Source: a virus. From it: DNA of 64,000 nt. The notes below the pieces were generated by a model. The model searched no databases. It saw nothing but the letters and a program-made list of their open reading frames with translations, and was not told the origin of the DNA. The stretch is from IMG/VR virus record IMGVR_UViG_3300046780_000484, positions 1 to 64,000 of that record; one strand, 5' to 3'. Shown here piece after piece: positions 1 through 64,000 of this stretch. How positions within the stretch are numbered: position 1 is the stretch's first letter; the number at the start of each line of letters is the position of its first letter. The translations under genes were made by a program, and so were the position numbers.

Positions 1-764
1 TCGCGGTTGCTGAGCTGATCGAACTAGGCGAACTGGCCGTGGACCTCAACTCCGGGCCGGGCGGATGCAACCGCTACAGGGTGATCGCCACGGCTACCCC
101 CCCGGCAAATATTGCCCCCGGCAAATTTTGCCCCCCTGAAAATAATGCCCCCCGGCAGAATTTGCCCCCCGTCGAGTCTGCGCAGTTCAACGGTCACACC
201 CCGGCAGATTCTGCCCCCCCTGCAATTTCTGCCCCCCGGCAGGATCTGCCCCGCCCCCCGGCAGGATCTGCCCCCGGAACCGTAATAGAACCAAAAGCAA
301 AGATCTCTCCTACGGAGAGATCTACTCCCGCCGAAAGTGACGACGCCCCGTCTCTTTTCGCTGCCGATGGCGACGGGACCGCCCCGAAGCCGAAAGCGCG
401 ACGGGGACGGCCGGTCAGCCCGAACGCTGCCGATCCGCTCTTCGCCGAGTGGTATGCCGCCTATCCCGTTCACAAGGCGCGGGGGGATGCCGAGAGGGCG
501 TGGGTCAAGGCGATGCGCGAAGGCGCGGACCCCGCGATCCTCACCGCTGCCGCCAAGCGGTACCACGATGACCCGCTGGTGGTCCGCGGCTTCGGCAAGC
601 ATCCGGCCACGTGGCTCAACGCAAAGTGCTGGCTTGACGAGCCGACGCCGGAACCCGAGGCCGGAACCCTGTCCGGCGTGGTCGTCGATCGCCGCCAGCA
701 AGCCACCAACGACAGGTTTGCCCGCGCCATGGAGCGCGCCCGGGATCGGGAAGGCAGGACATGA
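1..764 (+). CDS. Phage replication initiator (replisome organizer), 5' partial
   Basis: The reading frame is open from the left edge of the window, so the N-terminus is missing. The first visible residues (ELIELGELAV then NRYRV) look like the last helix and wing of a winged-helix DNA-binding domain. A Pro/Ala-rich linker follows, encoded by a GC-rich iteron array. The C-terminal domain has the pattern FAEWYAAYP ... HPATWLN ... CW, common in phage replication initiators of the SPP1 G38P / lambda O type, which bind origin iterons and recruit the helicase loader. The next two genes (loader-like, DnaB-like) support this role. The initiator stop overlaps the next ATG (ATGA). GTG codons inside the window are not taken as starts because the frame continues upstream. 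Confidence 0.8.
   Translation, partial: AVAELIELGELAVDLNSGPGGCNRYRVIATATPPANIAPGKFCPPENNAPRQNLPPVESAQFNGHTPADSAPPAISAPRQDLPRPPAGSAPGTVIEPKAKISPTERSTPAESDDAPSLFAADGDGTAPKPKARRGRPVSPNAADPLFAEWYAAYPVHKARGDAERAWVKAMREGADPAILTAAAKRYHDDPLVVRGFGKHPATWLNAKCWLDEPTPEPEAGTLSGVVVDRRQQATNDRFARAMERARDREGRT
102..277 (+). repeat. Iteron array within the initiator gene (probable replication origin)
   Basis: Eight imperfect copies of a GGCA-N5/6-TGCCCCC unit, each an interrupted GGCA/TGCC palindrome, with centres near 104, 120, 138, 155, 204, 222, 239 and 261. Spacings are about 16, 17, 17, 49, 18, 17 and 22 bp, not multiples of three, so the repeats fall in different codon phases. This means the DNA, not the protein, is being conserved. 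Location in the linker of a replication initiator is known for lambda O and SPP1 gene 38. Origin function is inferred. Confidence 0.75.
281..323. other. AT-rich segment and perfect inverted repeat beside the iterons
   Basis: Immediately after the last iteron comes an A-rich stretch (281-300), rare in this GC-rich sequence. It is followed by a perfect 10-bp inverted repeat, AGATCTCTCC at 301-310 and its complement at 314-323, around a 3-nt loop. An A-rich block next to iterons is the usual layout of an origin unwinding element. The hairpin could be an origin structure. Function is inferred. Confidence 0.55.
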
Positions 765-1150
765 CCCCCAGCGAGACCGTCGTACTCACCCGGTACGTTG
801 CCGCCTGCTGCCCGGCGCAGCACTTCGACGACTACACCCCCGACGCCTGGCACAACCTGCTGGACGACCTGCACTTCGCCGACTGCGAAGCCGCGGTCAC
901 CGCACTGGCGAAGGCTCGGCCTTTCATCGCCCCGTGCGACATCCGCGCCGAGGTGAAGCGGGTCCGCGAGGCACGCATCACCTCGGCGAAGATCCCCGCC
1001 CCGCCACCTGAGCTGACCAACGACCCGGACGCCTACAGCGCCGCGCTGCACGCCGCCCGCGTCGCCGCCGCCGACGGGCGCGACCCCGAGTCCGCCATCC
1101 GCGTCGCCGTCAGCTCGTCCCGCCGTGAAATCGAGGCCCCCCGTGACTGA
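761..1150 (+). CDS. Putative helicase loader (G39P-like N-terminal fold)
   Basis: A 129-aa protein. The N-terminal 70 residues follow the spacing of the SPP1 G39P loader/inhibitor domain: an ETVVLTRYV helix, an acidic DYTPDAWHNLL helix, a FADCEAAVTAL helix, then PFIAPCDIRAEVKRVRE. The remainder is Ala/Arg rich. It sits exactly between an initiator and a DnaB-type helicase, where SPP1 keeps gene 39, and overlaps both neighbours by a few bases, so the three are probably translated together. The family call rests on pattern and context; a divergent replication protein of unknown role is the alternative. Confidence 0.55.
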   Translation: MTPSETVVLTRYVAACCPAQHFDDYTPDAWHNLLDDLHFADCEAAVTALAKARPFIAPCDIRAEVKRVREARITSAKIPAPPPELTNDPDAYSAALHAARVAAADGRDPESAIRVAVSSSRREIEAPRD

Positions 1151-2528
1151 CACCGAGATCCCCGAGCCGTCCCGCCTGAGCCCGGACATCCTTGCCGCCG
1201 AGAAAGCCGTCGCCGGCACGATGCTCAGCTCGCGTACTGCCGCCGAGAACGTGCTGGCCGTGCTGGACGAGGACTGCTTCCGCGTGAACGAGCACCGGGC
1301 CGTCTTCGCCGCGGTGCGCCACGTCGCCGAGGCCGGCGGCGCGCTCGACCCCGCCACGATCCTGGGCCGCCTCGTCGCCGCCGAGCAGGGCGTGTGGCGC
1401 ACCGGGACGGCCGGGGTGATCCTCGCCGGCCTGATGGAGCACGCCACCCCCGCCTACATGGCGCACGCCCGGACGGTGCTCACCGCCGCCCGCATGCGCG
1501 CCCTGGCCGAGATCGGCCCGAGGATCACGGCGATGGTTGCCCAGCCGGGATTCGATCCGGACGAGGGAGCCGACCGGATCAGGCGCCTCATCGACGAGGC
1601 CGCCGGGAAAGGCGACCGGACGGGCGCGCTCCGCACCCAGGCCGAGATCTTCGATGCCGTGGTCGGCCAGCTCGAGCGCGGCGTGGAGCCCGGCCTGCGC
1701 ACCGGCTACAGCGACCTGGACGAGGCGACCGGGGGACTGCGGCCCGGCACCCTGACCGTGATCGGCGCTCGGCCCGGTGTCGGCAAGTCCGTGCTGGCGG
1801 GCTGTATCGCCGACCATGTGGGCACGCGCCTCGGCCTGCCGGTCCTGTTCGCCAGCCTGGAGATGACCGCCGAGGAGCTGATGCACCGGCGCATGGCGGC
1901 CCGCGCCCGCGTCCCGCTGGACGTCATCACCAAGGGCACCCTGACCGACCGGGACTGGGACCGCCTGGCCGCCGCCCGCGAGTACCTCACCGAGTCCGCG
2001 ATCACCGTGGACGACGAGCCGGATGTCTCGCTGGCTCACGTCGCGGCCCGGCTGCGCGGCATGGAACGCGACCAGGCCCCCGCCCGGCTGGCCGTCATCG
2101 ACTACCTCGGCCTGCTGAAGGAGCCGAAGGCCGAGAACCGGCAGGTGGCCGTCGCCCAGTTGGCCCGCGAGTGCAAGAACCTCGCCCGCCGCTACAAGCT
2201 CCCCGTGCTGCTCCTGGTCCAGGTCAAGCGCGAGGCCGAGCACCGGCAGGGCAAGGTCCCGCTGATGTCGGACCTGCGCGAGTCCGGCGAGATCGAGGCC
2301 GCCGCGGACATCGTGCTGCTGCTGCACCGCGAGGACGCCTACGAGATGGAGTCCCCCAGGGCGGGCGAGGCGGACATCATCGTGGCGAAAAACAGGCAGG
2401 GTGCACGCTGCACCATCACAGTTGCCTTCCAGGGTCACTACGGGCGCATGGTCGGCATGACCAAGGACGACATGCACCTCTCCGAGAGCGAATGGTCCCC
2501 CTCCGCAGTGGTCGGCGGCGCGGCATGA
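1125..2528 (+). CDS. dnaB: DnaB-family replicative DNA helicase
   Basis: A 467-aa RecA-fold hexameric helicase that unwinds the phage fork. The N-terminal DnaB domain (AAEKAVAGTML ... DCFRVNEHRAVF) precedes the ATPase core. The Walker A motif GARPGVGKS lies near residue 213, the SLEM sensor segment near 245, and the Walker B segment AVIDYLGLL near 322. SDLRESGEIEAAAD and the LLLHRED strand follow. Length matches DnaB proteins. The GTG at 1125 is the first start; a GTG at 1143, closer to the stop of the upstream gene, is an alternative. No intein is present. Its neighbours make it the third gene of an initiator-loader-helicase module. Confidence 0.95.
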   Translation: MKSRPPVTDTEIPEPSRLSPDILAAEKAVAGTMLSSRTAAENVLAVLDEDCFRVNEHRAVFAAVRHVAEAGGALDPATILGRLVAAEQGVWRTGTAGVILAGLMEHATPAYMAHARTVLTAARMRALAEIGPRITAMVAQPGFDPDEGADRIRRLIDEAAGKGDRTGALRTQAEIFDAVVGQLERGVEPGLRTGYSDLDEATGGLRPGTLTVIGARPGVGKSVLAGCIADHVGTRLGLPVLFASLEMTAEELMHRRMAARARVPLDVITKGTLTDRDWDRLAAAREYLTESAITVDDEPDVSLAHVAARLRGMERDQAPARLAVIDYLGLLKEPKAENRQVAVAQLARECKNLARRYKLPVLLLVQVKREAEHRQGKVPLMSDLRESGEIEAAADIVLLLHREDAYEMESPRAGEADIIVAKNRQGARCTITVAFQGHYGRMVGMTKDDMHLSESEWSPSAVVGGAA

Positions 2529-2722
2529 CCATCCCCTCGCCCCTCGCCGACGCCTGCGAGGCCCACTTCCCCGGCGACTACCCGGCTGTCCTTCCCTGGC
2601 TGGTCCAGGAGTCCGGCAACGGCAGCCTCACGGCGTTCTACTGGTGCCCGTGCGGGCGGAAGTGGACATGCGGCTGGGATGCCTATGCCGCAGGCTGGCC
2701 GACCTCGAGGAGGGCGGCATGA
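2525..2722 (+). CDS. Small hypothetical protein with CPCG-x4-C motif
   Basis: 65 aa, starting at an ATG that overlaps the helicase stop (ATGA) and itself overlapped by the next ATG. The C-terminal half holds WCPCGRKWTCGW, a compact Cys-rich loop that may bind a metal. Many actinophage early genes look like this; function unknown. Translational coupling with the helicase supports it as a real gene. Confidence 0.7.
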   Translation: MTIPSPLADACEAHFPGDYPAVLPWLVQESGNGSLTAFYWCPCGRKWTCGWDAYAAGWPTSRRAA

Positions 2723-3399
2723 GCACGAGCCCCGCCACGCGGCGGCGCAAGACCACCCGCCCTCACGGCACGGTCCGCTACCGGCACGGCCCCGACGAGA
2801 ACGGCACCCCCGGCAGGCCCTGCCGCTGTGCTGCCTGCCGGGACGCCAAGAGGGTGTACGAGGCACACAGGACCCGGATGATCGCCTACGGCCGGTGGGA
2901 AGGGTACGCCGACGCGACCGGGACCCGCCGCCGCGTCCAGGCGCTGATGCGGAACGGGTGGCCGCTGGCGAAGCTCGCCGCCCGGCTCGGGGTGTCCCGC
3001 GAGTTCGAGACTGTCGCCCGCGGCGAGACCGGCCAGGTGTACCCGGCGACCGCGGAAGCGGTGAGGGCCCTGTACGACGAGCTGTGGGACCAGTCACCGC
3101 CCCGGGAGGCGCGGTATGACCGGATGGGGTCCACGCGGGCCCGGAACCGTGCCATCGCGCTCGGCTACCAGCCTGTCGGGGCCTGGGATGACTCGCCCGG
3201 CCCGCATTTCATCGACGACCCTGCCGCTGTCCCGGTGCCCGGGTGCGTGCGGCAGGACAAGCGCCAGTACGGGTCGCTGACCGAGGAGGCCGCCGAGCTG
3301 GCCGGCCACGGGGAGCACCCCGAGATGATCGCGGTGCGCCTCGGGACGTCGGTGAAGTCGGTGGAGCGGACCCTGACCCGGATCCGGGAGGCAGCATGA
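2719..3399 (+). CDS. Helix-turn-helix protein with N-terminal CRC-x2-C zinc-like motif
   Basis: 226 aa. The N-terminus carries HGTVRYRHG and PCRCAACRDAK, then AYGRWEGYADATGTRRRV, a motif string seen in many actinobacterial phage and plasmid proteins of unknown role. RRRVQALMRNGWPLAKLAARLGV is a plausible first helix-turn-helix. A second (HPEMIAVRLGTSVKSVERTL) ends the protein, resembling a sigma/LuxR-like recognition unit. Likely a DNA-binding regulator of the early operon. It overlaps both neighbours by 4 bp. Confidence 0.75.
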   Translation: MSTSPATRRRKTTRPHGTVRYRHGPDENGTPGRPCRCAACRDAKRVYEAHRTRMIAYGRWEGYADATGTRRRVQALMRNGWPLAKLAARLGVSREFETVARGETGQVYPATAEAVRALYDELWDQSPPREARYDRMGSTRARNRAIALGYQPVGAWDDSPGPHFIDDPAAVPVPGCVRQDKRQYGSLTEEAAELAGHGEHPEMIAVRLGTSVKSVERTLTRIREAA

Positions 3400-3614
3400 G
3401 CGACTTCGCCGGCCCTGTCCGCGAGTACCTGGCTTACTGCAAGCGGGCGGCGGCCGAACTCAAGCTCCAGGGCTCGCAACTGGACCCGAAGTATCACCCC
3501 ACCGCTGACGGCGCGGTGAAGATGATCCCCCACGGCGGGGACGCGACCCGGGCGAAGGAGATCCGGGCGGCGTTCCGCGAGCTGACCGAGACCACCGAGA
3601 GGACCGAACGATGA
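3396..3614 (+). CDS. Hypothetical protein, early operon
   Basis: 72 aa, starting at the ATG overlapping the previous stop. Mostly helical and charged (REYLAYCKRAAAELK, TRAKEIRAAFRELTE), with no recognised domain. Its place in the overlapping early gene train is the main support. Confidence 0.7.
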   Translation: MSDFAGPVREYLAYCKRAAAELKLQGSQLDPKYHPTADGAVKMIPHGGDATRAKEIRAAFRELTETTERTER

Positions 3615-4030
3615 GCACCACCGAGACAAGCGCCGAGCAAGAACGCGATGAGGCCCGCGCGGAGGCCGCCGGGGCGAAGCTGGCCGAGGTCCGCGCTGTG
3701 CTGCTGGAAGGCGGGCAGGATAACGGAACGGCGCGCCGTCGCGCCCTGGCCGTCATCGGCAGCGACGAGGGGGCGCCGGATGTGCTCGGCGACCTCAAGG
3801 CCGAACTAGGCGAGGCCCGTTCGGAAGCTCACATGATCCGCGACCACGCCAGCCGCTACCTCCGCGCCGCCTACGGCCCGGACTACATCTACCGCGCCCC
3901 GGAGACGTTCGGGAACCTCCTCGAGCGGTGGATCTGGGCCGTCGCCGCCGGGGTGCCCGAGATGGCCCACGCGTGCATCGCGGACATCGAGCGGCACTGC
4001 GCCGAACGGGACGAGGCCGGTCATGCCTGA
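3611..4030 (+). CDS. Hypothetical helical protein, early operon
   Basis: 139 aa, acidic and helical. The N-terminal 60 residues are Glu/Ala rich and could form a coiled coil (QERDEARAEAAGAKLAEVRA). The C-terminal half contains LLERWIWAVAAGVPEMAHACI. No known domain recognised. It overlaps the preceding and following genes. Confidence 0.7.
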   Translation: MSTTETSAEQERDEARAEAAGAKLAEVRAVLLEGGQDNGTARRRALAVIGSDEGAPDVLGDLKAELGEARSEAHMIRDHASRYLRAAYGPDYIYRAPETFGNLLERWIWAVAAGVPEMAHACIADIERHCAERDEAGHA

Positions 4031-4355
4031 CGAGCCGCAGTCCCTCGGCGAGGTGCTTCACCGTGCACGGCAGGCCGGAGGGGAGCAGCGGCCCCGCAAG
4101 TGGCCCCCCGAGGACTGGGCCGTCCGTGACCCCCGGCTGCGAGCGCTGGACGAGGCGATGGCAGCGGCGGTCGCAGCGGCGGAACGGGAGCGGATCCGCA
4201 CGGCGGTCTCCGGGGTCATCGCTACCTTCCTGGCGCATTACGGGAAGGGGCAGGGCCGGGCGGATGATCTCGGGGAGGCCGTCAGGCAGGTACTGGACCG
4301 GGAGCCGCTGGAAACGCAAGAGCGCAGCGACGACAAGGAGGCAGGAACACCATGA
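4023..4355 (+). CDS. Hypothetical protein, early operon
   Basis: 110 aa, starting 8 bases inside the upstream gene. Contains LGEVLHRARQAGG and a long central helix rich in Ala and Arg. The C-terminus is hydrophilic. No family recognised. Confidence 0.65.
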   Translation: MPDEPQSLGEVLHRARQAGGEQRPRKWPPEDWAVRDPRLRALDEAMAAAVAAAERERIRTAVSGVIATFLAHYGKGQGRADDLGEAVRQVLDREPLETQERSDDKEAGTP

Positions 4356-4690
4356 GCGCAGCAGACGAGCCCCGCACCACGGAGTACTGGAAGACGGCCC
4401 TGGTCCTCGCCAGGACGGCCATAGACGACTCGGGGCTGCTCTGCCAGGCCGACGCCGACAAGCTGGCCGAGGCGGTCACCGAGCGGCTCCTGGGGGACTT
4501 CCTGGGCATGGCCGAGATGAGCAGCAGCGTCATGTTCGGGATGGACGGCACCGGGCCGTTCTGCTCGTGGTGCGGGCGGATCCCGGGGCCGAGGCTGCCG
4601 AAGGGGCACCCCCAGCACGGCGTGTTCTGCGACTGCAAGCGCGACCCGGCCGCTGAGGCTGAGGAGCCGGGGGAGGGCAAGGCGGCATGA
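4352..4690 (+). CDS. Hypothetical protein with CSWCG-x17-CDC motif
   Basis: 112 aa, overlapping the previous gene by 4 bp. The N-terminal two thirds are helical (TEYWKTALVLARTAIDDSG ... LAEAVTERLL). The C-terminus has FCSWCGR and FCDCK pairs that could form a single zinc site. Function unknown. Confidence 0.7.
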   Translation: MSAADEPRTTEYWKTALVLARTAIDDSGLLCQADADKLAEAVTERLLGDFLGMAEMSSSVMFGMDGTGPFCSWCGRIPGPRLPKGHPQHGVFCDCKRDPAAEAEEPGEGKAA

Positions 4691-4923
4691 CTGCCGGCAC
4701 CCAGTGCGACAACTGCCGTGTGTTCGGCCCGTCTTACGCCCCCGGCTGGTTCTGCGTCGCGCAGCACCCGGCCGAGGACGAGGAGCCGCGTTTCCTCGCC
4801 GCCGCGCTGTTCGGCAGGCCGTCGGAGCCGCTGACGTTCTGCTCGATCAGGTGCCTGGCCGACTGGGCTTATGTCCGCAACGCTGCGGCCGAGGCGGCAG
4901 CGGGAACGGAGGAACGATCATGA
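4687..4923 (+). CDS. Small zinc-ribbon-like protein
   Basis: 78 aa. Cys residues occur as CDNC at the N-terminus, then FCVAQH and FCSIRCLADW, a spacing typical of treble-clef or ribbon proteins. Overlaps both neighbours by 4 bp in the early gene train. Role unknown. Confidence 0.7.
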   Translation: MTAGTQCDNCRVFGPSYAPGWFCVAQHPAEDEEPRFLAAALFGRPSEPLTFCSIRCLADWAYVRNAAAEAAAGTEERS

Positions 4924-5129
4924 CCATCCGCAAGTTCCGGGAGGGCGTCCTCGCCGCGAACTGCGACGGGGACGACTGCGGCCAGATGTATGCGGACGAG
5001 GAAAGCGGCGACTACCTGTTCATGTCCCCGGAACGGCTGGCGAGGCTCATGAGGGCGGACGGGTGGAGCGCGGATCCGGTGCTGTGCCCGGCCTGCCAGC
5101 CTGCCGGCCTGATCGCGGAGCAGCCGTGA
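4920..5129 (+). CDS. Small hypothetical protein with CDGDDCG and CPACQ pairs
   Basis: 69 aa, starting at the ATG overlapping the previous stop. Two Cys pairs (CDGDDC and CPAC) bracket SGDYLFMSPERLARLMRADGW, a layout common in small actinophage zinc-binding proteins. No further function can be assigned. Confidence 0.7.
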   Translation: MTIRKFREGVLAANCDGDDCGQMYADEESGDYLFMSPERLARLMRADGWSADPVLCPACQPAGLIAEQP

Positions 5130-5428
5130 ACGCGGCCACCCCGAACCCCCGCTTCCGTGCCCGGAGCGACGCCTTCGCCGGCACCCGCGCGGACCACGCG
5201 GGACCCGATGCCGCCGGCCCCCGCTGCCGTAAGCTCCTGGCCGCCTACGAGGTCCGGGGGATACCGGCCCTGCCCGGTGAGTACGCGGCGTGCGGCCGTC
5301 CTGAGGGGCATGGCGGTCAGTGCTACTCGGAGGCTGCGTGGAGGCGGAAACTGGAAGCGAACGCGCGGGGCGTGCATGCTGCCAGGCGGCGGGAAGCGGC
5401 AGCGAGGGAGACCGCAGATGCCGCCTGA
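5126..5428 (+). CDS. Hypothetical protein, end of first early operon
   Basis: 100 aa from a GTG that overlaps the preceding stop. Basic, Arg/Ala rich at the C-terminus, with CRKLLAAYEVRGIPALPGEYAAC in the middle. No domain recognised. It is the last gene before a repeat cluster and a hairpin. Confidence 0.65.
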   Translation: MNAATPNPRFRARSDAFAGTRADHAGPDAAGPRCRKLLAAYEVRGIPALPGEYAACGRPEGHGGQCYSEAAWRRKLEANARGVHAARRREAAARETADAA

Positions 5429-5430
5429 CG

Positions 5431-5506
5431 CTACCCGTTTCGGTAAGTCCTCGCAGGTCGGCCCAGTTACCCATTTCGGTAACCCCGGAATTACCTGTTT
5501 CGGTAA
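5431..5506. repeat. Three TTACC-N6-GGTAA operator-like sites
   Basis: Near-identical 16-bp palindromic units occur at 5431-5446, 5467-5482 and 5491-5506 (TTACCC-ATTTC-GGTAA type; the first begins CTACC). A half site GGTAA lies at 5516-5520. Starts are 36 and 24 bp apart. They lie downstream of 5126-5428 and before the convergent minus-strand gene at 5585-6025. They look like binding sites for a dimeric regulator or short iterons. No binding protein can be named. Confidence 0.55.
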
Positions 5507-5561
5507 GTCGGTGCAGGTAAATCGGGGGATGTACTGGCTTGCTTCCTGCTGGTACCGTTAT

Positions 5562-5576
5562 CCCCGCCGTGCGGGG
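5562..5576. terminator. Hairpin between convergent genes
   Basis: CCCCGC at 5562-5567 pairs with GCGGGG at 5571-5576 across a 3-nt loop. It is located between the convergent genes ending at 5428 (+) and 5585 (-). There is no U-tract, as is usual in actinobacteria, so it is called on position and stem strength only. Confidence 0.45.
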
Positions 5577-5584
5577 CGGGTGGG

Positions 5585-6025
5585 TCACCCCCCGGGCTTC
5601 CGCAGCGGTTCGATGACCCGCCTCCTGTGCGTGGGGCCGACGCCGAGGGCTGCCAGCGCTTCAGCGGTCGTCATCCCGGCCATCTCCAGCAGTCCGAGCC
5701 GAAGTGATTGGGGAGGCAGGTCGGCGGTAGCGAGTGCGACCATCTCAGGGTTGATTTTCCGTCTGCCGCCTGGCATGCACGGCCCGACCAGCTTGGCGAG
5801 GTGCGGCCGGATCGCTTCCCTGTCGTGGGTGCAGAACGTTCTCCACCTCACATGCTTCCCCGGCGCATCCCACTCCAGCGACCGCTCCGACTTGCAGCCC
5901 GGCACGGGACAGTCCGCTCGCCACTGGCCGTTCGGCTCACGGTGCGAGTGGAGCTTTTCGAGGGCTTCACACCAGCAGGCGATAGCGCAGTCTTCTGCGG
6001 TTGGCTCACCGCGACCGCATGCCAC
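5585..6025 (-). CDS. Zinc-finger plus helix-turn-helix protein
   Basis: 146 aa, the first minus-strand gene inside an otherwise plus-strand early region. Residues 35-70 contain CPVPGCKSE ... WRTFCTHD, a CxxxxC/CxH pattern reminiscent of primase-type CHC2 zinc ribbons. The C-terminus (MTTAEALAALGVGPTHRRRVI) resembles a helix-turn-helix. Probably a DNA-binding protein of replication or regulation. The three palindromic repeats beyond its 3' end may be related. No toprim or polymerase domain is present, so it is not a full primase. Confidence 0.6.
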   Translation of the reverse strand: MACGRGEPTAEDCAIACWCEALEKLHSHREPNGQWRADCPVPGCKSERSLEWDAPGKHVRWRTFCTHDREAIRPHLAKLVGPCMPGGRRKINPEMVALATADLPPQSLRLGLLEMAGMTTAEALAALGVGPTHRRRVIEPLRKPGG

Positions 6026-6167
6026 GCCCGGTTACTCCCTGATGGCGCGCGGAGTGACGACGGGGCGGTATGGCAAAATGACCACTTCCCTTGAAAGAGG
6101 GGAGAAGGCGGGGCCGGCTTGTTTCTTGGTCGGAGCGGGCCGGTCCCGTCGAACTTTCGGAGGCGCC

Positions 6168-6359
6168 CTAGCGGCTCAGGAACGCCTCAACCTCATCGAT
6201 GGATGCGAACACTCTTGGCTTGCCCTTCGCGGGCGTCAGCGTGAACGTGCCGTAGTCCTTGGCGCGAGGGTCACGGCGGCGGGATTTCTCCAGCTTGTAG
6301 CCCTGGTCTTCGGCCCAGCGCCGGAGCCGGTTCTCGCGAACCTTCTCTGCGTTTTCCAT
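6168..6359 (-). CDS. Small basic actinobacterial hypothetical protein
   Basis: 63 aa, basic. The sequence has KVRENRLRRWAEDQG, LEKSRRRDPRAKDYG and FASIDEVEAFL, an arrangement often seen in small actinobacterial and phage proteins of unknown function. A TATAGT hexamer at 6366-6371 lies exactly 6 nt before the ATG, so the transcript is probably leaderless. Confidence 0.75.
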   Translation of the reverse strand: MENAEKVRENRLRRWAEDQGYKLEKSRRRDPRAKDYGTFTLTPAKGKPRVFASIDEVEAFLSR

Positions 6360-6403
6360 GCTAGAACTATACCAGAACGATGCCCGTGTGGTACGCTAAG
6401 CGC
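6360..6403. promoter_or_regulatory. Divergent leaderless promoters
   Basis: Two -10 hexamers drive divergent genes without 5' leaders. Minus strand: TATAGT (6366-6371), 6-nt spacer, ATG at 6359. Plus strand: TACGCT (6392-6397), 6-nt spacer, ATG at 6404. TANNNT at -12 to -7 with ATG as +1 is the known signature of leaderless actinobacterial transcripts. No convincing -35 boxes are seen. Confidence 0.65.
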
Positions 6404-6703
6404 ATGACTGAGACCGTGCCCGAGTTCACCCCGGAAGCAATAAGCGCCGCCCTAATCGCTGCGGACTTCGTTCCGTACGACCCGACCGACGATAGTCCGG
6501 AGGGCTTCGCCGTCGGCGTGCCCAACCTGATGGGCAGCATCGTTGTCCGACTCCGGGGCGTCGACCTCCTGGAGGAAAGCGGTCCGGGCAGTTGGCCGAG
6601 GAAGATCATCAACCGCTACGCGGAGGCTCTTAAGCACGCCGGCTACTCAGCGCGAGTCGTGGTGGACGACGTAATCGTCACCGCCCCGCCTGAGACCCCC
6701 TGA
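6404..6703 (+). CDS. Small hypothetical protein, paralogue of 6905-7183
   Basis: 99 aa, starting at the ATG placed 6 nt after a TACGCT -10 box. The C-terminal segment RYAEALKHAGYSARV...DVIVTA closely parallels RYAKAIEAAGYSAEV...HLIVTA in the gene at 6905, so the two are duplicates. The predicted fold is a small alpha/beta unit. Function unknown. This gene starts the second early operon. Confidence 0.75.
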   Translation: MTETVPEFTPEAISAALIAADFVPYDPTDDSPEGFAVGVPNLMGSIVVRLRGVDLLEESGPGSWPRKIINRYAEALKHAGYSARVVVDDVIVTAPPETP

Positions 6704-6718
6704 ACGGAGACACCCGAG

Positions 6719-6901
6719 ATGACCACCGAGACCACGTGCCCGGAGTGCGGAGAGACCACGGTCCCCGTCCCCTGCGACGAGTGCCACTTCGGAACCTGCA
6801 TGGCATGCGGCTACCCGTGCGCCTGCCCGGACGTCGAAGAGGCCTACGCCACCGCCAAGGCCGAGAACGACGCCGCCGCCGACCTCGGACCGGAGGCGTA
6901 A
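6719..6901 (+). CDS. Small zinc-ribbon protein
   Basis: 60 aa with CPECGE, CDECHFGTC, CMACGYPC and CAC, enough Cys/His for two zinc sites. An acidic C-terminal tail follows. Typical of small actinophage zinc-ribbon proteins; role unknown. Confidence 0.7.
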   Translation: MTTETTCPECGETTVPVPCDECHFGTCMACGYPCACPDVEEAYATAKAENDAAADLGPEA

Positions 6902-6904
6902 CCC

Positions 6905-7183
6905 ATGACCGCGAGCAAGCCCAAGACCCCTACCGCCTCTGGTATCTCCCGCCTGCTTGCCACCGCCGGCCACACCCGCGCTGTCATCAAGTGCAATACC
7001 CGCGCTGATGCCGTGAAGGTCCGCCAGTACTTCCTGATGAGCGGTGCCCCGGAGAGCCGCTACGGGGACAGGCTGCGGCGCTACGCCAAGGCCATTGAGG
7101 CGGCCGGGTACTCCGCTGAGGTGTACGCCTATCACCTGATCGTCACGGCCAGGGCTTCAACTCTGTGCTGTTCGAGCCCGTAG
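6905..7183 (+). CDS. Small hypothetical protein, paralogue of 6404-6703
   Basis: 92 aa. The C-terminal region RYAKAIEAAGYSAEV repeats the motif of the gene at 6404. The N-terminus (TRAVIKCNTRADAVKVRQYFL) is specific. After HLIVTAR the frame runs into a short CCSSP tail that does not match the paralogue, so the end may have been altered by a frameshift. Confidence 0.7.
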   Translation: MTASKPKTPTASGISRLLATAGHTRAVIKCNTRADAVKVRQYFLMSGAPESRYGDRLRRYAKAIEAAGYSAEVYAYHLIVTARASTLCCSSP

Positions 7184-7229
7184 ACGACGCTGAGCCCGCC
7201 CCTCCCCACCCGGAAGAGGAGACAGGACG

Positions 7230-7484
7230 ATGACCGCTAAAGCCGTCCGCTGCGTCTGGTGCGAGGAGGAACTCGCCCCCGAAGACGCCAAGCCGATCAA
7301 GTACGCGCGACTGCCCAGCGCTCCCGACGAGGAGAACATGCAGTGCCGCGACGAGGCGGCATGCCAGCAGAGGCAGGACCGGATCGACGCCGTGCTCAAC
7401 GCCCGGCTGCAGGCCAAGGGGCTGGGATTCCTGTTCGGCGCCGGGACATCCGCGCCCAGGGCGGGAGAGAGGAACGAGCCGTGA
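7230..7484 (+). CDS. Small Cys-containing protein
   Basis: 84 aa, ATG preceded by GGAAGAGGAGACAGG, a strong ribosome-binding region. CVWCEEEL near the N-terminus and CRDEAACQQRQ in the middle could supply four zinc ligands. Function unknown. Confidence 0.7.
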   Translation: MTAKAVRCVWCEEELAPEDAKPIKYARLPSAPDEENMQCRDEAACQQRQDRIDAVLNARLQAKGLGFLFGAGTSAPRAGERNEP

Positions 7485-7954
7485 CCGAATCCCTCAAGGA
7501 CCGCGCCCGCATCCTGGCCGCGTACGCACTGCGCGACGCCCGCGCAGGCGACTACGCGGCAGCCAGCAAGCACGTCCGCGCTTTGAACGCCGAGTGCGGC
7601 GGCGAGGGGACGATGTTCGCCGTCTGCGGCTGGCGCGACACCCTCGCCGCCCATTCGGGCATCAGCGAGAACTCCGGCCCGCTGGCTCTCGGATGGAAAG
7701 ACGCGGACACCGGCCGCATCCACGCCGGCACCGAAGGCGTCCCCGACCGGGTGCGCTGGGCCGGGCAGCTCATCGTCGCCCGCGCCGCACTTGACAAGCC
7801 GATGTTCGACGCGCTGATCGCGGCGCTGCCTGACGATAAGGCCGTGATCGGCTCTTACGTCGGAGCCGTGCTGGAGACCGTCGCTATCACCATGAACGGA
7901 CTGCCGGAGCCCGCCCCTGCGGCTACAGGAGAAGAGGAGACGACCGGTGCCTGA
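7481..7954 (+). CDS. Hypothetical helical protein
   Basis: 157 aa from a GTG overlapping the upstream stop. Helical, with ARILAAYALRDARAGDYAAASKHV and a mid-region EGTMFAVCGWRDTLAAH. Overlaps the next gene. No family recognised. Confidence 0.7.
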   Translation: MTESLKDRARILAAYALRDARAGDYAAASKHVRALNAECGGEGTMFAVCGWRDTLAAHSGISENSGPLALGWKDADTGRIHAGTEGVPDRVRWAGQLIVARAALDKPMFDALIAALPDDKAVIGSYVGAVLETVAITMNGLPEPAPAATGEEETTGA

Positions 7955-8378
7955 TCGGATCCAGCTCCGCCGCGTCAAAGGCTGGCGGATGCCCGAGGGT
8001 GCGGTCAAGGTGGACCGCGCGACCCGGTGGGGCAACATCTTCTGGCCCGGCCAGCGAGTGATCGCGCCGGGCGCGTACGGCTCGCTCGCCTCTCCGTATC
8101 ACGGGTGCCTCCCGTCCGGCCGGTACCAGTTCGGGAGCGGCGGGCCGCGCGACTACGAGATCCGCAGGGTCCGGGACGCGGCCGACGCCGTGGCGCTGTT
8201 CTCGAGTTACGTCCGGGCCGACCCGTCCGGCTGGCCGCCCGACGACATCCGGTACTCGCTCGGCGGCTGCGATCTCGCGTGCTGGTGCGACCTGCCAGCC
8301 GAAGGCGAGCCCGACATCTGCCATGCCGTGATCCTGCTGGCACTAAGCAACGGACAGGAGATGTCCCGCCTTGCCTGA
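7947..8378 (+). CDS. DUF4326 domain protein
   Basis: 143 aa. It begins with IQLRRVKGWRMPEGAVKV then RWGNIFW, and ends with GGCDLACWCDL ... DICHAVILL. These are the two signature blocks of DUF4326, a small phage and bacterial domain with conserved Cys/His near the C-terminus. Biochemical role is not established. Possibly nucleic-acid or nucleotide related, but this is not shown here. Confidence 0.8.
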   Translation: MPDRIQLRRVKGWRMPEGAVKVDRATRWGNIFWPGQRVIAPGAYGSLASPYHGCLPSGRYQFGSGGPRDYEIRRVRDAADAVALFSSYVRADPSGWPPDDIRYSLGGCDLACWCDLPAEGEPDICHAVILLALSNGQEMSRLA

Positions 8379-8754
8379 CGAAACCCCCGGCCGGGTAGCC
8401 GCCACCCTGGCCGCGATCCGGGAGCGCACCGAGGCTGCGACAGCGGGGCCATGGGCGGCGCACTCTCACCTGCGCCAGTACAGCATCTGGCATGACGAAC
8501 TCGACCAGCCCCTCGCACGTGAGGTCCGCACCTGGGATGACGCCGTGTTCATCTCGGTGGCCCGTACCGTGATGCCCCGTCTCCTCGCTGCCGTAGAGGC
8601 CGCACTGGAACTGGCGGACAAGCTGGAGCCGCAAGGACCGCCGTCTTCCGCTCTCGAAGAGGACCGGATGTGGATCCGCCAGGAATGCGCGGACATGATC
8701 CGCGACACCCTCGGGGCGGCACTGACCGGAGAGGAGACTGGCGATGGCGCGTAA
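8371..8754 (+). CDS. Actinophage hypothetical protein (LAAIRERTEAATAGPW family)
   Basis: 127 aa from a TTG that overlaps the preceding stop. LAAIRERTEAATAGPWAAH followed by FISVARTVMPRLLAAVEAALELAD is a pattern repeated in many actinophage early genes. No biochemical function is known. Overlaps the following gene by 11 bp. Confidence 0.7.
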   Translation: MPDETPGRVAATLAAIRERTEAATAGPWAAHSHLRQYSIWHDELDQPLAREVRTWDDAVFISVARTVMPRLLAAVEAALELADKLEPQGPPSSALEEDRMWIRQECADMIRDTLGAALTGEETGDGA

Positions 8755-8947
8755 AAGCCTCGGCTACGTGGTCGTCACCTACGACGAGGGCCGCCGCCCC
8801 TTCGCCGGGTTCTTGTACGACAGCCTGGACAGGGCCACGGCAGATCGTGACGGCATGGAACGGAACAGCGTGAACGCAGTCCACCCGGAACGTCATGTCG
8901 TCGCCGAGGTCTTCGAGGTGGAGGAGGAGGGTGGTCATGACCGCTGA
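8744..8947 (+). CDS. Small hypothetical protein
   Basis: 67 aa, acidic at the end. LGYVVVTYDEGRRPFAGFLYDSLDRA suggests a short beta-sheet protein. Overlaps the upstream gene. Function unknown. Confidence 0.65.
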   Translation: MARKSLGYVVVTYDEGRRPFAGFLYDSLDRATADRDGMERNSVNAVHPERHVVAEVFEVEEEGGHDR

Positions 8948-9018
8948 CACTGGGGAGCCGGGCGCGGGCACTGAACCACGCCCCGCTGAACCACGGTCCG
9001 GTAGACGACCGCGACAGT

Positions 9019-9030
9019 TAGGATGCACCC
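9019..9030 (+). promoter_or_regulatory. Leaderless promoter of the 9031 gene
   Basis: TAGGAT (9019-9024) followed by a 6-nt spacer and ATG at 9031. Two direct copies of CTGAACCACG lie about 25-50 bp upstream (near 8971 and 8986) and could bind a regulator. Confidence 0.55.
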
Positions 9031-9195
9031 ATGAACGTCCTCGCCCGCGAGGTCACCGGATTCCGCGGCACGTGGCGCTACGCCCGCGCCGGCGGCACCG
9101 CGATGCAGCTCCGGTTCGCGCTCATCATGCTCACGATGGCCGCCTGCGCGGGGGTCTGGGCGTGGGCCGCGGTCACCCTGGCGACGAGCCTGTAG
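9031..9195 (+). CDS. 54-aa single-pass membrane protein
   Basis: Starts MNVLAREVTGFRG, then a hydrophobic stretch ALIMLTMAACAGVWAWAAV long enough to span the membrane once, ending three residues later. Positioned 6 nt after a -10 box, so it has its own leaderless transcript at the end of the early region. Function unknown; a small phage membrane effector is possible. Confidence 0.65.
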   Translation: MNVLAREVTGFRGTWRYARAGGTAMQLRFALIMLTMAACAGVWAWAAVTLATSL

Positions 9196-9220
9196 CGCCG
9201 CCTCTCCCCCGCTGCTGCCC

Positions 9221-9559
9221 TTAGCCGCCCGTCACCTTCATCCCGAACGGCGGCTGCGAGGCCCGCTCCACCCGCCTCTCCCCCTCGGCGACCCACCCCG
9301 GGATCAGCGCCTCATCCGCCCCCGCCTTCCGCAGCAGTCCCGCCGCCCGTTCCGCGGCGGGCCGCTCCTCCGGCTGCCGGCAGGTCCCGAGGATTATCCC
9401 GGCCGCTTCAGCGAGCAGGGCGGGCGCGTCAAGGCCCGCGGTGATCCCGGCGAGCTCGGCCAGGGCACCGGCTTCGGTCACGCGGCCTGTCCGTGCGTAG
9501 CGCCTGGCGGCACCCTGGAGTTGGGCGACGGCTATCCGGCCGGGGTCGGGGCGGGGCAT
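9221..9559 (-). CDS. Hypothetical Ala-rich protein
   Basis: 112 aa, helical and rich in Ala/Leu (GALAELAGITAGL, AALLAEAAGIIL). The ATG is preceded by AAGGAG and an AT-rich TATATA, so the start is well supported. It is in the same direction as the integrase group. No domain recognised. Confidence 0.65.
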   Translation of the reverse strand: MPRPDPGRIAVAQLQGAARRYARTGRVTEAGALAELAGITAGLDAPALLAEAAGIILGTCRQPEERPAAERAAGLLRKAGADEALIPGWVAEGERRVERASQPPFGMKVTGG

Positions 9560-9603
9560 GGCTCCTTTATATAGGCGCCCTCGCGGGGGACAAGCCGCCG
9601 GGG

Positions 9604-10068
9604 CTAGGCGCTCACTGCTTCCGTCGCCGCCTTGTGCTCCTCAGCCGGAAGCCAGCCCTCGTGCGTGGTACCCGGATCGCCGATGCGAACAGGGCGGCGG
9701 GGAAACGGCGTCTCCGCGCGGCACTCGGTCCTGTACTCACGGCCATACTGACCGTCGTAGGTGACGTACCCGCCGCCCTTGCACTGCGGGCACGACCACC
9801 ACCGGCACCACTGGCCGCCAACGAAGCTCTCCAGCATTGCACCGGGATGCTCTGTGCACTGGATGGAGTCTTCGTAGACGCCCCACTCGATGACGTCCTC
9901 ATGTTCATCAAGGCCGCGACCGTCCGCGGCGAGCGGGCCGTAGGCGTTGCACCCTTCCCACGCCCACAACTTCGCCCCGTGGCCGCACTCGGCGCAGCGG
10001 TAGCCGCCCTCGACGGGCTCGGGTGTCTTCGGCGCAGCCGGAGCCGTGCGCTTGCGAGTAGGTGTCAT
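9604..10068 (-). CDS. Hypothetical protein with zinc-ribbon pairs
   Basis: 154 aa. CAECGHG near residue 25, CTEHPG and CPQCKGGGYV further on give two or more Cys pairs. The rest is hydrophilic, with an Ala/Pro-rich N-terminus. Often such proteins accompany integration modules, but no function can be named. Confidence 0.65.
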   Translation of the reverse strand: MTPTRKRTAPAAPKTPEPVEGGYRCAECGHGAKLWAWEGCNAYGPLAADGRGLDEHEDVIEWGVYEDSIQCTEHPGAMLESFVGGQWCRWWSCPQCKGGGYVTYDGQYGREYRTECRAETPFPRRPVRIGDPGTTHEGWLPAEEHKAATEAVSA

Positions 10069-10282
10069 CGGGTGTCTCCGTTCATCCAGGGGGACGGGCC
10101 GCCAGGGCTACGCGGCGGGCCGGAAAGCTGGGGCCGTCTACGGGCCGTCCCGCAACCGCAGACAACAAGCCGCGTTCGTCCGTGACAGTCCCTATCAAGG
10201 CACGTCAATACAGGTCTGGAGGTCCCGGAAGCCGCCTGCGTGCAGACCTGATCAGACGACCATGGACTGGTAAGAGCCCTGC
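10069..10282. other. Non-coding gap beside integrase; attP candidate
   Basis: 214 bp with no convincing gene between the 9604 gene's start and the integrase stop. Phage attachment sites usually lie next to the integrase gene. Apart from short direct-repeat-like stretches, nothing diagnostic (tRNA 3' end, clear core) can be recognised, so this is a positional guess only. Confidence 0.3.
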
Positions 10283-11569
10283 TCACAGCCCCGGACCACC
10301 CTCCTGGGCCGTCAGCGGGCCGTCAGCGGGAAAACGGGAGTCGTCGGCAAGGGCCGCTTCGAGGGCCCGGCGGGTCCTGTCCTCGGCGTCGGGCATCAGG
10401 TGCGAGTAGGTCTTCAGCACCAGCGCGCCGCCGTCGTTGTGGCCGAGGTTCCCCGCGACCGTCCTCGGGTCCACCCCGGCGGAGATCAGCGTCGAGACGT
10501 ACAGGTGCCGCATCATGTGGCAGCCGTTCTCGCGGTCGATCTCAAGCCCGGCCGCCAGCAGCGCCGGCCGCCAGACGTGCGTATTGAACCCGTGCCGCCG
10601 GATCGGGGCACCCGCCCGCGTGGTGAACAGCAGATCGGCGGTCACCATCCGGCCGTGGCGCCGGTCCCCCGGCTCGTGCCACGGCAGCGTCACCGCCACG
10701 GCGGGGAACGCGGCCAGGTGCGCGGCCAGGGCCTCGGCCGTCGGGGCGGCCAGCGGCACGTCGCGCTCCTTCTTCCCCTTCGGCGGGGCGAAGTGCGGGC
10801 GCCCGCCGACAAGTTTGACCTGCTGCCGGATATTCACCTGCCGCCGCAGGAAGTTGATCTCGTCAACGGACAGGCCGAAGATCTCCGACTGCCGCAGCCC
10901 GAGCCCGGTCCCCGCGTCCACCACGGCGGCGAGGCGTCGCGGGAGCGCCGCGCGGACCGCGGCGGCCTGCGGGCGCGTCCAGGGCTTGAGGCGGCGGTGC
11001 GTCGCCTGGGGCAGCTGCCGGGCGAGCCCCGCGCAGGGGTTCACGCTGACGCGCCCGTCCAGCGCGGCGGCGAGCATGACTGAGTTCAGGTGGGTGAAGA
11101 CCTTGGCGACGGTCGACGGGGCCAGCCTTAGCCCGGCGAGCCACGCCTTGATCAGCGACGGGCGGCCGGCGAGTTCGTCCAGCCTTTTCATGCCGAGATC
11201 GGGGAAGACGTGCAGCCGCATCCGGGTCTCGACGGCCTCGCGGGTCACCGTGTCGAAGGTCTGCGCCTTCAGCCATTCCTCGGCGTACTTCCGCAGCGTG
11301 ATCCGGCCCGCGTCGGGGTCGCGGTAGGTGCCGCGCTTGAGGTCGGCGTCGACCTCGGTCTTGAAGGCTTCCGCGGCGGCCTTCTTATCGAACGACCGGC
11401 TGCGCTCGCTGCCGTCGGGGTCCTCGTAGCGGACCCGCCAGCGGCGGCCCGTGCCGTTGCGGGGTCGCGCTTCCTTTGCCTGCTTCCCGTCCGGCCCTGC
11501 GGCGGTGCGGAACCAGCGGTCCTCGATGTGGCTAATCGGGCTCACCTGCCTTCTCGTCCGTGTCCTCAC
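10283..11569 (-). CDS. int: Tyrosine recombinase / phage integrase
   Basis: 428 aa, site-specific recombinase for lysogeny. An N-terminal AP2-like arm-binding segment (RWRVRYEDPDGSERSRSF) is followed by a SAM-like core-binding domain (TLRKYAEEWLKAQ) and the catalytic domain. The catalytic domain has Arg in GLRQSEI (about residue 228), His-x-x-Arg in HMMRHLYVS (about 351), His in LGHND and the nucleophile Tyr in TYSHLM (about 386). All required residues are present, so it should be active. The GTG at 11569 lies inside the upstream repressor gene; a GTG at 11545 is an alternative start. Co-transcription with the repressor is likely. Confidence 0.95.
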   Translation of the reverse strand: MRTRTRRQVSPISHIEDRWFRTAAGPDGKQAKEARPRNGTGRRWRVRYEDPDGSERSRSFDKKAAAEAFKTEVDADLKRGTYRDPDAGRITLRKYAEEWLKAQTFDTVTREAVETRMRLHVFPDLGMKRLDELAGRPSLIKAWLAGLRLAPSTVAKVFTHLNSVMLAAALDGRVSVNPCAGLARQLPQATHRRLKPWTRPQAAAVRAALPRRLAAVVDAGTGLGLRQSEIFGLSVDEINFLRRQVNIRQQVKLVGGRPHFAPPKGKKERDVPLAAPTAEALAAHLAAFPAVAVTLPWHEPGDRRHGRMVTADLLFTTRAGAPIRRHGFNTHVWRPALLAAGLEIDRENGCHMMRHLYVSTLISAGVDPRTVAGNLGHNDGGALVLKTYSHLMPDAEDRTRRALEAALADDSRFPADGPLTAQEGGPGL

Positions 11570-12062
11570 CCGCGCGCTCCTCGTAGCTCCTGATCCCCTC
11601 GCCGACCGCGTAGTCCAGGGTGTACGTCTTGAGTCTTATCGCGGTGTCCCGCCGGGCTTCCTGCGCGCGGGGATAAGGAGTGTCCTCCGTCATCGCGAGC
11701 GTCCGTTCCGCGGCGGCGATGTCGGCCAGCAGGCGGTGTACCGCCTTGGCCACGTCATCGGCCGAGCGCACGACTCGCGTCCCGGCCGAGTAGATGTACT
11801 CCGTCGCGCTGACCTCCGGCTGGGTCCAGGTGAACCTGTCCAGGGAGGTCTTGAGGATCACGGCGAGGTCGACGAGCTCGGCGGCCTTGAGCTGCTGCGT
11901 GCCCTGCTCGACGCGCGTGACGGTCGACTGGTGCCAGGGATGGCGGCGCTCGCTCATCAGCTTCGCCAGCTCGGCCTGGGAGAGGCCCCTCTGCTCGCGC
12001 AGGGCGCGCACGTTGGCGCTGATCCTCTCGTCCGGGGTCATGCCCTCGCGGTGCTCTCCCAT
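11532..12062 (-). CDS. XRE-family repressor
   Basis: 176 aa. Residues about 8-75 form a Cro/CI helix-turn-helix (ISANVRALREQRGLSQAELAKLM ... STVTRVEQG). The C-terminal half is helical and may dimerise. The ATG at 12062 is chosen because a TACGGT hexamer lies 7 nt upstream and the N-terminus then begins just before the domain. Position upstream of the integrase and divergent from an excisionase-like gene suggests the lysogeny repressor or a regulator of integration. Confidence 0.8.
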   Translation of the reverse strand: MGEHREGMTPDERISANVRALREQRGLSQAELAKLMSERRHPWHQSTVTRVEQGTQQLKAAELVDLAVILKTSLDRFTWTQPEVSATEYIYSAGTRVVRSADDVAKAVHRLLADIAAAERTLAMTEDTPYPRAQEARRDTAIRLKTYTLDYAVGEGIRSYEERAGEDTDEKAGEPD

Positions 12063-12178
12063 GGGCGTAACCGTATAGCAGACGGTTTTGATTGGCAATG
12101 ATGGGTTGCGATGAAAACGCAAGGTGTTATACGGTGTCATGCGTACCGGCTATTACCCTTGGCCTGAGAGGACCCGCC
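12063..12178. promoter_or_regulatory. Repressor / excisionase intergenic operator region
   Basis: Contains ACCGTATA at 12070-12077 and its exact inverse TATACGGT at 12128-12135, each overlapping a potential -10 region of the divergent genes. A separate palindrome TTGCG-N7-CGCAA lies at 12106-12122. This arrangement is what one expects for operators of the adjacent XRE protein. Binding is inferred. Confidence 0.5.
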
Positions 12179-12412
12179 ATGACCGAGACCCCTGAGCACC
12201 CGGTCGGCGCGAGCGACGACGAAGACCTGCTCACCATGGAAGAGGCTGCGGACATGGCCCGGATGACGAAGGACACCCTTCGTTACCGCCTGCACCGCGG
12301 GACGGGCCCGGAGAGCTTCCGGCTGGGCAAGAAGCGCGTCTTCCGCAAGGGCAAGGTGCGCGCCTGGATCAAGGCCATCGAGGACTCCCAAGCCGAACAG
12401 GGGGCGGCGTGA
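12179..12412 (+). CDS. Excisionase-like helix-turn-helix protein
   Basis: 77 aa. [38 protein letters not shown] matches the MerR-like HTH_17 (AlpA/excisionase) fold: helix-turn-helix plus a wing that reads a primary site. ATG at 12179 follows GAGAGGA, and earlier in-frame starts lack such a site. Divergent from the repressor and near the integrase, so probably a recombination directionality factor. It could also regulate the que operon that it overlaps by a few bases. Confidence 0.75.
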
Positions 12413-13101
12413 TGCCCGGCGGTTCCGGGTGCCCGGCAGTGGTGCTGCTCAGCGGCGGCCTGGACTCGGCCACGACCCTGGCGATAGCCAGGCACAAGAA
12501 GTACGAGGCGCATGCGCTCAGCTTCCGGTACGGCCAGCGGCACGCAGCCGAGGTGGACGCGGCCCGCAAGGTGGCTGCGAGCCTGGGCGCCGCGGAGCAC
12601 GTCATCGCGGACATCGACCTGCGGGTCTTCGGCGGGTCGGCGCTCACCGATGACATCGGCGTCCCGCACCATGACAGCGTGCATGACCTGCCGGACGGGA
12701 TCCCGGTCACCTACGTTCCCGCCCGGAACACGGTCTTCCTGTCGTACGCCCTGGCGTGGGCTGAGGTGCTGGGCGCGCGGGACATCTTCATCGGCGTCAA
12801 CGTCCTGGACTACAGCGGCTACCCCGACTGCCGCCCGGAGTACATCGCGGCATTCGAGCGGATGGCGAACCTCGCAACGAAGGCCGCGACGGAGGATCAG
12901 CAGCGGATGCGGATCCGCACGCCGCTGATCAGCAGCACCAAGGCGGAGATCATCGAGATCGGCACCAGCCTGGGCGTGGACTACTCGCTGACGCGGAGCT
13001 GCTACGAGGGCGGCGCCAGTCCCTGCGGCACGTGCGACTCGTGCCTGATCAGGCAGCACGGGTTCGCCGAGTCGGGACTGGAGGACCCGTGTACCGCGTA
13101 A
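12412..13101 (+). CDS. queC: QueC, 7-cyano-7-deazaguanine (preQ0) synthase
   Basis: 229 aa, ATP-dependent enzyme converting 7-carboxy-7-deazaguanine plus ammonia to preQ0. The N-terminal PP-loop motif [12 protein letters not shown] is intact. [24 protein letters not shown] and [17 protein letters not shown] are QueC signatures. The zinc site is C-x8-C-x2-C-x2-C (SCYEGG...CGTCDSC). ATG at 12412 overlaps the stop of the upstream gene; GTG at 12409 is one codon earlier. First of four tightly overlapping genes. Confidence 0.95.
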
Positions 13102-13727
13102 AGGAGATCTTCTACACGCTGCAGGGTGAGGGTACCCATGCGGGCCGCCCGGCGGTGTTCTGCCGGTTCACCAGTTGCAATCTGTGGACCGGCCGGGAGA
13201 AGGACCGCCATCGCGCGATCTGCCAGTTCTGCGACACGGACTTCACGGGCACTGACGGTCCCGGTGGCGGCCGGTTCGCGACTCCGCTCGAACTCGCTGA
13301 GGCGGTGCGGGCGAAGTGGCCGGAGCCTTCCGATGCCCACGTCCAGCCGTTCGTCGTGTGCACGGGCGGGGAGCCGCTGCTTCAGCTGGACCGGGCCGCC
13401 GTGGAGGCGTTGCACCACGCCGGATTCGAGGTGGCCGTCGAAACCAACGGCACGCAGCACGCGCCGCCTGGCCTGGACTGGATCTGCGTCAGCCCGAAAG
13501 CCGGGGCGCCGCTGATGCTAACCCGCGGGGATGAGCTCAAGCTGGTCTTCCCGCAGGAAGGGGCCCCGCCGGAGGCGTTCGAGAACCTCGGCTTCCCGCG
13601 GCTGCTGCTGCAGCCGATGGACGGCCCCGACCGGGACGTGAACACGAAACTCGCCGTCGAGTACTGCCTGGCGCACCCGCAGTGGCGGCTGAGCCTGCAG
13701 ACCCACAAGTACCTCGGGATCGCCTGA
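13089..13727 (+). CDS. queE: QueE, 7-carboxy-7-deazaguanine synthase (radical SAM)
   Basis: 212 aa from a GTG inside the queC 3' end. [21 protein letters not shown] is the QueE N-terminus. The radical-SAM cluster cysteines are C-x14-C-x2-C (SCNLW ... ICQFCDTDF), with the extended spacing typical of QueE. GGEPLLQ and ETNGTQ follow. It converts CPH4 to CDG. The long Cys spacing, and the SPKAG segment, separate it from activating enzymes of similar size. Stop overlaps the queD ATG. Confidence 0.94.
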
Positions 13728-14086
13728 TGGAGATCTTCCGCGAGTTCACCTTCGAGGCGGCCCACCGGCTCACTCATGTCCCGGACGAGCACAAATGCGG
13801 GCGGCTCCACGGCCACTCCTACCGCGTCGAGATCCGCGTGGCGGGGCGCGTGGATGAGGAGACGGGGTGGGTGATGGACTTCGCGGAGATCAAGGCCGCC
13901 TGGGCGCTGCTGGATGACCTGCTCGATCACCGGTACCTCAACGAGGTGGACGGGCTGGATAACCCGACGAGCGAGAACCTGGCCCGCTGGATCTGGGCCC
14001 GGCTCGTCGGCGACCTGCCCCTGTCCGCGGTCACGGTCCGCGAGACCTGCACCTCCGGATGCACCTACCAGGGGGAGGCGGCGTGA
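13727..14086 (+). CDS. queD: QueD, 6-carboxytetrahydropterin synthase
   Basis: 119 aa, PTPS-fold enzyme that makes CPH4 from dihydroneopterin triphosphate. Zinc ligands are His in AAHRL and the two His of LHGHSY. The catalytic Cys lies in [18 protein letters not shown] and LDHRYLNEV followed by [11 protein letters not shown] are family blocks. Its substrate must come from a GTP cyclohydrolase I, which is not encoded in this window, so host FolE is presumed. Overlaps queE by one base and dpdA by 4. Confidence 0.95.
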
Positions 14087-14847
14087 TCCACTACCACGGC
14101 GGCCCGATCACGCCCGAGACATGCGCCTACAAGACGTGGACCGGTCGGCATGCCTTCATCTCGTTCGCCGACCCCCGCCAGGTCCGCCTCGCCGCCGCGA
14201 TCTGCCAGACGTTCGCTCTTGACTGCGGGGCGTTCACGCGATGGAAGCAGGGCGAGAAGGAGCCGGACTGGCAGGGTTACTACGCATGGTGCGGCGAGTG
14301 GCTGCTCCACCCGGCGTGCGACTGGGCCATCGTCCCCGATGTAATCGAAGGCACCGAGGGCGAGAACGACGCCCTGATCGCCGAGTGGCCGTTCAGGCGA
14401 GATCAGGGTGTCCCTGTGTGGCACCTGAATGAGTCTCCGGAACGCCTTGTCGACCTCGCCGCCGAATGGCCCAGGGTGGCGCTTGGCTCTTGTGATGAGT
14501 GGGACGTGTCGAACCCGACTAAGTGCCTCAAGCGTCTCTATGACGTCCTGCCCGCGATCTGCCGTAACGGGCAGCCGCTAGTCAAGTTGCACGGCCTGCG
14601 GATGCTGAGCCATCACATCATCGATGCCGTGCCGCTGGCGTCGGCTGACAGCACCAACGTGGCCCAGAACGTGAGCCTGGACAGGAACTGGGCCAGTGGC
14701 GCTTACCCGCCCGCCACCAAGGAGACCCGGGCCATGGTGCTGGCGGAGCGGATCGAGTCCCATCAGTCGCCAGCTCGCCTCGATGAGGTGATGGCCCGGC
14801 AGCAGCGCGCCGCCAGCGATCAGGGCGTGCTCTGGGAGGTCGCATGA
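14083..14847 (+). CDS. dpdA: DpdA-like DNA 7-deazaguanine transglycosylase (TGT-related)
   Basis: 254 aa from a GTG overlapping que[41 protein letters not shown] and [12 protein letters not shown] follow the phage DpdA pattern, a TIM barrel related to tRNA-guanine transglycosylase. Asp residues in the last two segments are candidate catalytic acids. [12 protein letters not shown] near the end is also typical. It should exchange guanine in DNA for preQ0. It is shorter than tRNA TGTs and lacks their C-terminal zinc site. Gene order with queC/E/D is strong support. No tRNA-modification partner (QueF, QueA, QueG) is present. Confidence 0.88.
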
Positions 14848-14955
14848 CCGACAAACCACCGCAAACTGTGACCCCAGCGTCACGTTTAGGTGAACACTGC
14901 AACAAACCGTGACAGCAGCACTACGATCACCAGCATTCGCGACCAAGGGGGGTCC

Positions 14956-15162
14956 GTGCTCACATTCCTATGGCACGCCGTGCTCTACGCCTGCGACGTC
15001 TACGGCCGCATCACCCTGCCCCTGACCGCTGCGGTTTTCGCCTTCCTGGCCCGTGAGGCGCGCAGGACCCGGAAGCGGCCGGCGCGGCTGCCGGGCCGGG
15101 GGACGGTCACCGACGAGGAGATAGAGGCGGCGCTCCGCGAATGGGCGGGCGACGTCCTGTGA
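14956..15162 (+). CDS. Small single-pass membrane protein
   Basis: 68 aa from GTG 14956, preceded by AAGGGGGG. LTFLWHAVLYACDVYGRITLPLTAAVFAFLA forms one or two short membrane segments, followed by a basic cytoplasmic tail. An upstream in-frame ATG (14890) would add an unlikely polar leader. Overlaps the next gene by 4 bp. Function unknown. Confidence 0.6.
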   Translation: MLTFLWHAVLYACDVYGRITLPLTAAVFAFLAREARRTRKRPARLPGRGTVTDEEIEAALREWAGDVL

Positions 15163-15365
15163 GCGGCCCCCAGGAGACGTGGCTGCGCGGACCGGGATCC
15201 CGCCCGCCGCCGCAGGTGCCCGCGGCCGTGAGCATGGCCGAGGAGTTCCCGTACCTCCCGGAGTCCCGTGCGGACGCTCCCAGGCGCCCGGGACGGCACC
15301 GGAGGGCGGGCAGGCTAAGCGTCGTCACGGCGGCGATCAGGCAAGCAGCGAGGAAGAAGGAGTGA
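15159..15365 (+). CDS. Small basic hypothetical protein
   Basis: 68 aa starting at the GTG overlapping the previous stop. Pro/Arg rich, ending in AAIRQAARKKE. Its stop overlaps the next ATG. Gene spacing is the main support; no domain. Confidence 0.55.
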   Translation: MSGPQETWLRGPGSRPPPQVPAAVSMAEEFPYLPESRADAPRRPGRHRRAGRLSVVTAAIRQAARKKE

Positions 15366-15829
15366 TGACCGCCTGCACCCGCGAGAGCGGAACCTGCCAG
15401 TACTGCCGGTCAGGCTGCACGCACAAGCCCGGATGGTTCCTGCCGGGCGAGGCCGAAGCTGCCGCCGAGTTCATGGGCATGACGCTGCCGGAGTTCTTCA
15501 GCGCTTACCTCGCGGTCGACTGGTGGCAGGACACCCCGGACATCTTCGTCCTGTCGCCTGCCATCAAGGGCGAGGAGCCGGGCACCGAGTTCCCCGGAGA
15601 TCCCAGGGGGACGTGCGTGTTCTACGAGGGCGACCGCTGCCGCATCCACCCGGTCAAGCCGGCCGAGTGCCGAGCGCACTGGTGCGGCGACAAGGACCCG
15701 TCGTCCGTCCACGGGGACGTGGCGCAGGCGTGGGCCGGACGGCAGGACCAGATCACGGGACTGCTGGGCCGCGAGCCCGAAGCCGAGCCTTACTACGGCG
15801 GCGGCATCCTCGGGATGCTCGGCCTGTAA
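15365..15829 (+). CDS. YkgJ-type cysteine-cluster protein
   Basis: 154 aa. CQYCRSGCTHKPGWF at the start and CVFYEGDRCRIHPVKPAECRAHWC in the C-terminal half form the Cys cluster of the YkgJ (zinc/iron-chelating) family. Such proteins bind a metal through about eight Cys. Biological role is unclear; phage copies are seen now and then. Starts at the ATG overlapping the preceding stop. Confidence 0.75.
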   Translation: MTACTRESGTCQYCRSGCTHKPGWFLPGEAEAAAEFMGMTLPEFFSAYLAVDWWQDTPDIFVLSPAIKGEEPGTEFPGDPRGTCVFYEGDRCRIHPVKPAECRAHWCGDKDPSSVHGDVAQAWAGRQDQITGLLGREPEAEPYYGGGILGMLGL

Positions 15830-15922
15830 CCATAATCTCCCGTCTCCGCAGCCAGCGAGAGCACGGGTCGCAGGGCCAGCCGCACGCAGGGTGCGCTGGA
15901 GTCAAACCGGAAGGTTTCATCA

Positions 15923-16738
15923 ATGTCCACCATCAAGTCCAAGGTCTTCGCCGCTGCGGCGACGCTGACCCTAGTCGGCGGTGTCGGCGCTGCTGCGGCG
16001 ATGTCCGCAGGCGCGGCCACCCCGTCGTGCGGCACCAACTGCCTCGACGTGTTCAGCAAGCAGTTCGGCACGTTCGGCCACCCGGCATTCGCGCTGGACA
16101 CGTGGCGTCAGGGCGCGAAGGTCGGCCAGCCGCAGATCCTGTTCCGCACCAGCAACACCGACCCGGCGGAGGACTACAGCCTGTCCTTCCAGGGCACCAC
16201 GTCGGACTTCTTCGCGGCCGGGCTGGTGTCCTCCGCGGTGGAACTGCACTACGGCGGCGGCATCAACGTGACCAAGCCGGCGGGTAACCCGGTGTTCCCG
16301 GATGATCCGGCGTTCGAGATCGAGTACTCGCCTTACGGCGTGGGCAGCGGCCTGTGCGTCGGCGTCGCCCATACCGCCGTCCAGAACGAGGGCGTCACCC
16401 TCCAGCCGTGCGGCGACACGTCGAAAACTGTCTGGATCCTCGACATCCCGCTCAGGCGCCTGCAGCTGTCGGACGGCTGCCCGCTGAACCCGCTGTATTT
16501 CCTGGAGGCACCGCTGATCAACGGGTCTGACACGAACTTCTCGCACCCGTTCGTGCTGACCTACCCGTCCAGCGGCTTCCCGACCGATATACCCCGTCCG
16601 CAGCTCCGGGTCGCCAACCTGACCGGGTTCACGCAGACGGGCGGCACGGGTCCCGCCGCGGTGTGCGGCACCGACTCGGTTGTCGGGCCCTCGAGTAACC
16701 AGGAGTGGGCTGCCGTGACTGGCGTGCTGACGCACTAG
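15923..16738 (+). CDS. Secreted protein with Sec signal peptide
   Basis: 271 aa. N-terminus: basic MSTIKSK, a hydrophobic run (AAAATLTLVGGVGAAAAM) and a likely signal peptidase I site after AGA-AT near residue 32. The mature part has four or more Cys and a GLCVGVA ... GVTLQPCG ... TVWILD block recalling ricin-type lectin repeats of actinobacterial exoproteins. Preceded by GGAAGG and followed by two hairpin terminators, so it is its own transcription unit. Possible lysogenic-conversion or cell-surface factor; function unknown. Confidence 0.75.
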   Translation: MSTIKSKVFAAAATLTLVGGVGAAAAMSAGAATPSCGTNCLDVFSKQFGTFGHPAFALDTWRQGAKVGQPQILFRTSNTDPAEDYSLSFQGTTSDFFAAGLVSSAVELHYGGGINVTKPAGNPVFPDDPAFEIEYSPYGVGSGLCVGVAHTAVQNEGVTLQPCGDTSKTVWILDIPLRRLQLSDGCPLNPLYFLEAPLINGSDTNFSHPFVLTYPSSGFPTDIPRPQLRVANLTGFTQTGGTGPAAVCGTDSVVGPSSNQEWAAVTGVLTH

Positions 16739-16755
16739 CAGCCTGACGCATCCCG

Positions 16756-16786
16756 CCCCGCCGCTGATCCCCGGACGGCGGCGGGG
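16756..16786 (+). terminator. Hairpin terminator after the secreted protein gene
   Basis: CCCCGCCGC (16756-16764) pairs perfectly with GCGGCGGGG (16778-16786) across a 13-nt loop, 18 bp after the stop codon. Confidence 0.65.
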
Positions 16787-16824
16787 CCGGGGTCAGGACG
16801 GCATCGACGAGAGAGAAGCAAAAG

Positions 16825-16859
16825 CGCCCCGCCCGACCCAACGGGGGCCGGGCGGGGCG
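16825..16859. terminator. Second strong hairpin terminator
   Basis: An 11-bp perfect stem, CGCCCCGCCCG (16825-16835) with its complement at 16849-16859, lies between the secreted protein gene and the BldC-like gene. It insulates the two units. Confidence 0.7.
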
Positions 16860-16957
16860 AATGCACTACAAGGGGCGGCTAATGCCCCTATCTAGCACGA
16901 TAGCACAACATCTCCGCTGGTCAGGAGGCCAGCGGCGCTAACAGGGAGGGTACAGCA

Positions 16958-17254
16958 ATGCCGACGATCGAGTTCCCCGCGGGAATGACGCCGGAGCAGG
17001 TTCTGGCGCTCACGCGTAAGCAGCGGCCCGAGCTGTTCGGGGATGGCACGCCGGAGCCCCGTCCGTCCGAACCGGACAATATGCTCACACCGGCTGAAGT
17101 GGCACGAATGTTCAGAGTTGACCCTAAAACGGTCACGAGGTGGGCGAAGGCCGGACGCCTCCCGTGCATCAGGACCCCGGGCGGGCACCGCCGCTATCCC
17201 GAGCGCGAGGTACTGGCCATGATGAACGAGAGCCGCCAGTACAGGGCCGCCTGA
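16958..17254 (+). CDS. BldC-like MerR-family DNA-binding regulator
   Basis: 98 aa. The C-terminal 60 residues (LTPAEVARMFRVDPKTVTRWAKAG ... RTPGGHRRYPEREVLAM) match the BldC/MerR winged helix closely: helix-turn-helix and the GGHRRY wing. BldC itself is about 68 aa; this copy has an extra N-terminal stretch (TIEFPAGMTPEQVLALTRKQRPELF). The ATG is preceded by GGGAGG. BldC controls development and antibiotics in Streptomyces by cooperative binding to direct repeats, so this phage protein may regulate phage or host genes. Only DNA binding is well supported. Confidence 0.85.
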   Translation: MPTIEFPAGMTPEQVLALTRKQRPELFGDGTPEPRPSEPDNMLTPAEVARMFRVDPKTVTRWAKAGRLPCIRTPGGHRRYPEREVLAMMNESRQYRAA

Positions 17255-17383
17255 GATCCCGGGGCACCCGGCCAGCGGACCTTAGCCGACCGGGCTCCTC
17301 CGCTAGCGCCGCCCGGCTGCAACCGCGACGGCTGCCGGCATGACCCGCCTGATAGATACCCCCGAGAGGGAGCACGTAAAGCC

Positions 17384-18064
17384 ATGAGAGCACGACTCGC
17401 CATAACTGCCCTCGCCGCTGGCGCCGCTGCTATCGCGATGCCGGCTGCTGCCGCGTCCGCCTCACCGCACCCGCCGGCGGTCCGCGCGGTGACGCACGTG
17501 AAAGACCGCCCCGACGGCGGCAACGGCGGCACCTGGGCGGATGACACGATGACCCGCTCCGTCACCATCACGCTGACCGGGGGCACTCCAGGCGCGTACA
17601 CCTACACCGCGACGCTGGCCGACAAGGGCTCGTTCACCACCATCAAGGGAGCGAAGACCCCGAACCAGGGCGGGTCCTACGCCGGCGACACGATCGAGTC
17701 CAAGGTCACCGGCACGATGAGGGGCTACGCGGACTTCTCGTTCACCGCGTCGTCGCTGCCCTCGGGGGCGCTGAACGCGGGCGTGCCGCTGACGGAGAAC
17801 GACCACGGGAACGCCCCGGCTGACAGCACCTCGGCATGGTACGAACTCGCGTTCCCGTCCGGGACAACCTTCGGCGCCGCTGGCATCGGCGCGTGGTCCT
17901 GGACGTACAAGGCGGTCGTCGTGACGGTCACCTCACAGCAGGTGTGCCTGCCGCCGGGTCTCTGCTGGGGCATCCCGGTCATCCGGGTCAGCTCCCAGCG
18001 GTGGACCGACGCCAGTAGCAACGGGAACGGCAACCTGGCCGGAGACGGCAACATCGCTGGATAG
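17384..18064 (+). CDS. Secreted protein with Sec signal peptide
   Basis: 226 aa. MRAR start, hydrophobic core (AITALAAGAAAIAMPAAA) and an ASA cleavage site near residue 26. The mature protein is Thr/Gly rich and beta-strand like (TRSVTITLTGGTPGAYTYTATL), with two Cys near the C-terminus and a Gly/Asn-rich end. ATG follows GAGAGGGAG. Together with the 15923 gene it brackets the BldC-like regulator. No family recognised. Confidence 0.75.
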   Translation: MRARLAITALAAGAAAIAMPAAAASASPHPPAVRAVTHVKDRPDGGNGGTWADDTMTRSVTITLTGGTPGAYTYTATLADKGSFTTIKGAKTPNQGGSYAGDTIESKVTGTMRGYADFSFTASSLPSGALNAGVPLTENDHGNAPADSTSAWYELAFPSGTTFGAAGIGAWSWTYKAVVVTVTSQQVCLPPGLCWGIPVIRVSSQRWTDASSNGNGNLAGDGNIAG

Positions 18065-18085
18065 TCCCTCCGCGCACGCCAAAAA

Positions 18086-18114
18086 CCCCCGGCCGCCACT
18101 AAGGCGACCGGGGG
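18086..18114. terminator. Hairpin terminator between convergent genes
   Basis: CCCCCGG (18086-18092) pairs with CCGGGGG (18108-18114). It lies between the plus-strand secreted protein and the minus-strand late genes, so it may serve both directions. Confidence 0.7.
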
Positions 18115-18145
18115 CTTCCCGTTGACCGAGGGCGAGCCTACACCG

Positions 18146-18688
18146 TCAGGCGGCAGGCGGGGCCGGGGGCTGGTCCTCGGCGGTGCCCTCGGAGATCACC
18201 AGCGACGTCGCCGCGCTCGACACGACGGTGATCGTGTCCGAGGCGGTCAGCGGCGGCGTCACGGAGTTGTCGGTCACGGTCACGACGGCGGTTCCGTCGG
18301 TACCCGCCACGCACAGGCACGACTGGGTGTCGGCGGACGGGACGAGGCTGATAACGCTGCCGTTGTCGACGGACCACACGAGCTGGTCCGAGACCGGCTG
18401 GCCCTTGGAGTCCTGCTCTGCCACGGACAGGGGTACCTGCTGAAGGTCGGTGAGCTGCACGATGTTTCCTTTCCGGATCGTTGGCGTGCCCGGACCCTCC
18501 GGTGCAGCCTGGTCAAACGTTGTCGGGTCGGTGGTGAGGAACAGGACGGCGGGGCCTTCAAGCCACTGGTAGTAGAGCGTCGCGACGGCGGTGACGTCGG
18601 AGCCCTTGTCCGCCGGGAATCCTCCACCCTCAGGAACGACGGTCTCGATGGCGAGTTGCAGCGCGAGGACTCTGTTCTCGGCGGTCAC
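18146..18688 (-). CDS. Ig-like (Big_2-type) domain protein
   Basis: 180 aa. Residues 90-165 have the pattern of a bacterial Ig-like fold (VWSVDNGSVISLVPSADTQ ... GTDGTAVVTVTDN). The N-terminus is acidic and helical. Last gene of the leftward late region, next to a terminator. Ig-like domains are common on phage virions and in lysis or tail accessory proteins; a virion decoration role is possible. Confidence 0.65.
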   Translation of the reverse strand: MTAENRVLALQLAIETVVPEGGGFPADKGSDVTAVATLYYQWLEGPAVLFLTTDPTTFDQAAPEGPGTPTIRKGNIVQLTDLQQVPLSVAEQDSKGQPVSDQLVWSVDNGSVISLVPSADTQSCLCVAGTDGTAVVTVTDNSVTPPLTASDTITVVSSAATSLVISEGTAEDQPPAPPAA

Positions 18689-18703
18689 ATACCTCCCGGG
18701 TCG

Positions 18704-18868
18704 TTACGTGCGCTGCGGCTTGGAGCCGACCTGATTGGCGGCTGTCACGAGTTCGGAGGCGATCTCCCCGGCCTCGTCGCGGACGTGGCGGGGGAGGCGG
18801 CGGTCCTTGGCGACGGACAGGGCGCGGGCGGCCTGCTCGAGCACGCTGTCGCGGGCGGCAGCGGTCAT
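18704..18868 (-). CDS. Small hypothetical protein
   Basis: 54 aa, ATG at 18868 to TAA at 18704: TAAARDSVLEQAARALSVA then ASELVTAANQVG. Helical and amphipathic. It fills the gap upstream of the Ig-like gene on the same strand. No function known. Confidence 0.55.
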   Translation of the reverse strand: MTAAARDSVLEQAARALSVAKDRRLPRHVRDEAGEIASELVTAANQVGSKPQRT

Positions 18869-18914
18869 GGTTGCCTCCGGGGATTGTCGGGGCGCGGCGG
18901 TATGGTGGCGGGTT

Positions 18915-19559
18915 ATGGCTGACGAGGCAGCGGACCCTGTTGCGTGGCTCCGCGCTCAGATAGAGGCGGACCTGGCGGCAGCCCGCATCATCAATGCCGG
19001 CGGCTTCTCTCCGCAGCGCTGGGACACTGAGCCGCCGGGGCAGGTGAACCCGGACGACATCCCCCAGAGCGATGCGGTCACCGCCGCTCTCGGCTGCGAC
19101 CCGGAGTACATCTGCGGCTGGGTCCAGATCGTCGCCTACGACAAGCTGAACAACGAGCCAGACGAGGCGTACGGGCGGGACAGCGAAGCCCCGTTCGCCC
19201 TAGTGGACAACGGGCGGCGCGAGTTCGAGCACATCATCCGCCACGACCCGCGCAACGTCGTCGCTGACTGCGAGGCGAAGCTGGCCATCCTGGACGAGCA
19301 CTACATCCTGCGTAGCAGCGACACTAACGAGGCGTACGAGGAGTTCTCCGTGGTCCCGTGGGGAGTCAAGGGCGGTTCAGGCGATCAGGACTCTGGCTGC
19401 GTCACCTGCCACTACTACGGGATGGGCGGCGTGAAGGGCTACGGGATCTGCCGCACCGTCCGCCTTCTCCTCGCCGCCTATAAGCACAGAAGCGGCTACG
19501 ACGAGCGGTGGGGCGCTACCCCGGCAGGTACAGGGTCAGGCCCCTCGGCACCGGCTTAG
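18915..19559 (+). CDS. DUF6221 family protein
   Basis: 214 aa. WLRAQIEADLAAARIINAGG, HIIRHDPRNVVADCEAKLAILDEH and CVTCHYYG ... ICRTVRLLLAAY ... YDERW are the hallmark blocks of DUF6221, widespread in actinobacteria and their phages. It has Cys pairs that may bind zinc. TATGGT lies 8 nt before the ATG. It runs against the late operon and its 3' end overlaps the endolysin gene by 44 bp, so the two could interfere. Confidence 0.75.
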   Translation: MADEAADPVAWLRAQIEADLAAARIINAGGFSPQRWDTEPPGQVNPDDIPQSDAVTAALGCDPEYICGWVQIVAYDKLNNEPDEAYGRDSEAPFALVDNGRREFEHIIRHDPRNVVADCEAKLAILDEHYILRSSDTNEAYEEFSVVPWGVKGGSGDQDSGCVTCHYYGMGGVKGYGICRTVRLLLAAYKHRSGYDERWGATPAGTGSGPSAPA

Positions 19560-20301
19560 CCGGGTCCACCGTCCCGCTGAACACGCCGTTCAGGTACACC
19601 GCCAGTTCGGCCGGAAGCGGCGACGGGGAGTGCTGAGCGGTCAGCTGGAGGATCACGGCGGCCGTGGTCTTCTGGTCGCCCGCCAGCGTTGCCAGTGATG
19701 ACATGCCTGCCGTGATCCACTGCCGGGGCTGCGTCACCGTTCCTCCTTGGCGGATCGACATCGCGAGGGCGATGATCTTGGGGCGCTGGCCGGCTCGCGG
19801 GCCCGGACCAGGACACGTATGGCCGTCCGGGTTCCAGGCCGGGCCGCCCATGACGTGGGTGCCGTACCCCTTCACTGACGGGGAGTCGGTGACCTGCAGC
19901 GGGAACCCGGCGAAGCGGCTGAGCAACTCCACTAGCTGGGCGCTGGCCGTGATCTGCGCGGCGGTCAGCGGGTTGCGCGGGTTGCCGTCGTCGGCGTGCT
20001 CGATGCCGTACCAGGCCCGGTTCGCGGCGACGGCATGCCAGGCCGCCCATCCTTTCCCGATCGGCCCGAATTGCCAGATCTCGCCGTCCTGGGCGATGCC
20101 GAAGTGGGCCGAGGCCTGCCGCGCCGGGTCGTTGAACACGCCGATCGTGCCGGGCAGGTTTCCGGCCATGGTGTGCATGACCACGCCCATCATGGCACCG
20201 GTCTCGAATGCCCCGTTGACGCACGGGAACGGCTCGTTGTACCTAATGTTCGCCGGACCCGTCACGCGCCCGTCCGCGCTTACGGTGAGCTTGCCGGTCA
20301 T
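19516..20301 (-). CDS. Endolysin, N-acetylmuramoyl-L-alanine amidase (Amidase_2/PGRP)
   Basis: 261 aa. The amidase fold spans residues about 25-175. Zinc ligands are His in VVMHTMAG, His in the WHAVAANRAWYGIEH segment and His in GHTCPGP. It cleaves the amide bond between muramic acid and the stem peptide to release virions. The C-terminal 80 residues (TAAVILQLTAQ ... PRGLTLYLPG) match no wall-binding domain I recognise. Its ATG overlaps the HNH stop upstream, so expression may depend on that reading frame. Confidence 0.9.
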   Translation of the reverse strand: MTGKLTVSADGRVTGPANIRYNEPFPCVNGAFETGAMMGVVMHTMAGNLPGTIGVFNDPARQASAHFGIAQDGEIWQFGPIGKGWAAWHAVAANRAWYGIEHADDGNPRNPLTAAQITASAQLVELLSRFAGFPLQVTDSPSVKGYGTHVMGGPAWNPDGHTCPGPGPRAGQRPKIIALAMSIRQGGTVTQPRQWITAGMSSLATLAGDQKTTAAVILQLTAQHSPSPLPAELAVYLNGVFSGTVDPAKPVPRGLTLYLPG

Positions 20302-20828
20302 GCCGCCCTCCTTCGCTTACGCGCCGCCTGCTGCATCATGTTGTGACACTGCCGACACCTGCGCTCCCTGTAGCCCTTGTGGGTTTTCCAGTAGGTGTTC
20401 TCGGGAGTGAACTCATGGCCGCGCCCGCATGTGGGCGCAAGTTGATGGCGGCTGGTGCCGTGGCGGATCTTGTCCTGCGCGTTCTCGGCGGGAGTGCCCC
20501 ACGCCAGGTTGCTAAGGCGGTTGTTGTGCGGATTGCCGTCGAGATGGCGGACTTGGCAATGCGGCGCTGGACGCGGTTTGTCGAATGCTTCCAGTACCAG
20601 TTCATGCACGTAGCGCTTGGATTCGGTCGCGTTGAGGCAGAGTGTCACGCAGAAGTAGTGACCCTTTGAGCGCTCCCACGGGCGTAGCGCCCCTGCCTTG
20701 CGGCGCCACCCGCGCGCATCAAGCCGGGCAAGCACTCGGACGTTGCCGTGACTGCTGACCTCGTACACGCCCTCATAGCCGGGTACCGGCTTCCAGACTT
20801 CGAGGTCGTCAAAGCTAAGCTGTTCCAC
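20298..20828 (-). CDS. NUMOD4-HNH homing endonuclease
   Basis: 176 aa from GTG 20828 with AGAGG upstream. VWKPVPGYEGVYEVSSHGNV is a NUMOD4 motif. The HNH core is VRHLDGNPHNNRLSNLAWGTPAEN. The C-terminus carries a CRQCHN zinc pair. A free-standing selfish gene inserted directly upstream of the endolysin, overlapping it by 4 bp. A strong hairpin precedes it. Confidence 0.88.
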   Translation of the reverse strand: MEQLSFDDLEVWKPVPGYEGVYEVSSHGNVRVLARLDARGWRRKAGALRPWERSKGHYFCVTLCLNATESKRYVHELVLEAFDKPRPAPHCQVRHLDGNPHNNRLSNLAWGTPAENAQDKIRHGTSRHQLAPTCGRGHEFTPENTYWKTHKGYRERRCRQCHNMMQQAARKRRRAA

Positions 20829-20857
20829 GCTGGACCTCTGCTCTTAGCCGGGCAGGT

Positions 20858-20901
20858 CTGGCGACTGCTCCAGCGGTGTTCCACCACCGCTGGAGCGCCA
20901 G
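20858..20901 (-). terminator. Long imperfect hairpin upstream of the HNH gene
   Basis: GCTCCAGCGGTG (20867-20878) pairs perfectly with its complement at 20885-20896 around a 6-nt loop, and CTGGC/GCCAG extend the stem after a small bulge. It could end upstream transcription or keep the HNH gene from being read by the late transcript. No U-tract. Confidence 0.55.
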
Positions 20902-20925
20902 AATTCGTACGCCTATTCTAGCAGA

Positions 20926-21048
20926 TCAGACGGGCCGCGCCGCCCTCGCCGCGTAGTCCCGGTTCCACCGCTCGATGCATCCGGCACACCAGGCGGTGGC
21001 CCGTTCCAGCAGCACATAGGCACCGCAGCGGAAACAGAAGCCGGTCAC
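20926..21048 (-). CDS. 40-aa zinc-ribbon protein
   Basis: GTG at 21048, preceded by AAGGAGG. FCFRCGAYV and WCAGCIERWN form two CxxC pairs, a minimal zinc ribbon. Short but well supported by its ribosome-binding site and motif. Role unknown. Confidence 0.65.
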   Translation of the reverse strand: MTGFCFRCGAYVLLERATAWCAGCIERWNRDYAARAARPV

Positions 21049-21067
21049 GTGGCCGCCTCCTTGCTCG

Positions 21068-21466
21068 TCATGTTTCTTCCGTCTTCCCGCTCGCCGTCTT
21101 CCGCATCTCCGTGGCACCCCGCCGGGGCGCCTTCGCGTTCCTCGCGATCGCCCCGAGGGCCTTGATGTCCGCGTGGGCGGATTCGGCTGCCGTGACGGCA
21201 CGCCTCACCTCATCCAGGACCGCGGCGAGGCCTCCGGGGCTGTGAGGGTCCAGCAGGCCGGCGTGGGCGTCGAGCCGGGCGCGGATCTCGTCCAGTTCGC
21301 CTCCGTGGCCGAAATGCCTCTTCCACCAGCCAGCGCAGGCACGGCCGATGTGATCCCTGAACAGGAACGCGAACAGGGCGGCGATGAGGCCGCACACGGG
21401 CATCGCGATGACGTTGCTCCAGGCCCCCCCGCCGGGCCACGCGAAGAAAAGCCAGAAGGTGCGCAC
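21068..21466 (-). CDS. Membrane protein with coiled-coil tail; holin candidate
   Basis: 132 aa. FWLFFAWPGGGAWSNVIAMPVCGLIAALFAFLF gives one or two membrane segments. The rest is a charged, helical cytoplasmic part (LDEIRARLDAHAGLL ... DEVRRAVTAAESAHAD) ending in a Lys-rich tail. This layout and the location near the endolysin suit a holin or lysis regulator, but several similar genes follow, so assignment among them is uncertain. Confidence 0.6.
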   Translation of the reverse strand: MRTFWLFFAWPGGGAWSNVIAMPVCGLIAALFAFLFRDHIGRACAGWWKRHFGHGGELDEIRARLDAHAGLLDPHSPGGLAAVLDEVRRAVTAAESAHADIKALGAIARNAKAPRRGATEMRKTASGKTEET

Positions 21467-21476
21467 GGGGGGCGGC

Positions 21477-21644
21477 CTAGCCTCTTCGTTCCCACGGCGG
21501 CCAGGATGCGCCGGCCAGTACGGCGCAGCACAGCCCGGCGGCGATGAGGGTGACGGGGTGCAGCCACGCCGTCGAAGGGTGGATGGCGCCGCCCGAGATC
21601 AGGAAGGCGATGAAGAACAGGGCCGCAGCGAGCCACGCGAACAT
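21477..21644 (-). CDS. 55-aa two-span membrane protein; holin candidate
   Basis: ATG 21644 to TAG 21477. Two hydrophobic helices (FAWLAAALFFIAFLISGG and VTLIAAGLCCAVLAG) are separated by a short polar turn, ending in WERRG. Small size, two spans and charged tail fit class II holins. Lies 10 bp before the next membrane gene. Confidence 0.6.
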   Translation of the reverse strand: MFAWLAAALFFIAFLISGGAIHPSTAWLHPVTLIAAGLCCAVLAGASWPPWERRG

Positions 21645-21648
21645 CGCC

Positions 21649-22080
21649 TCACCCCTTTCTTCCGAGGTGCGCGCAGTCCCTCGGGTGGAAGATCGACTTC
21701 ACGTAGACGCCGAAGGCGCTGATCTCCTGCTGCTGCGCCTTCGTCCTCGGCGGCGACCCGGGCGCCCGGGGAAGGGTAAGCAGGTGTGTCCAGAGCGTGA
21801 CCTGCTGAGCCCTGGCGGCGTTCCCCGCCGTGCACAGGGCCAGTTCGGACTGCTTCGCCGCCGCCGCCGCCGTGTTCGCGTCGTGGGCCTGCACGGCGAC
21901 GATCGCGATGGTCACGGTGAGCACCAGATCCAGGATGATCGAGATGATCAGCCCCCAGATCATGCGCCTGTTCCGGTGCCCGTAGGCGGCGAGGCGCTGG
22001 AGTTCGGCTGTCATGTCCGTCAGGGCCCCGGTGAGGCCCTTCGCTGCCGCCAGCGCCTCGGAGTCCCCTGGCACGGTCAC
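21649..22080 (-). CDS. Single-pass membrane protein of the lysis/tail-end cluster
   Basis: 143 aa from a GTG overlapping the upstream stop. An N-terminal helical part (LTGALTDMTAELQRLAAYGHRNRR) is followed by a membrane span (WGLIISIILDLVLTVTIAIVAV) and an outer domain with LCTAGNAARAQQVTLWTHLL and HPRDC. The same layout is seen in many actinophages near the lysis genes. Function unproven. Confidence 0.65.
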   Translation of the reverse strand: MTVPGDSEALAAAKGLTGALTDMTAELQRLAAYGHRNRRMIWGLIISIILDLVLTVTIAIVAVQAHDANTAAAAAKQSELALCTAGNAARAQQVTLWTHLLTLPRAPGSPPRTKAQQQEISAFGVYVKSIFHPRDCAHLGRKG

Positions 22081-22229
22081 GGTGCTACCAGCCTCTCGTC
22101 GTCCTCGCCGCCGGGAGGGTCCGGCCGCGTCAGGATCGCGCTGAGCGCGTCCACGTTGTCGCGGAGCTCGCCGAGGAGCGCGTCGAGCTGCGCGGCTACT
22201 CTCGCGATCTCCGTGTCCTTGGCGCTCAC
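22077..22229 (-). CDS. 50-aa helical protein
   Basis: GTG 22229 to TGA 22077, overlapping both neighbours by 4 bp (GTGA). Sequence AKDTEIARVAAQLDALLGELRDNVDALSAIL is a heptad-like helix, probably a coiled coil. Perfect fit in the overlapping gene chain supports it. Confidence 0.6.
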   Translation of the reverse strand: MSAKDTEIARVAAQLDALLGELRDNVDALSAILTRPDPPGGEDDERLVAP

Positions 22230-22483
22230 GGGTCGTCCTCGTCCCCGGTGAGGCCCGCCAGCTTGCCGAGCAGGTAGGACACCTGCTCGGCGTGGCGGAG
22301 GGCGTCGCGGGCCAGGGCGCGGATCTCGTCGGCGGTCATCTCGGTGCCCTTCGCCGCGGCTGATGTCAGCAGGGACCCGATCTCGGTGGCGCCGGGGGTG
22401 AGCGCGGCGCGTTCCCGGATGCGGGCTACCATCTCGCGCGTCTCCTCGGAGATCCCGTCATCCCCGCCCGGTTCCTCGCTCAT
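22226..22483 (-). CDS. Small acidic helical protein
   Basis: 85 aa. SEETREMVARIRERAALTPG and AEQVSYLLGKLAGL are amphipathic helices. Overlaps the next gene by 4 bp and the upstream one by 26. No domain recognised. Confidence 0.6.
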   Translation of the reverse strand: MSEEPGGDDGISEETREMVARIRERAALTPGATEIGSLLTSAAAKGTEMTADEIRALARDALRHAEQVSYLLGKLAGLTGDEDDP

Positions 22484-22841
22484 GGCCCTCCCGCCGGGTG
22501 ACCAGTTCCTGAAGCAGCGGCAGCAGGGCCCCGGTGGTGGCGGTGAACTGGACCAGCAGCGGGACCAGCTGCACTTGCGCGATCTTCAGGGCGTCGTCGC
22601 GCTGCTCCTCGGCGCGGGTTTTCTCGGTGATCAGGCGCTCGTTCTCGGCGACGAGATCCCTGCGTGCCTGCTCCTTGGCCTCGTCGACGGCGGAGCGGGG
22701 GACGATGAACCGGAACGCGAACGCCAGCGCGATGATCCCGATCGGCCCGTAGCCCAGGATGTAGCTGACGATGCTCCCGGCCGCCGTGTCAACGGGGGAG
22801 ACGTTGGCGGAGAGGGTGGCGATCAGCGCCCACGATGGCAA
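22458..22841 (-). CDS. Membrane protein with coiled coil
   Basis: 127 aa from TTG 22841, preceded by AAGGGGG. One membrane helix (SYILGYGPIGIIALAFAFRFIV) is followed by a long charged coiled coil (VDEAKEQARRDLVAENERLITEKTRAEEQRDDAL is split here only by eye). Similar single-span coiled-coil proteins lie beside endolysins in other actinophages. Holin or spanin-like role possible. Confidence 0.6.
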   Translation of the reverse strand: MPSWALIATLSANVSPVDTAAGSIVSYILGYGPIGIIALAFAFRFIVPRSAVDEAKEQARRDLVAENERLITEKTRAEEQRDDALKIAQVQLVPLLVQFTATTGALLPLLQELVTRREGHERGTGRG

Positions 22842-22892
22842 CTCATCCCCCTTCGCGCAGGTCAGGACACTCGGAAGGGGGAGCTGCGGGCG

Positions 22893-23081
22893 TCATAGCA
22901 GAGTCAGCTCCGATGGGCGAAAGCTAGCCGGGGGCCTCCCGTCCAGGTTCACAATCACTACCGCGTTAGAGCCCGTGCCCCGCACGAACCTGATCGAGCC
23001 GCGGCGGTGCGGTGCGGCGTTCTCCTGGACCCGGCGGCCGATCTTCCAGAGTTGCCGGAAGGTTGCCGCTGAGGTGGCCAC
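22893..23081 (-). CDS. Small hypothetical protein after the minor tail gene
   Basis: 62 aa from a GTG 3 bp after the minor tail stop. ATFRQLWKIGRRVQENA and VIVNLDGRPPASF. Basic; short beta-rich C-terminus. Probably a virion-associated or tail-end gene by position. No known family. Confidence 0.6.
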   Translation of the reverse strand: MATSAATFRQLWKIGRRVQENAAPHRRGSIRFVRGTGSNAVVIVNLDGRPPASFRPSELTLL

Positions 23082-23084
23082 GGC

Positions 23085-26000
23085 TCAGCTCCAGTACGAA
23101 CTCGGCTCGAAATCTGCTTGCAGCACGACCGACGCCTCGGCGGGTTCCCTGTCGTCGCCGAACCGGATAACCCGCTTGACGTTCGATATCCGGAAGGTTC
23201 CCGTGATCCCGCCGCCGCCGATCTGCCAGTTCTGGACGGTCACGACGTCTCCGACATTGATCCCTAGCACCAGTGGCCAGGCTGCCGGGTAGGCGGCGGC
23301 GTCGATCCGGAGGTTGTCGACGCGGATCTGGACCTGCCCGAAGTTGGACAGGATCCAGTCGGCCTGCGACTGCTGCCCCGTCGCGGACTGGAGGTAGGAG
23401 TTGACCTGCCTGGGCTGCGCGCCGTATTGCGCTTGTGACGCGTTCGCTGATGTCGCGTTCGAGGGGGTGATGTCGGCGAGGCTCGCCCCGTCAGGAGAAA
23501 AGGGGGTGATGAGGATGGCGTTCCATACCCGCTGCGGGTCGGCGAGCCACCGGTAGCCTTCCCGGTAGTAGGGGTAGGCCGTCAGTGTCGCGCCCGGGGT
23601 GGGCGGGGACTGCGGGGTGATCGTCCACACCGGGGAGGCGTACTGCGCCGCGAGGTGGGATTTCTGCCAGTACGTCAGGTTGCCGAGGTTGTCGATGAAC
23701 ATCAGCCCGCCATCGCTCTGGGCGATGTTCTCCAGGTTCTGCCCGGTCTGCTGCCCGCCGATGTCGGTGGCGGCCTGCACCGGCAGGGGGGCGGGGTCGA
23801 TGCACCGGCCCGGGTAGGTGGCCTGGCCGTACCCCAGGATCCGCTCGAGCCGCTGGGCCACCGTGTCGCCGAGGGCGGACGCGGAAGCCGGGGGGGATGC
23901 CCCGGTCCCGCCGCTGACCTGGCACTTCCCGGCACCGGAAGCGCCCGCCCCGTAACCGGAGGAAAACGAGTCCCCCGCCCCGGCCACGACAGCGGCTAGC
24001 GTCTCGGTCCCGTGGCCGGTCGCGGTGTACACGTTGAACTGCGCCGCGGCCCCGTTCCACCCGACCCACGCCCAGGTGTTCAGGGTGTAGTTCACGGTGG
24101 TCGCCCACGCGGACGGCCCGGAGCTGAAACCTCCGACGACCGACGTGGCAACCGCCGAGTACGTGACCGTAGCGCTGCCGAAGCCGCCCGAGTACGTGCC
24201 GGTGTCGATGCTGCCGTCCGGCGCAAAGGTGGTGTTGCTGGCCGCCGACCCGGGGGACAGCGTGACAGCGACCGCCTGAGGGGCGGGCACGATCCCGAAC
24301 GCGGTCATGGCGGCGCAGTAGCGGGCCAGGATCCGCCAGGCGGGCAGCCGGGACGGGTAGACGGCCAGGTGGGAGAAGGACGCGTTGCCGCCGTGGACGA
24401 GGCCGGTGCCGGCGCTGGAGCCGCCGCTGGCGCCCAGGTCGCCGTTGGCTATGAGCCAGGTCCACGCCGAGGTCATGCCCGCGGCGGTGCCGGATACGAC
24501 GGCGGTGACGCCGCCGTTCACGTACACCGTCCAGGCGGTCGCGGTCATGGTGACGGCGATGTGCCACCAGGAGTCCGACCGCATGTCGGAAGCCGTGTAG
24601 ATAGAGTGGCTGGTGGGGGTCGCGCCGCTGTAGGTGATGAAGTTCAGGTGCCCGCTGAGGTCCAGCTGGAGGATGGCGACGGGGTTCGACCCGGTGGCCA
24701 GCTCCCACAGGGTCAGGGCAGTGTAAGGCTGCTGGCAGATGACGATATCGACCTGGCCGGCTCCGGTCGTGGCGGAGGCGCTGCCGCCGAAGAACTGGTA
24801 GTTGAACCATCCCTCGACCGTCACCCCCGCCGACAGCGGCGGGAAGCCCGTGTCGTTGCAGATCAGGACGAAGCCGTAGGACCCTGTGTTACCCAGCTGG
24901 CCGCTGGCCTGCCAGGACGCCGAACCAGGGTTGGACGTGACCGGGTTAGATGTCTGGTATGACGCGGGGCCGCTCTGCGGGTCGCCGTACATCCACCCGG
25001 CGTTCGCCGCGAACGCCTCCCCGGCGATGGACGGGAGGAGGGTGGGGGCGGTGACGGCGTTGCCGTTGACGCCGTACTGGTTCTGCGCGGTCGCCCCGTT
25101 CGGGGACAGGACCACGTTGAGGACATTCGTGTTGCCCTGCGCCGAGTTCCGCAGCGACGCGGGCAGCACCCCCCCGGTAAGGGGCTGGTCGTCCATCGGC
25201 CACCACGCGTACGGGGAGTCCTGGTACACCTCTCCCCGGTACGGGGAGGGGCCGGAGGCGGACAGGACGGACCAGATGTCGGTCCCGGTCCCGGTGATGT
25301 ACCGGCGGTAGGCGGGGTCGATCTGCTGCGGCCATTCCTGCATGTTCCGGCTGATGACGTACCAGCGGTTCACGGTAACGCCGCCGATGACGCCGAGCGC
25401 CGCGCGGATCCGGAGCGGGGTGCCGGTCACCAGGTCCGGGTAGTACGGGGATGAGGGGTTGTCGCTGGACAGGTGGGCGTCGAAGTTGTCGAGTTCCATT
25501 TCCAGGTTGGTGGCCTGGATGCTGCCGAGCTGGTACTGGATGCCGGTGGTCTCGTCCCAGGACCACAGCCGGGACGACAGGTCGGTCCAGGTGAGCTGAT
25601 CCGGGGGGGTCTGGAACCCGCCGCCGAGCGCCGCCTCGAACTTCAGGTACGGCCAGGCCGGGTTGTTCGCCGCCGGGATCGGGGAGGATCCGGTGACGCG
25701 GACCTGGAGGATCACCCCGGACAGGTCCGATGCGGCCGAGGCGGTCCCGGTCACCGAGATCGACCCCGACGTGGACGGCAGGAACGCGGATGTGAGCACC
25801 GCGTCGCAGGTGTTATCCGAGCCATTGGTCACGCTCACCGCGGACAGCGCCGTCCACGAGGCGGGCGCGAACGCCTGCGTCACGGCCGTGGTGTCGCCGC
25901 AGACGCACGCGATGGTGAACGCCTGCACGCCCGGGGCTGACAGCGACAGGCCCAGGGAGGTGGCGGCGGCACTGTAGTTCGTGCCGACCCCGGTCACCGT

Positions 26001-27203
26001 GTCCCACGGGCCCAGCCCGGCGATTTCCACGATGAGGCACGCCTGGCCCGCCTGGACGCCATCCGGGGCCACGTACACGTTGCCGGGGGCGCTGGCGAGG
26101 TTCGGGGTGTACCAGATGGAGCAGCGGGAGTCCCCTGCCTGGGACGACACGGCCCACGTGGAGGTGGTCTCGTCGCCGGGCCGCCAGAACGAGTGAATGT
26201 CGTCCGCGTCGGCGACCGTGGACGCGGGCAGCCCGTCCTGGTTCCACCCGGTCAGGCAGAACAGCCAGTTTCCCGCCGTCGGCGTGCCTGAGCCCCCGCC
26301 GACGGAACTGGCGGGGGTCAGCGACACGACGAGGCTCTGCAGCCTGGGGGGGGTCGTGCCGAACGAGGGCGGCTGGACGAAATCGGCGGCCCACTGGTTC
26401 ACGCAGGCCGGGGCCGGGAGGCCGCCTGCGGCAGACAGGGTGCCGACGCCGGTCAGGGTGGCGGTGACCGCCTGGGTGGCGCCCGCCGTCAGGGTGCCGG
26501 CGCCTGCGAGGGTGGCGTTGCCCGCGCCGGCCCGCACGGCGGACAGCGTGCCGACGCCGGCGAGGGTGGCGTCGCCCGCCGGGCCGCCCTGCGCCGTCAG
26601 GGTGCCGACCCCGGTCAGGGTGGCGGTCCCGGCGGCAGGCGCGGAGTAGATCAGGGTGATCTGCCCGCCGTTGCCGGACCCGGCGGACCCGTTCAGGGTC
26701 GAGGTGGACCCGCCGCCGCCGCCGCCCGCACCCGGGGAGCCGCCCGCCGACCCGGCGTTGCCGGGGCCGCCGCCGTTACCGCCGGCCGCCCCTCCGCCCG
26801 AGCCGGCGGTGCCGCCGGTCCCGCCGACGCTGGTCCCGCCGGTACTGCCGGCGCCGCCGGCCCCGGAAGCCCCGCCGGAACCGCCGCCCCCGCCGCCGCC
26901 CCGGTTCCCGGTGCCGGTGGACCCGCCGCCGCCCTGCCCGCCCGCCTTGGCGATCGTGTTACTGCCAGCGGTCCCGCCGGACGAACTGGTCGCGGCGTGG
27001 GCGGTGACGGTTACGCTGTCGCCGGGGAAACTCGTGGAGGTACCGGAGTTCGCCGCCCCGATGGTGAAGTTGTAGACGTTCCCCGGGGTGACCGCGAGGG
27101 TGGTCTCCTCGGCGTAGGCACCGCCGCCGCCGCCGTCGCCGGCCCGGGAGTTGTGCAGCCCGCCCGTGCCGTTAGCGCCCGCCCCCCAGCCCTGGCAGTC
27201 CAC
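23085..27203 (-). CDS. Large minor tail protein: glycine-rich N-terminus, LamG-like domain
   Basis: 1372 aa. Residues 1-190 form a glycine-rich, collagen-like segment with Gly/Ser/Ala repeats. Next come four copies of a TATLxGxGTLxA repeat, then beta domains. A LamG/concanavalin-like domain lies near residues 690-930 (VEGWFNYQFF ... SDSWWHIAVTMTATAWTVYVNG). The C-terminal part (MFIDNLGNLTYW ... INVGDVVTVQNW) resembles actinophage minor tail proteins. Probably a receptor-binding or tail-tip protein. The reading frame continues upstream of GTG 27203 with conserved-looking VVFTSSGSWTAPAGVTS but no ordinary start codon, so the true start is uncertain. Confidence 0.85.
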   Translation of the reverse strand: MDCQGWGAGANGTGGLHNSRAGDGGGGGAYAEETTLAVTPGNVYNFTIGAANSGTSTSFPGDSVTVTAHAATSSSGGTAGSNTIAKAGGQGGGGSTGTGNRGGGGGGGSGGASGAGGAGSTGGTSVGGTGGTAGSGGGAAGGNGGGPGNAGSAGGSPGAGGGGGGSTSTLNGSAGSGNGGQITLIYSAPAAGTATLTGVGTLTAQGGPAGDATLAGVGTLSAVRAGAGNATLAGAGTLTAGATQAVTATLTGVGTLSAAGGLPAPACVNQWAADFVQPPSFGTTPPRLQSLVVSLTPASSVGGGSGTPTAGNWLFCLTGWNQDGLPASTVADADDIHSFWRPGDETTSTWAVSSQAGDSRCSIWYTPNLASAPGNVYVAPDGVQAGQACLIVEIAGLGPWDTVTGVGTNYSAAATSLGLSLSAPGVQAFTIACVCGDTTAVTQAFAPASWTALSAVSVTNGSDNTCDAVLTSAFLPSTSGSISVTGTASAASDLSGVILQVRVTGSSPIPAANNPAWPYLKFEAALGGGFQTPPDQLTWTDLSSRLWSWDETTGIQYQLGSIQATNLEMELDNFDAHLSSDNPSSPYYPDLVTGTPLRIRAALGVIGGVTVNRWYVISRNMQEWPQQIDPAYRRYITGTGTDIWSVLSASGPSPYRGEVYQDSPYAWWPMDDQPLTGGVLPASLRNSAQGNTNVLNVVLSPNGATAQNQYGVNGNAVTAPTLLPSIAGEAFAANAGWMYGDPQSGPASYQTSNPVTSNPGSASWQASGQLGNTGSYGFVLICNDTGFPPLSAGVTVEGWFNYQFFGGSASATTGAGQVDIVICQQPYTALTLWELATGSNPVAILQLDLSGHLNFITYSGATPTSHSIYTASDMRSDSWWHIAVTMTATAWTVYVNGGVTAVVSGTAAGMTSAWTWLIANGDLGASGGSSAGTGLVHGGNASFSHLAVYPSRLPAWRILARYCAAMTAFGIVPAPQAVAVTLSPGSAASNTTFAPDGSIDTGTYSGGFGSATVTYSAVATSVVGGFSSGPSAWATTVNYTLNTWAWVGWNGAAAQFNVYTATGHGTETLAAVVAGAGDSFSSGYGAGASGAGKCQVSGGTGASPPASASALGDTVAQRLERILGYGQATYPGRCIDPAPLPVQAATDIGGQQTGQNLENIAQSDGGLMFIDNLGNLTYWQKSHLAAQYASPVWTITPQSPPTPGATLTAYPYYREGYRWLADPQRVWNAILITPFSPDGASLADITPSNATSANASQAQYGAQPRQVNSYLQSATGQQSQADWILSNFGQVQIRVDNLRIDAAAYPAAWPLVLGINVGDVVTVQNWQIGGGGITGTFRISNVKRVIRFGDDREPAEASVVLQADFEPSSYWS
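26438..26640 (-). repeat. Four tandem TATLxGxGTLxA coding repeats
   Basis: Inside the minor tail gene, four near-identical units of 16-18 residues (ATLTGVGTLTA, ATLAGVGTLSA, ATLAGAGTLTA, ATLTGVGTLSA) are encoded in tandem. Likely a beta-rich stalk linking the glycine-rich part to the following domains. Unit number could vary between isolates. Confidence 0.7.
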
Positions 27204-27325
27204 GCTCGTGACGCCGGCGGGGGCGGTCCACGAGCCGCTGGAGGTGAAAACTACGGTGGTGATGAGATCACCGCCCCGCCGGCTACTTCACGCCAACTTG
27301 GATAACTGGCCGGAAACGGGGCAGG

Positions 27326-27730
27326 CTATACGAGGCTGTACGCCGCGCCGGCTGCTGCGACCTGGAACGTATTGCCGTTCGCCACAGATACCGGCTGCCC
27401 GGTCCAGGACCCGTAAAGATGCCGCAGCGGCGTCCCCGCCGTGTCCCAGATCTCCAGGCCCACGATGCTCCAGGTACTGCCGGAGTTCGTCCACGACACC
27501 GACCCGGCGTTACTCGTGGCCCCGGCCGACGCGGCGTTCCACGTGATGGTGGACCCGCCCGTCGTGTACCCGCTGCCGCCGCCCAGTTCCGTCATGTTGG
27601 ACGTCGCTGTCGGCGCGGTGGTCCCGAGGCGGATCTTGGTCGCGGCGACCGTCGTGTACGCCACGTTGCGGAGCTGGGCGTTGATGATGTTGTTCGCGTC
27701 GGTCTGATCAATCGCTCCCAACGTGGCCAC
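27326..27730 (-). CDS. Minor tail / virion protein
   Basis: 134 aa. Begins ATLGAIDQTDANNIINAQLRNVAY; contains TKIRLGTTAPTATSNMTELGGGSGYTTGG and WSIVGLEIWDTAGTP, a beta-rich pattern shared by many actinophage tail-tip accessory proteins. Lies between an endonuclease gene and the large minor tail gene, same strand as the late genes. Confidence 0.7.
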   Translation of the reverse strand: MATLGAIDQTDANNIINAQLRNVAYTTVAATKIRLGTTAPTATSNMTELGGGSGYTTGGSTITWNAASAGATSNAGSVSWTNSGSTWSIVGLEIWDTAGTPLRHLYGSWTGQPVSVANGNTFQVAAAGAAYSLV

Positions 27731-27757
27731 CTGCCTCGCTTGCTAAAGGTTTGCTGA

Positions 27758-27770
27758 TAGAATTTCAAGC
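27758..27770 (+). promoter_or_regulatory. Leaderless-type promoter of the HNH gene
   Basis: TAGAAT at 27758-27763 with a 7-nt spacer before GTG 27771. The strand is opposite to the flanking late genes. Confidence 0.5.
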
Positions 27771-28523
27771 GTGACCAAAGCCATTTGCGCAGTTGACGAC
27801 TGCGACAAGATAGCGATTGCGCGCGGGTGGTGCGCCAGGCACTACCAGAGCTGGAAGAAGTACAGTGACCCGGTAAAGAGCACCCTGCGGCAGGCAGATT
27901 TCACATGCTCGGCAGATGGCTGCGACAGCCCCGCGAAGACCACGGGCTTGTGCATAAAGCACTACACGCGCCAACTGCGGAACGGTGACCCGCTCGCGGT
28001 TCAGTACATCCGGGGGGACGACCGCGCCCGGTTCGAGTCCTACGTGGACCGCTCGGAAGGCCCGGACGCCTGCCATCCGTGGACCGGGGGGCAGTGCACG
28101 GGCGGTTACGGCCAGATCAGCATCAAGGGCGCACTGCAACTGGTGCACATCGCGGCCTGGGAGTTCGAGCGCGGCCCGAAGCCCCTAGGAACGGACATCG
28201 ACCACGAGTGCCACAATCAAGCCATCCGCGATGGCGCCTGCAAGCCGGGAATCTGCCCGCACCGGCTCTGCTGCAACGCCGCGCACCTGATCTCAAGGAC
28301 GCGGCGAGAACACGCCGATGCCACGGAGTGCTCATACCGCACGCGAGGCAGCCGCGTGAATACCGCTAAGGTGACCGAAACTCAGGTGCAGGAAATCCGC
28401 AGGCTGCTGGCAGCGGACGTCATGCCGCAGATCCGCATTGCCGAGTTGTATGACATCAGCCCGAACGCGATCTCCCGTATCAAGCTCGGGCAGACGTGGA
28501 CGTGGCTTCCCCCGGAGCCGTGA
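27771..28523 (+). CDS. Zinc-finger HNH homing endonuclease
   Basis: 250 aa. Two similar N-terminal Cys/His units (CAVDDC ... GWCARHY and CSADGC ... GLCIKHY) are followed by an HNH core: VHIAAWEFERG, DIDHECHN, CCNAAHLISRTRREHA. The C-terminus (IRIAELYDISPNAISRIKLGQTW) is a helix-turn-helix typical of homing nucleases. Encoded on the plus strand inside the minus-strand tail genes, with its own promoter: a free-standing selfish gene. Confidence 0.88.
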   Translation: MTKAICAVDDCDKIAIARGWCARHYQSWKKYSDPVKSTLRQADFTCSADGCDSPAKTTGLCIKHYTRQLRNGDPLAVQYIRGDDRARFESYVDRSEGPDACHPWTGGQCTGGYGQISIKGALQLVHIAAWEFERGPKPLGTDIDHECHNQAIRDGACKPGICPHRLCCNAAHLISRTRREHADATECSYRTRGSRVNTAKVTETQVQEIRRLLAADVMPQIRIAELYDISPNAISRIKLGQTWTWLPPEP

Positions 28524-28787
28524 TCAGCCCCCCGTCACATGCACGGGCCCCGCGGGACCCACGGTGATCGTCACCGGCCGGCCGGTCGCATCCCCGGTCT
28601 CCCGGACATGGGCGACGTGCTGCTCGTGCGTGTGGCCGCGTGTCGAGCAGCAGCCCTCGACACTGCCCCCCGGCTCCCCGTCCGGGGTTTCGCACCGCAC
28701 TGCGGCGTCCAGGTCACCCGGCCCGGTCTGGTCCGTGAATCCGTACGCTCCGCAGTTGTCGCATTGCACGTGGAAGACGAGCGGCAT
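28524..28787 (-). CDS. Small Cys/His-rich protein
   Basis: 87 aa. CDNCGAYG near the start, then CETPDG, GCCSTRGHTHEQHV: enough ligands for one or two zinc ions. Located between the endonuclease and the tape measure gene, late strand. Its stop abuts the endonuclease stop. Function unknown. Confidence 0.65.
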   Translation of the reverse strand: MPLVFHVQCDNCGAYGFTDQTGPGDLDAAVRCETPDGEPGGSVEGCCSTRGHTHEQHVAHVRETGDATGRPVTITVGPAGPVHVTGG

Positions 28788-28840
28788 GGCACCTCCGGGC
28801 AGGGCGTGGTGAGGGGGGCGTGGAAACGCGGAGACAGCGG

Positions 28841-31800
28841 TCAGGCGCCCTTGCCGGATGCCTGCAGGCCCGTCTTGTTATTGCGCCTGGCCTGTCGGAG
28901 CAGGGCGGCCTGGACCTGCTCGGTGATCTTCTTGATGTCCGCCGCGGACAGGTTCAGGCCCCCGGACCCGCCCCCGGACACGTTGATCGTCACGTGGTTA
29001 GTCGTGGCCCCCGCGGACCGCAGGTTCGGCGCGGTCATCCCGCCGTACTGGGCCATGGCCGCCTGCGCGCCGAGCGCGTTGGACGCCTTCCCCAGCTGCG
29101 CCCACAGCGAGTTGACCTGCCCCACCCCGCTGCCGGAGGTGCCGCCCCCGGTGAGGATCGACTGGGCCAGGGCGTCTCCCTGGACGGGCCCGGCGGCGAT
29201 CAGCTGCGCGATGAGGCTCTTGTTCAGGTGCTGCTTCCGCAGGGTGCCGATGTCCCCGGTGAAGCTCTTGACCGAGCCCAGGTAGGACTGCATCTGGTCG
29301 GCGACGGACCCCTGGGCCGGGTCCATCCCGCTCAGGTTCAGGCCCTGCTGGGCCGCCGAAGACACCGACCTGGCGTAGGCGAGCTCCTGGGTGATCTTGC
29401 CGACCAGGGCCTGCGCGATCTTCCCCGCCCCGGCCTGCTTCAGCGCCGAGGTGATCCCGTCGATGAGCGTCCACGCGAGGTGGCCCAGGTTCCCGGACAT
29501 CCTCGTCGGGTCGGGGAACCCGATCATGTGCGGGACGATGCCGCCCGCGGCGAAATGCGTGGAGTGGCTTTGCGGGGCGCCGAACCCGGGGACCCGGTGG
29601 GCGGCCAGGATCGGGGCGATGAGCGACACCAGGTTCCGGGGGACGACGACCTCGCCCGGCTCGAGCATGGCGGGGATGATGTCGCCGGAGCCGCTTCCGG
29701 GGACCAGGCCGCCGGTCTGCATGCCCGGGGCCCGGACCCCGACGGGGATGCCCCGGGTCACTCCCGCCATGCCGCCGATGGTGATCATCCGGGTGGTGAT
29801 CGTGACTTCCTTGCTGTGCAGCGCGGCGATCTCCGCGTTCAGCGCGGCCACCGCAGCCGCGCCCTGGACGTGTGCCGCCGCCTGGACGTTCTTGCTTTTC
29901 AGGGCGGCGATCTGGTTTTCCAGAGTCTTAAGCTGCCCCGCGCCCTGCACGTTGACCTTGGCGCTGACCTGCTTGCCCTTGAGCGCACCTAGCTGGGACT
30001 GCACTTGCGCGGTGTTCAGCTGGGCGTTGATCTTGGCGACCAGGCCGGACGGAACGTGGAGGTTCTTCAGGATGGCATCGACTGCCACGGTCATCTGGCC
30101 GGGTTTCACCCCGCCCATGGCCAGGCTGGACGTCAGGCCCTGCAGCCCGGCCGCGTTCACGCCGCCGCCCCTGGCGAGCGGGTGCGCGGCGAGGGCAAGG
30201 GCCTGCTGGGCCATCTGCGCAGTCAGCCCGGACTGAAGGGCACTCGGGCCGCCCATTCCCCCGGTGATCAGGTCTGCCGCGATAGCGGGGATGTTCGCGA
30301 CGGCCTTAGTGCCCTGGGTGAGAATGGCCTGCGCCTGTGCCGGAGTACCAGCAGACCCCGTGATCGCGCGGACGAGGTTCTTGTAACTCATCCCCACGCT
30401 GATCCCCGGGATGTTCGCCTGCATGGCCTGCTGCTCGAGCATCGCCTGGGCCATGGGGGAATGCGCTGTCAGCGGCAGCATCTGCTGCAGGTCGAACGCG
30501 CTCAGCCGGGTGCCCTGCTGCCCGGTGATCGCCCCGAGCGTCAGGTAGGTCCGCATCTGGTCCAGGTTCGCCTGCTGCGCCGCGACCATCCCCTGCGGCC
30601 CGGCGAATGTCGTCCATGCCGCAGCGCCCTGCGGGGTGAAGATGTTGGATAGCGCCTTCGCCATCGCCGGGTAGGCAGGGCCGGCAGGCATCCGGAGACC
30701 AGCCCGCGTGTGCGTCACCGGAGTGCCGCCCAGCATCCCGAACAGCGCCGCCTGGCCCGCCGGGCCGCCGGTCATGATCTGGGTCATCGCGTCCAGGCCC
30801 TGGTTGACCTGCGCCAGCGACTTCATCTGCGTGGTGGACATGATGTAGTCCGCCGCCCCGGCCATGAGCAGCCCGGATGCCGTGCCCGGCTGACCGCCGA
30901 TGGTCGCGGTGCGGTACGTCTGGGCGAACTGCCTGAGCTGCTGCTTCGCCGTCGCGTCGAGCTGGCCGCCCTTGATGTCCTTCGGCGAGATCATCGCCAT
31001 GCTCATTGCCTCGAAGGCCTGAGTCAGGGTCGTGCCCTTGATCCCGATACCTTGCAGGGCCTTGATGGCTGACGGCCCGGCCGTGACCAGATCGCCTAGC
31101 TGCTGGCCGAATGACCCGAGCGCGTTCTGGTAAACCTGCGCTGCCGTCGGCCCCATGCCCGCTCCCGGGCCGAACCGGGCATATGTGGAAGACGCCTGCA
31201 TCGCAGGGAAATAATTCGCGACATATCCCGCATATCCGGCAGTAGGTACCCCCGCTGCACCCTGGGCCGCCTGGTACATGGCTTTCGTGATCGGGTGCAA
31301 TGCCCCGGCGCCGAACGACTGGTCGATCCCCGCCTGGAGGCCGGCCATCTGCCGCATCGGCCCGGTGGGCATCGTCGAGGCAAGCTGGGTCATCGCGAAC
31401 GCCGACAGTGCCGCAGCCAGCCCTATCGGCCCGGCCCCGGCCCCCAGGACCCCGGCCAGCCCGGCACCTTCTATTCCCGCGCCGGCGTCGGCGACCGTGC
31501 CGAGCCCCAGCCTCTCCGCCAGCCCGGCCAGCCCCCCGAACTTCGCGCCGCCCAGCCAGCCGGGAAGCTTCCCGCCGCCCAGGACCGGCCCGCCCCACCG
31601 CCAGCCCGCCTCGGCCGCCAGTCCCGCCCCGAGGAGCGGCCCCGGGATGTGCCCGGTAGCGAAGGCCGCCGCTCCGGTGATCCCCTTCAGCCCGCCGATC
31701 AGCCCGGGGCCGATCCCGGGAAGGTTCGGCGCGAGATTGAGGAGGGTGTCCCCGATGTTCGCGCCGATGTCCCCGAACGTCCGCAGGAACCCGGTACCGC

Positions 31801-32950
31801 CCGCCATGGCGCCGGTGACCTGCTGCATGCGGTTGTGCAGGACCATGGCGGCGATGCCGCGGTCGACCATCGCGATCGTCTGCACGCCCATCCCGGTGAA
31901 CGCTCCGGAACCCTGGCCTACCAGGTCACGCAGGCCGCCGCCGATCCCGAAGACGCCACCCTGGGCTAGGTTCTGGGCGTTCTGGAGGTTACGGCTGAGT
32001 CCCAGCATGGTGCCGAACGTCTGGTTGCCGTACGCGCCGCCGAGGGCTTCCTGCGCGTTGTACATGGCGTTGCCGCGCAGGTAGAGATTCTGGCCTGCCT
32101 GGAGCCCGACAGCGCCTGCGGCCCCGGCCGCTACCGCTGCGGGGATGACCGTGGACAGGGTTTCCATGGTGAGCATGGTGATCATGTGGGCAGCCTGGAG
32201 GGTGGGCAGCGCCCCGCCGAAGATCTTGCTGGCGAGTCCGCCGGCGGCAGCGCCGGCAAGAGCGCCGCCCCCGCCACCCCCGCCGCCGCCGCCTCCTGCG
32301 GCTGCTGCGGCGAGCGCTGCGGCCCCCCATCCGCCTCCGCCGCCGCCTCCTGGCATACCGCCGCGAAGGCTTCCGCCATACAAATCCGCGAACGGGGTGA
32401 GATTTTCCGTGAGGTTATATCCGCTGCGACTTCCGCGCCCCACAGTCCCAGCAGCATCCCGGGTTGCCCTAACGAAGCGCGTCGTAGCCTCGGCAGCAGC
32501 ATCATGCGCGTCTGCGTTGTCCCGCAGGGTCTGCGTCTGCGCCCTCATCCCGTCAGCGGAGTCAGCGACGTTCCGGCTGATGACCCCCAGGTGCGTTTCC
32601 ATCCGCCCCATGGAGTCGGTCGCCATGTCCATGTACGTGGAGATGTCCTTGAGGTGCTGGACCATCTCCCCGTTGCCGCCGCCGACGTGGACGGTCTTGT
32701 CGCCGAGGCCGTCAAGGGCGGCCCTGAGCGCGGCAACCTTTCCCATCGCGGCGGAGGTGTCGACGTCGATCTTGATGTGCTTGTCCGGGAGGGCGGCCAT
32801 CGCGGTCCCGAGCCCGGCGATCTCGCGCTTGACCTTGGCGATGTCGGCGACTAGCCCCTCGTTCGCCTTGATCATCTTGGCGACGCCGGCTATGTAGCCT
32901 GAGGCGTCTGCGACGAAGGCCTGCTCGACTGATGGCAATCCGCCCGGCAC
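28841..32950 (-). CDS. Tape measure protein
   Basis: 1369 aa, the longest complete gene in the window, which sets tail length and enters the host envelope. The N-terminus is helical (YIAGVAKMIKANEGLVADIAKVKREIAGL). A glycine-run stretch (about residues 205-245) is followed by hydrophobic segments (AALAAAAAGG, TVIPAAVAAGAAGAVGLQ). Further on are long Ala-rich helices and, near residues 1050-1110, VSAKVNVQGAGQL / VQAAAHVQGAAAV repeats. The chaperone G/GT genes usually abut this gene but lie 5.5 kb upstream here, separated by cargo. Confidence 0.9.
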   Translation of the reverse strand: MPGGLPSVEQAFVADASGYIAGVAKMIKANEGLVADIAKVKREIAGLGTAMAALPDKHIKIDVDTSAAMGKVAALRAALDGLGDKTVHVGGGNGEMVQHLKDISTYMDMATDSMGRMETHLGVISRNVADSADGMRAQTQTLRDNADAHDAAAEATTRFVRATRDAAGTVGRGSRSGYNLTENLTPFADLYGGSLRGGMPGGGGGGGWGAAALAAAAAGGGGGGGGGGGALAGAAAGGLASKIFGGALPTLQAAHMITMLTMETLSTVIPAAVAAGAAGAVGLQAGQNLYLRGNAMYNAQEALGGAYGNQTFGTMLGLSRNLQNAQNLAQGGVFGIGGGLRDLVGQGSGAFTGMGVQTIAMVDRGIAAMVLHNRMQQVTGAMAGGTGFLRTFGDIGANIGDTLLNLAPNLPGIGPGLIGGLKGITGAAAFATGHIPGPLLGAGLAAEAGWRWGGPVLGGGKLPGWLGGAKFGGLAGLAERLGLGTVADAGAGIEGAGLAGVLGAGAGPIGLAAALSAFAMTQLASTMPTGPMRQMAGLQAGIDQSFGAGALHPITKAMYQAAQGAAGVPTAGYAGYVANYFPAMQASSTYARFGPGAGMGPTAAQVYQNALGSFGQQLGDLVTAGPSAIKALQGIGIKGTTLTQAFEAMSMAMISPKDIKGGQLDATAKQQLRQFAQTYRTATIGGQPGTASGLLMAGAADYIMSTTQMKSLAQVNQGLDAMTQIMTGGPAGQAALFGMLGGTPVTHTRAGLRMPAGPAYPAMAKALSNIFTPQGAAAWTTFAGPQGMVAAQQANLDQMRTYLTLGAITGQQGTRLSAFDLQQMLPLTAHSPMAQAMLEQQAMQANIPGISVGMSYKNLVRAITGSAGTPAQAQAILTQGTKAVANIPAIAADLITGGMGGPSALQSGLTAQMAQQALALAAHPLARGGGVNAAGLQGLTSSLAMGGVKPGQMTVAVDAILKNLHVPSGLVAKINAQLNTAQVQSQLGALKGKQVSAKVNVQGAGQLKTLENQIAALKSKNVQAAAHVQGAAAVAALNAEIAALHSKEVTITTRMITIGGMAGVTRGIPVGVRAPGMQTGGLVPGSGSGDIIPAMLEPGEVVVPRNLVSLIAPILAAHRVPGFGAPQSHSTHFAAGGIVPHMIGFPDPTRMSGNLGHLAWTLIDGITSALKQAGAGKIAQALVGKITQELAYARSVSSAAQQGLNLSGMDPAQGSVADQMQSYLGSVKSFTGDIGTLRKQHLNKSLIAQLIAAGPVQGDALAQSILTGGGTSGSGVGQVNSLWAQLGKASNALGAQAAMAQYGGMTAPNLRSAGATTNHVTINVSGGGSGGLNLSAADIKKITEQVQAALLRQARRNNKTGLQASGKGA

Positions 32951-32967
32951 AGGTCACCCCCTCCGCA

Positions 32968-33453
32968 TCACGGGTCGTACGGGCGGAACGCCTCGATCGC
33001 GATCCGCTGCAGTTCCCCGTCATCGATCGCGTCCTCGGTGGTCGGCTCGAGGAACGGGTGCTTCTCCATGAGGACCGACCGGTGCCGCCAGATCCCCCCG
33101 GAGTCCTTCCAGCCCATGTGCCTGCCGGACGTGGGCCGCAGGAGGCAGGAGCCGAACTCGAAGACGTGCGCCCGCCTGTCCGTGGACCCCGCCGACGACG
33201 ACGACCGCAGCCCTTCCGTCGCCGGGGTCGAGTACATGCTGTCCGCCAGCGCCCCGGATCCGTACGAGGGGGGCTCGCCCGGCCGGGCCTTGTAGTAGGT
33301 GCCGGGCGGGTTGATCCGCCGGGTCAGGGTCTCGTTCGCCGTCCGGTCCGCGATGTACCGGGCCATCGCCCCGGCGGCTGCGGGAGCGCCCAGCCTAGCC
33401 TTCGCCAGGACGGCTTCCAGGTAGGCGACGTTCTGCTCGGGAGTGATCGCCAC
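32968..33453 (-). CDS. HK97 gp10-like tail completion / virion protein
   Basis: 161 aa. The C-terminal block MGWKDSGGIWRHRSVLMEKHPFLEPTTEDAIDD recalls the KHPFMRPA end of gp10-like head-tail joining proteins. GTYYKARPGEPPSYGSGALADSM is also typical. GTG start at 33453. It lies between the TnpB-associated remnant and the tape measure, on the late strand. The family call is tentative because such genes usually precede the tail tube gene. Confidence 0.6.
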   Translation of the reverse strand: MAITPEQNVAYLEAVLAKARLGAPAAAGAMARYIADRTANETLTRRINPPGTYYKARPGEPPSYGSGALADSMYSTPATEGLRSSSSAGSTDRRAHVFEFGSCLLRPTSGRHMGWKDSGGIWRHRSVLMEKHPFLEPTTEDAIDDGELQRIAIEAFRPYDP

Positions 33454-33717
33454 GGAGCACCCCCCGGAGCGTCCTCAGATCGCCGCCGGCCGCCTGGAGG
33501 GGCATCACCCGCGCGCTGAGGCACGGCCGGCTCCAGCCAAGCCCTACACGGCGGTAGCGGCCCTTCCAGTCGCCGCCGGGCGCGCCGAAACCGAACCGTT
33601 CTGTCGGCTGACCCTCGCACCACCACCACACCGGCCGGCCGAGCGCCATCAGCTCAGCCGCCTCAGCCCACGTACCCCGCGCCACCCAGCCGCTCAGATG
33701 TGATCGAGAAACACGCC
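33395..33717 (-). pseudogene. C-terminal remnant of a paralogue of the 35948-36397 gene
   Basis: The sequence encodes WVARGTWAEAAEL, PVWWWCEGQPTERFGF and YRRVGLGW, lined up with WVARGTYLEVCGL, PVWWFCDGDPTDRFGF and YRRVGLGY of the intact gene at 35948. Just before this, GGCGTGTTTCTCGAT matches the GVFLD codons of the intact gene but in another frame. Homology stops exactly at the TnpB right end (33718), so insertion there appears to have removed the N-terminal half. The frame runs into the next gene. Confidence 0.7.
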
Positions 33718-33870
33718 TTGACATCCTCCTTGCGTAATACAAGGATTCCCGGCGGCGCTCATGCGGCACCTGCCAGAGGTTCACGCAACCGCCTCCCGGC
33801 AAGCCGGGGACTCGGCGCTGTGCGCCTGCGCGTGCTGTTAAGGCCGGCTGCCCGCCGGGCCTTCCGCTCA
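33698..33870 (-). ncRNA. Predicted omega RNA (TnpB guide RNA)
   Basis: TnpB guide RNAs derive from the 3' end of tnpB and the element's right end. Here the scaffold should end at the GAGGATGTCAA terminus (33718), followed by a guide from flanking DNA (about 33717 to 33698). The hairpin TCCTTG-N7-CAAGGA lies just upstream. The 5' boundary is not visible and is arbitrary. Expression is not shown. Confidence 0.45.
33718..33758 (-). mobile_element. IS200/IS605-family right end (RE)
   Basis: After the tnpB stop the minus strand reads GGGAATCCTTG, a 7-nt loop, CAAGGAGGATGTCAA, the classic terminal hairpin of IS605/IS1341-type elements. The stem is CAAGGA/TCCTTG at 33740-33745 and 33727-33732. The element end is placed at the final TCAA (33718). 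The left end was not located; no tnpA is present, so the element is non-autonomous. Confidence 0.7.
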
Positions 33871-35042
33871 ATATTCAGAGCGGCATTCTTGTCCGCGTGA
33901 TCGGTGTGGCCGCATGCGGTGCAGGCGAACTCCCGCCCGCAGCCGGGTCTACTTTTGGGATCCACTGTCCCGCATGCCGAGCACGTTTGAGACGTGAACG
34001 GCGCGGGAACCACCCGCAGTTCGCTCCCGAACAGGGGAGCCTTGTACTCCAACTGGCGGCGCCGTTCGTAAGGGATATTGTCCAGGATCGCCCGGTTGAG
34101 AGCCGCCTTCTGGCGGATGTTCTTACCGGGAGCGTCGGCAGTACCCTTCGCGCTTGCCGTCATCCTCATCACCCGCAAGTCCTCGATGCCGACGTAGCCG
34201 TGGTTTTTGGCGAGGTCGGTCGTGAGCTTGTGGGTGAAGTCGAGCCTGCGCCGCGCTTGCCGACCGCGCAGATCAGCGATAGCGGCGTACGTCTTGCGGA
34301 GACGACTGGAGTACCGGCCGCCGTTGTGCTTCTTTGCATAGGCGAGCTGCCGCCGCGCCCGGCGCTCCAATCCAAGCAGCCGTTTCTGCTCACCCGGCGT
34401 GAGAGTCGGAGGCATCAGCCGGGGCGCATCCTCGTCGGAGACGTAGGCTGCGCAGGTAGTGCCGAAGTCCACCCCGCAACCCGGCTTCTCGTTTGCCGGA
34501 GCGGCCTTGCGGCCCGTTGCGACACCGACGACGAGATGCCATATGCCCGCACCGTTCACCTTGACCGTTGCGTTCCGCAGTTCACCGCCGAGCGATCGGG
34601 ACCAGCGGAACCGCACCCATCCGATCTTCGGGAGCCGGATTTCGCTCCAGTGTCGGTTCAGCCGCCGTATCTTCAGATCCTGGCCGGTGAACGGGACGGC
34701 AAGGATCTTGCTGCGCTTCTTGCGCTCGGGGGCACCCGCCAGATGTCGCGGGTTCCACCAGTTGTCGTAGGCGCGGTCAAGATGCCTGAGGATCTGGTGT
34801 GCGCTCTGGGCTGGCATGTCGGTCAGCCAGGGCAGGTCGGCGCGGGCCTGGGTTAGGTAGGCACTCTGATCGAAGGCGCGCAAGGTGCGCCGTCGCTGTT
34901 CCCAGACGAACCGGCGCTGCTCCAGCGCGAGATTCCAGACAGTGCGGCACATGTGACCCCAGGCAGTCAAGCGTTCCGCTTGATCTGGTTCTGGGTACAG
35001 GCGATACTTCCGCGCAGAGTCTGCCTTGCGAGTCTCGCTCAC
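33759..35042 (-). CDS. tnpB: TnpB RNA-guided endonuclease (IS605 OrfB family)
   Basis: 427 aa. N-terminal OrfB_IS605 segment (RKYRLYPEPDQAERLTAWGHMCRTVWN), then a RuvC core with Asp in GVDFG (about residue 190), Glu in GIEDL (about 285) and Asp in HADKNAALNI (about 383). The zinc finger C-x2-C ... C-x2-C (TCSACG ... ACTACG) lies between the last two. All catalytic residues are present, so it may be an active guide-dependent nuclease. GTG 35042 overlaps the stop of an upstream DNA methyltransferase by 4 bp, suggesting co-translation. No TnpA transposase is nearby. Confidence 0.93.
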   Translation of the reverse strand: MSETRKADSARKYRLYPEPDQAERLTAWGHMCRTVWNLALEQRRFVWEQRRRTLRAFDQSAYLTQARADLPWLTDMPAQSAHQILRHLDRAYDNWWNPRHLAGAPERKKRSKILAVPFTGQDLKIRRLNRHWSEIRLPKIGWVRFRWSRSLGGELRNATVKVNGAGIWHLVVGVATGRKAAPANEKPGCGVDFGTTCAAYVSDEDAPRLMPPTLTPGEQKRLLGLERRARRQLAYAKKHNGGRYSSRLRKTYAAIADLRGRQARRRLDFTHKLTTDLAKNHGYVGIEDLRVMRMTASAKGTADAPGKNIRQKAALNRAILDNIPYERRRQLEYKAPLFGSELRVVPAPFTSQTCSACGTVDPKSRPGCGREFACTACGHTDHADKNAALNIERKARRAAGLNSTRRRTAPSPRLAGRRLREPLAGAA

Positions 35043-35776
35043 GACGTCTCATCGAGCCGGTCGAATAGGCTTCTTTGCGCGCTCATGACTCCGACCAGCA
35101 GGTAGGAGTGGGCCCGGTGTGCTCGCTGCTGGCGTTTGGTTGGCTGCGGCATCCGAGAGGTGTTGACCAAGACGAACATGTCGGCCAGGTCCACGCCCGC
35201 CGCCGCCATGATCCGGATGACGTCAAGATGCACGAGGTGCAGCCGGTGGTTGTAGGTCATGTCCTGGCACTTGACCATCAGCCGCCCGGTGCCGGGAGCC
35301 AAGACGCGAGCGCACTCGCGAACACCGTCCCGGTACAGGTCCAGTACGTCGTTCATAGTCTGACGCCCGGTGGTGTTCAGCGCGTAACTGCGGCCAACCC
35401 CGAAGTTGCGCTCAGGCTTGCCGTGTACCGGCTGGTAGGGCGGGTCGAACACCGCTACGTCAACGCTGCCATCGGCGTATGGCAGGTTCCGGCAGTCGGC
35501 CACGAGGTCAGCCTTCGCGGTCGGCCGGATATCGCTGCACGTCACCTCAAGCTTGGGGGCGGATCTCCAGAACACGCCCTCGCCGCAAGTCACATCGACC
35601 ACCCGGTCATCCGAGGTGATCCACAGTTGGGCGACTTGCTCAATCAGCCGGTCATTGGTGCCGACAACCGCCGACGTGACCACATCGGGCGTTACTCCGG
35701 GGCAGATGACTGGCGCTCCATAGGCAACCGGATCTGTCGGAGTATATCGCCCGCGTAGCCCGCTACCAGGTGTCAT
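35039..35776 (-). CDS. SAM-dependent DNA methyltransferase (DPPY motif)
   Basis: 245 aa. VVDVTCGEGVFW is the SAM-binding motif I and VAVFDPPYQPVHG is the catalytic motif IV of N6-adenine or N4-cytosine methylases. The order I then IV is visible. Between them, SDIRPTAKADLVADCRNLPYADGS resembles motifs II-III. ATG 35776 is chosen because TACACT lies exactly 6 nt upstream; longer frames lack a site. No restriction enzyme partner is seen, so it is an orphan methylase. Its stop overlaps the tnpB start. Confidence 0.85.
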   Translation of the reverse strand: MTPGSGLRGRYTPTDPVAYGAPVICPGVTPDVVTSAVVGTNDRLIEQVAQLWITSDDRVVDVTCGEGVFWRSAPKLEVTCSDIRPTAKADLVADCRNLPYADGSVDVAVFDPPYQPVHGKPERNFGVGRSYALNTTGRQTMNDVLDLYRDGVRECARVLAPGTGRLMVKCQDMTYNHRLHLVHLDVIRIMAAAGVDLADMFVLVNTSRMPQPTKRQQRAHRAHSYLLVGVMSAQRSLFDRLDETS

Positions 35777-35798
35777 GTACGCAGTGTACCATATTGGG
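35777..35798. promoter_or_regulatory. Overlapping divergent leaderless promoters (methylase / antitoxin)
   Basis: Minus: TACACT (35783-35788), 6-nt spacer, ATG 35776. Plus: TACCAT (35787-35792), 6-nt spacer, ATG 35799. The two -10 boxes share two bases, so polymerase cannot bind both at once. Only 22 bp separate the start codons. Confidence 0.65.
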
Positions 35799-35993
35799 AT
35801 GGAGCCGAAGCGAATGGGCACACGCGAGTTGCGGGACAATCTCAGCGTCCGTATCGACGCCGCCTACGTCCGCCATGAACCGACGATCGTCACCAGGAAC
35901 GGGCGACCAAGAGCCGTACTCATCTCGTACGAGGAATGGCTCATGTCTCAAGCAAGGGGACGGGACCAGGAGGCCTGCACCGGCCCGCCATAG
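35799..35993 (+). CDS. Phd/YefM-type antitoxin, orphan
   Basis: 64 aa. MGTRELRDNLSVRIDAAYV ... EPTIVTRNGRPRAVLISYEEW is the Phd/YefM DNA-binding fold, including the conserved NGRP and the YEEW. Antitoxins of this type bind their own promoter; here it lies over the methylase promoter, which it may control. No toxin gene follows: the next bases belong to an opposite-strand gene with a 46-bp 3' overlap. Confidence 0.8.
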   Translation: MEPKRMGTRELRDNLSVRIDAAYVRHEPTIVTRNGRPRAVLISYEEWLMSQARGRDQEACTGPP

Positions 35994-36397
35994 CCGAGAC
36001 CGACACGACGATAGCGATATCCCCAGTCCCCGCGAATGCCGTCCGGACTGAATCCGAACCTGTCCGTCGGATCGCCGTCGCAGAACCACCAGACGGGCTT
36101 GTTGTCCGACAGTAGGCCGCAAACCTCCAAGTAGGTACCCCTAGCTACCCATCGGTTCACGTCTAGGAACACGCCGTAGGCTGCCTGCCGCCTCACCTCG
36201 GGCCACAGGGCCTGCCACTCCTTCGTGTTCCGGTAGAGATCCTCCGCGACCAGCACCCTCACCGGGCAGCCAGTCAGCGTGTGGAACGGGAACTCGCGGG
36301 CCGCCTCGAGGACGGGAGTGCCATACAAGGCCATCGGGGACATCAAATAAAGAACAGGCGGCGACGAGGAAATGACAGGCCGGAAATGCGGGAGCAT
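35948..36397 (-). CDS. Hypothetical protein, intact paralogue of the broken gene at 33395
   Basis: 149 aa at most; the ATG near 36343 (SPMALYGTPVLEAARE) is a possible later start. Conserved-looking parts are CPVRVLVAEDLYRNTKEW, GVFLDVNRWVARGTYLEV, PVWWFCDGDPTDRFGF and YRYRRVGLGY. The DPTDRFGF block recalls nucleotide or phosphate binding but no family is recognised. Encoded beside a glycosyltransferase in the cargo between tail genes. Confidence 0.65.
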   Translation of the reverse strand: MLPHFRPVISSSPPVLYLMSPMALYGTPVLEAAREFPFHTLTGCPVRVLVAEDLYRNTKEWQALWPEVRRQAAYGVFLDVNRWVARGTYLEVCGLLSDNKPVWWFCDGDPTDRFGFSPDGIRGDWGYRYRRVGLGYGGPVQASWSRPLA

Positions 36398-36403
36398 GTA
36401 TAA

Positions 36404-37468
36404 TTAAAGGCGTAAGGAGCGTCGCGCTGCCATGCGCGTCAGGAGTTCGTCAATGGCCGGTCCCATGTATTTCTCGGCGACATTGCCGACCTCGTACTGG
36501 CTCACCGACTCGCGGAGTTTTACCTGGTCAACGTCCTGCCGCTGCTCGTACGACTGCTCCAGCGCCGCAACCATTCCTGAAATGGAAGGGCGAATCCACC
36601 AGCCCCTGTGGACGCCATTGAAAAACGGCTCGCCGTCCACCTGGATGCCGTCCGGGTTCAGTTCCTCCATGGACGAGCAGCGGGTCGTGATGACGGGCGT
36701 CCCGCACGCTTTTGCTTCAACGATGGGCAGCCCGAATCCTTCCGCGTACGTCGCCGCCAGCAGCACGTCGCACATCCCGTACCAGTCAGCGAGATCAGCC
36801 GGCTGGATCAGCCCCGCGTTGTACCGGTACTGGTCCACTACCCGAACCCGGTCCGTGATCCCCAGCGACTCCGCCAGGAACTCCAGGTCCTGCCCCCCGT
36901 CGCAGTGCACCGCCGTGTGCAGCCACAGCAGCGAATCCGGCCGCGACCGCAGGAACTTCGCGAACGCGAGCAGCATCTCCGCCGGCGCCTTCCTGATCGC
37001 GTCGTTGTTAGCCGCGTTCACGCCGATCACGAACGTCTCCGGGCCGAGCCCGGCCGCCTCCCGCAGCGCCGCCCGGTCCTCCGGGATGACCCACGTGTCG
37101 AACGGGATGCCGTGCGGCACGTAGAGGGCGTTGCCGAACCCGGCATCCCGGAACCGGTCCAGCCCGAACCGGGACATCGCTATCAGCGAGGCCCCGCCTG
37201 CTTCCACCACGTTCCTGTCCGCCACGGACATCGGACGGCAGTCCGCGGGCAGCCAGTGCGCCACCGGGAGTTCCTTGAGCACGCCCGGGTCCATCACCCA
37301 CACGTCGCCCAGGGTGATCACCAGATCGGGCTGGATGTGGCGGGAGTGCTGCTGGAGGGACGGGCTGCAGTACGACCCGCCGAAGCCGGGAAGGACCGGG
37401 ATGCCCTCCCACTGGGTGACGGATCCCGACAGGCCCCAGTACGTAGCGATGAACACCTCGTGGCCCAA
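36404..37468 (-). CDS. GT4-family glycosyltransferase (possibly N-truncated)
   Basis: 354 aa. GT-B fold transferase using a nucleotide sugar. The E-x7-E motif of GT4 enzymes appears in AEGFGLPIVEAKACGTPVI, preceded by ADWYGMCDVLL. The N-terminal part (FIATYWGLSGSVTQWEG ... PDLVITLGDVW) is also typical. The frame continues upstream of the TTG start as SGYGQQTAIWIKRLAG, the usual glycine-rich sugar-donor loop, until a TAA, without any ATG/GTG. The real start is therefore unclear or the gene has lost its beginning. Confidence 0.8.
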   Translation of the reverse strand: MGHEVFIATYWGLSGSVTQWEGIPVLPGFGGSYCSPSLQQHSRHIQPDLVITLGDVWVMDPGVLKELPVAHWLPADCRPMSVADRNVVEAGGASLIAMSRFGLDRFRDAGFGNALYVPHGIPFDTWVIPEDRAALREAAGLGPETFVIGVNAANNDAIRKAPAEMLLAFAKFLRSRPDSLLWLHTAVHCDGGQDLEFLAESLGITDRVRVVDQYRYNAGLIQPADLADWYGMCDVLLAATYAEGFGLPIVEAKACGTPVITTRCSSMEELNPDGIQVDGEPFFNGVHRGWWIRPSISGMVAALEQSYEQRQDVDQVKLRESVSQYEVGNVAEKYMGPAIDELLTRMAARRSLRL

Positions 37469-37482
37469 TCCGGCAAGGCGCT

Positions 37483-37572
37483 TTATCCAGATTGCGGTCT
37501 GTTGTCCGTAACCGCTTTAAACTGGCGGACCACGGAGCGCAGCTGCTCCACAAGATCCTCGCCATTAAGCAC
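37483..37572 (-). CDS. 29-aa leader-type ORF ahead of the glycosyltransferase
   Basis: GTG 37572 follows GGGGAGGTG and reads LNGEDLVEQLRSVVRQFKA to a TAA at 37483, just before the glycosyltransferase start. It may be a small gene or the end of an older gene whose frame now couples translation to the downstream one. Weak evidence. Confidence 0.35.
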   Translation of the reverse strand: MLNGEDLVEQLRSVVRQFKAVTDNRPQSG

Positions 37573-37660
37573 CACCTCCCCTCGTCAGGGAGACGCGATG
37601 CCACGAAATACGGGTCACTCGCCGCCCCTCTCTAGTGCCACAGAAAATGGCGCATTGTGT

Positions 37661-37672
37661 TATTATGGATAA
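37661..37672 (+). promoter_or_regulatory. Leaderless promoter of the HNH-AP2 gene
   Basis: TATTAT (37661-37666), 6-nt spacer, then GTG 37673. Near-perfect leaderless layout in an AT-rich patch. Confidence 0.6.
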
Positions 37673-38464
37673 GTGAAAGAAATCCCCTTGCGTGGTCGCC
37701 ACGGGCAAGGTCGCGTCATGCTTGTGGATGACGAAGACTACGAGCTAATGTCCCGCATTAAATGGCACGCCATCGTCGATAACAACGGCTGCCTGAGCGT
37801 TCAGGCACGGATCTCTGCCCACAACTTCCTTACCGGCTACGCGCTGACCGATCACGCCAACGGGAACCCTCTGGACAACACCCGAGGGAACCTGCGCGAT
37901 GCCACATCCAGGCAGAACAGCTGGAACAGGCGACTCAGGAGCGACTCCCGAACTGGCTATAAAGGCGTCAACTCAAGGCGGGGCGGGCGAGGGTACGTCG
38001 CACGGATCCTCGTAGACGGGAAGCGTAAAACGCTGGGATGGTTTCACGATCCGATCAACGCCGCGAAGGCGTACGACGCGGCAGCCCGTGAAGCCTTCGG
38101 GGAGTTCGCCCGGCTTAATTTCCCGGATAGCGAAGACCTTCCGGACGCCCGGGAGTCTCGGGTTTCTCGTACGCAGCGCCGCGTCCGGGAGACGATTTCC
38201 GGAATGGAGGATCAGCCCAGCGGAAAGCAGTCCAAGTACTCGGAGGCCAGCTGGAACCGGCCCTACCGCGGGGGAACGCGGGCAGGCTTCAAGGGGGTCA
38301 ACTGGTCAGGCAGGAGATGGCAGGCTCGCATCATGAAAGACGGGAAGCGGCACTTCCTCGGCACCTACGACACCGCCGAGGAGGCGGCCCGAGCGTATGA
38401 CGCCGCCGCTTGCACCCTGTTCGGGGGTCATGCGCGGTTGAACTTCCCAGGGGAGGCGGCGTGA
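37673..38464 (+). CDS. HNH homing endonuclease with two AP2 domains
   Basis: 263 aa. Residues 1-85 carry a degenerate HNH nuclease core: VDDEDYELMSRIKWHAI and DHANGNPLDNTRGNLRDAT. Two AP2 DNA-binding domains follow: TGYKGVNSRRGGRGYVARI ... AAKAYDAAAREAFGEFARLN and AGFKGVNWSGRRWQARI ... AARAYDAAACTLFGGHARLN. Tandem AP2 suggests a duplicated recognition module. Plus-strand gene inside the late region, own leaderless promoter, ending 14 bp before the tail chaperone GT stop on the other strand. Confidence 0.9.
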   Translation: MKEIPLRGRHGQGRVMLVDDEDYELMSRIKWHAIVDNNGCLSVQARISAHNFLTGYALTDHANGNPLDNTRGNLRDATSRQNSWNRRLRSDSRTGYKGVNSRRGGRGYVARILVDGKRKTLGWFHDPINAAKAYDAAAREAFGEFARLNFPDSEDLPDARESRVSRTQRRVRETISGMEDQPSGKQSKYSEASWNRPYRGGTRAGFKGVNWSGRRWQARIMKDGKRHFLGTYDTAEEAARAYDAAACTLFGGHARLNFPGEAA

Positions 38465-38478
38465 TCGAGCTAGCCCGC

Positions 38479-39098
38479 TTAGTCGCTGCCGCCCTTGACC
38501 TTCGCCAGCGTCTCGACTGCTTCCGCCTTGGCGGCCTTGATCACCGGCAGCCAGAACAGTTCCTGCCGCCTGAGCCGGCGGACGACCTCCGGAGGCCAGC
38601 CCCGCTCGTCGGCCCACCGGTCATACATCAGCATCTCCGGAGGGAAATCCTCAGGGAGCTGGAAAGCGGCAGGCTGATCGGGCCGGAGGTTCCGGTCGAT
38701 GAAGAACTGCGCTAGCCGTCCTGCGAGCTTTTTGGGTCCTGCGACTCCAGGGCGTCGAGTTCCCTCAGCAGCGCCTTGGCCTTACCCAGCAGGGCCGCGT
38801 AGTCCCTGACCTTCATCACCCGAGAGATCGCCACGTCAGCCGCCGCCACGCCGTTCTGGCTGGGAATCGGCGCCGGGTACGACCAGGCCGTGATGATGCG
38901 CCCCAGGAGGGCATTCGCCTGGTCGTCCTCCATCTCCTTCGGGGAGTACTCCGTTTCCCCGCCGGGGCCTGACTTGATCTTCACGGCCCGGCGGACGATG
39001 AGCAGGTCTTCGCCCATGAGGTCGTCCAGGTCGGTCAGGTCAACCCAGTTGCTGCTGGTGCCATCGGCTTGCTTCGAGGGCAACTCGAAACGCGGCAT
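38479..39098 (-). CDS. Tail assembly chaperone GT (-1 frameshift product)
   Basis: 206 aa made by a -1 ribosomal frameshift at CCCAAAA (38736-38730) near the end of G. After the slip the new frame reads KLAGRLAQFFIDRNLRPDQ and ends ETLAKVKGGSD at a TAA (38479). This is the G/GT pair of long-tailed phages: the T part binds tail tube, the G part coats the tape measure. The total of 621 translated nucleotides is divisible by three only with the shift. The downstream frame has no good start of its own. Confidence 0.88.
38712..39098 (-). CDS. Tail assembly chaperone G
   Basis: 128 aa, unshifted product. FELPSKQADGTSSNWVDLTDLDDLMGEDLL and YAALLGKAKALLRELDALESQ are typical of actinophage G proteins. 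Directly downstream of the tail tube gene. Chaperones the tape measure protein during tail assembly. Confidence 0.88.
   Translation of the reverse strand: MPRFELPSKQADGTSSNWVDLTDLDDLMGEDLLIVRRAVKIKSGPGGETEYSPKEMEDDQANALLGRIITAWSYPAPIPSQNGVAAADVAISRVMKVRDYAALLGKAKALLRELDALESQDPKSSQDG
38730..38736 (-). other. Programmed -1 frameshift site CCCAAAA
   Basis: Reads C-CCA-AAA in the G frame, an XXXYYYZ slippery heptamer, 21 nt before the G stop codon. A -1 slip gives CCC-AAA-AAG and opens the GT frame. Confidence 0.88.
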
Positions 39099-39115
39099 TC
39101 GCGCCTGCTTTCCTG

Positions 39116-40504
39116 CTAGATCTCCGAGAGGTGCCGCGCCGACTGGTACATGTCGAAATCGGACACCAGGGCGTATACGGCTGTATTGTTGACAAGAGTG
39201 AGCGTTCCGGGACCAAGGCCCCCAGACCCACCCACATCGGTCGAATTCGCCACTGCCTCATATTGATTCCCGAAGCCAATGAGGCTCTTGTTGCGCATGA
39301 TCTTCGACTTGGTGAAGGCCGCCTGAGTCATGGTGAACGTCAGCGTGAACGGTGTGCCGGCGTTCGCGATACCCGCGTTCGTCGTGGTGATCGACAGCGG
39401 GGCCTGGCTGTTCAGCAGCATCAGGTCCAGCGGCATTTCCGAGTTGGTCGGGTCGAAGTCGACCTGGCCGTCGGCGGTGAGCGGCCCGCGTCCGATGATG
39501 TAGGGGGTCTGGGTGCCGGCGACGATCCAGTAAACCTGCGTCTGCCGCTTAAAGCTCACTGAAAAGTTCCCGACCCCGGCATAGGTGTTGCTGCTCGAGA
39601 TGGTGTTGCCGCCGATGACGACCGTGGAGTTCCAGTTCGGGATCGGCCTGCTGTTCGTGGTCACGTTCGTGACGGCAGTGCCGGCGATGACGGAGAGCCA
39701 CGAGTCGCCGGAGCACTTCACGCCGAGGAGCTGCTCGGCGTTGCCGCTGAAGTCGAGGCTCTTGATCACGCTGCTCGGATATAGCCGGGCACCGAACGTG
39801 GATGTCGGAACCGTCCCGTACGTGGCGCTGGTGAACGTGTTGACCAGGTTCGTGGTGTCGCAGAACGTATGGGTAGGCGGCTGCGCCCCGTACGCCCCGC
39901 CGTAGCCGAGCGGCGAGTTGAGGGCCGCGAGCTTGTGGGTGTACGGCGTGCCGCACGTCTGGACCGTGGTGGCGGTCGGGTGGGTGAAGCGCAGCGGATA
40001 GGCGGCACCTGCGGCGCTGCTGGCGAAGGTCACCACGCTGGACGCCGTGGTCGTGCCGACGATAACCACCTCGGCGACCGAGCCGGTGCCGATCTGGATG
40101 CTCGCCCCGGCCGTGTAGGAGGCCGGGGGCACGGCGGACAGGGTGCAGGAGGTGGCGCCGACGGCCAGCGCGCCGGACACGGTAGAAGGGTTCGCCAGCG
40201 ACGAGCCGGTCGTGCTCAGGTCCCCGAACACGTTGTCAAACCAGTACCCCATCGAGTCCAGGAAGTTCGGGGCACCGAAGGAGAACGTTGCCTGCTCGAC
40301 GCCGAGCGTCTTGTAGAACAGGTCCGTCATCGACCCGCGGATGGCCTTGTCGTCGAGGAAGTGAGGCATGTCCTCCGGCGAGTAGTCCGCCTGGTCCAGC
40401 GGCTGGGTGACCACGGGCACGAGGGGCGTGCCTGCGGTCAGCTCGCGCGCCATTCCGAGCCACGACAGCACACCGGGATAGACGTTGGGCGTTCCAAGCG
40501 CCAT
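39116..40504 (-). CDS. Major tail tube protein
   Basis: 462 aa. Contains RELTAGTPLVPVVTQPLDQADY, GSMTDLFYKTLGVEQATFSF and C-terminal FTLTFTMTQAAFTKS, patterns of long actinophage tail tube proteins. Residues about 105-180 are an inserted Ala/Thr/Ser-rich beta domain (AVGATSCTLSAVPPASYTAGA ...) that recurs in other structural proteins here. Placed just before the G/GT chaperones, the usual order. Length is above typical tube proteins because of the insert. Confidence 0.85.
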   Translation of the reverse strand: MALGTPNVYPGVLSWLGMARELTAGTPLVPVVTQPLDQADYSPEDMPHFLDDKAIRGSMTDLFYKTLGVEQATFSFGAPNFLDSMGYWFDNVFGDLSTTGSSLANPSTVSGALAVGATSCTLSAVPPASYTAGASIQIGTGSVAEVVIVGTTTASSVVTFASSAAGAAYPLRFTHPTATTVQTCGTPYTHKLAALNSPLGYGGAYGAQPPTHTFCDTTNLVNTFTSATYGTVPTSTFGARLYPSSVIKSLDFSGNAEQLLGVKCSGDSWLSVIAGTAVTNVTTNSRPIPNWNSTVVIGGNTISSSNTYAGVGNFSVSFKRQTQVYWIVAGTQTPYIIGRGPLTADGQVDFDPTNSEMPLDLMLLNSQAPLSITTTNAGIANAGTPFTLTFTMTQAAFTKSKIMRNKSLIGFGNQYEAVANSTDVGGSGGLGPGTLTLVNNTAVYALVSDFDMYQSARHLSEI

Positions 40505-40594
40505 GGTCAGGCCTCCTTTTCGAACAAGATTACGAGCGAGACCTGAATGGCCACACGCCTCCCACTAGTCCGGAGATGGAACGGGTCTGGTAAG

Positions 40595-40879
40595 TCAGAA
40601 CTGCTGAGGGTCGTCCGTCTCCGGGTCCTCGTCGTGCGCCGGCTCCCCGGCTTCCTGCTCGCCGGGCACGGGTGCGCCGTCCCCCTCGGCCGGCGCACCC
40701 TCGCTGCCTGGCGTGACCGGCGTGAACCACGGCTCCGGGACGTCAGGGACGGCCCGTCCCGACGCGGGGGCGACGTCGTAGGTTCCCCCTGGTTCGGCGC
40801 GCAGGGTCTTCCCGGTGCCGAGGTCCAGGTAGTCGGTGAAGGTCAGGGCCTCGTGGCCGTTGTATGCGGCGAGGGTCAC
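40595..40879 (-). CDS. Small virion protein (PGGTYDVAPASG motif)
   Basis: 94 aa from GTG 40879. AAYNGHEALTFTDYLDLGTGKTLRAEPGGTYDVAPASG parallels FTGNEVLTYPQYLDLQAQHTLVAQPGAEYDIMPASG in the 46437 gene, so the two are paralogues. The C-terminal third is acidic and Pro rich. Likely a head or tail decoration protein. Function not known. Confidence 0.7.
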   Translation of the reverse strand: MTLAAYNGHEALTFTDYLDLGTGKTLRAEPGGTYDVAPASGRAVPDVPEPWFTPVTPGSEGAPAEGDGAPVPGEQEAGEPAHDEDPETDDPQQF

Positions 40880-40912
40880 GGGAGCCTCCAGGTCGGGGGA
40901 GAATGGACGTCC

Positions 40913-41050
40913 ATGAGCAGCGACGGGAGACAGCCGGAACGCGGGTGCTGGGGCTTCGAGATCGGGAGCACCGCGAACGGCGTGTGCAACCTGATCTGGC
41001 TGGCGGTCCTCGCCGGCGCGGCGATCTACGCGATCGTCAGCCTCGCCTGA
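40913..41050 (+). CDS. 45-aa plus-strand membrane protein inside late operon
   Basis: SSDGRQPERGCWGFEIGSTAN is polar, followed by CNLIWLAVLAGAAIYAIVSLA, a single membrane span at the C-terminus. Runs opposite to the late genes. A weak GAGAAT box lies 8 nt before the ATG. A probable moron. Confidence 0.5.
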   Translation: MSSDGRQPERGCWGFEIGSTANGVCNLIWLAVLAGAAIYAIVSLA

Positions 41051-41054
41051 AGCG

Positions 41055-41570
41055 TCAGGCCCTGATGAGTTCCCAGCACGTGACCTGCAGCAATGAGTCG
41101 TACCGGAGCCACCGTTCGTCCGCCGTCGCCTCGATGCCAACGCGGTATTTCATGGCCTCGCCGACGTTGTAGACGGTGCTCGTCAGGCCCGTGGCGGGGT
41201 CGGTCAGTTCCGCCGGGTTCGGCTGGGAGTACCGCAGCGCCATCATCACCGTGTCGACGATGCCGGGGAACACGGGGTCGGCCTGGCGTCCCTGGTTGGC
41301 GGAGAACCACGTGATGTAGACGTCCATCTGGTGGAGCAGGCCCTTGGTGCCGGACGAGGTTCCGGGGCCGGTGTTGCGGGGGATGGTGCCGCCGAGCTCG
41401 GTGGACCGGTTCTCCTGGCCGTCGCTGGGCCAGATGTAGATCGCGGGGACCTTGGCCTTGACGCGGGGGTCCGGGGGGGTGATGAACGCCTCGGCCGCCG
41501 GAACGTTGTACGGCATCTCGAGGCCGTTCAGGATCGAGAGCAGAAAAGATTGGGTGACGACGAGACCCAC
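41055..41570 (-). CDS. Tail/head completion protein
   Basis: 171 aa. QSFLLSILNGLEMPYNVPAAEAFITPPDPR, GLLHQMDVYITWFSANQGRQADPVFPGIVDTVM and GEAMKYRVGIEATADERWLRYDSLLQV have the character of tail terminator or minor head proteins of actinophages. Position one gene upstream of the tube protein supports tail terminator. No signature motif. Confidence 0.6.
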   Translation of the reverse strand: MGLVVTQSFLLSILNGLEMPYNVPAAEAFITPPDPRVKAKVPAIYIWPSDGQENRSTELGGTIPRNTGPGTSSGTKGLLHQMDVYITWFSANQGRQADPVFPGIVDTVMMALRYSQPNPAELTDPATGLTSTVYNVGEAMKYRVGIEATADERWLRYDSLLQVTCWELIRA

Positions 41571-41588
41571 CGGGGCGCCCCCCTGTCG

Positions 41589-41819
41589 TCAGTCCGTGAG
41601 CTCGACTGCGGCGGCGTTCCTCTTGCCCTTCCGCAGGATCAGGTACTTCCCGTGCAGCAGGTCCGAGCCGAAGACCAGCTCGTCCGGCGGGGTGACCTTC
41701 CGGTTGTTCAGGTAGGCCCCGCCTGCCCTGATGACCCGGTACGCCTCGCCGCGGGAGGAGGTGAGCCCGGTCATCTGGAGGAGCCGGGAGACGGTCATGG
41801 GCTCGTCCTGGCCGTCCAC
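41589..41819 (-). CDS. Stand-alone S4 RNA-binding domain (TyrRS C-terminal type)
   Basis: 76 aa. VSRLLQMTGLTSSRGEAYRVIRAGGAYLNNRKV ... SDLLHGKYLILRKGKRNAAAV matches the S4 domain at the C-terminus of bacterial tyrosyl-tRNA synthetase almost motif for motif (SSRGEA, GGAYLNN, HGKYLILRKGKRN). No Rossmann or KMSKS catalytic domain is encoded nearby. Held in the late operon on the same strand; gene ends 3 bp from the next stop. S4 binds structured RNA, so this may bind tRNA or phage RNA. Origin from host tyrS is likely. Confidence 0.85.
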   Translation of the reverse strand: MDGQDEPMTVSRLLQMTGLTSSRGEAYRVIRAGGAYLNNRKVTPPDELVFGSDLLHGKYLILRKGKRNAAAVELTD

Positions 41820-41823
41820 CGGG

Positions 41824-41994
41824 TCAGGCCCTGCGCGCGGTCCCGAGCGCGAACCGGTAGGCGTGGGACCGCTGCTTGCACCTCGCCGAGCAGAACCGGT
41901 GAGTCCCGGTCTTAGGGGTGAACGTGACCCGGCAGCCAGGGTGCGCGCAGGCGACGGGTTCCCTGGCGGGTGCCTGCGGGGCGGTCCGGGTCAT
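41824..41994 (-). CDS. 56-aa zinc-finger protein
   Basis: ATG 41994 overlaps the upstream stop (ATGA). CAHPGCRVTF ... HRFCSARCKQRSH holds four Cys and two His, like FCS-type or HypA-type fingers, plus a basic C-terminus. Probably a nucleic-acid binding protein; function unknown. Confidence 0.65.
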   Translation of the reverse strand: MTRTAPQAPAREPVACAHPGCRVTFTPKTGTHRFCSARCKQRSHAYRFALGTARRA

Positions 41995-42554
41995 CAGCCC
42001 CCCTTGACGGTCTTCAGCGCCTTCTGGGGCTTGAACGACCTCAGTTTCTTCGGCCTGGTCTGCGACTTGAACCCGCTGGGGAGCGTGTACTGGCCGGGTG
42101 ACCGTGCCGTGGTGACCGACGCGGCGGTCCTGGTGGCGACCCGGCAGTAGAACCGCTGCGCCTTCGCGTGGGACCGGGTGGTCTTCTGCGAGGCGCGTCT
42201 CGCCGCGGCGGCTTTCCGCGCGGCCCTGACCTTGGCGTAGGCGACCGCCGTGGCGTGGGCGCGGGCGCGCTTGCTGGCGATCCGGTGGTGCCGGTTCCGG
42301 GCTTTCAGCTGGGCGGCGGACAGTTTCCGTTTCGTCGTCTTCGCCGGCGCCTTGGAGGACTTCGCTGCCTTGGGCCGGGTCTTGCTCATGGCCCGCGCCT
42401 GCCTGTGCGCGTTGGCGGCTGAGGTGGCCTTGCGGGTGACGTTGGTGGTGGACTGGCGGGCGGCGTTGTGGGCGGCCTTGCGGACCGTGTGGCTGGTCTT
42501 GGCGCGGCGGGTGGCGTGGGCCTGGCGGCGGGTGGTGTGCTTCCCGCACGACAT
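41994..42554 (-). CDS. Highly basic Lys/Arg/Ala-rich protein (histone H1-like composition)
   Basis: 186 aa with an extreme content of Lys, Arg, Ala, Thr and His (AKSSKAPAKTTKRKLSAAQLKARNRHHRIASKRARA). One CGKHTTRRQ start motif and a single Cys near the middle. Likely to bind DNA strongly. Lying among the head-tail genes, it could be a packaged nucleoprotein or virion-internal protein. Not similar to a specific family by eye. Confidence 0.65.
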   Translation of the reverse strand: MSCGKHTTRRQAHATRRAKTSHTVRKAAHNAARQSTTNVTRKATSAANAHRQARAMSKTRPKAAKSSKAPAKTTKRKLSAAQLKARNRHHRIASKRARAHATAVAYAKVRAARKAAAARRASQKTTRSHAKAQRFYCRVATRTAASVTTARSPGQYTLPSGFKSQTRPKKLRSFKPQKALKTVKGG

Positions 42555-42577
42555 TGCGCGCCTCCCGTTTCCGCAGG

Positions 42578-43582
42578 TCAGACGGTACGGCGGAAAGCAT
42601 GCAAAAGAAGCTCACCCTCAGCGATCAGGTCCTCTGCGCCCTTGTCGCTGGACTGCGCCGCGCCGCCTACCGCGTGGATTGTCGTGGACGTCGCGCCCCG
42701 CGTGAGGGCCTCGGCGGTGCAGAAGTAGATGCACGCCTGCTGCACCGAGGACGGCATCGTCGTGACCACCGTCCCCGCCTGATGCGGGTAGGTGATCGCC
42801 TGCGAAAGGGTGAGGTTCCCCGGCCCGGAAGCAGCCGAGGTGGCGGTGACGTGGATGGATTCCTGCTGGCCGCCGTCCTGGATCACCCCGGTAGCCCCGG
42901 TGACCGTGCCGTAGTAGTTCGTGATCCCCCACCCGGTGCAGTCGTTCACCGGCAGCGACGTCGCTCCCGCCGCGACAGCGGAGGTGAGGGAGCAGTGCGG
43001 GTACCCGTTGATGTAGGTGACCTCGGCCGCCCACCCGTTCCGGCCGAGGGACCAGTTGATGTACCCGCCGCCCACGAGGATCGCCTGGCCGCCCTCGGCC
43101 GACCCGCCCGAGGAGACCGTGTTGAGCAGGCTAAGGGGGGGCACTTCGGGCTCGAAGAACCCGGACGGCAAGGACGTCCACGTGCGGGGCCACATCCCGT
43201 TCGGGCAGGTCTTCACCCCGGTCACCTGGAGTACCGGCCACCTGGACAGGATGATGCGGGCGTTCTGCGCCCCGGTGTTCCCCCAGTACGGCGTCGGCCA
43301 GGACCCGCCCGAGGCGGGGCCGACCGTCACCCGGTAGTCGGGGCCGTGGACCAGTTCGACGTCGATCGTGGCGCGGAGAGTCTGGGCGACGTAGCCGTCC
43401 GTACGGGCCGTGGCCCTTGCTGCCATGCTCCAGATTTCAGCCATATTCTGCGCTGGTGTCGGATCTGCGGTGGGTTCGCCTATCGTGCTCCAGTCGATGC
43501 TAAACCGGTCGGGGCCGTAATCAAGGTGGTCGGACTGATGTATGGAGCCAGACCAAGAGGAAGCGGCGTCGACACAAGGCAT
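42578..43582 (-). CDS. Head-tail connector / minor head protein
   Basis: 334 aa from ATG 43582, which follows GCGAGG inside a hairpin. SSWSGSIHQSDHLDYGPD and STIGEPTADPTPAQ at the start, then TLRATIDVELVHGPDYRVTVG ... ARIILSRWPVLQVTGVKTC resembles gp6/adaptor-like head-tail proteins. Residues about 215-310 contain a repeat-like beta insert (AVAAGATSLPVNDCTGWG). An upstream in-frame extension is unlikely because it would overlap the zinc protein. Confidence 0.6.
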   Translation of the reverse strand: MPCVDAASSWSGSIHQSDHLDYGPDRFSIDWSTIGEPTADPTPAQNMAEIWSMAARATARTDGYVAQTLRATIDVELVHGPDYRVTVGPASGGSWPTPYWGNTGAQNARIILSRWPVLQVTGVKTCPNGMWPRTWTSLPSGFFEPEVPPLSLLNTVSSGGSAEGGQAILVGGGYINWSLGRNGWAAEVTYINGYPHCSLTSAVAAGATSLPVNDCTGWGITNYYGTVTGATGVIQDGGQQESIHVTATSAASGPGNLTLSQAITYPHQAGTVVTTMPSSVQQACIYFCTAEALTRGATSTTIHAVGGAAQSSDKGAEDLIAEGELLLHAFRRTV

Positions 43583-43611
43583 CACCTCGCCTTCATGCAG
43601 GTGATGCCTTG
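43575..43611 (-). promoter_or_regulatory. Perfect 13-bp inverted repeat hiding a start codon
   Basis: CAAGGCATCACCT (43575-43587) and AGGTGATGCCTTG (43599-43611) pair fully around an 11-nt loop. On the coding strand the loop holds the GGCGAGG ribosome site and the 3' arm holds ATG 43582 of the connector gene; the 5' arm covers the end of the zinc protein gene. If folded, initiation would be blocked until the upstream gene is translated. Confidence 0.6.
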
Positions 43612-43787
43612 CGGCTGGGTTTACGAGCACACTTGGAGCAGATCCACTCGCCGTCGACCATGCTGATGTGCCGGTCGCAGCACCCTTCAAGGCAGACGGA
43701 GCACTGGGCGACCGGGGCGGACACGCGGGCGGCACGGCCGCGCTTGGGTCCCCCGCAGCGGGGGCAGAGTCCGGCCGCCCTGCTCAC
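43593..43787 (-). CDS. 64-aa zinc-finger protein
   Basis: GTG 43787. CPRCGGPKRG, CSVCLEGCCDRH and WICSKCARK provide several CxxC pairs for two zinc sites. Ends KASPA within a regulatory hairpin. Small nucleic-acid or protein binding factor of the late region; role unknown. Confidence 0.65.
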   Translation of the reverse strand: MSRAAGLCPRCGGPKRGRAARVSAPVAQCSVCLEGCCDRHISMVDGEWICSKCARKPSRKASPA

Positions 43788-43794
43788 ATACTCC

Positions 43795-44451
43795 CTACGC
43801 GGCCTGGAGGCGCTGGATGAGCACGTCCTTGCTGCCCCTGTCGGGGAGCTTCGCCTCGCGGCACATCTTCCGCAGCGTCTGCGGGTGCAGGCGGCCCAGG
43901 TCCACGGCGGGCCCGGCGGCAGGCGCTTCGACGGCTGCGCGGGCGGCCATGGTGACGCCGCACTGCGGGCAGAACGCGCTCCCGGAAGGGACATCGTGGC
44001 TGTTGGCGCACACCACGGTCCCCTGCAGCACGCCCGCGGGAAGTTCCCGCTCGAGCAGCCACAGCGCCTCGGGCGGCACCTCGATGCCGGTGGAGCGGAG
44101 GGCGGCGAGGGCCTGGAGCATCTCGATCTGCATCCGGCCCCGCTCGGACCGGACGGCGTTCGTGCGCGTCTCGTCCGGGGTGAGGGGCACCGTGTCCGGG
44201 GTGCTCGACCACATGGGGTCGGCGTCCGCGATGCGCTCCTGGTGGGTCACCTGGCCGGTCTTCGGGTTGGTCTGGTACCTGAGGATCTTCGGCTTCCGGT
44301 CGCCCCGGAGGTAAGCCTCGCAGGGCGGGCAGTCGATCTTGAAGATCTTCGCCGGGACGCCTCGGGTCACCTCGCGCTGATGCGAAGCTCCGCAGCCGTC
44401 CGGCTGGGGTATTGCGATCGAGCACACGTCCGATCGCGAATAGAGGGTCAT
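43795..44451 (-). CDS. Zinc-ribbon plus SAP domain protein
   Basis: 218 aa. CPPCEAYL and C-x...-FCPQCGVTM give zinc ribbons. The C-terminus (LGRLHPQTLRKMCREAKLP then DVLIQRLQAA) is a SAP-like helix-extended-loop-helix DNA-binding motif. Several actinophages have such a protein near the head genes. May bind phage DNA in packaging. Confidence 0.7.
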   Translation of the reverse strand: MTLYSRSDVCSIAIPQPDGCGASHQREVTRGVPAKIFKIDCPPCEAYLRGDRKPKILRYQTNPKTGQVTHQERIADADPMWSSTPDTVPLTPDETRTNAVRSERGRMQIEMLQALAALRSTGIEVPPEALWLLERELPAGVLQGTVVCANSHDVPSGSAFCPQCGVTMAARAAVEAPAAGPAVDLGRLHPQTLRKMCREAKLPDRGSKDVLIQRLQAA

Positions 44452-44466
44452 GGGTTTCCTTCCTGG

Positions 44467-44478
44467 GATGATGCTCGG
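44467..44478 (+). promoter_or_regulatory. Leaderless-type promoter
   Basis: GATGAT (44467-44472) with a 6-nt spacer before ATG 44479. The first base departs from the TANNNT consensus but the same hexamer and spacing precede the 47538 gene. Confidence 0.45.
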
Positions 44479-44829
44479 ATGAGCGAGCCTGATGAGGTCA
44501 CCGCGCTAAGCGGCGAGATCGTGAAGCGCCCGGCCGAGGTGGCCACCACCCCGTCAGCGGCGGACACGCGGTACGAGGACGATGAGGTCGTGACCCGCGT
44601 GTTCGTCCGGGTCGAGTACGCCGGCGGCCGGATCCGCGAGTACCAGGCGCAGGAGCCGCAGGACTTCAAGATCAACAACCCGGAGTCCGCGCCGTCGATG
44701 GTGTTCAGCCGGGCAATGTCTGCGACGCGGGAGGTCCGGCTGAGCTTCAGGCCCAACCCGAGGTGGAACCTGCACATCCGCACCGAGGCGACGGCACCGG
44801 AAGACTTCCCCGGCATCACCTACGGCTGA
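44479..44829 (+). CDS. Plus-strand moron, hypothetical protein
   Basis: 116 aa. VTRVFVRVEYAGGRIREYQAQEPQDFKI and TREVRLSFRPNPRWNLHIR suggest a compact beta protein. Encoded opposite to the late operon with its own promoter and followed by the convergent spike gene. Function unknown. Confidence 0.65.
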   Translation: MSEPDEVTALSGEIVKRPAEVATTPSAADTRYEDDEVVTRVFVRVEYAGGRIREYQAQEPQDFKINNPESAPSMVFSRAMSATREVRLSFRPNPRWNLHIRTEATAPEDFPGITYG

Positions 44830-44866
44830 TACGGCCATTCGGGCAGAGCCCTGGACGGTCTCCGCG

Positions 44867-46435
44867 TTACGGCAGGTTGATCCCCGCGAGCATGAACGTC
44901 GCTGACGCCGCCGAGGAGCTGATCGACGACTTGATAGCGAACGTGACCTGCCTGACGATCCGCCCGTCCCCGCCGGACAGCAGCTGGCATGTCGCGTTGA
45001 CCGACAGGCTGTTCGTCCCGTTGCTGCTGGCGGTGGTCAGCGTCTGCGTGTTCGTTGTGTTATCCGAATACGTGGTCACGCTCTGCACGGTGACCGTCTC
45101 GGTGGCCAGCCCGGAGGTCGTCCACTCCACCAGCAGCGGCGCGAAACCGGTGAACCCCGCCTCCGCCGCCAGGGTGACCACGGACCCGTAGGTGCCCAGC
45201 GTCGCCGACGGGGTGGCCGAGGCGGACACCTGCCGGTAGATCGTCAGGATCCCGGTCAGCTGGGACGGCTGGAACGGCGACGAGTACACCGCGGACGCCG
45301 CCCCGGTCCAGTTCGACGCGTGGTTGGCGCCGATGACGGTGACCCCGGTCGTGCCGCCTGTGAACGAGACCAGGGTGTTGCAGTTCTCCACCCGCGGGTT
45401 CAGGAACGTCAGGGACTGCTGGGTGGTGGTGATCAGGTACCCGGTGTCGAACCCCTCATAGGACGGGTTCAGGAACGTGCTGGTGGACGCCTTCGAGTCG
45501 ACCCACAGGCCCGCCGACCCGGCCACGACCGGGCTGTTGCCGTACCCGTAGCAGAACGAGTACGTGGTGTCGGTGACCCACCGGTAGATGTGCAGCGCGT
45601 AGTAAATGTTGCTCGAGGTGACGTTGGAGACGTACCCGTTCCCCGCGAACGTCCCCGCGCCGAGCGCGCCCTCATCGCCGCCGTCGATCAGCAGCCCCTC
45701 GTACAGCAGGGTGAAGTGGATGTCCTCGACGTGGAAGAACAGGCAGTTCAGGATCTTGACGCCGACCTGGGTGCCGAATCCGCCGGTTCCGTTGCCGCCG
45801 GACTGGCCGCTGATCGTGAACCCGGAGAATTTCCCCATCATGTTCGGCGGGTTCGCCCCGCCGGTCAGCGACCCGTTGAAGAAGCACCAGGTGGACACAC
45901 CGCGGTGGTTGAACGTGGTGGCGTTCTTGCCGTCGCCGAAGATCGACACGTTGAGCGGGACGTTGTGGCCGCCTGTGGTCTTGTACGTGCCGGCGGGGAA
46001 GTACACCACGCCGCCCGCCGCCGGCAAGGCGGCGATCGCGGTGGTAATCGCGCTGGTCGAGTCGGCGGTGCCCGTGGGGTCGGCGCCGAACTGGGTGACG
46101 GCGTTCACCCAGTCGACCCCGCGCAGCTGGGTGAGCGCGCCGGCCGTGGCGACCTGGTACACCGTGAACCCCGCTGCATGGGCTACCGGGGTGGTCGATT
46201 CCGCGCCCCGCGTGACCGTCCACGTCGTCCCGGACACGTTCGTGACCGCGATCATCTCGGACGGGGCGGAGGGATCCGCCACGTGGAACTGGCTTACGCC
46301 CGTGACCGCCGCAGGAAACCCTGCCGGTGACACGACCGTCCACGACTCCGAGGTGCCCCCGGCGGGGGCGGTCGTGCCGCCCGAGGAAACGACGGTGGTC
46401 GCCCGGTTGGTGGTGAAAAGCTCGGTGCCGCTCAA
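44867..46435 (-). CDS. Tail spike / virion protein with pectate-lyase-like beta-helix
   Basis: 522 aa. Residues 105-380 start with WVNAVTQFGADPTGTADST and GVVYFPAGTYKT, the signature of Pectate_lyase_3 right-handed beta-helices used in phage tail spikes and capsid-attached depolymerases. The N-terminal 100 residues (SESWTVVSPAGFPAAVTGVSQFHVAD) probably attach to the virion and the C-terminal 100 form a beta-sandwich. Could cut or bind host surface polysaccharide. Catalytic residues cannot be judged by eye. Confidence 0.8.
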   Translation of the reverse strand: MSGTELFTTNRATTVVSSGGTTAPAGGTSESWTVVSPAGFPAAVTGVSQFHVADPSAPSEMIAVTNVSGTTWTVTRGAESTTPVAHAAGFTVYQVATAGALTQLRGVDWVNAVTQFGADPTGTADSTSAITTAIAALPAAGGVVYFPAGTYKTTGGHNVPLNVSIFGDGKNATTFNHRGVSTWCFFNGSLTGGANPPNMMGKFSGFTISGQSGGNGTGGFGTQVGVKILNCLFFHVEDIHFTLLYEGLLIDGGDEGALGAGTFAGNGYVSNVTSSNIYYALHIYRWVTDTTYSFCYGYGNSPVVAGSAGLWVDSKASTSTFLNPSYEGFDTGYLITTTQQSLTFLNPRVENCNTLVSFTGGTTGVTVIGANHASNWTGAASAVYSSPFQPSQLTGILTIYRQVSASATPSATLGTYGSVVTLAAEAGFTGFAPLLVEWTTSGLATETVTVQSVTTYSDNTTNTQTLTTASSNGTNSLSVNATCQLLSGGDGRIVRQVTFAIKSSISSSAASATFMLAGINLP

Positions 46436-46436
46436 C

Positions 46437-46703
46437 TCACGTCCCCTCGGCCGTCCACCGGCCGTCAGTGGGGAGCGCGGCCACGTTCACCTGTCCGCTG
46501 GCCGGCATGATGTCGTACTCGGCACCGGGCTGGGCGACGAGCGTGTGCTGCGCCTGCAGGTCCAGGTACTGGGGATAGGTGAGCACCTCGTTGCCCGTGA
46601 AAAGGGCGAACAGGTCCGCGCTGGCGGCAAGGGTGTCCCCGGGCCATGCCGACCCGAGCTGTATGGCACCGGGCACGGCGTAGGACCCCGGGTATGCGCT
46701 CAC
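46437..46703 (-). CDS. Small virion protein (PGAEYDIMPASG motif)
   Basis: 88 aa from GTG 46703. Shares YLDLQ, PGAEYDIMPASGQ with the 40595 gene. Probably head-decoration or fibre-attachment. Its stop abuts the spike gene start, so it may be the spike's adaptor. Confidence 0.7.
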   Translation of the reverse strand: MSAYPGSYAVPGAIQLGSAWPGDTLAASADLFALFTGNEVLTYPQYLDLQAQHTLVAQPGAEYDIMPASGQVNVAALPTDGRWTAEGT

Positions 46704-46714
46704 AGGCCTCCCTG

Positions 46715-47056
46715 TCAGGGCGTGTAGGGGCCGTCGGGCAGGTCCCTGGGCATCTCCGCCTCGGACGCCGTGTCGTGCCCGCACTTGGGGCAGGTCAGCG
46801 ACCAGCGGTTCCAGACGCGGCGGCAGGGCTTGCACCAGCGGCCGTCGTTCTTGCGGACGGTGAAGAACTTCTCTGGGCCGGCGTCCACGAGTCCGGCGGA
46901 GGCGTAGTCCTGGCCCCGCAGCTTCTGGAGCGCCCTCGCGCCGACAGGATCGGTGTCGTCGATGTTGACGAAGGACCCCGCGCCGCGCTCGGCCATGTAC
47001 TTGCGGTCGCCGTCAGCGAAGCCGGCGCAGCCGGGGGGAAGTTGAACCCTAGGCAT
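46715..47056 (-). CDS. Zinc-ribbon protein
   Basis: 113 aa. WCKPCRRVWNRWSLTCPKCGHD is a C-x2-C ... C-x2-C zinc ribbon. Preceded by a mixed region (FVNIDDTDPVGARALQKLRG). Late strand. Role not clear. Confidence 0.65.
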   Translation of the reverse strand: MPRVQLPPGCAGFADGDRKYMAERGAGSFVNIDDTDPVGARALQKLRGQDYASAGLVDAGPEKFFTVRKNDGRWCKPCRRVWNRWSLTCPKCGHDTASEAEMPRDLPDGPYTP

Positions 47057-47225
47057 CCGCTGCAGCCTTCTCCCGCGCCCTGATACCGAGTTCGACCTGC
47101 ATGTGAAGCACTCTCAGTTCCCGGAGGATGTCATCTCCGCACTGGCGGGTGAAGTTGTGTCCCCTGATGCGGCTCGTCAGGACTTGCAGGTCCTTCAGGA
47201 AGCGTTCCGCGTCCCGGTCATTCAT
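47049..47225 (-). CDS. Small hypothetical protein
   Basis: 58 aa, ATG 47225 to TAG 47049: NDRDAERFLKDLQVLTSRIRG then LRELRVLHMQVELGIRARE. Helical, charged; overlaps the next gene by 8 bp. Confidence 0.6.
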   Translation of the reverse strand: MNDRDAERFLKDLQVLTSRIRGHNFTRQCGDDILRELRVLHMQVELGIRAREKAAADA

Positions 47226-47229
47226 GAAG

Positions 47230-47502
47230 TCACCCGCCCGTACTCACGACGTAGTGGATGGCCACCGTGGTGGCCGCCGTGCCGACCGTGCCGTAGATCT
47301 GGGCGCCGCGGCTGCCGGAGAAGCACTGGAACGTAACGGGGGTCGTGGGGACCGACATGCCGCTCACCGTGCTCATGGTCGTGGACAGGCCCGCGTAGAC
47401 GACCCCGGTGGGGGCGTACATCGTGACCGCGCAGGGGCCCGGGGGGACCTGGAAGATCGCGATCGTCCCGCTGACCGCCCACTGTCCCATCTCAAGCGCC
47501 AC
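47230..47502 (-). CDS. Small beta-rich virion protein
   Basis: 90 aa. GTIAIFQVPPGPCAVTMYAP and TTPVTFQCFSGSRGAQIYGTV. A small beta protein like the decoration proteins at 51928 and 52482. Late operon, 4 bp before the next gene. Confidence 0.6.
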   Translation of the reverse strand: MALEMGQWAVSGTIAIFQVPPGPCAVTMYAPTGVVYAGLSTTMSTVSGMSVPTTPVTFQCFSGSRGAQIYGTVGTAATTVAIHYVVSTGG

Positions 47503-47525
47503 ACGGCCTCCTCGGGATCGTCTGC

Positions 47526-47537
47526 GATGATGGAGAG
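47526..47537 (+). promoter_or_regulatory. Leaderless-type promoter
   Basis: GATGAT (47526-47531), 6-nt spacer, ATG 47538; same spacing as at 44479. Confidence 0.45.
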
Positions 47538-47696
47538 ATGAGCAAAAAGGACCGCGCAGATGAGGACCGCGTGCTGGCGAAGCTCAGTCCCGGCTACGTC
47601 TCCCTCGACGGCGAGGAATGGCACGAGGTACCCGAAGGCATGACCGGCCCGGAGTTCCTTCTGTCGTTGCTGAAGTCGTCAGGCAACGCGGGATAG
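47538..47696 (+). CDS. 52-aa plus-strand moron
   Basis: SKKDRADEDRVLAKLSPGYV and MTGPEFLLSLLKSSG. Acidic/helical. Its 3' end overlaps the convergent glycosyltransferase by 18 bp. No family known. Confidence 0.55.
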   Translation: MSKKDRADEDRVLAKLSPGYVSLDGEEWHEVPEGMTGPEFLLSLLKSSGNAG

Positions 47697-48383
47697 CACC
47701 CAGTCCACGTCCCGCGAGAACCGGCGGCGGAGCCGGGCCACCTCGTACGGCATCCGGTCCGCCTGCCACTCCCGGAACGCCTTCAGGTCGGTCTCGCCGT
47801 GCGCTGCCTCGGCTTCCCGGTACGTCTCGTCATGGACGGTCTCCGCGCACACCTGCCAGTGCCGGTGCTCGATCACCGCTTCGGGGCAGAACCGGATCAG
47901 CCCGGCCCGCTTCCCGAGCTCAGCCCAGGCGTTATCACAGTAGAAGTGGGCCAGGGAGGGCTCGGCGAAGTGGCCGAGTTCCCGCACCCAGTCCGACGAG
48001 ATCAGCGGATGCTCGGGCACGTCGTAACGCCGCTTCCCGTCGGGGAACACGATCCCCGTCCCGCCCAGGTCCTCCAGCGTCCCCAGCAGCAGCTCGTCCC
48101 AGCCGGGGGTGATGAACACCAGGTCGTCGGCGGCGAGGAACAGGGCGTCGTAGGCCCCGGCCAGGACGGAGGCCGCCGCGTTGACCGCGGTGATCAGGTT
48201 CCCCCGGGTCGCCGTGATCTTGTCCGCGTCGGTGATGCCCGCGTACGAGTCCTCGTCGTCGTCGTCGATGACCAGGATCAGGTCCGTGGTGTCCAGTGCT
48301 TTCGTCTCGCGGAACGAGTCGATGCACCGCCGGGCCATCTCCGGGCGCTTTCGGGTGGGGAGCATGACGCACAGGTCTGTCAC
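47679..48383 (-). CDS. GT-A (GT2-like) glycosyltransferase
   Basis: 234 aa. LCVMLPTRKRPEMARRCIDSF starts a GT-A Rossmann-like fold. LVIDDDDEDSY is the DxD metal/nucleotide site and LFLAADDLVFITPGWDE follows. The C-terminal helices include EVARLRRRFSRD. Last gene of the overlapping sugar cassette, so it probably transfers the modified sugar. Acceptor unknown: virion protein or modified DNA are candidates. Confidence 0.85.
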   Translation of the reverse strand: MTDLCVMLPTRKRPEMARRCIDSFRETKALDTTDLILVIDDDDEDSYAGITDADKITATRGNLITAVNAAASVLAGAYDALFLAADDLVFITPGWDELLLGTLEDLGGTGIVFPDGKRRYDVPEHPLISSDWVRELGHFAEPSLAHFYCDNAWAELGKRAGLIRFCPEAVIEHRHWQVCAETVHDETYREAEAAHGETDLKAFREWQADRMPYEVARLRRRFSRDVDWVLSRVA

Positions 48384-48610
48384 CGCTTGATGACCTTTCC
48401 CATCAGTTCATAGAGCGCGAGGAATTCTTCATCCCGCAGGGTTAGGGCGTTCTTCCACTCGCCATGCCAGCACCAGTTGATGTCCACGGCGTCGGTGCCC
48501 GAATCGCCGCAGGTGCGGCAACTCCAGTCCGCGTGGGTCGTCATGACCTGGAAGAGGCCTTCGGTAAGGTTCTGGCTGCGGACGACTTCCCCGGGGCGGT
48601 CATCACTCAT
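48380..48610 (-). CDS. Small protein in sugar cassette
   Basis: 76 aa. CRTCGDSGTDAVDINWCWHG has Cys and His for a zinc site. C-terminal helix EEFLALYELMGKV. Overlaps cupin and glycosyltransferase genes by 4 bp. Role unknown. Confidence 0.6.
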   Translation of the reverse strand: MSDDRPGEVVRSQNLTEGLFQVMTTHADWSCRTCGDSGTDAVDINWCWHGEWKNALTLRDEEFLALYELMGKVIKR

Positions 48611-48960
48611 GTGAGGATCGGCACCTCAAGCCGCCGGGTGTCCGTCTCGTACGCCTCGCCGGAGCGCGGGCCGCGCGTGAAGACGAGGACCGTGCAGTCG
48701 GTCTCGGCCCGCCAGGCGTGCGGGATCCCCGCCGGCTCGGTGATCAGGGAACCGGGGCCGTAGGTCTTCTCGTGCACCCCGTCGTCCTCGATCCAGGCGG
48801 CGGTCAGCCGGCCTGAGCAGACGTACGTGTACTGCGTAGTCGCCAGGTGAATGTGGTTACCCCGGACCGACCCGGCCTTCGTGGAGATCTCCGTCACGGC
48901 GTCGACAGGGCCCAGCAGGTCCTGGATGACGCCCCGGTGATCCTCGAAACGGTCAGCCAT
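48607..48960 (-). CDS. Cupin-fold sugar-epimerase-like protein
   Basis: 117 aa. GNHIHLATTQYTYVCSGRLT and GSLITEPAGIPHAW form the two cupin motifs with His-x-His and a later His for metal or base. It resembles RmlC/FdtA-like cupins that isomerise nucleotide sugars. Overlaps the methyltransferase and small gene, so it is part of the sugar cassette. Confidence 0.75.
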   Translation of the reverse strand: MADRFEDHRGVIQDLLGPVDAVTEISTKAGSVRGNHIHLATTQYTYVCSGRLTAAWIEDDGVHEKTYGPGSLITEPAGIPHAWRAETDCTVLVFTRGPRSGEAYETDTRRLEVPILT

Positions 48961-50107
48961 GCAGCACCTTCGGTTCCGGCAGCGGGGTGATGAAGACGCC
49001 CTGGTAGCCCTTGGCGCGGAGCGCGGGCACGATGTCTGCGGCGAGATGCCAGCTCAGTAGGAGCGCGGCGGGCGGCTGGTCGGCGATCAGCTTCGCCTCG
49101 TCCACCACCGGGATGGAAGTCCCCGGCAGGGTGAGCCCGATCTTGGCGGAGCCCGGGACCTCGCATACGCAGGCCAGGTAGCCCGCGATCCCGGCGTAGT
49201 GGATGAGGGGCGTGGCTCTCGTGGTCGCCCCGATGCCGTACACGGGGCCCTGCTGGGCGAACCCGTCCAGCATCACCCGCAGCGCCTTGGCGGCAGCCTG
49301 GGCGCGTTCCGCGACCTTTCCCGTCCGCTGCCTGAGCGCATAGACGCGGAACGACCCGCCGTGGGTGCCGATCTTCTGGACATCAGCGACGACGAGGCCG
49401 TGCATCTGCAGCAGCCGGGACATGGTGGAGATCGACCAGTAGCGGGCGTGCTCGTGGTACACGGTGTCGATCTGCAGGCCGTCCAGCACGGCGTTCACGT
49501 CATGGTTCTCGGTGACGAACACGCCGTCGTCAGCCAGCAGCCGCATGACGCCGGCCATGAAATCGTGGGCGCTGGGGACGTGAGCCAGCACGTTGCAGGC
49601 GGTGACCACCTTCGCCGGGCCGTACGTCTGCCGCAGCCGCTTCCCGGTGGCGTGGGTGAAGAACTCCTGGCAGACCTCGATGCCTTTCGCGGCGGCCTTG
49701 CCTGCCTGCCCGGTCGGTTCCACGCCGACCACCTGCATGTCGGGCACCTCGCGGCGCACCGCATCGAGCAGCGTGCCGTCGTTGCAGCCTAGGTCCACGA
49801 CGAGCTGGCCCGGCCCGGCGATCTCGCCGACTTCCCGTGCGAGGCCGGCGAAGTGGTCCCGCAGCGCCCTCGTGTTCCCGCTGCTGTACGAGTGGTCCTC
49901 GGCGAACACCTCGCGCGGCGGCGCGATGTACGACAGCTGGACCAGCGTGCAGCTATTACAGGCGAGCAGCGCGAGGGGATATGTCTGGTCGCTGTCATAC
50001 CGCTCAGGGAGGGGCTGATCGCCCATGTCCAGGACCGGCGCCAGGTCCCACGAGCCGCAGAGCCCGCAGGACGCGACCTTGCCGGGCAGCCCGGCGGGCA
50101 GGCTCAC
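48953..50107 (-). CDS. Sugar C-methyltransferase with N-terminal zinc-binding domain
   Basis: 384 aa. CGLCGSWDLAPVLDMGDQPLPERY is the putative zinc-binding domain of NDP-hexose C-methyltransferases. A SAM fold follows (QLVVDLGCNDGTLLDAV), and the C-terminal C-methyltransferase domain holds VYGIGATTRATPLIHYAGI. Enzymes of this architecture (TylC3 type) methylate C-3 of a 4-keto sugar. In the cassette it would act between epimerase and glycosyltransferase. Confidence 0.88.
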   Translation of the reverse strand: MSLPAGLPGKVASCGLCGSWDLAPVLDMGDQPLPERYDSDQTYPLALLACNSCTLVQLSYIAPPREVFAEDHSYSSGNTRALRDHFAGLAREVGEIAGPGQLVVDLGCNDGTLLDAVRREVPDMQVVGVEPTGQAGKAAAKGIEVCQEFFTHATGKRLRQTYGPAKVVTACNVLAHVPSAHDFMAGVMRLLADDGVFVTENHDVNAVLDGLQIDTVYHEHARYWSISTMSRLLQMHGLVVADVQKIGTHGGSFRVYALRQRTGKVAERAQAAAKALRVMLDGFAQQGPVYGIGATTRATPLIHYAGIAGYLACVCEVPGSAKIGLTLPGTSIPVVDEAKLIADQPPAALLLSWHLAADIVPALRAKGYQGVFITPLPEPKVLHG

Positions 50108-50439
50108 GTTCCCACCAGGATGCGCGTGTCGTTCCCGCGCTCATCCAGCCACGTGAACTCGCCCTCCCGGCCGACTGGGCGGTGCATCCGGCACCCGCAG
50201 CAGTAGGTGGCCCCGTAGAAAGACGGGTTGCGGGCGTAGGTCTCGCACAGCGCCTGACCCATCTTGGTGACCGCACCGCACTCCGGGTCGTGGTGGATGT
50301 ATGAGCGGTACAGCGGCCGAACGAGGCCCTTCTTCCGGTCCTCCTCGGACAGTACGAGGTAGACGTCATGCTGGTCCCGCGGCTCCGTGTCGGCACCGTG
50401 ACCGAGACGCGGGTCCTTTGGGTCGATAGTCAGGCTCAC
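50104..50439 (-). CDS. Hypothetical protein with CCGC motif
   Basis: 111 aa. HHDPECGAVTKMG and ATYCCGCRMHRPVG may bind zinc. VYLVLSEEDRKKGLVRPLYRSYI is often seen in actinophage proteins. Overlaps neighbours by 4 bp within the cassette. Role unknown. Confidence 0.65.
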   Translation of the reverse strand: MSLTIDPKDPRLGHGADTEPRDQHDVYLVLSEEDRKKGLVRPLYRSYIHHDPECGAVTKMGQALCETYARNPSFYGATYCCGCRMHRPVGREGEFTWLDERGNDTRILVGT

Positions 50440-50612
50440 GACTGCTCCTGGAGGCCGAAGACGCGGCCGATACCGAGGCGGACGGCAAGCTCGTAATTCC
50501 TAGCAGGCTCACCAGGTACGACGGCACTCTCCAGGGACAGGCCGTCGCGTCGGCAGAGGGACTCAAGAATGTCCCGGATGAGGCTGTCCGCCGATTGCTC
50601 CGCCGCGCTCAC
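50436..50612 (-). CDS. 58-aa helical protein
   Basis: GTG 50612 overlaps the upstream stop (GTGA). SADSLIRDILESLCRRDG and YELAVRLGIGRVF. The shortness and matching overlaps support it; function unknown. Confidence 0.55.
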   Translation of the reverse strand: MSAAEQSADSLIRDILESLCRRDGLSLESAVVPGEPARNYELAVRLGIGRVFGLQEQS

Positions 50613-50962
50613 GGCGGGAACCCCAATTTCCGCATCGTCTCGCCGGCTTCCGGCATCCTCATGTGCAGGCCATCGCGGGTGCTGCGCCAGCCGGGATGCC
50701 GCTCCTCGTAGTCGTGGTCGAGCAGTCTCGCCTCGGCTTCCAGGGCGTTCTGCCATTCCTGCTGGGTGAACACGCCCTTCTTGACGAGAAGCCCCGTCAG
50801 GGCGCTCATCTCGGCGCGCAGCAGGATCGTGATTTCCCGGTGGTCGGTCACGGCGCGAAACTCGCCATCAGTCGCCGGCTGGGTCCCGAGTTGCCAGCTA
50901 GCGAAGAACTTCCGCCACTTGCACAGCTTCTCCAGGGCTGCGCGCAGGCTGGACTCGCTCAT
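50609..50962 (-). CDS. Actinobacterial hypothetical protein
   Basis: 117 aa. LLRAEMSALTGLLVKKGVFTQQEW and EARLLDHDYEERHPGWRST form a pattern found in many actinophage and actinobacterial small proteins. Overlaps the epimerase gene upstream by 4 bp. Function unknown. Confidence 0.65.
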   Translation of the reverse strand: MSESSLRAALEKLCKWRKFFASWQLGTQPATDGEFRAVTDHREITILLRAEMSALTGLLVKKGVFTQQEWQNALEAEARLLDHDYEERHPGWRSTRDGLHMRMPEAGETMRKLGFPP

Positions 50963-51918
50963 CCGTGAGCCCGGTACCAGGCGACGGTGCGGGCGAGGCC
51001 CTCCGCGAACGGCATCTGCGGCCCGGGGTAGCCGAGCGCGGCGATCTTGGACGTATCGGGGAGGCGCCGCGGCGGAGCGCCCTTCGGCAGGGCACCGGGC
51101 ACCACCTTCACAACCCTGCCGTACTCGGCGGCAACATCATGGGCCACGCTGGCGATGGTCCGCTCGTCCATGTTCCCGACGTGGTAGACGTTCGGCCCCT
51201 CAGGAGCCTTGTCCAGCAGCAGGGTCAGCTGGTCAACGCAATCACCGACCCAGACGAAACTGCGCGTCTCAAGGCCGGTGCCCTGGATCGGGAATTCGAT
51301 GACCCCCTCGGGCTGCGCCGCGGCGAGCTTGTTCATCCGCAGGCAGAACATCGGGATCACGTGGTCGGCGCCGGCGTCGGGCCCGAAGCAGTTGTGCGGC
51401 CGGGCAATAACGAGCCGGTCCAGCACCCCCGTCCGCGCCCACGCCATCGCCATCAGCTCGCAGGCGATCTTCCCGCCGCCGTAGGAATACCGGGGGTTGC
51501 GCACATCCGGCACCGTCAGCGGGACCGTCTCCGGCGTCGGCACTACCAGGGCGACCTGGTATGCCTCCGACGAGGACACCAGCAGCATGTCCCCGCAGCC
51601 GGTCTGCTCGCACGCCTTCAGGACGTTCAGCATGCCCCGCACGGCCACGTCGAGGACCTGCCGCGGCTCGGAGTAGAAGACGGCGGTGCCGTTGAGGTAC
51701 GCAAGGTGCGCCACCGAGCCGCAGCCCTGCATCGCGGCCGTCACGGCGTCCGGGTCCCGGATGTCGCCTTCCATGACCTCGCAGGCCACGCCCCGCAGCC
51801 GCTCCGGATGGCCGCGGGACATGTCGTCCAGGACCCGGACCTCGTGGCCGTCCGCAGCTAGGCGGCGGACCAGGGCGCTGCCTATCACGCCCGCGCCGCC
51901 GGTTACGAGTATGCGCAT
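50959..51918 (-). CDS. NAD-dependent epimerase/dehydratase (SDR)
   Basis: 319 aa. VTGGAGVIGSALV is the GxxGxxG NAD-binding motif. Active-site Ser in VSSSEAY and Tyr-x3-Lys in YSYGGGK are present. The C-terminal half (GLETRSFVWVGDCVDQLTLLL) is typical of UDP/TDP-sugar 4-epimerases or 4,6-dehydratases. It likely makes or rearranges a nucleotide sugar. First gene of the cassette, 9 bp after a decoration gene. Confidence 0.9.
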   Translation of the reverse strand: MRILVTGGAGVIGSALVRRLAADGHEVRVLDDMSRGHPERLRGVACEVMEGDIRDPDAVTAAMQGCGSVAHLAYLNGTAVFYSEPRQVLDVAVRGMLNVLKACEQTGCGDMLLVSSSEAYQVALVVPTPETVPLTVPDVRNPRYSYGGGKIACELMAMAWARTGVLDRLVIARPHNCFGPDAGADHVIPMFCLRMNKLAAAQPEGVIEFPIQGTGLETRSFVWVGDCVDQLTLLLDKAPEGPNVYHVGNMDERTIASVAHDVAAEYGRVVKVVPGALPKGAPPRRLPDTSKIAALGYPGPQMPFAEGLARTVAWYRAHG

Positions 51919-51927
51919 TCGCGGCTC

Positions 51928-52449
51928 CTAAACCACGCCGCCGATGACCTGCACCTGGCCGGGCAGCGCCGTAGCCGTGTAGATCACCCCGGACCCGACG
52001 TGATCCTGCACCAGGGGGTTGGCGAACGTGATCTGCGACGAGGCGGTGGTCGAGTTCACGACCTGCGCCTCCCAGCCGGTGCCCGTCGTGGCCCCGACGA
52101 CGATCGTCGTGCCCGCCGCGAGGCCGGTCGGCACCGTGGTAGTCAGGGTGATCGCGGTCGTCCCGACCGTCACCGCCGTCGAGCTCATCGTCCCGGCCGC
52201 GGCGAGGCCGCCGACCCCCGACAGGGCGTAAACGGCGCCGGTCAGCCCGATCACCTCGACGGTCTTGCTGTTCGGCGGGATGATCAGCCCGTTGTTCTGG
52301 GTGACCTGCGACCCGCCGATGTACACCGGGTTCCGCGACGTGTTCGTGACCCGCAGGACCGACACGGCCGACGAGTTCGGCGTGAACACCCACGTCGGCG
52401 TCACGGCCGGGTTCACGTTCGACGGCGAACCCGGGGGGATGTTCGGCAT
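51928..52449 (-). CDS. Virion decoration-like beta protein
   Basis: 173 aa. Sequence VSVLRVTNTSRNPVYIGGSQV and a C-terminal AVTVGTTAITLTTTVPTGLAAGTTI segment that resembles the insert in the tail tube protein. Beta-rich, likely head-decoration or fibre. Function inferred from position and composition. Confidence 0.65.
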   Translation of the reverse strand: MPNIPPGSPSNVNPAVTPTWVFTPNSSAVSVLRVTNTSRNPVYIGGSQVTQNNGLIIPPNSKTVEVIGLTGAVYALSGVGGLAAAGTMSSTAVTVGTTAITLTTTVPTGLAAGTTIVVGATTGTGWEAQVVNSTTASSQITFANPLVQDHVGSGVIYTATALPGQVQVIGGVV

Positions 52450-52481
52450 CGGTGCCTCCTCTCCTCGCTGTCAGGGCTTGC

Positions 52482-52787
52482 CTAGGTGTAGTTGACGAGG
52501 GACCCGTAGCCGATCGAGACCGTGGAGGACCCGGCCCCGGTGCAGGCGGTGATCGGGGTCGACGCCGGCACCTGGCACTGGGTCAGGACCACGGTCCCGC
52601 CTGTCGGGATCCCGAAGCTGGCCACTGAGGTGGCGACGTTGGAGGCTCCCATCCCGATGAAGATGGTGGCCGTCCCGGAGTTGGTGACCACCAGGTCCCG
52701 CTTGTATCCGGCAGCGGTCGTGTAGACCGTGCCCGCGGTGGTGGTGACGGCGGTGTTGTTGACGGCCCAGGCTGCGGCGATGGCCAC
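52482..52787 (-). CDS. Small virion decoration-like beta protein
   Basis: 101 aa from GTG 52787 preceded by AAGGGAG. KRDLVVTNSGTATIFIGMG and GTVVLTQCQVPASTPI parallel the decoration protein at 51928. Probably a capsid surface protein of the phage. Confidence 0.65.
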   Translation of the reverse strand: MAIAAAWAVNNTAVTTTAGTVYTTAAGYKRDLVVTNSGTATIFIGMGASNVATSVASFGIPTGGTVVLTQCQVPASTPITACTGAGSSTVSIGYGSLVNYT

Positions 52788-52855
52788 ACAGGCTCCCTTG
52801 CTGTTCGGTGAGTTGCGAGAGTTGCGCGGCAAGCGCGCCGCTATTCAGTTGTCGT

Positions 52856-53137
52856 TCAGTTGGTGAGGCCCAGGTTCGTGGTAGACCCAGCCGTACTCGT
52901 GCCGCTGGTAACCACGTAGTTCGGGTAGGTGACCGTTCCCGGGACCGTCCAGGTGTAGGGCTGCCAGTGGATGTGCATGCAGGTGCAGCCGTGGCAGTGG
53001 TGCGCGGCACGGTCGGCGCGGAGCTTCTCCACTTCGGCGCGCAGGTCACGGAGAGTGTCCGCTACCTCGCGGTCCTTCAGTTCGCGCACCGCCTCGGCCA
53101 GTTCGGCCACCTCATCGCGGATGCTCTTGTCGGACAT
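52856..53137 (-). CDS. Coiled-coil plus Cys/His knot protein
   Basis: 93 aa. An N-terminal heptad helix (DEVAELAEAVRELKDREVADTLRDL) is followed by CHGCTCMHIH and a beta tail (TVTYPNYVVTSGTSTAG). May trimerise and anchor a fibre or decoration. Just downstream of the homing endonuclease; late strand. Confidence 0.65.
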   Translation of the reverse strand: MSDKSIRDEVAELAEAVRELKDREVADTLRDLRAEVEKLRADRAAHHCHGCTCMHIHWQPYTWTVPGTVTYPNYVVTSGTSTAGSTTNLGLTN

Positions 53138-53214
53138 CGGACTCCTTCTCTAGCCTGGAAACCGCGAAGGCCCGGGTGAATAGCTCTCATCCGGGCCTTC
53201 CTGCGTGCTGACGG

Positions 53215-54345
53215 TCAGAACAGGGTGGCGGCCAGAGGCTTCCCGTGGACGGCGAGGTCAGCCAGGGCCTTTTTGCGGGCGAGGGCGACCGGAGCGTCAT
53301 CGTAGAGGGCAGCAAGGAGGCGCAGGACGCGCACGGTCCCGCCCACCTGCACGCACCACGTCGTCGTGCTCGGCTTCTTCGGGGTGGCGTGCACGTTAGT
53401 GCCGATGAGCGCGTTGACCCAGGCCTCATATGCCTTCGCCACGGATTCGCTACCGGTCAGTTGCGTGAAGACGCCGCGCTCGTTGATGGTGATGCTGCCA
53501 TCCCCGTCGACCAGTCCGCGCCAGTAGTGCGGCATCAGGACGGCAGGGCCATCCCAGGGCTCAAGCACATCCGTCTTGCGGCGAATAATGCCGTTGTTCA
53601 CCAGGGCTTTAGCCAGCGGAGGCGAGCAGACGGCGAGCATTGAGACGGGAACCATCTTCCCGTAGGACTCTTCCTCGAAATCGCGGATCGGACGCCGGGC
53701 CTTCAGTGACCCGTGAAGCGTTACGAGGTGGTCCCGGTCCTTGCGGGCCAACTTGACCTGAAGACGCAAGTACTCCCGGGTCCCCCTGGTGAATCCCGTT
53801 ACGCATCCGTCTGCGCCAAGGAAGCCGAGCCAGTAGGCCTTGTCGGGGGTGTCGATCTGGTCGAAGTAGCCGGGGTTGTCGCAGGCGATCCGCTCCCTGC
53901 GCCCGATGCCCAGTTCTTCCAGCACGTTGTAGACGCTGGATGAATGGCAGCCGAGCACGCGCCCGATCTCCGGGGCATCCATGCCGCTCTCGTACAGGCC
54001 GGGGACGCGTTCGCGGAGTTCATCGGCGAGCCGGTGCGGCTTCCGGTCTGGCACGCTGCCATGACGGCGCAGCACCGCTGTGATGGTGTGCTCAGTACGC
54101 CCCGACCTGCTGACGATCTCAGTAAGCGGCACGCCGTCTGCGTACAACTGGAGGATCTTCGCCTCATCCTCGGGCGAGGTCCGGGTGTTGAGTTGCCCAC
54201 GGTCGGCAGCAACGCCCTCCTTGCGAAGGGCGTTGCCGACCGTGTACGCGCTGAAGCCGGTTTCATCGGCAATCTCTTGCCATTTCATCCCGGCCTGATA
54301 CATGGCGGCGATACGCCGCCGGTCCTCTGGAGTAGTGCGTCTCAT
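53215..54345 (-). CDS. LAGLIDADG homing endonuclease with three helix-turn-helix units
   Basis: 376 aa. The first 150 residues have three HTH units (EIADETGFSAYTVGNAL, TEIVSRSGRTEHTITAVL, EIGRVLGCHSSSVYNVL). Two LAGLIDADG motifs follow: YWLGFLGADGCV (about 185) and YWRGLVDGDGSI (about 290), each with the catalytic Asp. It should cut a long site. It lies 40 bp after capsid exon 2, outside the intron, with a TAAGCT box 6 nt before its ATG and a hairpin over the start. Likely partner of the capsid intron (collaborative homing). Confidence 0.9.
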   Translation of the reverse strand: MRRTTPEDRRRIAAMYQAGMKWQEIADETGFSAYTVGNALRKEGVAADRGQLNTRTSPEDEAKILQLYADGVPLTEIVSRSGRTEHTITAVLRRHGSVPDRKPHRLADELRERVPGLYESGMDAPEIGRVLGCHSSSVYNVLEELGIGRRERIACDNPGYFDQIDTPDKAYWLGFLGADGCVTGFTRGTREYLRLQVKLARKDRDHLVTLHGSLKARRPIRDFEEESYGKMVPVSMLAVCSPPLAKALVNNGIIRRKTDVLEPWDGPAVLMPHYWRGLVDGDGSITINERGVFTQLTGSESVAKAYEAWVNALIGTNVHATPKKPSTTTWCVQVGGTVRVLRLLAALYDDAPVALARKKALADLAVHGKPLAATLF

Positions 54346-54378
54346 ACCTAAAGCTTAACACGTTTCAGGTATGAGACG
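54338..54378 (-). promoter_or_regulatory. Perfect 12-bp inverted repeat across the endonuclease start; internal leaderless promoter
   Basis: Arms at 54338-54349 and 54367-54378 (AGGTATGAGACG and complement) enclose a 17-nt loop. The ATG of the endonuclease sits in one arm and the loop contains TAAGCT (54352-54357), 6 nt before that ATG. On a read-through capsid mRNA the start is buried; on a transcript starting at the internal promoter it is free. This is the logic known for T4 I-TevI. Confidence 0.6.
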
Positions 54379-54384
54379 TTGCGC

Positions 54385-56544
54385 CTAACTGTAGGGGCTG
54401 ATGTCGCTCACCTGGAGACCCTGAAGGATTCCAGAGTAGAACGGCGCATGTGCGACCAAAGACCCCAAAAGGAATATCGAGTACCTAAAGGTCGCATCTA
54501 TGACAGGCCACGCGCAAGGTGTTACATCTACCCAAAACGGACAGATGGGCGGGTCATTTCTGCCGCGCCTCTGCATCTTCGCTGGTCAATGCAGTTCGGA
54601 ACGTCTCACGATCTGCCGTCGCCCGGCCCGTAATGCCTCGGGCCGACGCCGGTTACACAGATCCGGCACATACGCTCTCTGCACACCGCCAGGCATCGAC
54701 GGTGCTCACGATTCCCCTGTTGCTACAGCCGGGGTTTCCTGATCAGTGCCGTTATTCGACGGAGGTCACCCTCCGAAGCCGCCTGATTACTAGTTGACGG
54801 AAACGTAGTCCTGTACGCAGGTCATCTCCCACGCGTTGTCCACGTGGCTCCACGTCTGCGGGAGCTGGTAGGACATCAGCAGCGCCGTGCCCTGGGACAT
54901 CCAGGGGTGCACGGTCAGCTTCACGGTCGACCTCGTGACGGGGTTCACGAACTCCGCCACGGCAGCCCCGGCGCGAATGCCGGAGATCTGGTCCTGGGAG
55001 ATGTTGAGAAGGTAGTTCAGGCCCGCGCCCTGGGTGAGCATGTCGTTCGCGAGCCGCATCAGGTCGCCGCCGTCGGCGACGATCTCGGACGGGTCAGCCC
55101 GGTACACGCCCGGGGTGACGTTGTTCATGCCGTTGTTCTCCCACAGCCCGTCGAGCGCCGTGAAGATGGCGTTCGTGCTGAGGTGGGTCCCGACGGACTG
55201 GTTGACGTAGCCGCCCTGCCACACGTTCGCGGCCTCGAACCCGACGTTCGCGTACGGGCCGGAGCCGGTGTCGGACAGGCCGGACAGCACCGGGATGAGG
55301 CCTTCCATCCGCTGGCTGGAGCCCGTCCCCGTGTCCGTCGCCGACGCGGTGTTCGCCGTGGCGACCGCGCCCTGGATGGTGAACCGGATACCGCCCACCG
55401 AGTTCGCGGTCTGCTTGCCCGTGGTCGTGACGCCGGCCTGCACCGACGTGCCGACCTGGAGGAACCCGTTCGCCCTCGAGGCCGAGGAGTTCGTCGACAC
55501 GTAGATGTTGTACTGCTGCGCCCCGGCGACCGGGGTGATCACGACGTCGACGACGTTGCCGGTGGTCAGCGGGGTGTCCGAGGTGAACGAGCTGACCGTG
55601 GTCTCGCCGAAGTAGTTCAGCGCGGTCACCGCGACGGCGAAGTGGGTGCCGCCGCCTGTGATGGCGGTCTCGTTGGAGCCCGCCACACGCTGGGTGATGG
55701 CAGGCGCTGCGGGGGTCGCGAGGTTCTGGGACGAACCCGCGATCATCTGATATTCCTCGCCCAGCATCATCTCTTGCAGCAGCACGAGATTAGCGAGGGC
55801 GGAGATGTCCTCAAATCCCTGACCCTGGAACTGGGCCAACCAGCTGAGCGACTCACTGAGCCCAAAAAACCTGTAGGGCACGTTGAGCCGGTACTGGGTC
55901 TGGGACCCGGCGCCGGGGATGTTGAGCGGCCAGGTCGAGCCGATGCCCGTCTGGCCGGACTGGACGAGTTCCGGCAGGGAGATGTCGATGACACCCTGGC
56001 CGCCGGTCTGGCTGCCGGAGATGCCCAGGAGGCCGTAGACCTGCTTGGACAGGCCCTGGCCGGCCGGGCGGGGGAACTTGTTGCGGAAGAGCGTGTACAC
56101 GGGGTACACGAGCCGCGAAGGCGCCGCGAGATCGAACGGAACGAGCCCGTACGGCGCACCCGCCGTCCCGAGGTTCTGCGCGGTGAAGTTCTTCCGCACG
56201 TCGGCGTCGGCGCGAAGCCGGTACGCCAGCGGGGCGAACTGCGGGTTCGTCGCGAACTCCGTCGCCAGGCTGCCGATCACCGTGTCCGAGTCGTGGCGGC
56301 CCTGGACCGTCGCGGCCTTGGTCCGCAGCATCAGGTCATGGCTCTTGGTGAAGATCGTCCCGCCGTCGGACGCGTCGTCCAGGGGGATGCCCTTGGTGAC
56401 GTGGCCGACGCCCTTGACGGCCTTGGCCGCGGACTTGGTGATCGCTTCCTCGAAGTTCCTGCCGGACGGGGGGGCCATGCGCGGCGCTCCCCCTGCCCCC
56501 ATCTGGGGGCCTGCCGCCTCATCGGCGGCGTACGTTACTGCCAC
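54385..56544 (-). CDS. Major capsid protein, split by a group I intron
   Basis: Exon 1 is 56544-54797, exon 2 is 54514-54385; joined they are 1878 nt, 625 aa, in frame. The unspliced frame stops at 54790 soon after QDYVSV. Splicing restores QDYVSVAWPVIDATFRYS and the end SGILQGLQVSDISPYS, a normal C-terminus for HK97-fold capsid proteins of actinophages. The N-terminus holds FRNKFPRPAGQGLSKQVYG. A variable middle domain (about residues 280-390) has repeated Thr/Ala beta segments. Lies after a protease-scaffold gene, the usual order. Confidence 0.88.
54515..54796 (-). ncRNA. Group I self-splicing intron, 282 nt
   Basis: Exon 1 ends in U and the intron ends in G, as group I introns need. P1: exon CCGU and intron C1 pair with GGCGG at intron 14-18, U.G at the splice site. 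P2: GGAGG-GUGA-CCUCC. P3: CGGCAC with GUGCCG. P5: CCCC...GGGG. The Q-like element AAUCGUGAGC is present. P7: GAGCGU with ACGUUC, flanking P3' and P8 (GAUCUG/CAGAUC) in the right order. P9: CUGCAU/AUGCAG. No ORF is inside; the LAGLIDADG gene lies just outside. Confidence 0.88.
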
Positions 56545-56559
56545 ATGTCTCCTAAAAGA

Positions 56560-59500
56560 TCATGGGGCTGCCTCCCGTCCCAGTGTCAACAGGGACTGAC
56601 CGGCAGCCTCACGGATGCCTGGATCGGAGTGGTTGTAGTAGGTCTTCTCAAGGTTGCGCCGGATCATGTCCTGGGACCGCGCCGCGGCCTCAGCTACGTC
56701 GGGGACGGCCGCCGGCCGCCTCGACTTGATGACCTGGGGCTGGAACGCCAGGCCGCTGAACGCGGCCGTGGACGGGTCTGGCTGGTCAGCGATGGCGTCG
56801 ATGACGCGCTGCTGCTCAGCAAGCTTGGTGGTGTAGGTCTCGTCCTGCTGCTGGATCTTCTCCAGGAGAGGGGCGACGGCCTTGGTCACTGCGGCCTCAA
56901 TGTCAGCGGGGCCGAAAGAGGCGGCGGCGGGAGGAGCGGCCGGGGTGCCAGGCGGCAGCACGAGCACCTTGCCGCCTGCGGCCATAGCCGACTTCTCAAG
57001 GCCAGCCTGGATGCGGGCGATGTCGCCGGGGGTCGCGTCGGCGTTCGGCGCGAAGGTGATCGCAGGCTCAGCGGCCTTCTGGGCGAACTGGCGGCCGAGC
57101 TTGGCGCGGGCCTCGTCGACGGTCATCGAGCCGGACAGGACCTTCTTGCCGAGCTTCTTCCGCTGCTTCTTGAAGCCCTTGTAGATGTCGGCGTCCATGA
57201 ACAGGCCGTCCCGCTCAGGCTCGGCCTTGAGGGCAGCGACGGGAGCGCCGGCCCTGGTCGGAGGATTGGCGGCGATGGCGTCCAGGTCCAGCTGAAAACC
57301 CTCGCCCTTGCCGATGCCCGCAGGCTGGGGCACGGGGTGGTTCTCGGCCTGCTGCGGACCGTCCAGGGCCATGGGGCACACCGGGGGGAACTGGCGGGAC
57401 AGGTGCTCGTGCATCCGGACGAGGGCCTGCCGCTGGGCTTCCTTCTCCATCGCCGCGTAGGACAGCTGGGTGGGGACGCCCTGCTCGGACGGGTACTCGA
57501 ACGACGCCTTCATGAAGCTGGGCGACGGGGACTGGTGCCCGGACGACAGCGGCGGCCGGTCGAAGCTGTGCGCGTCCGGGGCGCTGCTCGCGACCTGCGG
57601 GGAGGTGTTCGGCCCGCCGTGGTCGGTGGCGTACGCGGACCGTCCGTCCGTCAGGACCGGGCGGTTGTACGACTGCGGGGACACGCAGCCCGGCGTCGGG
57701 TACGACCCGGGGCCGGGGTTGGCGTCACGGAACGCCTTGTGCAGCTCGAGCCGCCAGTCGTTCAGGTCGGCCGGGCTGGCGGTCTTCAGCAGCAGGGCCG
57801 CCTGCCAGGTCTCCTGCGCCTTCATGGCGGCCTCGAGCGGGCCGGCGGCGGCGGCGAGGGTCTTGCGCTGCCACGCCCCGGAGTCGATCAGGGTGCCGAG
57901 GTCGGCGTACGGGTGGTACTTCGCGACCTGCTCGGGGTGGAACGCGGGGCAGGTCAGGTCGTGGAGGCGGCCCAGGTCCTCGTCGGCGCCGGTCGCCTTG
58001 AACCGCAGCAGCGCGGCGACTTCCGGGTCCGGGGCGAGGTCGGGCACCGCGGACTTGCCGCTGTCGCCGTCGGCCATGCCGGCGTCGGCCTCGAAGGATT
58101 CCGCCTCCGCCCCGTCCGGCTCCCGGTGCGCGGGGACGGGCTTCATCGACTCGCCGACCGCACCCGACGCGGACGCCGGAGTGGCGCCCTTGGTCGACGC
58201 CGGGCCGTCGGACTCCATCAACTCGGGGACGGGTGCGCAGGTCATGTCGTGGGTGCCGGCCACGCCTGCCGCCTGCGCGGGGGTGGTGTGGCACTTGGAG
58301 CACACGATGTCGCTGGTGCCCTCGACCCCGGTCCACAGGTGGTCGGTGACGGACTTGCACGCCTTGGAGGCGTCGTCCGAGTCATCGCTGCCGGAGTCGT
58401 CGTCAGCAGGCTTGTTGAGCCACGGGGGGAGCTTCTTCTTCTTGGCCTTGGCCTTCTTGACCGGCTTGTCCTTGGGCTCGGGCTCGGGGTCCTTGGTGAC
58501 CTCAGGCTCGGCTTCGGCCTTCGCCGCCTGCTCTTGCACGGCCGCCCTGGCGGCAGCCGCCTTGTCGGCAATGACATCATCGAGCAGCGCGCGGCCGGCC
58601 TCTTCCAGGCTGCCGCCCTTGCTCACGCCGTCGCTCTCATCGAGCGGATTGGCCACACCCAGCTCCTCTGCCCTGCGGGCGATAAGGCGGCGCGCAGCCG
58701 CTGTGTCACCGTGACCCGAGCGCGCCAGCGTGGCAGCGTTCCCCAGGTCCCCGGCGTTCTCGATCGGGTACGACAGGTTCGGGAGTGCCTTGCCGTCCGC
58801 CGCCAGCCGGCGCCTCGTCGCGGTGTCGATGTCCCGCTTGTAGACCGCCGCCTCGGCGTCCGTGACGGCCTTGAGGGCGAGGTCGTCGTAGTGCTGGCCG
58901 ACCGCGAGCTTGCGGCTCAGCGTGTTCAGCTTGGCGATGTCGGCGGGCGAGATGGACAGGGACAGGCTGGCGGGCAGGTCGACGTTCACCAGTTCGTCGG
59001 GGGCCGGCCACGTGTCGGTGCCGCCGCCCTTGGTCAGCAGGTTCCCGCCGGTCACCTTGGCGAGCAGCGCGGGAGGTGCCGCCTTGGCGATCTCTTCCTG
59101 CGAGCCGACCATCTCGCCGGCGAACCCGAAGTCGTCCCCGCCACCCGCCGACTTGCGGGTGATCTGGAACTTGCTGGAGAAATTGGAACCCCGGTCGACC
59201 ACGCTCAGCTCGGCGATCTTGCTCAGCCCGTCCGGCCGGCCGGTGATGATGCCGCCCGTGGCCGCGCCGCGAGGGTCCAGGGCCTTGTCCGGGCCGAACT
59301 TGATGTGCGGCATCGAGATGCCCACCGAGTAGTCGTTCAGGACCCCGGTGCGGACGAAGTGCTTGGCCAGCGGGTCGCAGATCAGGCTCTTGACGTAGTG
59401 GCCGTCCGTGGTGACCTGAACGTCGTGGCCCTTGCCGACCGGCCGCTTCGGGTCGTGGCTCATGCGGACGTTGCCGCCCGTCGCGGCCCATTCCTTCAGC

Positions 59501-59685
59501 GCGACGGCACTCCACTGCGGGTCCACGATCTGCCGGTCCGCGTCCACGGTGCCGTCCGTGGCCTTGCCGACAATCCAGATGTCAGGCGTCCCGTCGACCG
59601 GGTTGATGGAGTCGGTGTCCTCTTGCTTCTCGATCGGGAAGCTGAAGTGCAGCAGCTCCTGATCGGCATCAAGCGTTGTGGCCAC
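56560..59685 (-). CDS. Prohead protease-scaffold fusion
   Basis: 1041 aa. Residues 35-180 (IVGKATDGTVDADRQIVDPQW ... VRMSHDPKRPVGKG ... LNDYSVGISM ... IAELSVVDRGSN) resemble a U35/S78-like capsid maturation protease, with His in MSHD and Ser in YSVGIS as candidate catalytic residues. A long low-complexity middle (Glu/Lys/Pro runs, two CxxC ... C patterns) leads to a helical coiled coil near 930-960 (VTKAVAPLLEKIQQQDETY), as in scaffold domains. Directly upstream of the capsid gene. The length is well above usual protease plus scaffold. Confidence 0.8.
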   Translation of the reverse strand: MATTLDADQELLHFSFPIEKQEDTDSINPVDGTPDIWIVGKATDGTVDADRQIVDPQWSAVALKEWAATGGNVRMSHDPKRPVGKGHDVQVTTDGHYVKSLICDPLAKHFVRTGVLNDYSVGISMPHIKFGPDKALDPRGAATGGIITGRPDGLSKIAELSVVDRGSNFSSKFQITRKSAGGGDDFGFAGEMVGSQEEIAKAAPPALLAKVTGGNLLTKGGGTDTWPAPDELVNVDLPASLSLSISPADIAKLNTLSRKLAVGQHYDDLALKAVTDAEAAVYKRDIDTATRRRLAADGKALPNLSYPIENAGDLGNAATLARSGHGDTAAARRLIARRAEELGVANPLDESDGVSKGGSLEEAGRALLDDVIADKAAAARAAVQEQAAKAEAEPEVTKDPEPEPKDKPVKKAKAKKKKLPPWLNKPADDDSGSDDSDDASKACKSVTDHLWTGVEGTSDIVCSKCHTTPAQAAGVAGTHDMTCAPVPELMESDGPASTKGATPASASGAVGESMKPVPAHREPDGAEAESFEADAGMADGDSGKSAVPDLAPDPEVAALLRFKATGADEDLGRLHDLTCPAFHPEQVAKYHPYADLGTLIDSGAWQRKTLAAAAGPLEAAMKAQETWQAALLLKTASPADLNDWRLELHKAFRDANPGPGSYPTPGCVSPQSYNRPVLTDGRSAYATDHGGPNTSPQVASSAPDAHSFDRPPLSSGHQSPSPSFMKASFEYPSEQGVPTQLSYAAMEKEAQRQALVRMHEHLSRQFPPVCPMALDGPQQAENHPVPQPAGIGKGEGFQLDLDAIAANPPTRAGAPVAALKAEPERDGLFMDADIYKGFKKQRKKLGKKVLSGSMTVDEARAKLGRQFAQKAAEPAITFAPNADATPGDIARIQAGLEKSAMAAGGKVLVLPPGTPAAPPAAASFGPADIEAAVTKAVAPLLEKIQQQDETYTTKLAEQQRVIDAIADQPDPSTAAFSGLAFQPQVIKSRRPAAVPDVAEAAARSQDMIRRNLEKTYYNHSDPGIREAAGQSLLTLGREAAP

Positions 59686-59737
59686 ACGGCTCCTTGCTGT
59701 CGGCGTCCATGACGGGGTGGCCGCCCGTCAGGCGTGC

Positions 59738-59749
59738 CACGATGAAGGA
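59738..59749 (+). promoter_or_regulatory. Leaderless-type promoter
   Basis: CACGAT (59738-59743), 6-nt spacer, ATG 59750. Weak match to TANNNT but same geometry as other plus-strand cargo genes. Confidence 0.4.
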
Positions 59750-60061
59750 ATGAGCGGGTACTGGACTCCCTTGCGCGACGAGTCACGCAGGTACTGGCAG
59801 CGCGTACGCAACCAGCGCGAAGCCGAGGAGCGCAGCCGACGGGAATGGATCAGCGAGGTCAAGCAGCGCCTCGGCATCGTCTGCTGGGGCGACGAGGCAC
59901 CCTCGCGGCCACTCCCCGACTGGCCGGCCCTCCCCGAAGGAACCCGGCCCGGCGACTGGAAGGTCGTCAGCGAGCAGGCCGTGGCATCCCGCGACGGCAT
60001 CAACTTCTACGTGAAGCCCGAGGGGATGCCGCTCACCGAATGGTGGGACTCAATCCCCTAG
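59750..60061 (+). CDS. Plus-strand moron between head genes
   Basis: 103 aa. YWTPLRDESRRYWQRVRNQREAEERSRREW is a charged helix; DWKVVSEQAVASRDGINFYVKPEGMPL follows. Encoded on the opposite strand to the protease and small late genes; its end overlaps the convergent 60058 gene by 4 bp. Function unknown. Confidence 0.6.
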   Translation: MSGYWTPLRDESRRYWQRVRNQREAEERSRREWISEVKQRLGIVCWGDEAPSRPLPDWPALPEGTRPGDWKVVSEQAVASRDGINFYVKPEGMPLTEWWDSIP

Positions 60062-60282
60062 TCCTCGTCGCTGCTGTCGTCAGGCGGCTGCAGCGGCGTC
60101 CACAGTCGCGTCCGCGCCTGCCACCTGCTGCCGAGCCGGTCATCCCCGAGGGCCATCACGTAGCCCCGGGGGGTCATCACTGCCCCGCCTGCCAGGTCCA
60201 CGGTGACCCCGGCGTTCTCCAGGGCGTTCAGGGCGTCAGCGACGGCGGACAGGAGGCGGGCGGGGTCAGATATCAGGCTCAT
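60058..60282 (-). CDS. Small hypothetical late protein
   Basis: 74 aa. DPARLLSAVADALNALENAGVTVDLAGGAVMTPRGYVMALG. Alpha/beta; acidic tail. Overlaps the upstream gene by 25 bp. No domain recognised. Confidence 0.6.
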   Translation of the reverse strand: MSLISDPARLLSAVADALNALENAGVTVDLAGGAVMTPRGYVMALGDDRLGSRWQARTRLWTPLQPPDDSSDED

Positions 60283-60457
60283 CGCCTGCTGCCGCCAGGT
60301 AGTCGGCCAGGAGCCCTTCCGGCTCGCTTTCCCCTGCGAAGGTGACCGCGAACCGGAACTCCGCTCCCCGGCCGGCCAGGTTGGCGTTCAGCTCGTCCAC
60401 GATCTGCCGGGCCACGGCCAGCTGCTCCCGCTCGTATTCGGTGACGGAGAGCTTCAC
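60266..60457 (-). CDS. Small hypothetical late protein
   Basis: 63 aa from GTG 60457. EYEREQLAVARQIVDELNANLAGRGAEFRFAVTF. Overlaps both neighbours. No family. Confidence 0.6.
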   Translation of the reverse strand: MKLSVTEYEREQLAVARQIVDELNANLAGRGAEFRFAVTFAGESEPEGLLADYLAAAGDEPDI

Positions 60458-60525
60458 GCGCTCGCGGGCCGGAGGCGGAGCCGCTTCCTGGCGCGCTGCT
60501 CGTCCCGCAGCGGCCAGCCGGTCAC
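60454..60525 (-). CDS. Possible 23-aa linker ORF
   Basis: GTG 60525 to TGA 60454 reads TGWPLRDEQRARKRLRLRPASA. It overlaps both neighbours by GTGA, which is the only support; very basic and short. Confidence 0.3.
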   Translation of the reverse strand: MTGWPLRDEQRARKRLRLRPASA

Positions 60526-60680
60526 AGCACTGCGCCGGTCTCAGCGTCCCGGTTCAGGAATACGACCGGGCTCCCGTCATTCGCGACGAACGCTATCCAG
60601 CTCGCGTCTGCCGGTTCGATCCACCCCTGGTGTCCGGTGCTCTCGGGGTGGCCGTACCTGCCTACGGTGATGTTGCCCAC
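60522..60680 (-). CDS. Small hypothetical late protein
   Basis: 52 aa from GTG 60680 after GAGGAGGTG. GNITVGRYGHPESTGHQGWIEPADASWIAFV and FLNRDAETG. Small beta protein. A 130-bp gap upstream separates it from the portal fusion and holds a possible TAGAAT -10 box. Confidence 0.6.
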   Translation of the reverse strand: MGNITVGRYGHPESTGHQGWIEPADASWIAFVANDGSPVVFLNRDAETGAVL

Positions 60681-60811
60681 GGCTCTCACCTCCTCTCGGT
60701 GCATGCCTGGCCAGCATCGAAACGCGACCTGCGGAAACGTGGAGTCTTTGCAGGTCAGATGAGCTGGCCAACTAATGCTGCGGTGCCATCGGGGCACTTC
60801 GTAAAGCTATT

Positions 60812-63800
60812 CTACTTACCCTCTTCCATCTGCGCGTGCTGTGCGGGCCAGTAGCCGAGCGCCCTGTGGTGCATGAGATTTGCGTAGCCCTTGGCCTGCT
60901 CGTCGGTCATGTGGGCGTGCTCTTTCAGCAGCGCGACCGCGCGCATGAAGTCGCCGTCGGTACCCCAGGCAATTTCGTCGGCGTAGGCGAAGTCCGTCGG
61001 GCCGCCGTGGGCTTCGTGCGTCCAGTACTCGCGTAGCGTCTCGGCGTCACCCTTGTTCGCGGGGTCGTCGCCCTGATGCAACTGACTGCTGTGCGTCTGC
61101 AGCGCTTGGGGCATCCACCGGGCCGGGACCGTCCCCACGTAGGCGAGGACCGGCTTGCCGAGCTTGAAGTGCCGCGCCATTCCCCGGTGATGGCCGTCGA
61201 TGATGATCTCCCGGCCGTCGGGGTGGTTCGCCTGGTGGACGAGGACCGACGGGTTGGTGTGCGCCCCGCCCCTCGCGATGTCCTTGGCGAACCGCTGTAC
61301 CGCTTCCGGCTGGTGGCTGGCGGCCCACGAGTCGATGTCGTCGTCGTCGACGCGCGACCAGGGAACGTTGACGGGCCCGACCCATGTCGAATGCTTGACC
61401 CATTCCAGCGCGGAGTCCGGGAAATTGCCCTCTAGCTGGGCATATACGTGCCGCCATTCCACCGGGTTCGCGTCGGTGACGTGCTGCGCGCCCTTGGGGA
61501 GGTCGTGGACGACGTTGCTGCCGGCCTCCGGGGACCATTCCTCCACCGTCTCGGCCGGGTCGAACGCCTCAGGCTCGGCGGTGTGCGGCTTGTACGGCTC
61601 CGGGGTTCGTGCCGGAACGGAGCCGACTACCGGGTGCCCGGAGTCGTTCGCGGACTTCACCCCGGACGGCGGCACCCCGGTACGGCCGCCGACGGGAGAG
61701 GCGGCAGGGGTGAGCGTGTTCTGCGGCGCAGGCCACATCTCGTCGTGCGCGTACCCCTGGTTCGGGAACGCCACGGCGGGAGGGTTTGGCTTGCGCCCGC
61801 GCGAGGGCATCTCCCCGTCATCCCCGCCGCGGGGCTCGAGCGTGTCGTGCGGCTCCGGCTCGGCCATGTCGTCGGACCAGCGCGGCGGTTCCCCGCCCGC
61901 GCTTCCGGCATCGCCTGGAACGGCCCCAGGGCCCGCGTCAGGCCATTCCGAGCCGTCCGCCCTGTGCGGATAGGGCCAGCGGCTGCCGACCGCCTGGAGC
62001 GCCTGCGAGGCCGGGGTGAGGGTGAGGACTTCCCCGTTCGCGTTCACCATGCGCTGGAGGGCCTTGGTGACGTGCTCCCGCAGGGTGATGCCGTGCTCCC
62101 AGTCCTCGCGGAACTTCGGGGCCAGGTCCAGGGCGGCGATCTCCTTGCGGCGGAACCACGCCGCGCCCCGCGTCTCGTCCGGGGTGGCCCCGTCGAGGGT
62201 GGGGTGGAAGTACGCGGTGTCGCACAGCCACAGGTACACCTGCGTCTTGCCGTCGTCCTCCACATGGTGGAAGGTCCCCGCGATCCGCAGTTCAGGGAAC
62301 TGGCCGATCTCCTCGGCCGTCTCCCGGAGCACAGCGGTCCACGAGTCCTCACCCACGTGCGGCTTCCCGCCCGGCATGCCCCAGGTGCCGTCGGGGCGCT
62401 GCTGGAGCAGGAACCGCCACTTGCCGTCCTCGTCGCGGGCGCGCAGCAGCAGCCAGACGAGGCGCGTCTCGTCGTCTACGGCGGCGGATTTACCCAGGTG
62501 CGCCAGCGGCGGCTCAGCTTCCACGCCTGCTGGCGCAGGTACGCATCGGCAAGCCGGATGGACCAGCCCCAGTACGCCCCCCGCCGAGAAGACGGCATCG
62601 AGCGGGATTTCTCCGTCATCGGCGGCGTCCTTGCACAAGTCACAGGCGTTAGGCGACAGCAGCAGGTGCTTGAACTGCACCCCGTGGTCGCGGTAGCACT
62701 GGATGGCCGCGCTGTTGACCGCCCTGGCCACTTCGGTCCGGGCGATGAGTTCCGCGCGGACGCTGTTGTTCCCCAGCCCGGTGCGGGCGACCTGCTGGAG
62801 CCAGTGCTCCCCCTCGGAGCCGATGAACCCGGCCAGCGCCTCAGGGTCCTCCCCCTTGGCGCTGAAGTCCGCGGGAGCGCCCGTGACGAGGGACTTGGCC
62901 GCCGCGTAGCCGAGGTGCCACGCTTCGGTCCACAGGGGCGCCAGGACGCCGGAGAAGACGTCCCGCACCTCGTCGGAGATCAGGTCCCGCAGGGTGGCGT
63001 TGCTGACGTACATGCCCCCGGTGGCGGCCTTGCGGCGCAGGTCCGAGCCTTTGGCCTCGGCGTCGTGGAACGCCTGCCCGATGAGGTTCTTGTACGCGCC
63101 GACCAGGCCGAGGTCGCGCTCCCAGCCGGGCCAGTGCGCGGCGGCCTTCGTCACCTCGCCTGCCGGCGGGTATGAATCAGGGACGGGCCGGGGGCTGCCG
63201 CAAGCGACCGGCCCGTCGTCGTCAGCCTTGAGGCAGATGTCCCCGGCGCGTTCCACAGCCGTGTCGATCAGCACGCCCCTGGCGATGTCCTCGGCGATCA
63301 TCCCGAGGGCGCGTTCCGGGATGTGCTCCGTCACCCACGTGCTGATCTGCCGGCCCTTGCGCAGGTGCCGGGCCAGCGCGCCGAGCTCGGAGTCGACGGC
63401 CTTCTTGCGGCTGCCGGCGACGGACGACCGTGACGGGGTGCCCCCCGTGCGCGGGCCGGGCGACTGGATCGCTCCGGCGGCTGCGGAGTGGGCGGGGGTG
63501 ACAGACTCCCGGTGCGGCGACACTGGTGCGGGATGCGAGCCGTTCGGCCGGGTCTGGCCGCCGCGGCGGACGGCCGGCTGGCTGTTCCGGGTCCGCGACG
63601 ACGTGGTGCGCTGCCCGGAGTTCGTCCCCTGGCCCCCGGCGCCGCCGCCCTGCATGTTCGCGATGAGCTGCGGGGCCATCGAGAACGGGATCGGCCCCTG
63701 CGCCGTGAACACGACCGGCTCGCCCGTCTCCTGCAGGCCCCACGGGGGCATGTCCAGCCGGTCCCGCACCTCGTCGATCGAGGAGATGCCGTTCTGCACC

Positions 63801-64000
63801 TGCTCGACGCCCAGCTGCGTGATCGCGGCCTTGTCCTCGTCGTCCTGCAGGCCCTCGAAGGAGAACTTCATGTCGTGCTGGCCGCAGATGTCCTGCAGGA
63901 CGTAGTTGGCGATGCCGCACAGGGTCATCAGCAGCGGCTTGGTGGACTTGCGGGACTTCGGGTCCCGGGAGGCCTGCGCGCCGAGCTTGATGCCCGACGC
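60812..64000 (-). CDS. Portal-MuF-Nudix-ParB-like fusion, 5' partial
   Basis: At least 1062 aa; the frame is open at the right edge. Residue numbers count from ATG 63928. The start (NYVLQDICGQHDMKFSFEGL, IDEVRDRLDMPPWG) is a portal C-terminus. A MuF head-morphogenesis part follows (about 390-463: ARTEVARAVNSAAIQCYRDHG, SPNACDLCKDA, VHPACRCVP). Next is a Nudix domain (about 495-600) with a perfect box GKPHVGEDSWTAVLRETAEEIG written here by key residues G-E-REx2EExG. Last is a ParB/Srx-like domain (about 820-935) with IIIDGHHRG. Domain linkers are Pro/Gly rich. Such a four-part fusion is unusual. Confidence 0.85.
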   Translation of the reverse strand, partial: ASGIKLGAQASRDPKSRKSTKPLLMTLCGIANYVLQDICGQHDMKFSFEGLQDDEDKAAITQLGVEQVQNGISSIDEVRDRLDMPPWGLQETGEPVVFTAQGPIPFSMAPQLIANMQGGGAGGQGTNSGQRTTSSRTRNSQPAVRRGGQTRPNGSHPAPVSPHRESVTPAHSAAAGAIQSPGPRTGGTPSRSSVAGSRKKAVDSELGALARHLRKGRQISTWVTEHIPERALGMIAEDIARGVLIDTAVERAGDICLKADDDGPVACGSPRPVPDSYPPAGEVTKAAAHWPGWERDLGLVGAYKNLIGQAFHDAEAKGSDLRRKAATGGMYVSNATLRDLISDEVRDVFSGVLAPLWTEAWHLGYAAAKSLVTGAPADFSAKGEDPEALAGFIGSEGEHWLQQVARTGLGNNSVRAELIARTEVARAVNSAAIQCYRDHGVQFKHLLLSPNACDLCKDAADDGEIPLDAVFSAGGVLGLVHPACRCVPAPAGVEAEPPLAHLGKSAAVDDETRLVWLLLRARDEDGKWRFLLQQRPDGTWGMPGGKPHVGEDSWTAVLRETAEEIGQFPELRIAGTFHHVEDDGKTQVYLWLCDTAYFHPTLDGATPDETRGAAWFRRKEIAALDLAPKFREDWEHGITLREHVTKALQRMVNANGEVLTLTPASQALQAVGSRWPYPHRADGSEWPDAGPGAVPGDAGSAGGEPPRWSDDMAEPEPHDTLEPRGGDDGEMPSRGRKPNPPAVAFPNQGYAHDEMWPAPQNTLTPAASPVGGRTGVPPSGVKSANDSGHPVVGSVPARTPEPYKPHTAEPEAFDPAETVEEWSPEAGSNVVHDLPKGAQHVTDANPVEWRHVYAQLEGNFPDSALEWVKHSTWVGPVNVPWSRVDDDDIDSWAASHQPEAVQRFAKDIARGGAHTNPSVLVHQANHPDGREIIIDGHHRGMARHFKLGKPVLAYVGTVPARWMPQALQTHSSQLHQGDDPANKGDAETLREYWTHEAHGGPTDFAYADEIAWGTDGDFMRAVALLKEHAHMTDEQAKGYANLMHHRALGYWPAQHAQMEEGK

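What the first reader, a model, noticed from the sequence alone, without database searches (positions are those of the whole stretch)
54385..56544. Major capsid gene interrupted by a group I intron
The capsid frame stops at 54790 just before a conserved-looking C-terminus, which resumes at 54514. Removing 282 nt joins the exons in frame (1878 nt) and restores VSVAWPVIDATFRYS. The 5' exon ends in U, the intron ends in G, and P1, P2, P3, P5, P7, P8 and P9 pairings can be drawn in the correct order by eye, including a Q-like AAUCGUGAGC. A capsid gene intron in an actinophage is unusual as far as I know.
Basis: partly seen in the sequence, partly recalled or inferred. Interest (0 to 1): 0.92.

Follow-up and report, generated by a model that had tools for sequence, protein, structure and literature searches.

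The report
Self-splicing intron inside a capsid gene
The gene for the main shell protein of this uncultured phage is cut in two by a 282-base self-splicing RNA (a compact group I intron), one of a family of such introns that turns up again and again in phage capsid genes, sometimes several to a gene, and that the standard RNA database does not recognise.

Summary
Confirmed, and larger than reported. Removing window 54796-54515 (282 nt, - strand) joins the two capsid exons in frame. 71 relatives carry the same junction uninterrupted, and two others carry a related ~290-nt insert at the identical position. Rfam finds nothing. However, 12 related inserts fit a group I fold (P2-P9) in 97.9% of 632 cells, with double changes in 39 of 53 pairs (shuffled mean 17, slid about 9). 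The guide sequence changes with the 5' exon (CCGU/GCGG, CCAU/GUGG). A covariance model of the family recovers the BAKA and LittleE mycobacteriophage introns, whose splicing was shown experimentally (PMC3706429). So it is a group I intron, and a capsid-gene intron in an actinophage has precedent. The phage's own host was not established.

Beyond the report: (1) all members share an unannotated covarying loop-loop pairing, L6-L8; (2) these introns sit almost only in major capsid genes, of at least three capsid families, with up to six insertions in one gene; (3) this intron has no endonuclease, but a LAGLIDADG homing endonuclease gene lies 39 nt after the capsid stop, at a spot empty in relatives, the layout of 'collaborative homing'. 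Splicing here, homing and insertion route are inferred, not shown.

The parts
54797..56544 (-). major capsid protein, 5' exon (GTG start at 56544)
   Evidence: phrog_13692 E 4e-42; tblastn to 'major head protein' of Alicyclobacillus phage MMB025, placed after portal, small terminase and protease genes; 71 uninterrupted homologues run through the junction
54515..54796 (-). group I intron, 282 nt, no ORF of its own
   Evidence: absent from 71 relatives, present at the same position in L065 and L073; covariation of 10 helices; R1 model 139.5 bits, but the window is one of the model's 12 building sequences
54385..54514 (-). major capsid protein, 3' exon (130 nt including TAG)
   Evidence: restores the C-terminus seen in all intact homologues
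54797..54800 (-). P1, exon side: CCGU, last U is the splice-site U
   Evidence: pairs with IGS GCGG with a terminal U.G
54779..54782 (-). internal guide sequence GCGG (P1, intron side)
   Evidence: changes to GUGG where the 5' exon is CCAU; own-exon pairing is reached in 0.02% of 5000 exon shuffles
54760..54775 (-). P2 hairpin with GUGA tetraloop
   Evidence: 6 of 6 pairs with double changes
54664..54751 (-). P3 (54751-54746 with 54669-54664)
   Evidence: 72 of 72 cells paired, 4 of 6 pairs with double changes
54706..54742 (-). P4 (54742-54738/54710-54706) and P5 (54734-54732/54716-54714), containing the Q element AAUCGUGAGC
   Evidence: 58/60 and 35/36 cells paired
54685..54703 (-). P6 hairpin (54703-54698/54690-54685)
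   Evidence: 69/71 cells paired, 6 of 6 pairs with double changes
54633..54696 (-). L6-L8 loop-loop pairing AUGCCU/AGGCAU (54696-54691 with 54638-54633)
   Evidence: 69/71 cells paired, many different pairings across the family including BAKA
54599..54677 (-). P7, guanosine-site helix (54677-54672 with 54604-54599; R and S elements)
   Evidence: 69/72 cells paired; GAGCGU/ACGUUC here against GACUGU/ACAGUC in most members
54610..54663 (-). P8 (54663-54658 with 54615-54610)
   Evidence: 70/70 cells paired, 5 of 6 pairs with double changes
54548..54594 (-). P9 (54594-54589/54576-54571) and P9.1 (54569-54567/54550-54548)
   Evidence: 71/72 and 36/36 cells paired; same 3' domain in the BAKA and LittleE introns
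53215..54345 (-). free-standing homing endonuclease gene (HTH domains + LAGLIDADG_3), 39 nt after the capsid stop codon
   Evidence: Pfam LAGLIDADG_3 E 1e-5, phrog_4645 E 6e-43; inserted between MCP and the gene 52482-52832, whose homologue follows MCP directly in L004, L005, L018; endonuclease homologues right after MCP in L008 and L070

Best explanation
Window 54796-54515 (-) is a compact group I intron without an ORF, interrupting the major capsid gene about 43 codons before its stop codon. In the transcript it folds into P1-P9, guanosine attacks after the U of the 5' exon (paired with the guide sequence GCGG), and the exons are then joined so that the full-length capsid protein is made; the unspliced message would give a protein lacking the conserved last 42 residues. 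The fold and boundaries are shown by comparison; splicing itself is inferred, from homology to introns spliced in vivo in mycobacteriophages BAKA and LittleE. It belongs to an intron family that colonises phage major capsid genes. The neighbouring free-standing LAGLIDADG endonuclease gene may help spread intron, 3' exon and itself into intronless capsid alleles (collaborative homing; inferred, about even odds). The confidence given here is for the spliced group I intron, not for the homing step.
For: Exact in-frame junction and 71 intronless homologues. Homologous inserts at the same site in L065 and L073, and at other capsid sites in L039, L084, L087, L091. 12-sequence alignment: 97.9% of cells paired, 39/53 pairs with double changes, covariation score 0.573 against 0.183 shuffled and at most 0.091 slid. 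U at -1 and final G in all inserts where both junctions are seen; guide sequence covaries with exon, 47 bp summed against 35.7 shuffled, reached in 0.02% of shuffles. R1 model finds the experimentally spliced BAKA (E 6e-10) and LittleE (E 1e-8) introns (splicing by RT-PCR, PMC3706429). Other introns in homologous capsid genes pass Rfam's own Intron_gpI cut-off (L090, L057, L091). Endonuclease next door at a position empty in relatives.
Against: No RF00028 hit in the window. P1 is only 4 bp, P10 was not convincing, and the minimum-energy fold is little better than shuffles (z -1.3). No RNA or protein data from this phage. For the homing part: L008 has the endonuclease without any intron, and L070 has it without an intron at this site, so the two elements are separable.
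Confidence: 0.95

Rival explanations
1. Ribosomes bypass the 282-nt insert (as in T4 gene 60) or the insert is removed at protein level; no RNA splicing.
For: The insert lies inside a coding gene and is structured.
Against: The unspliced frame stops 2 codons into the insert, so it cannot be an intein. The insert has all group I helices with covariation, a guide sequence matched to its exon, and homology to introns proved to splice as RNA.
Confidence: 0.02
2. A decayed group I intron that no longer splices; the phage makes a capsid protein truncated at ...VSVN.
For: P4 has one non-standard pair and P7 carries a G.U pair in the window; Rfam does not see the intron.
Against: Nearly all core pairs of the window copy form, P7 changed on both sides to keep pairing (GAGCGU/ACGUUC), and exon 2 keeps an intact frame and conserved protein sequence. 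No intact homologue ends at VSVN, and even two distant phage capsid proteins continue well past this point.
Confidence: 0.03
3. The intron is real, but the neighbouring endonuclease has nothing to do with it: a free-standing selfish gene that happens to sit after the capsid gene.
For: Endonuclease homologues sit after MCP in L008 and L070, which lack an intron at this site; L065 and L073 carry the same-site intron, and no match to this endonuclease was found in the loci held for them.
Against: The same arrangement (ORF-less intron plus adjacent free-standing endonuclease that cuts the intron site) is documented for cyanophage S-PM2 psbA/F-CphI (PMC6083498). L008, with endonuclease but no intron, is the only one of 71 loci whose junction lost the T at -1, as a resistant site might.
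Confidence: 0.45
4. Regulated splicing: the intron keeps a share of capsid protein truncated (ending (L/V)N*) as a second functional form.
For: Several members at different sites stop in frame at (L/V)N*, some with a longer FSLN* tail, using TAG, TGA or TAA.
Against: Not universal (L039 site 581 reads on; L084, L090 and L091 differ), no natural short capsid form found, and an early in-frame stop is also seen in the LittleE intron (30 bp in, PMC11855218).
Confidence: 0.04

Closest known systems
Mycobacteriophage LittleE capsid-gene intron and BAKA/Optimus tail-gene intron (Cluster J, PMC3706429)
   Same: Group I introns in virion structural genes, U before and G at the end; core found by the R1 model (E 1e-8 and 6e-10); same 3' domain (P9, then GGCAGAAAUGACC, then GUAACA); L6/L8 loops complementary (CACAUU/AAUGUG). 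BAKA, like the window, has no internal endonuclease gene.
   Different: LittleE is 819 nt with an endonuclease ORF on the opposite strand; both sit in unrelated genes and are distant in sequence (32-37 bits against about 124-165 for most of the family).
Cyanophage S-PM2 psbA intron with free-standing endonuclease F-CphI (collaborative homing, PMC6083498)
   Same: ORF-less group I intron with a free-standing homing endonuclease gene next door.
   Different: Different gene and endonuclease family; cleavage at the intron site is proved there, only proposed here.
Rfam RF00028 Intron_gpI
   Same: Same helix order P1-P9, Q/R/S elements.
   Different: The window intron gives no hit even at E 10; several larger introns in homologous capsid genes do.
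Intron-rich Jug phages (PMC12363816)
   Same: Many short group I introns interrupting essential phage genes.
   Different: There the named examples are terL, nrdD and DNA polymerase genes, found with existing subtype models; here concentrated in capsid genes.
Intron-encoded endonuclease in the recombinase gene of Staphylococcus phage 812 and relatives
   Same: Closest annotated relatives of the window's endonuclease (28-30% over 75-79%).
   Different: Those are encoded inside an intron, this one is free-standing.

Membership tests
group I introns | Insertion absent from homologous genes, with removal restoring an intact reading frame | tested here: met
   71 uninterrupted junctions; 1878-nt frame
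group I introns | U ends the 5' exon and G ends the intron | tested here: met
   window and all relatives with both junctions seen
group I introns | P1 between 5' exon end and internal guide sequence with U.G at the splice site | tested here: met
   4 bp here, 3-5 bp in the 12 copies; covaries with exon
group I introns | Conserved core P3-P8 with crossing P3 and P7 | tested here: met
   covariation in P3, P4, P5, P6, P7, P8
group I introns | P10 with the 3' exon | tested here: inconclusive
   no convincing pairing found by eye
group I introns | Guanosine-dependent self-splicing | not testable with these tools
   needs RNA; related introns of BAKA and LittleE splice in vivo (PMC3706429)
Rfam RF00028 Intron_gpI | score at or above 50 bits | tested here: not met
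   no hit at gathering or at E up to 10
Intron family of BAKA/LittleE type (model R1) | significant match of a common core model | tested here: met
   BAKA 36.6 bits, LittleE 32.0 bits with a model built without them
Collaborative homing (F-CphI type) | ORF-less intron plus adjacent free-standing homing endonuclease gene | tested here: met
Collaborative homing (F-CphI type) | endonuclease cuts the intronless allele at the intron site, intron blocks cutting | not testable with these tools
   no biochemical data
Group I subgroup (IA1-IE) | best match among published subgroup models | not tested
   those models are not available here

The most novel reading that the evidence does not exclude
A clade of compact phage group I introns, marked by a covarying L6-L8 kissing pair and missed by Rfam, is specialised on major capsid genes: it has entered at least three unrelated capsid families and many sites within one family, moving between sites that share a short CCRU^ motif matched by the guide sequence, i.e. 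by RNA-guided reverse splicing as well as by endonuclease-driven homing.
Probability: 0.35. Interest if true: 0.78.

Novelty: new variant of a known kind. Interest (0 to 1): 0.62.

Why it matters
The capsid protein is normally among a phage's most abundant products, so each intron here must splice almost completely or cost virions. Genes with up to six insertions show how far that can be pushed and offer a natural test of splicing efficiency. The standard RNA model misses the family, so capsid genes carrying it are probably annotated as truncated or split in metagenomes. The L6-L8 pairing gives a testable structural rule, and the repeated CCRU sites give a way to ask whether group I introns spread to new sites by reverse splicing.

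Tried and rejected
Rfam on the window at gathering and E 10: negative. Single-sequence folding: z -1.3, uninformative. blastn of the region or intron against named phages: no match. MCP and the R-motif in 84,980 genomes: nothing, so host not established. AlphaFold of the intact homologue L002: mean pLDDT 45.9, only an internal beta-rich domain around residues 281-385 is confident, so the role of the C-terminal 42 residues could not be read from it. Idea that the intron supplies an alternative capsid C-terminus ((FS)LN*): no natural short capsid form seen, tail not universal; left as unexplained. P10: no convincing pairing. Intein: excluded by the immediate stop codon. Literature: the searches found neither this family nor an L6-L8 pairing described, but subscription papers are not held, so absence is weak evidence.

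Full report
Observation. On the - strand the capsid ORF runs 56544-54790 and ends QDYVSVN*. Removing 54796-54515 joins 1748 and 130 nt into an 1878-nt frame of 625 codons plus stop. A scan of viral contigs returned 79 loci with capsid relatives. In 71 loci the gene runs uninterrupted across residues 583/584; some are near-duplicates and some are interrupted elsewhere. Over the 29 bases around the junction, L002 differs from the window's spliced sequence at one. So the insertion is real and its boundaries are fixed by comparison.

The host gene. The ORF matches phrog_13692 and the 'major head protein' of Alicyclobacillus phage MMB025, where it follows portal, small terminase and protease genes. 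It is a major capsid protein family without a Pfam hit.

Group I intron. Rfam sees nothing here. But homologous inserts lie at the identical site in L065 (295 nt) and L073 (292 nt), and at other sites of the same gene in L039 (three copies), L065 (second copy), L084, L087 and L091, plus L081 (5' junction not seen) and L082, a different capsid gene. Aligned by sequence alone, the 12 copies were tested against a group I fold that I drew on the window copy: P2, P3, P4, P5, P6, P7, P8, P9, P9.1 and an L6-L8 contact. 97.9% of 632 cells pair; 39 of 53 pairs show changes on both sides (17 after shuffling); the covariation score is 0.573 against 0.183 shuffled and at most 0.091 when partners are slid. 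Because the structure was drawn from one of these sequences, the percentage paired is inflated against the slid control; the double changes are the stronger evidence. One row (L065_136) was entered one base out of register at both ends, outside all helices.

P1. Directly upstream of P2, most of the 12 copies examined have a guide sequence whose G faces the last U of the 5' exon: exon CCGU with GCGG, exon CCAU with GUGG, others 3-5 bp. Own-exon pairing sums to 47 bp, against 35.7 when exons are swapped; 0.02% of 5000 shuffles reach it.

Link to proven introns. Model R1 (core, 152 positions, built from the 12 copies) finds the BAKA tail intron (36.6 bits, E 5.7e-10) and the LittleE capsid intron (32.0 bits, E 1.1e-8), both spliced in infected cells by RT-PCR (PMC3706429). 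They share the 3' domain GAUGCAGA...GGCAGAAAUGACC...GUAACA. The window phage has one copy only.

L6-L8. The loop of P6 is complementary to the loop of P8 throughout the family: AUGCCU/AGGCAU (window), AUGCCC/GGGCAU, AUGCUC/GAGCAU, CGCUU/AAGCG, GCAUCU/AGAUGC, AUACU/AGUAU, and in distant relatives CACAUU/AAUGUG (BAKA), GUACUG/CAGUAC, GAUCUG/CAGAUC, CACCU/AGGUG. In single sequences such a match is only mildly unlikely (1-5% for most members, more for a few), and one distant copy (L118, lower intron) shows only 3 bp; the evidence is the covariation. I found no description of it in the papers held, which is weak evidence of novelty.

A capsid-gene habit. Two lie in the window's capsid family (L120), four in HK97-type Phage_capsid genes (L161 twice, L139, L172) and six in a Phage_capsid_4-like capsid gene (L118 twice, L145, L160, L132, L122); one (L139 11417) is in an unidentified gene. 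For L160 and L122 the assignment rests on likeness to the others, and Phage_capsid_4 scores are below its cut-off except in L132. L082 is a further Phage_capsid gene. Because the core model was trained on capsid-gene copies, some bias towards them cannot be excluded.

Many insertions per gene. The L039/L093 gene has insertions at residues about 142, 222, 262, 581, 597 and 623, the last one a few bases before the stop codon; four have clear model support. The L091/L094 gene has at least six, L065 three. Most of the larger insertions carry endonuclease ORFs; four of five examined are DUF559.

Turnover. The window intron is 63% identical to that of L065 at the same site, although the capsid proteins are about 80-84% identical, and 69-70% identical to copies in more distant genes or at other sites (L073_583, L087_597, L039_623). 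L073_583 and L087_597 are 84% identical at different sites whose exons both end UCCAU. Eight of 12 copies, or 4 of 8 distinct sites, follow CCRU; only 4.6% of T positions in intact capsid genes end such a motif (binomial 3e-4 for distinct sites). This fits guide-directed movement but does not prove it: homing to the same site inflates the count of copies, and the exon must match the guide for splicing in any case.

Endonuclease. 53215-54345 encodes a 376-aa protein with HTH domains and LAGLIDADG_3, 39 nt past the capsid stop. In L004, L005 and L018 the homologue of gene 52482-52832 comes directly after MCP; in L008 an endonuclease homologue sits between the two. L008 lacks the intron and alone among the 71 loci has lost T at -1 of the junction, one case only. 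The layout matches cyanophage S-PM2 (PMC6083498). I put collaborative homing at roughly even odds.

Verdict. Capsid-gene introns in actinophages were already known. New here are the unrecognised family, its L6-L8 contact and its concentration in capsid genes.

Noticed in passing
L039 5334-6290; L093; L091/L094: Capsid genes with about six insertions each, including three related introns within the last ~45 codons in L039, one of them a few bases before the stop codon.
   Followed up: partly
intron 5' ends: L065 5290, L073 6392, L087 1996 (-), L039 5652 and 6016, L081, window 54796: The unspliced frame ends in a similar short tail, (FS)LN* or VN*, at different sites, with TAG, TGA and TAA stops; not universal and unexplained.
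   Followed up: partly
L118 9780-10237 (-); L161 137-636 (-): Two introns in tandem about 300-350 nt apart in capsid genes of other families.
   Followed up: partly
33762-35045 (-): TnpB / IS605 OrfB-type protein (Cas12f1-like TNB domain) in the phage genome.
   Followed up: no
27771-28523 (+) and 37673-38464 (+): HNH_3 endonuclease and an AP2-domain protein, perhaps further free-standing homing endonuclease-type genes.
   Followed up: no
10286-11569 (-): Phage integrase family protein, so this phage may be temperate although no prophage relative of its capsid gene was found in bacterial genomes.
   Followed up: no
60812-63928 (-): Long protein combining a minor-head/morphogenesis-like region and a NUDIX hydrolase domain.
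   Followed up: no
L073 4595-5366: Insertion at capsid residue ~222 with a minus-strand ORF containing LAGILDADG, resembling the reverse-strand endonuclease in the LittleE intron.
   Followed up: no
L002 capsid residues ~281-385 (model m376cf07fd3b6): Confidently predicted beta-rich domain inside the otherwise poorly predicted capsid protein.
   Followed up: no

What the first reader, a model, noticed from the sequence alone, without database searches (positions are those of the whole stretch)
60812..64000. Portal-MuF-Nudix-ParB-like polyprotein
One frame joins a portal C-terminus, MuF domain, a Nudix hydrolase with a perfect Nudix box and a ParB/sulfiredoxin-like domain with IDGHHR. MuF proteins in other temperate phages carry toxin-like C-terminal domains, which suggests the last domains may be effectors delivered with the virion or removed by proteolysis.
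Basis: partly seen in the sequence, partly recalled or inferred. Interest (0 to 1): 0.72.

Follow-up and report, generated by a model that had tools for sequence, protein, structure and literature searches.

The report
Phage portal carrying built-in nucleotide enzymes
In a group of soil phages, the protein ring through which DNA enters the head is made in one piece with a Nudix hydrolase and a ParB-like domain; this is a real, widespread variant of known head-borne phage enzymes, and it probably lets every particle carry enzymes inside its head.

Summary
It is not a sequencing artefact: dozens of independent contigs carry the same fusion in one open frame. The Nudix catalytic residues are intact in 50 of 50 non-redundant relatives and evolve under purifying selection, but the box is not 'perfect' (T and Q at the two hydrophobic positions). 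The ParB-like assignment holds by sequence and by fold.

Portal-MuF-Nudix diverge together (r 0.75-0.86), while ParB alleles (r ~0.4) and the last module are exchanged between phages. Domain order and gene splits vary, and two deeply separated Nudix clades pair with this ParB domain. Relatives add 2H phosphoesterase, ADP-ribosyltransferase, PI3/4-kinase-like and Zeta-toxin-like domains.

Best reading: a portal-anchored 'polyvalent' head protein that loads nucleotide-acting enzymes into the capsid. Delivery, cleavage and substrates are inferred. Nudix-portal/MuF fusions are already published, so this is a new variant of a known kind.

The parts
60812..64000 (-). In-window part of the 1490-aa fusion gene (residues 429-1490); the gene starts at contig position 65284, outside the window
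   Evidence: same architecture in one open frame in many independent contigs
63524..64000 (-). C-terminal part of the portal domain (whole domain residues 91-587, contig 63524-65014)
   Evidence: phrog_2662 portal E 8.8e-48; PF04860 E 9.8e-10
62510..63139 (-). MuF (minor head) region, residues ~716-925, with CxxC...H...C pattern
   Evidence: phrog_4728 E 1.6e-9 and phrog_115 E 9.4e-8; invariant Cys/His; helical model
62060..62479 (-). Nudix hydrolase domain, residues 936-1075
   Evidence: PF00293 E 2e-13; Foldseek to many Nudix structures E ~1e-6; dN/dS 0.14-0.32 to most close relatives
62300..62368 (-). Nudix box GKPHVGEDSWTAVLRETAEEIGQ, residues 973-995
   Evidence: catalytic positions kept in 50/50 relatives; hydrophobic U positions not kept
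61460..62059 (-). Pro/Gly-rich linker, residues 1076-1275, with well conserved short stretches (SRWPYPHRADG..WPDAGPGAVPG)
   Evidence: alignment
61055..61459 (-). ParB/sulfiredoxin-superfamily domain, residues 1276-1410
   Evidence: phrog_1033 in 45 of 49 members; PDB profile hits SerK and SbnI; Foldseek PadC/KorB/Srx
61184..61198 (-). DGHHR motif (residues 1363-1367)
   Evidence: invariant in alignments; 65/65, but the pattern was part of the search query
60812..61054 (-). C-terminal module phrog_6439 (residues 1411-1490), plus stop; exchanged for another module or absent in relatives
   Evidence: alignment of three C-terminal states; stand-alone gene in many of 108 phage records matched
56560..59685 (-). 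Downstream 1041-aa head protein whose N-terminus looks like a prohead serine protease: candidate for releasing the fused domains
   Evidence: weak phrog_9427 head maturation protease E 0.017; motif pattern read by eye
10397..10945 (-). Tyrosine integrase match (lifestyle marker)
   Evidence: PF00589 E 3.6e-17

Best explanation
It is a portal-anchored polyvalent head protein. The N-terminal portal builds the DNA-entry ring; the MuF region and everything after it continue from the portal's C-terminal side, which in other tailed phages faces the capsid interior, so each head should receive about twelve copies of a Nudix hydrolase and a ParB/Srx-type nucleotide-binding domain. The Nudix domain most likely cleaves an NDP-X type metabolite, signal or cap, and the ParB-like domain most likely binds or hydrolyses nucleotides and/or nicks DNA. 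The pair is most likely released by the maturation protease and leaves with the DNA to act in the first minutes of infection (takeover or counter-defence). Shown here: architecture, intact catalytic residues, purifying selection, recurrent pairing, modular exchange of ParB and the last module. Inferred: interior location, twelve copies, cleavage, delivery, substrates, purpose.
For: Intact fusion in many independent contigs. Of 65 non-redundant ParB-domain ORFs, 48 also hold a portal, 44 MuF and 50 Nudix; in four more the Nudix is in the adjacent portal-MuF-Nudix gene. Nudix catalytic box intact 50/50; dN/dS 0.14-0.32 in 7 of 8 comparisons. Two deep Nudix clades, separated by 100/100 branches, both pair with this ParB domain, one of them in either order; the ParB tree mixes the Nudix types and orders (15 changes). 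Relatives add 2H (L018, L080, L105), ART (L080), PI3/4K-like (L101) and Zeta-like (L084) domains, a typical polyvalent repertoire (PMC5512222). Known biology: SPP1 gp7 (MuF) is brought to the procapsid interior by binding the portal (PMC6316719); Nudix and 2H domains fused to MuF/portal were proposed to be packaged and injected (PMC9503650).
Against: The domains are covalently tied to the portal, which is not known to leave the virion, and no cleavage site was shown. The Nudix diverges in step with portal and MuF (r 0.82 and 0.75), as a fixed part of the head would. No virion proteomics was found for any relative. Substrates cannot be read from sequence: structural hits include ADP-ribose-, NTP-, RNA- and dinucleoside-polyphosphate enzymes alike.
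Confidence: 0.55

Rival explanations
1. The fused domains stay with the portal and help handle DNA: the ParB-like domain grips nucleotide or DNA at the portal mouth during packaging or ejection, and the Nudix is a companion enzyme or a structural spacer.
For: A Kitasatospora prophage fuses the ParB-like domain directly to the portal without Nudix, with MuF as the next gene. ParB folds are nucleotide- and DNA-binding. The Nudix diverges with the portal. SPP1 gp7 supports initiation of infection without being a toxin.
Against: ParB alleles are exchanged independently of the portal they would have to fit (window vs L010: portal 90% identical, ParB 53%). The ParB domain is a separate gene in several relatives. 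An intact Nudix catalytic box in 50/50 argues for catalysis, not spacing.
Confidence: 0.2
2. The enzymes act in the producing cell late in infection, as free or newly made portal subunits (for example nucleotide clean-up or shutting off a late defence signal), and are not delivered.
For: As a head gene it is presumably made in bulk late in infection. Fusion to the portal needs no further step for this. Split forms could work in the cytosol.
Against: An enzyme needed only in the cytosol has no reason to be tied to portal/MuF repeatedly and in several orders.
Confidence: 0.18
3. It is a MuF polymorphic toxin with a cognate immunity gene, used in competition between lysogens.
For: MuF domain with a variable C-terminus; integrase in the virus; a 91-aa ORF follows at 60522-60797 (-).
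Against: No known toxin domain in the window protein. The small genes commonly found downstream in relatives carry a module that also sits in head proteins, not a known immunity family. Only 1 hit among 84,980 bacterial and archaeal genomes, so it is rare in sampled prophages.
Confidence: 0.05
4. Assembly or sequencing artefact joining separate genes.
For: L017 and L019 show frame breaks inside the region.
Against: Many other contigs are open throughout; synonymous changes exceed non-synonymous ones in the domains and the linkers between them.
Confidence: 0.01

Closest known systems
Head-packaged Nudix (T4 NudE-like) fused to MuF, portal or capsid protease (Iyer et al. 2022, PMC9503650)
   Same: Nudix domain fused to portal and MuF; proposed to be packaged and injected
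   Different: Here a ParB/Srx domain and an exchangeable last module are added in the same chain; membership in the NudE clade was not shown
Polyvalent proteins (Iyer et al. 2017, PMC5512222)
   Same: Many effector-type domains in one chain, coded among virion genes, shuffled between relatives; 2H, ART and ParB-type domains are typical parts
   Different: Built on a complete portal; its ParB domain is not the DdrB-like family by Pfam (PF18763 no match)
Portal of Arthrobacter phages Mufasa8 and Sonali (gene 3)
   Same: Portal, Nudix and MuF in one protein; record labels include 'portal and MuF-like fusion protein' and 'MutT/NUDIX hydrolase'
   Different: Order portal-Nudix-MuF, Nudix of the other deep clade, no ParB-like domain found
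Portal-MuF fusions of Microbacterium phages, clusters EA and EB (PMC7302621)
   Same: MuF fused to portal
   Different: No Nudix mentioned in that paper
MuF polymorphic toxins (Jamet et al. 2017, PMC5576092)
   Same: MuF domain with variable C-terminal domains in phages
   Different: There MuF is a separate gene after the portal and carries known toxin domains plus candidate immunity genes
ParB/Srx superfamily (ParB, KorB, PadC, sulfiredoxin, SbnI, SerK)
   Same: Fold and the G-H-H-R pocket motif
   Different: No Cys of sulfiredoxin in the motif; SerK Glu30 position is Ala here; fused to portal/MuF

Membership tests
Nudix hydrolase superfamily | Nudix box with catalytic Gly/Glu/Arg/Glu residues | tested here: met
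   PF00293 E 2e-13 over its cut-off; catalytic positions 50/50 in relatives; U positions not hydrophobic in the window copy
Nudix hydrolase superfamily | Nudix fold | tested here: met
   Foldseek 259 matches E<=0.001, top hits Nudix enzymes
Nudix hydrolase superfamily | Hydrolysis of an NDP-X substrate | not testable with these tools
   needs enzyme assay
T4 NudE-like phage Nudix clade | Sequence grouping with NudE | not tested
   no NudE sequence was brought into the tree; NCBIfam hits are MutT-type and others, all far below cut-off
ParB/Srx superfamily | ParB/Srx fold | tested here: met
   pLDDT mostly 80-95 over the domain; PadC, KorB, Srx, SbnI prob 0.97-1.0, though E only 0.015-0.1, the model including a low-confidence tail
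ParB/Srx superfamily | Sequence similarity to ParB-type families | tested here: met
   phrog_1033 in 45 of 49 members, best 2.1e-9; SerK 2.6e-4 and SbnI 4.5e-3 with the profile
DdrB-like ParB of polyvalent proteins | Match to PF18763 (ddrB-ParB) | tested here: not met
   no match in the virus even at E<=10
Free serine kinase (SerK) | Glu30 (mutated as E30A in the solved entries) | tested here: not met
   that column is Ala in the family profile
MuF superfamily | MuF domain | tested here: met
   PHROG head-morphogenesis E 1.6e-9; Pfam MuF below cut-off in the window protein, over cut-off in relatives such as L084 and L086
MuF polymorphic toxin | Known C-terminal toxin domain | tested here: not met
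   only Nudix and a ParB-like domain in the window protein; ART and Zeta-like domains occur in relatives
MuF polymorphic toxin | Small downstream immunity gene | tested here: inconclusive
   a 91-aa ORF at 60522-60797 exists; no evidence that it is an immunity gene
MuF polymorphic toxin | Carried by a temperate phage | tested here: met
   tyrosine integrase E 3.6e-17; lysogeny itself not shown
Polyvalent head proteins | Several effector-type domains in one chain, coded among virion genes, shuffled in relatives | tested here: met
Polyvalent head proteins | Packaged in the virion and injected | not testable with these tools
   needs virion proteomics and infection assays

The most novel reading that the evidence does not exclude
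Portal rings of a large, almost uncultured phage group act as a standard loading dock for a two-part nucleotide-attacking cassette (Nudix plus ParB/Srx). The pair came together more than once, with Nudix domains of two deep clades, because the two activities work in series against a host nucleotide signal, and interchangeable terminal modules (phrog_6439 and the LPxYIQN type), also found in capsid proteases and ADP-ribosyltransferase proteins of head gene clusters, act as head-cargo tags.
Probability: 0.2. Interest if true: 0.75.

Novelty: new variant of a known kind. Interest (0 to 1): 0.52.

Why it matters
If the domains are head cargo, tying effectors to the portal would give every virion a fixed number of enzyme copies, a loading method different from scaffold- or MuF-binding cargo. 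The repeated pairing of Nudix with the same ParB/Srx family, along with 2H, ART and kinase-like domains, points to nucleotide signalling or NAD/ADP-ribose chemistry at the start of infection, where several bacterial defences act. Split and fused natural versions make the need for fusion, cleavage and delivery directly testable.

Tried and rejected
Sequencing artefact: rejected by independent contigs. 'Perfect Nudix box': rejected in detail, T and Q at the hydrophobic positions. SerK-type serine kinase for the ParB-like domain (best PDB sequence hit): not supported, the Glu30 position is Ala. DdrB-like ParB: no Pfam match. ADP-ribose-type Nudix assignment: no substrate-specific evidence; PDB hits spread over many specificities. 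Searching cultured phages with the ParB-like and Nudix segments by tblastn gave nothing; relatives came from IMG/VR instead. One alignment (A4) had its first sequence in the wrong frame and was replaced by A5. Literature searches for ParB fused to portal and for virion proteomics of such fusions found no direct case.

Full report
WHAT IS THERE. The window is bases 1-64000 of an 81,627-base virus record. The frame reported at 60812-64000 (-) runs on to a start codon at 65284; the protein has 1490 residues. Scans give portal 91-587 (phrog_2662, 8.8e-48), MuF-type minor head region ~834-926 (phrog_4728, 1.6e-9), Nudix 946-1056 (PF00293, 2e-13) and phrog_6439 at 1407-1488 (8.8e-15). The ParB-like stretch between Nudix and the end has no Pfam hit in the window copy. 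Neighbours fit a head module: upstream terminase; downstream a 1041-aa ORF with a weak head-protease match and a 584-aa ORF matching phrog_13692, which I take to be the major capsid protein from its position.

IS IT REAL. At 70% G+C long frames are cheap (the antisense of the neighbouring genes is open for 1622 aa), so length is no proof. The proof is comparative: IMG/VR holds close relatives (57-79% identity over most of the protein), most of them one open frame of 1400-1600 residues. A scan with the ParB-like domain found 140 related stretches, 80 kept. Within close relatives the dN/dS for Nudix is 0.14-0.32 (0.83 to L018), for portal 0.09-0.35, for ParB 0.10-0.59.

THE NUDIX DOMAIN. All catalytic box positions are kept in 50 of 50 non-redundant relatives; the two hydrophobic box positions are not (T and Q in the window). 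The model matches Nudix enzymes of many specificities (RenU, NrtR-Nudix, RppH, MutT, Ap4A hydrolase), so the substrate is open. A tree splits the Nudix domains into two deep clades, 16 and 36 rows, with 100/100 support; the Arthrobacter phage Nudix domains lie in the smaller one. This means either separate acquisition or very old divergence.

THE PARB-LIKE DOMAIN. 45 of 49 members match a ParB-like PHROG (best 2.1e-9). The 49-sequence profile finds SerK (2.6e-4) and SbnI (4.5e-3) among solved structures, and the model matches PadC, KorB, sulfiredoxin and ParB (best matches prob 0.97-1.0, E 0.015 or worse). So it belongs to the ParB/Srx superfamily. It is not SerK-like in catalysis (Glu30 position is Ala) and gave no match to the DdrB-ParB family. 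The invariant DGHHR lies where ParB proteins have the GxRR nucleotide box (from general knowledge, not tested). The search itself used DGHHR as one of two patterns, so its 65/65 presence is partly by construction.

MODULARITY. Of 65 non-redundant ParB-domain ORFs, 48 hold a portal, 44 MuF, 50 Nudix. Orders seen: portal-MuF-Nudix-ParB (commonest), portal-Nudix-ParB, portal-ParB-Nudix, portal-ParB-MuF, MuF-ParB-Nudix and, in a Kitasatospora prophage, portal-ParB with MuF as the next ORF. In L019, L044, L077 and L078 the ParB domain is a separate ORF directly after portal-MuF-Nudix, with a ribosome-binding site and ATG in L078. Identity between pairs of phages is correlated for portal, MuF and Nudix (r 0.75-0.86) but weakly with ParB (r 0.39-0.43): the window portal is 90% identical to L010 but the ParB only 53%, while L011 has 78% and 88%. 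The ParB tree needs 15 changes of Nudix type, order or presence. After ParB the close relatives have phrog_6439, another module (LPxYIQN...ALMR), or nothing. Both modules also occur elsewhere: phrog_6439 as a small gene in Mycobacterium and Gordonia phages and in a protein annotated as capsid maturation protease in Microbacterium phage Cece; the other in an ADP-ribosyltransferase gene beside portal and MuF in Streptomyces phage Araceli and in a Microbacterium capsid protease.

OTHER CARGO. Related MuF or portal proteins carry 2H phosphoesterase (L018, L080, L105), ADP-ribosyltransferase (L023, L025, L029-L031, L080), PI3/4-kinase-like (L026, L027, L101) and Zeta-toxin-like (L084) domains.

MECHANISM. 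SPP1 gp7 (MuF) reaches the procapsid interior by binding the portal, and only ~25% of virions lacking it are infectious (PMC6316719). Nudix and 2H domains fused to MuF or portal were proposed to be packaged and injected (PMC9503650); polyvalent proteins combine such domains (PMC5512222). Here the portal is part of the chain, so I expect about twelve copies inside each head. Because a portal stays in the particle, delivery requires cleavage, and that step is unproven. The Nudix moves with the portal, while ParB and the last module are exchanged, so the polymorphic part starts at ParB, not at Nudix.

KNOWN OR NEW. Portal-MuF fusions (PMC7302621) and Nudix-portal/MuF fusions (PMC9503650) are known. 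The combination with a ParB/Srx family tied almost wholly to portal/MuF genes, its exchange between phages, and the shared terminal modules were not found described in the papers searched. I rate it a new variant of a known kind. Only 1 of 84,980 bacterial and archaeal species genomes gave a hit, so the phages behind it are mostly uncultured; the Kitasatospora hit suggests actinobacterial hosts.

LIMITS. The 80 loci kept are the best matches to the window, which favours close relatives. Metagenome frame breaks cannot be told from real splits without a start signal. No delivery, cleavage or activity was tested.

Noticed in passing
L020 2159-7507; also L046, L048, L070: Large insertions (~280-460 residues) split the portal domain in frame; L046 and L020 show LAGLIDADG-like matches, so these are probably inteins. 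L028 has an intein-like insert (PF14890, 5e-4) between MuF and ParB.
   Followed up: partly
L110 6519-8459 (Kitasatospora humi): 647-aa prophage portal with the ParB-like domain fused directly to its C-terminus and MuF as the next ORF: the only hit in 84,980 genomes.
   Followed up: partly
window 60812-61054 and L009/L011/L012 C-termini: Two interchangeable terminal modules are shared by portal fusions, capsid maturation proteases and an ADP-ribosyltransferase of head gene clusters in actinophages; function unknown.
   Followed up: partly
window 53215-54345 (-): 376-aa ORF with LAGLIDADG-like stretches (WLGFLGADG, WRGLVDGDGS), a probable homing endonuclease downstream of the presumed capsid gene.
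   Followed up: no
window 54790-56544 (-): 584-aa presumed major capsid protein (phrog_13692) with what looks like an inserted Ig/Fn3-like domain (~residues 280-380).
   Followed up: no
L003 7292-9037 (-), contig 71292-73037: Terminase large subunit with an unusual C-terminal extension matching zinc ribbons (residues ~479-545).
   Followed up: no
window 54844-59712 (+): 1622-aa open frame antisense to the protease and capsid genes: a high-G+C artefact, and a warning about ORF length in this genome.
   Followed up: yes
L084 1696-7752; L080 5050-9954: Giant relatives: portal-MuF-Nudix-ParB-Zeta-like (2019 aa), and ParB-2H-ART (1635 aa) beside a separate portal gene.
   Followed up: partly
L087/L088 5698-12183, L090 3910-9663: ParB-like domain inside ~2000-aa proteins almost without Pfam hits and without a recognised portal within 6 kb; nature unknown.
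   Followed up: no
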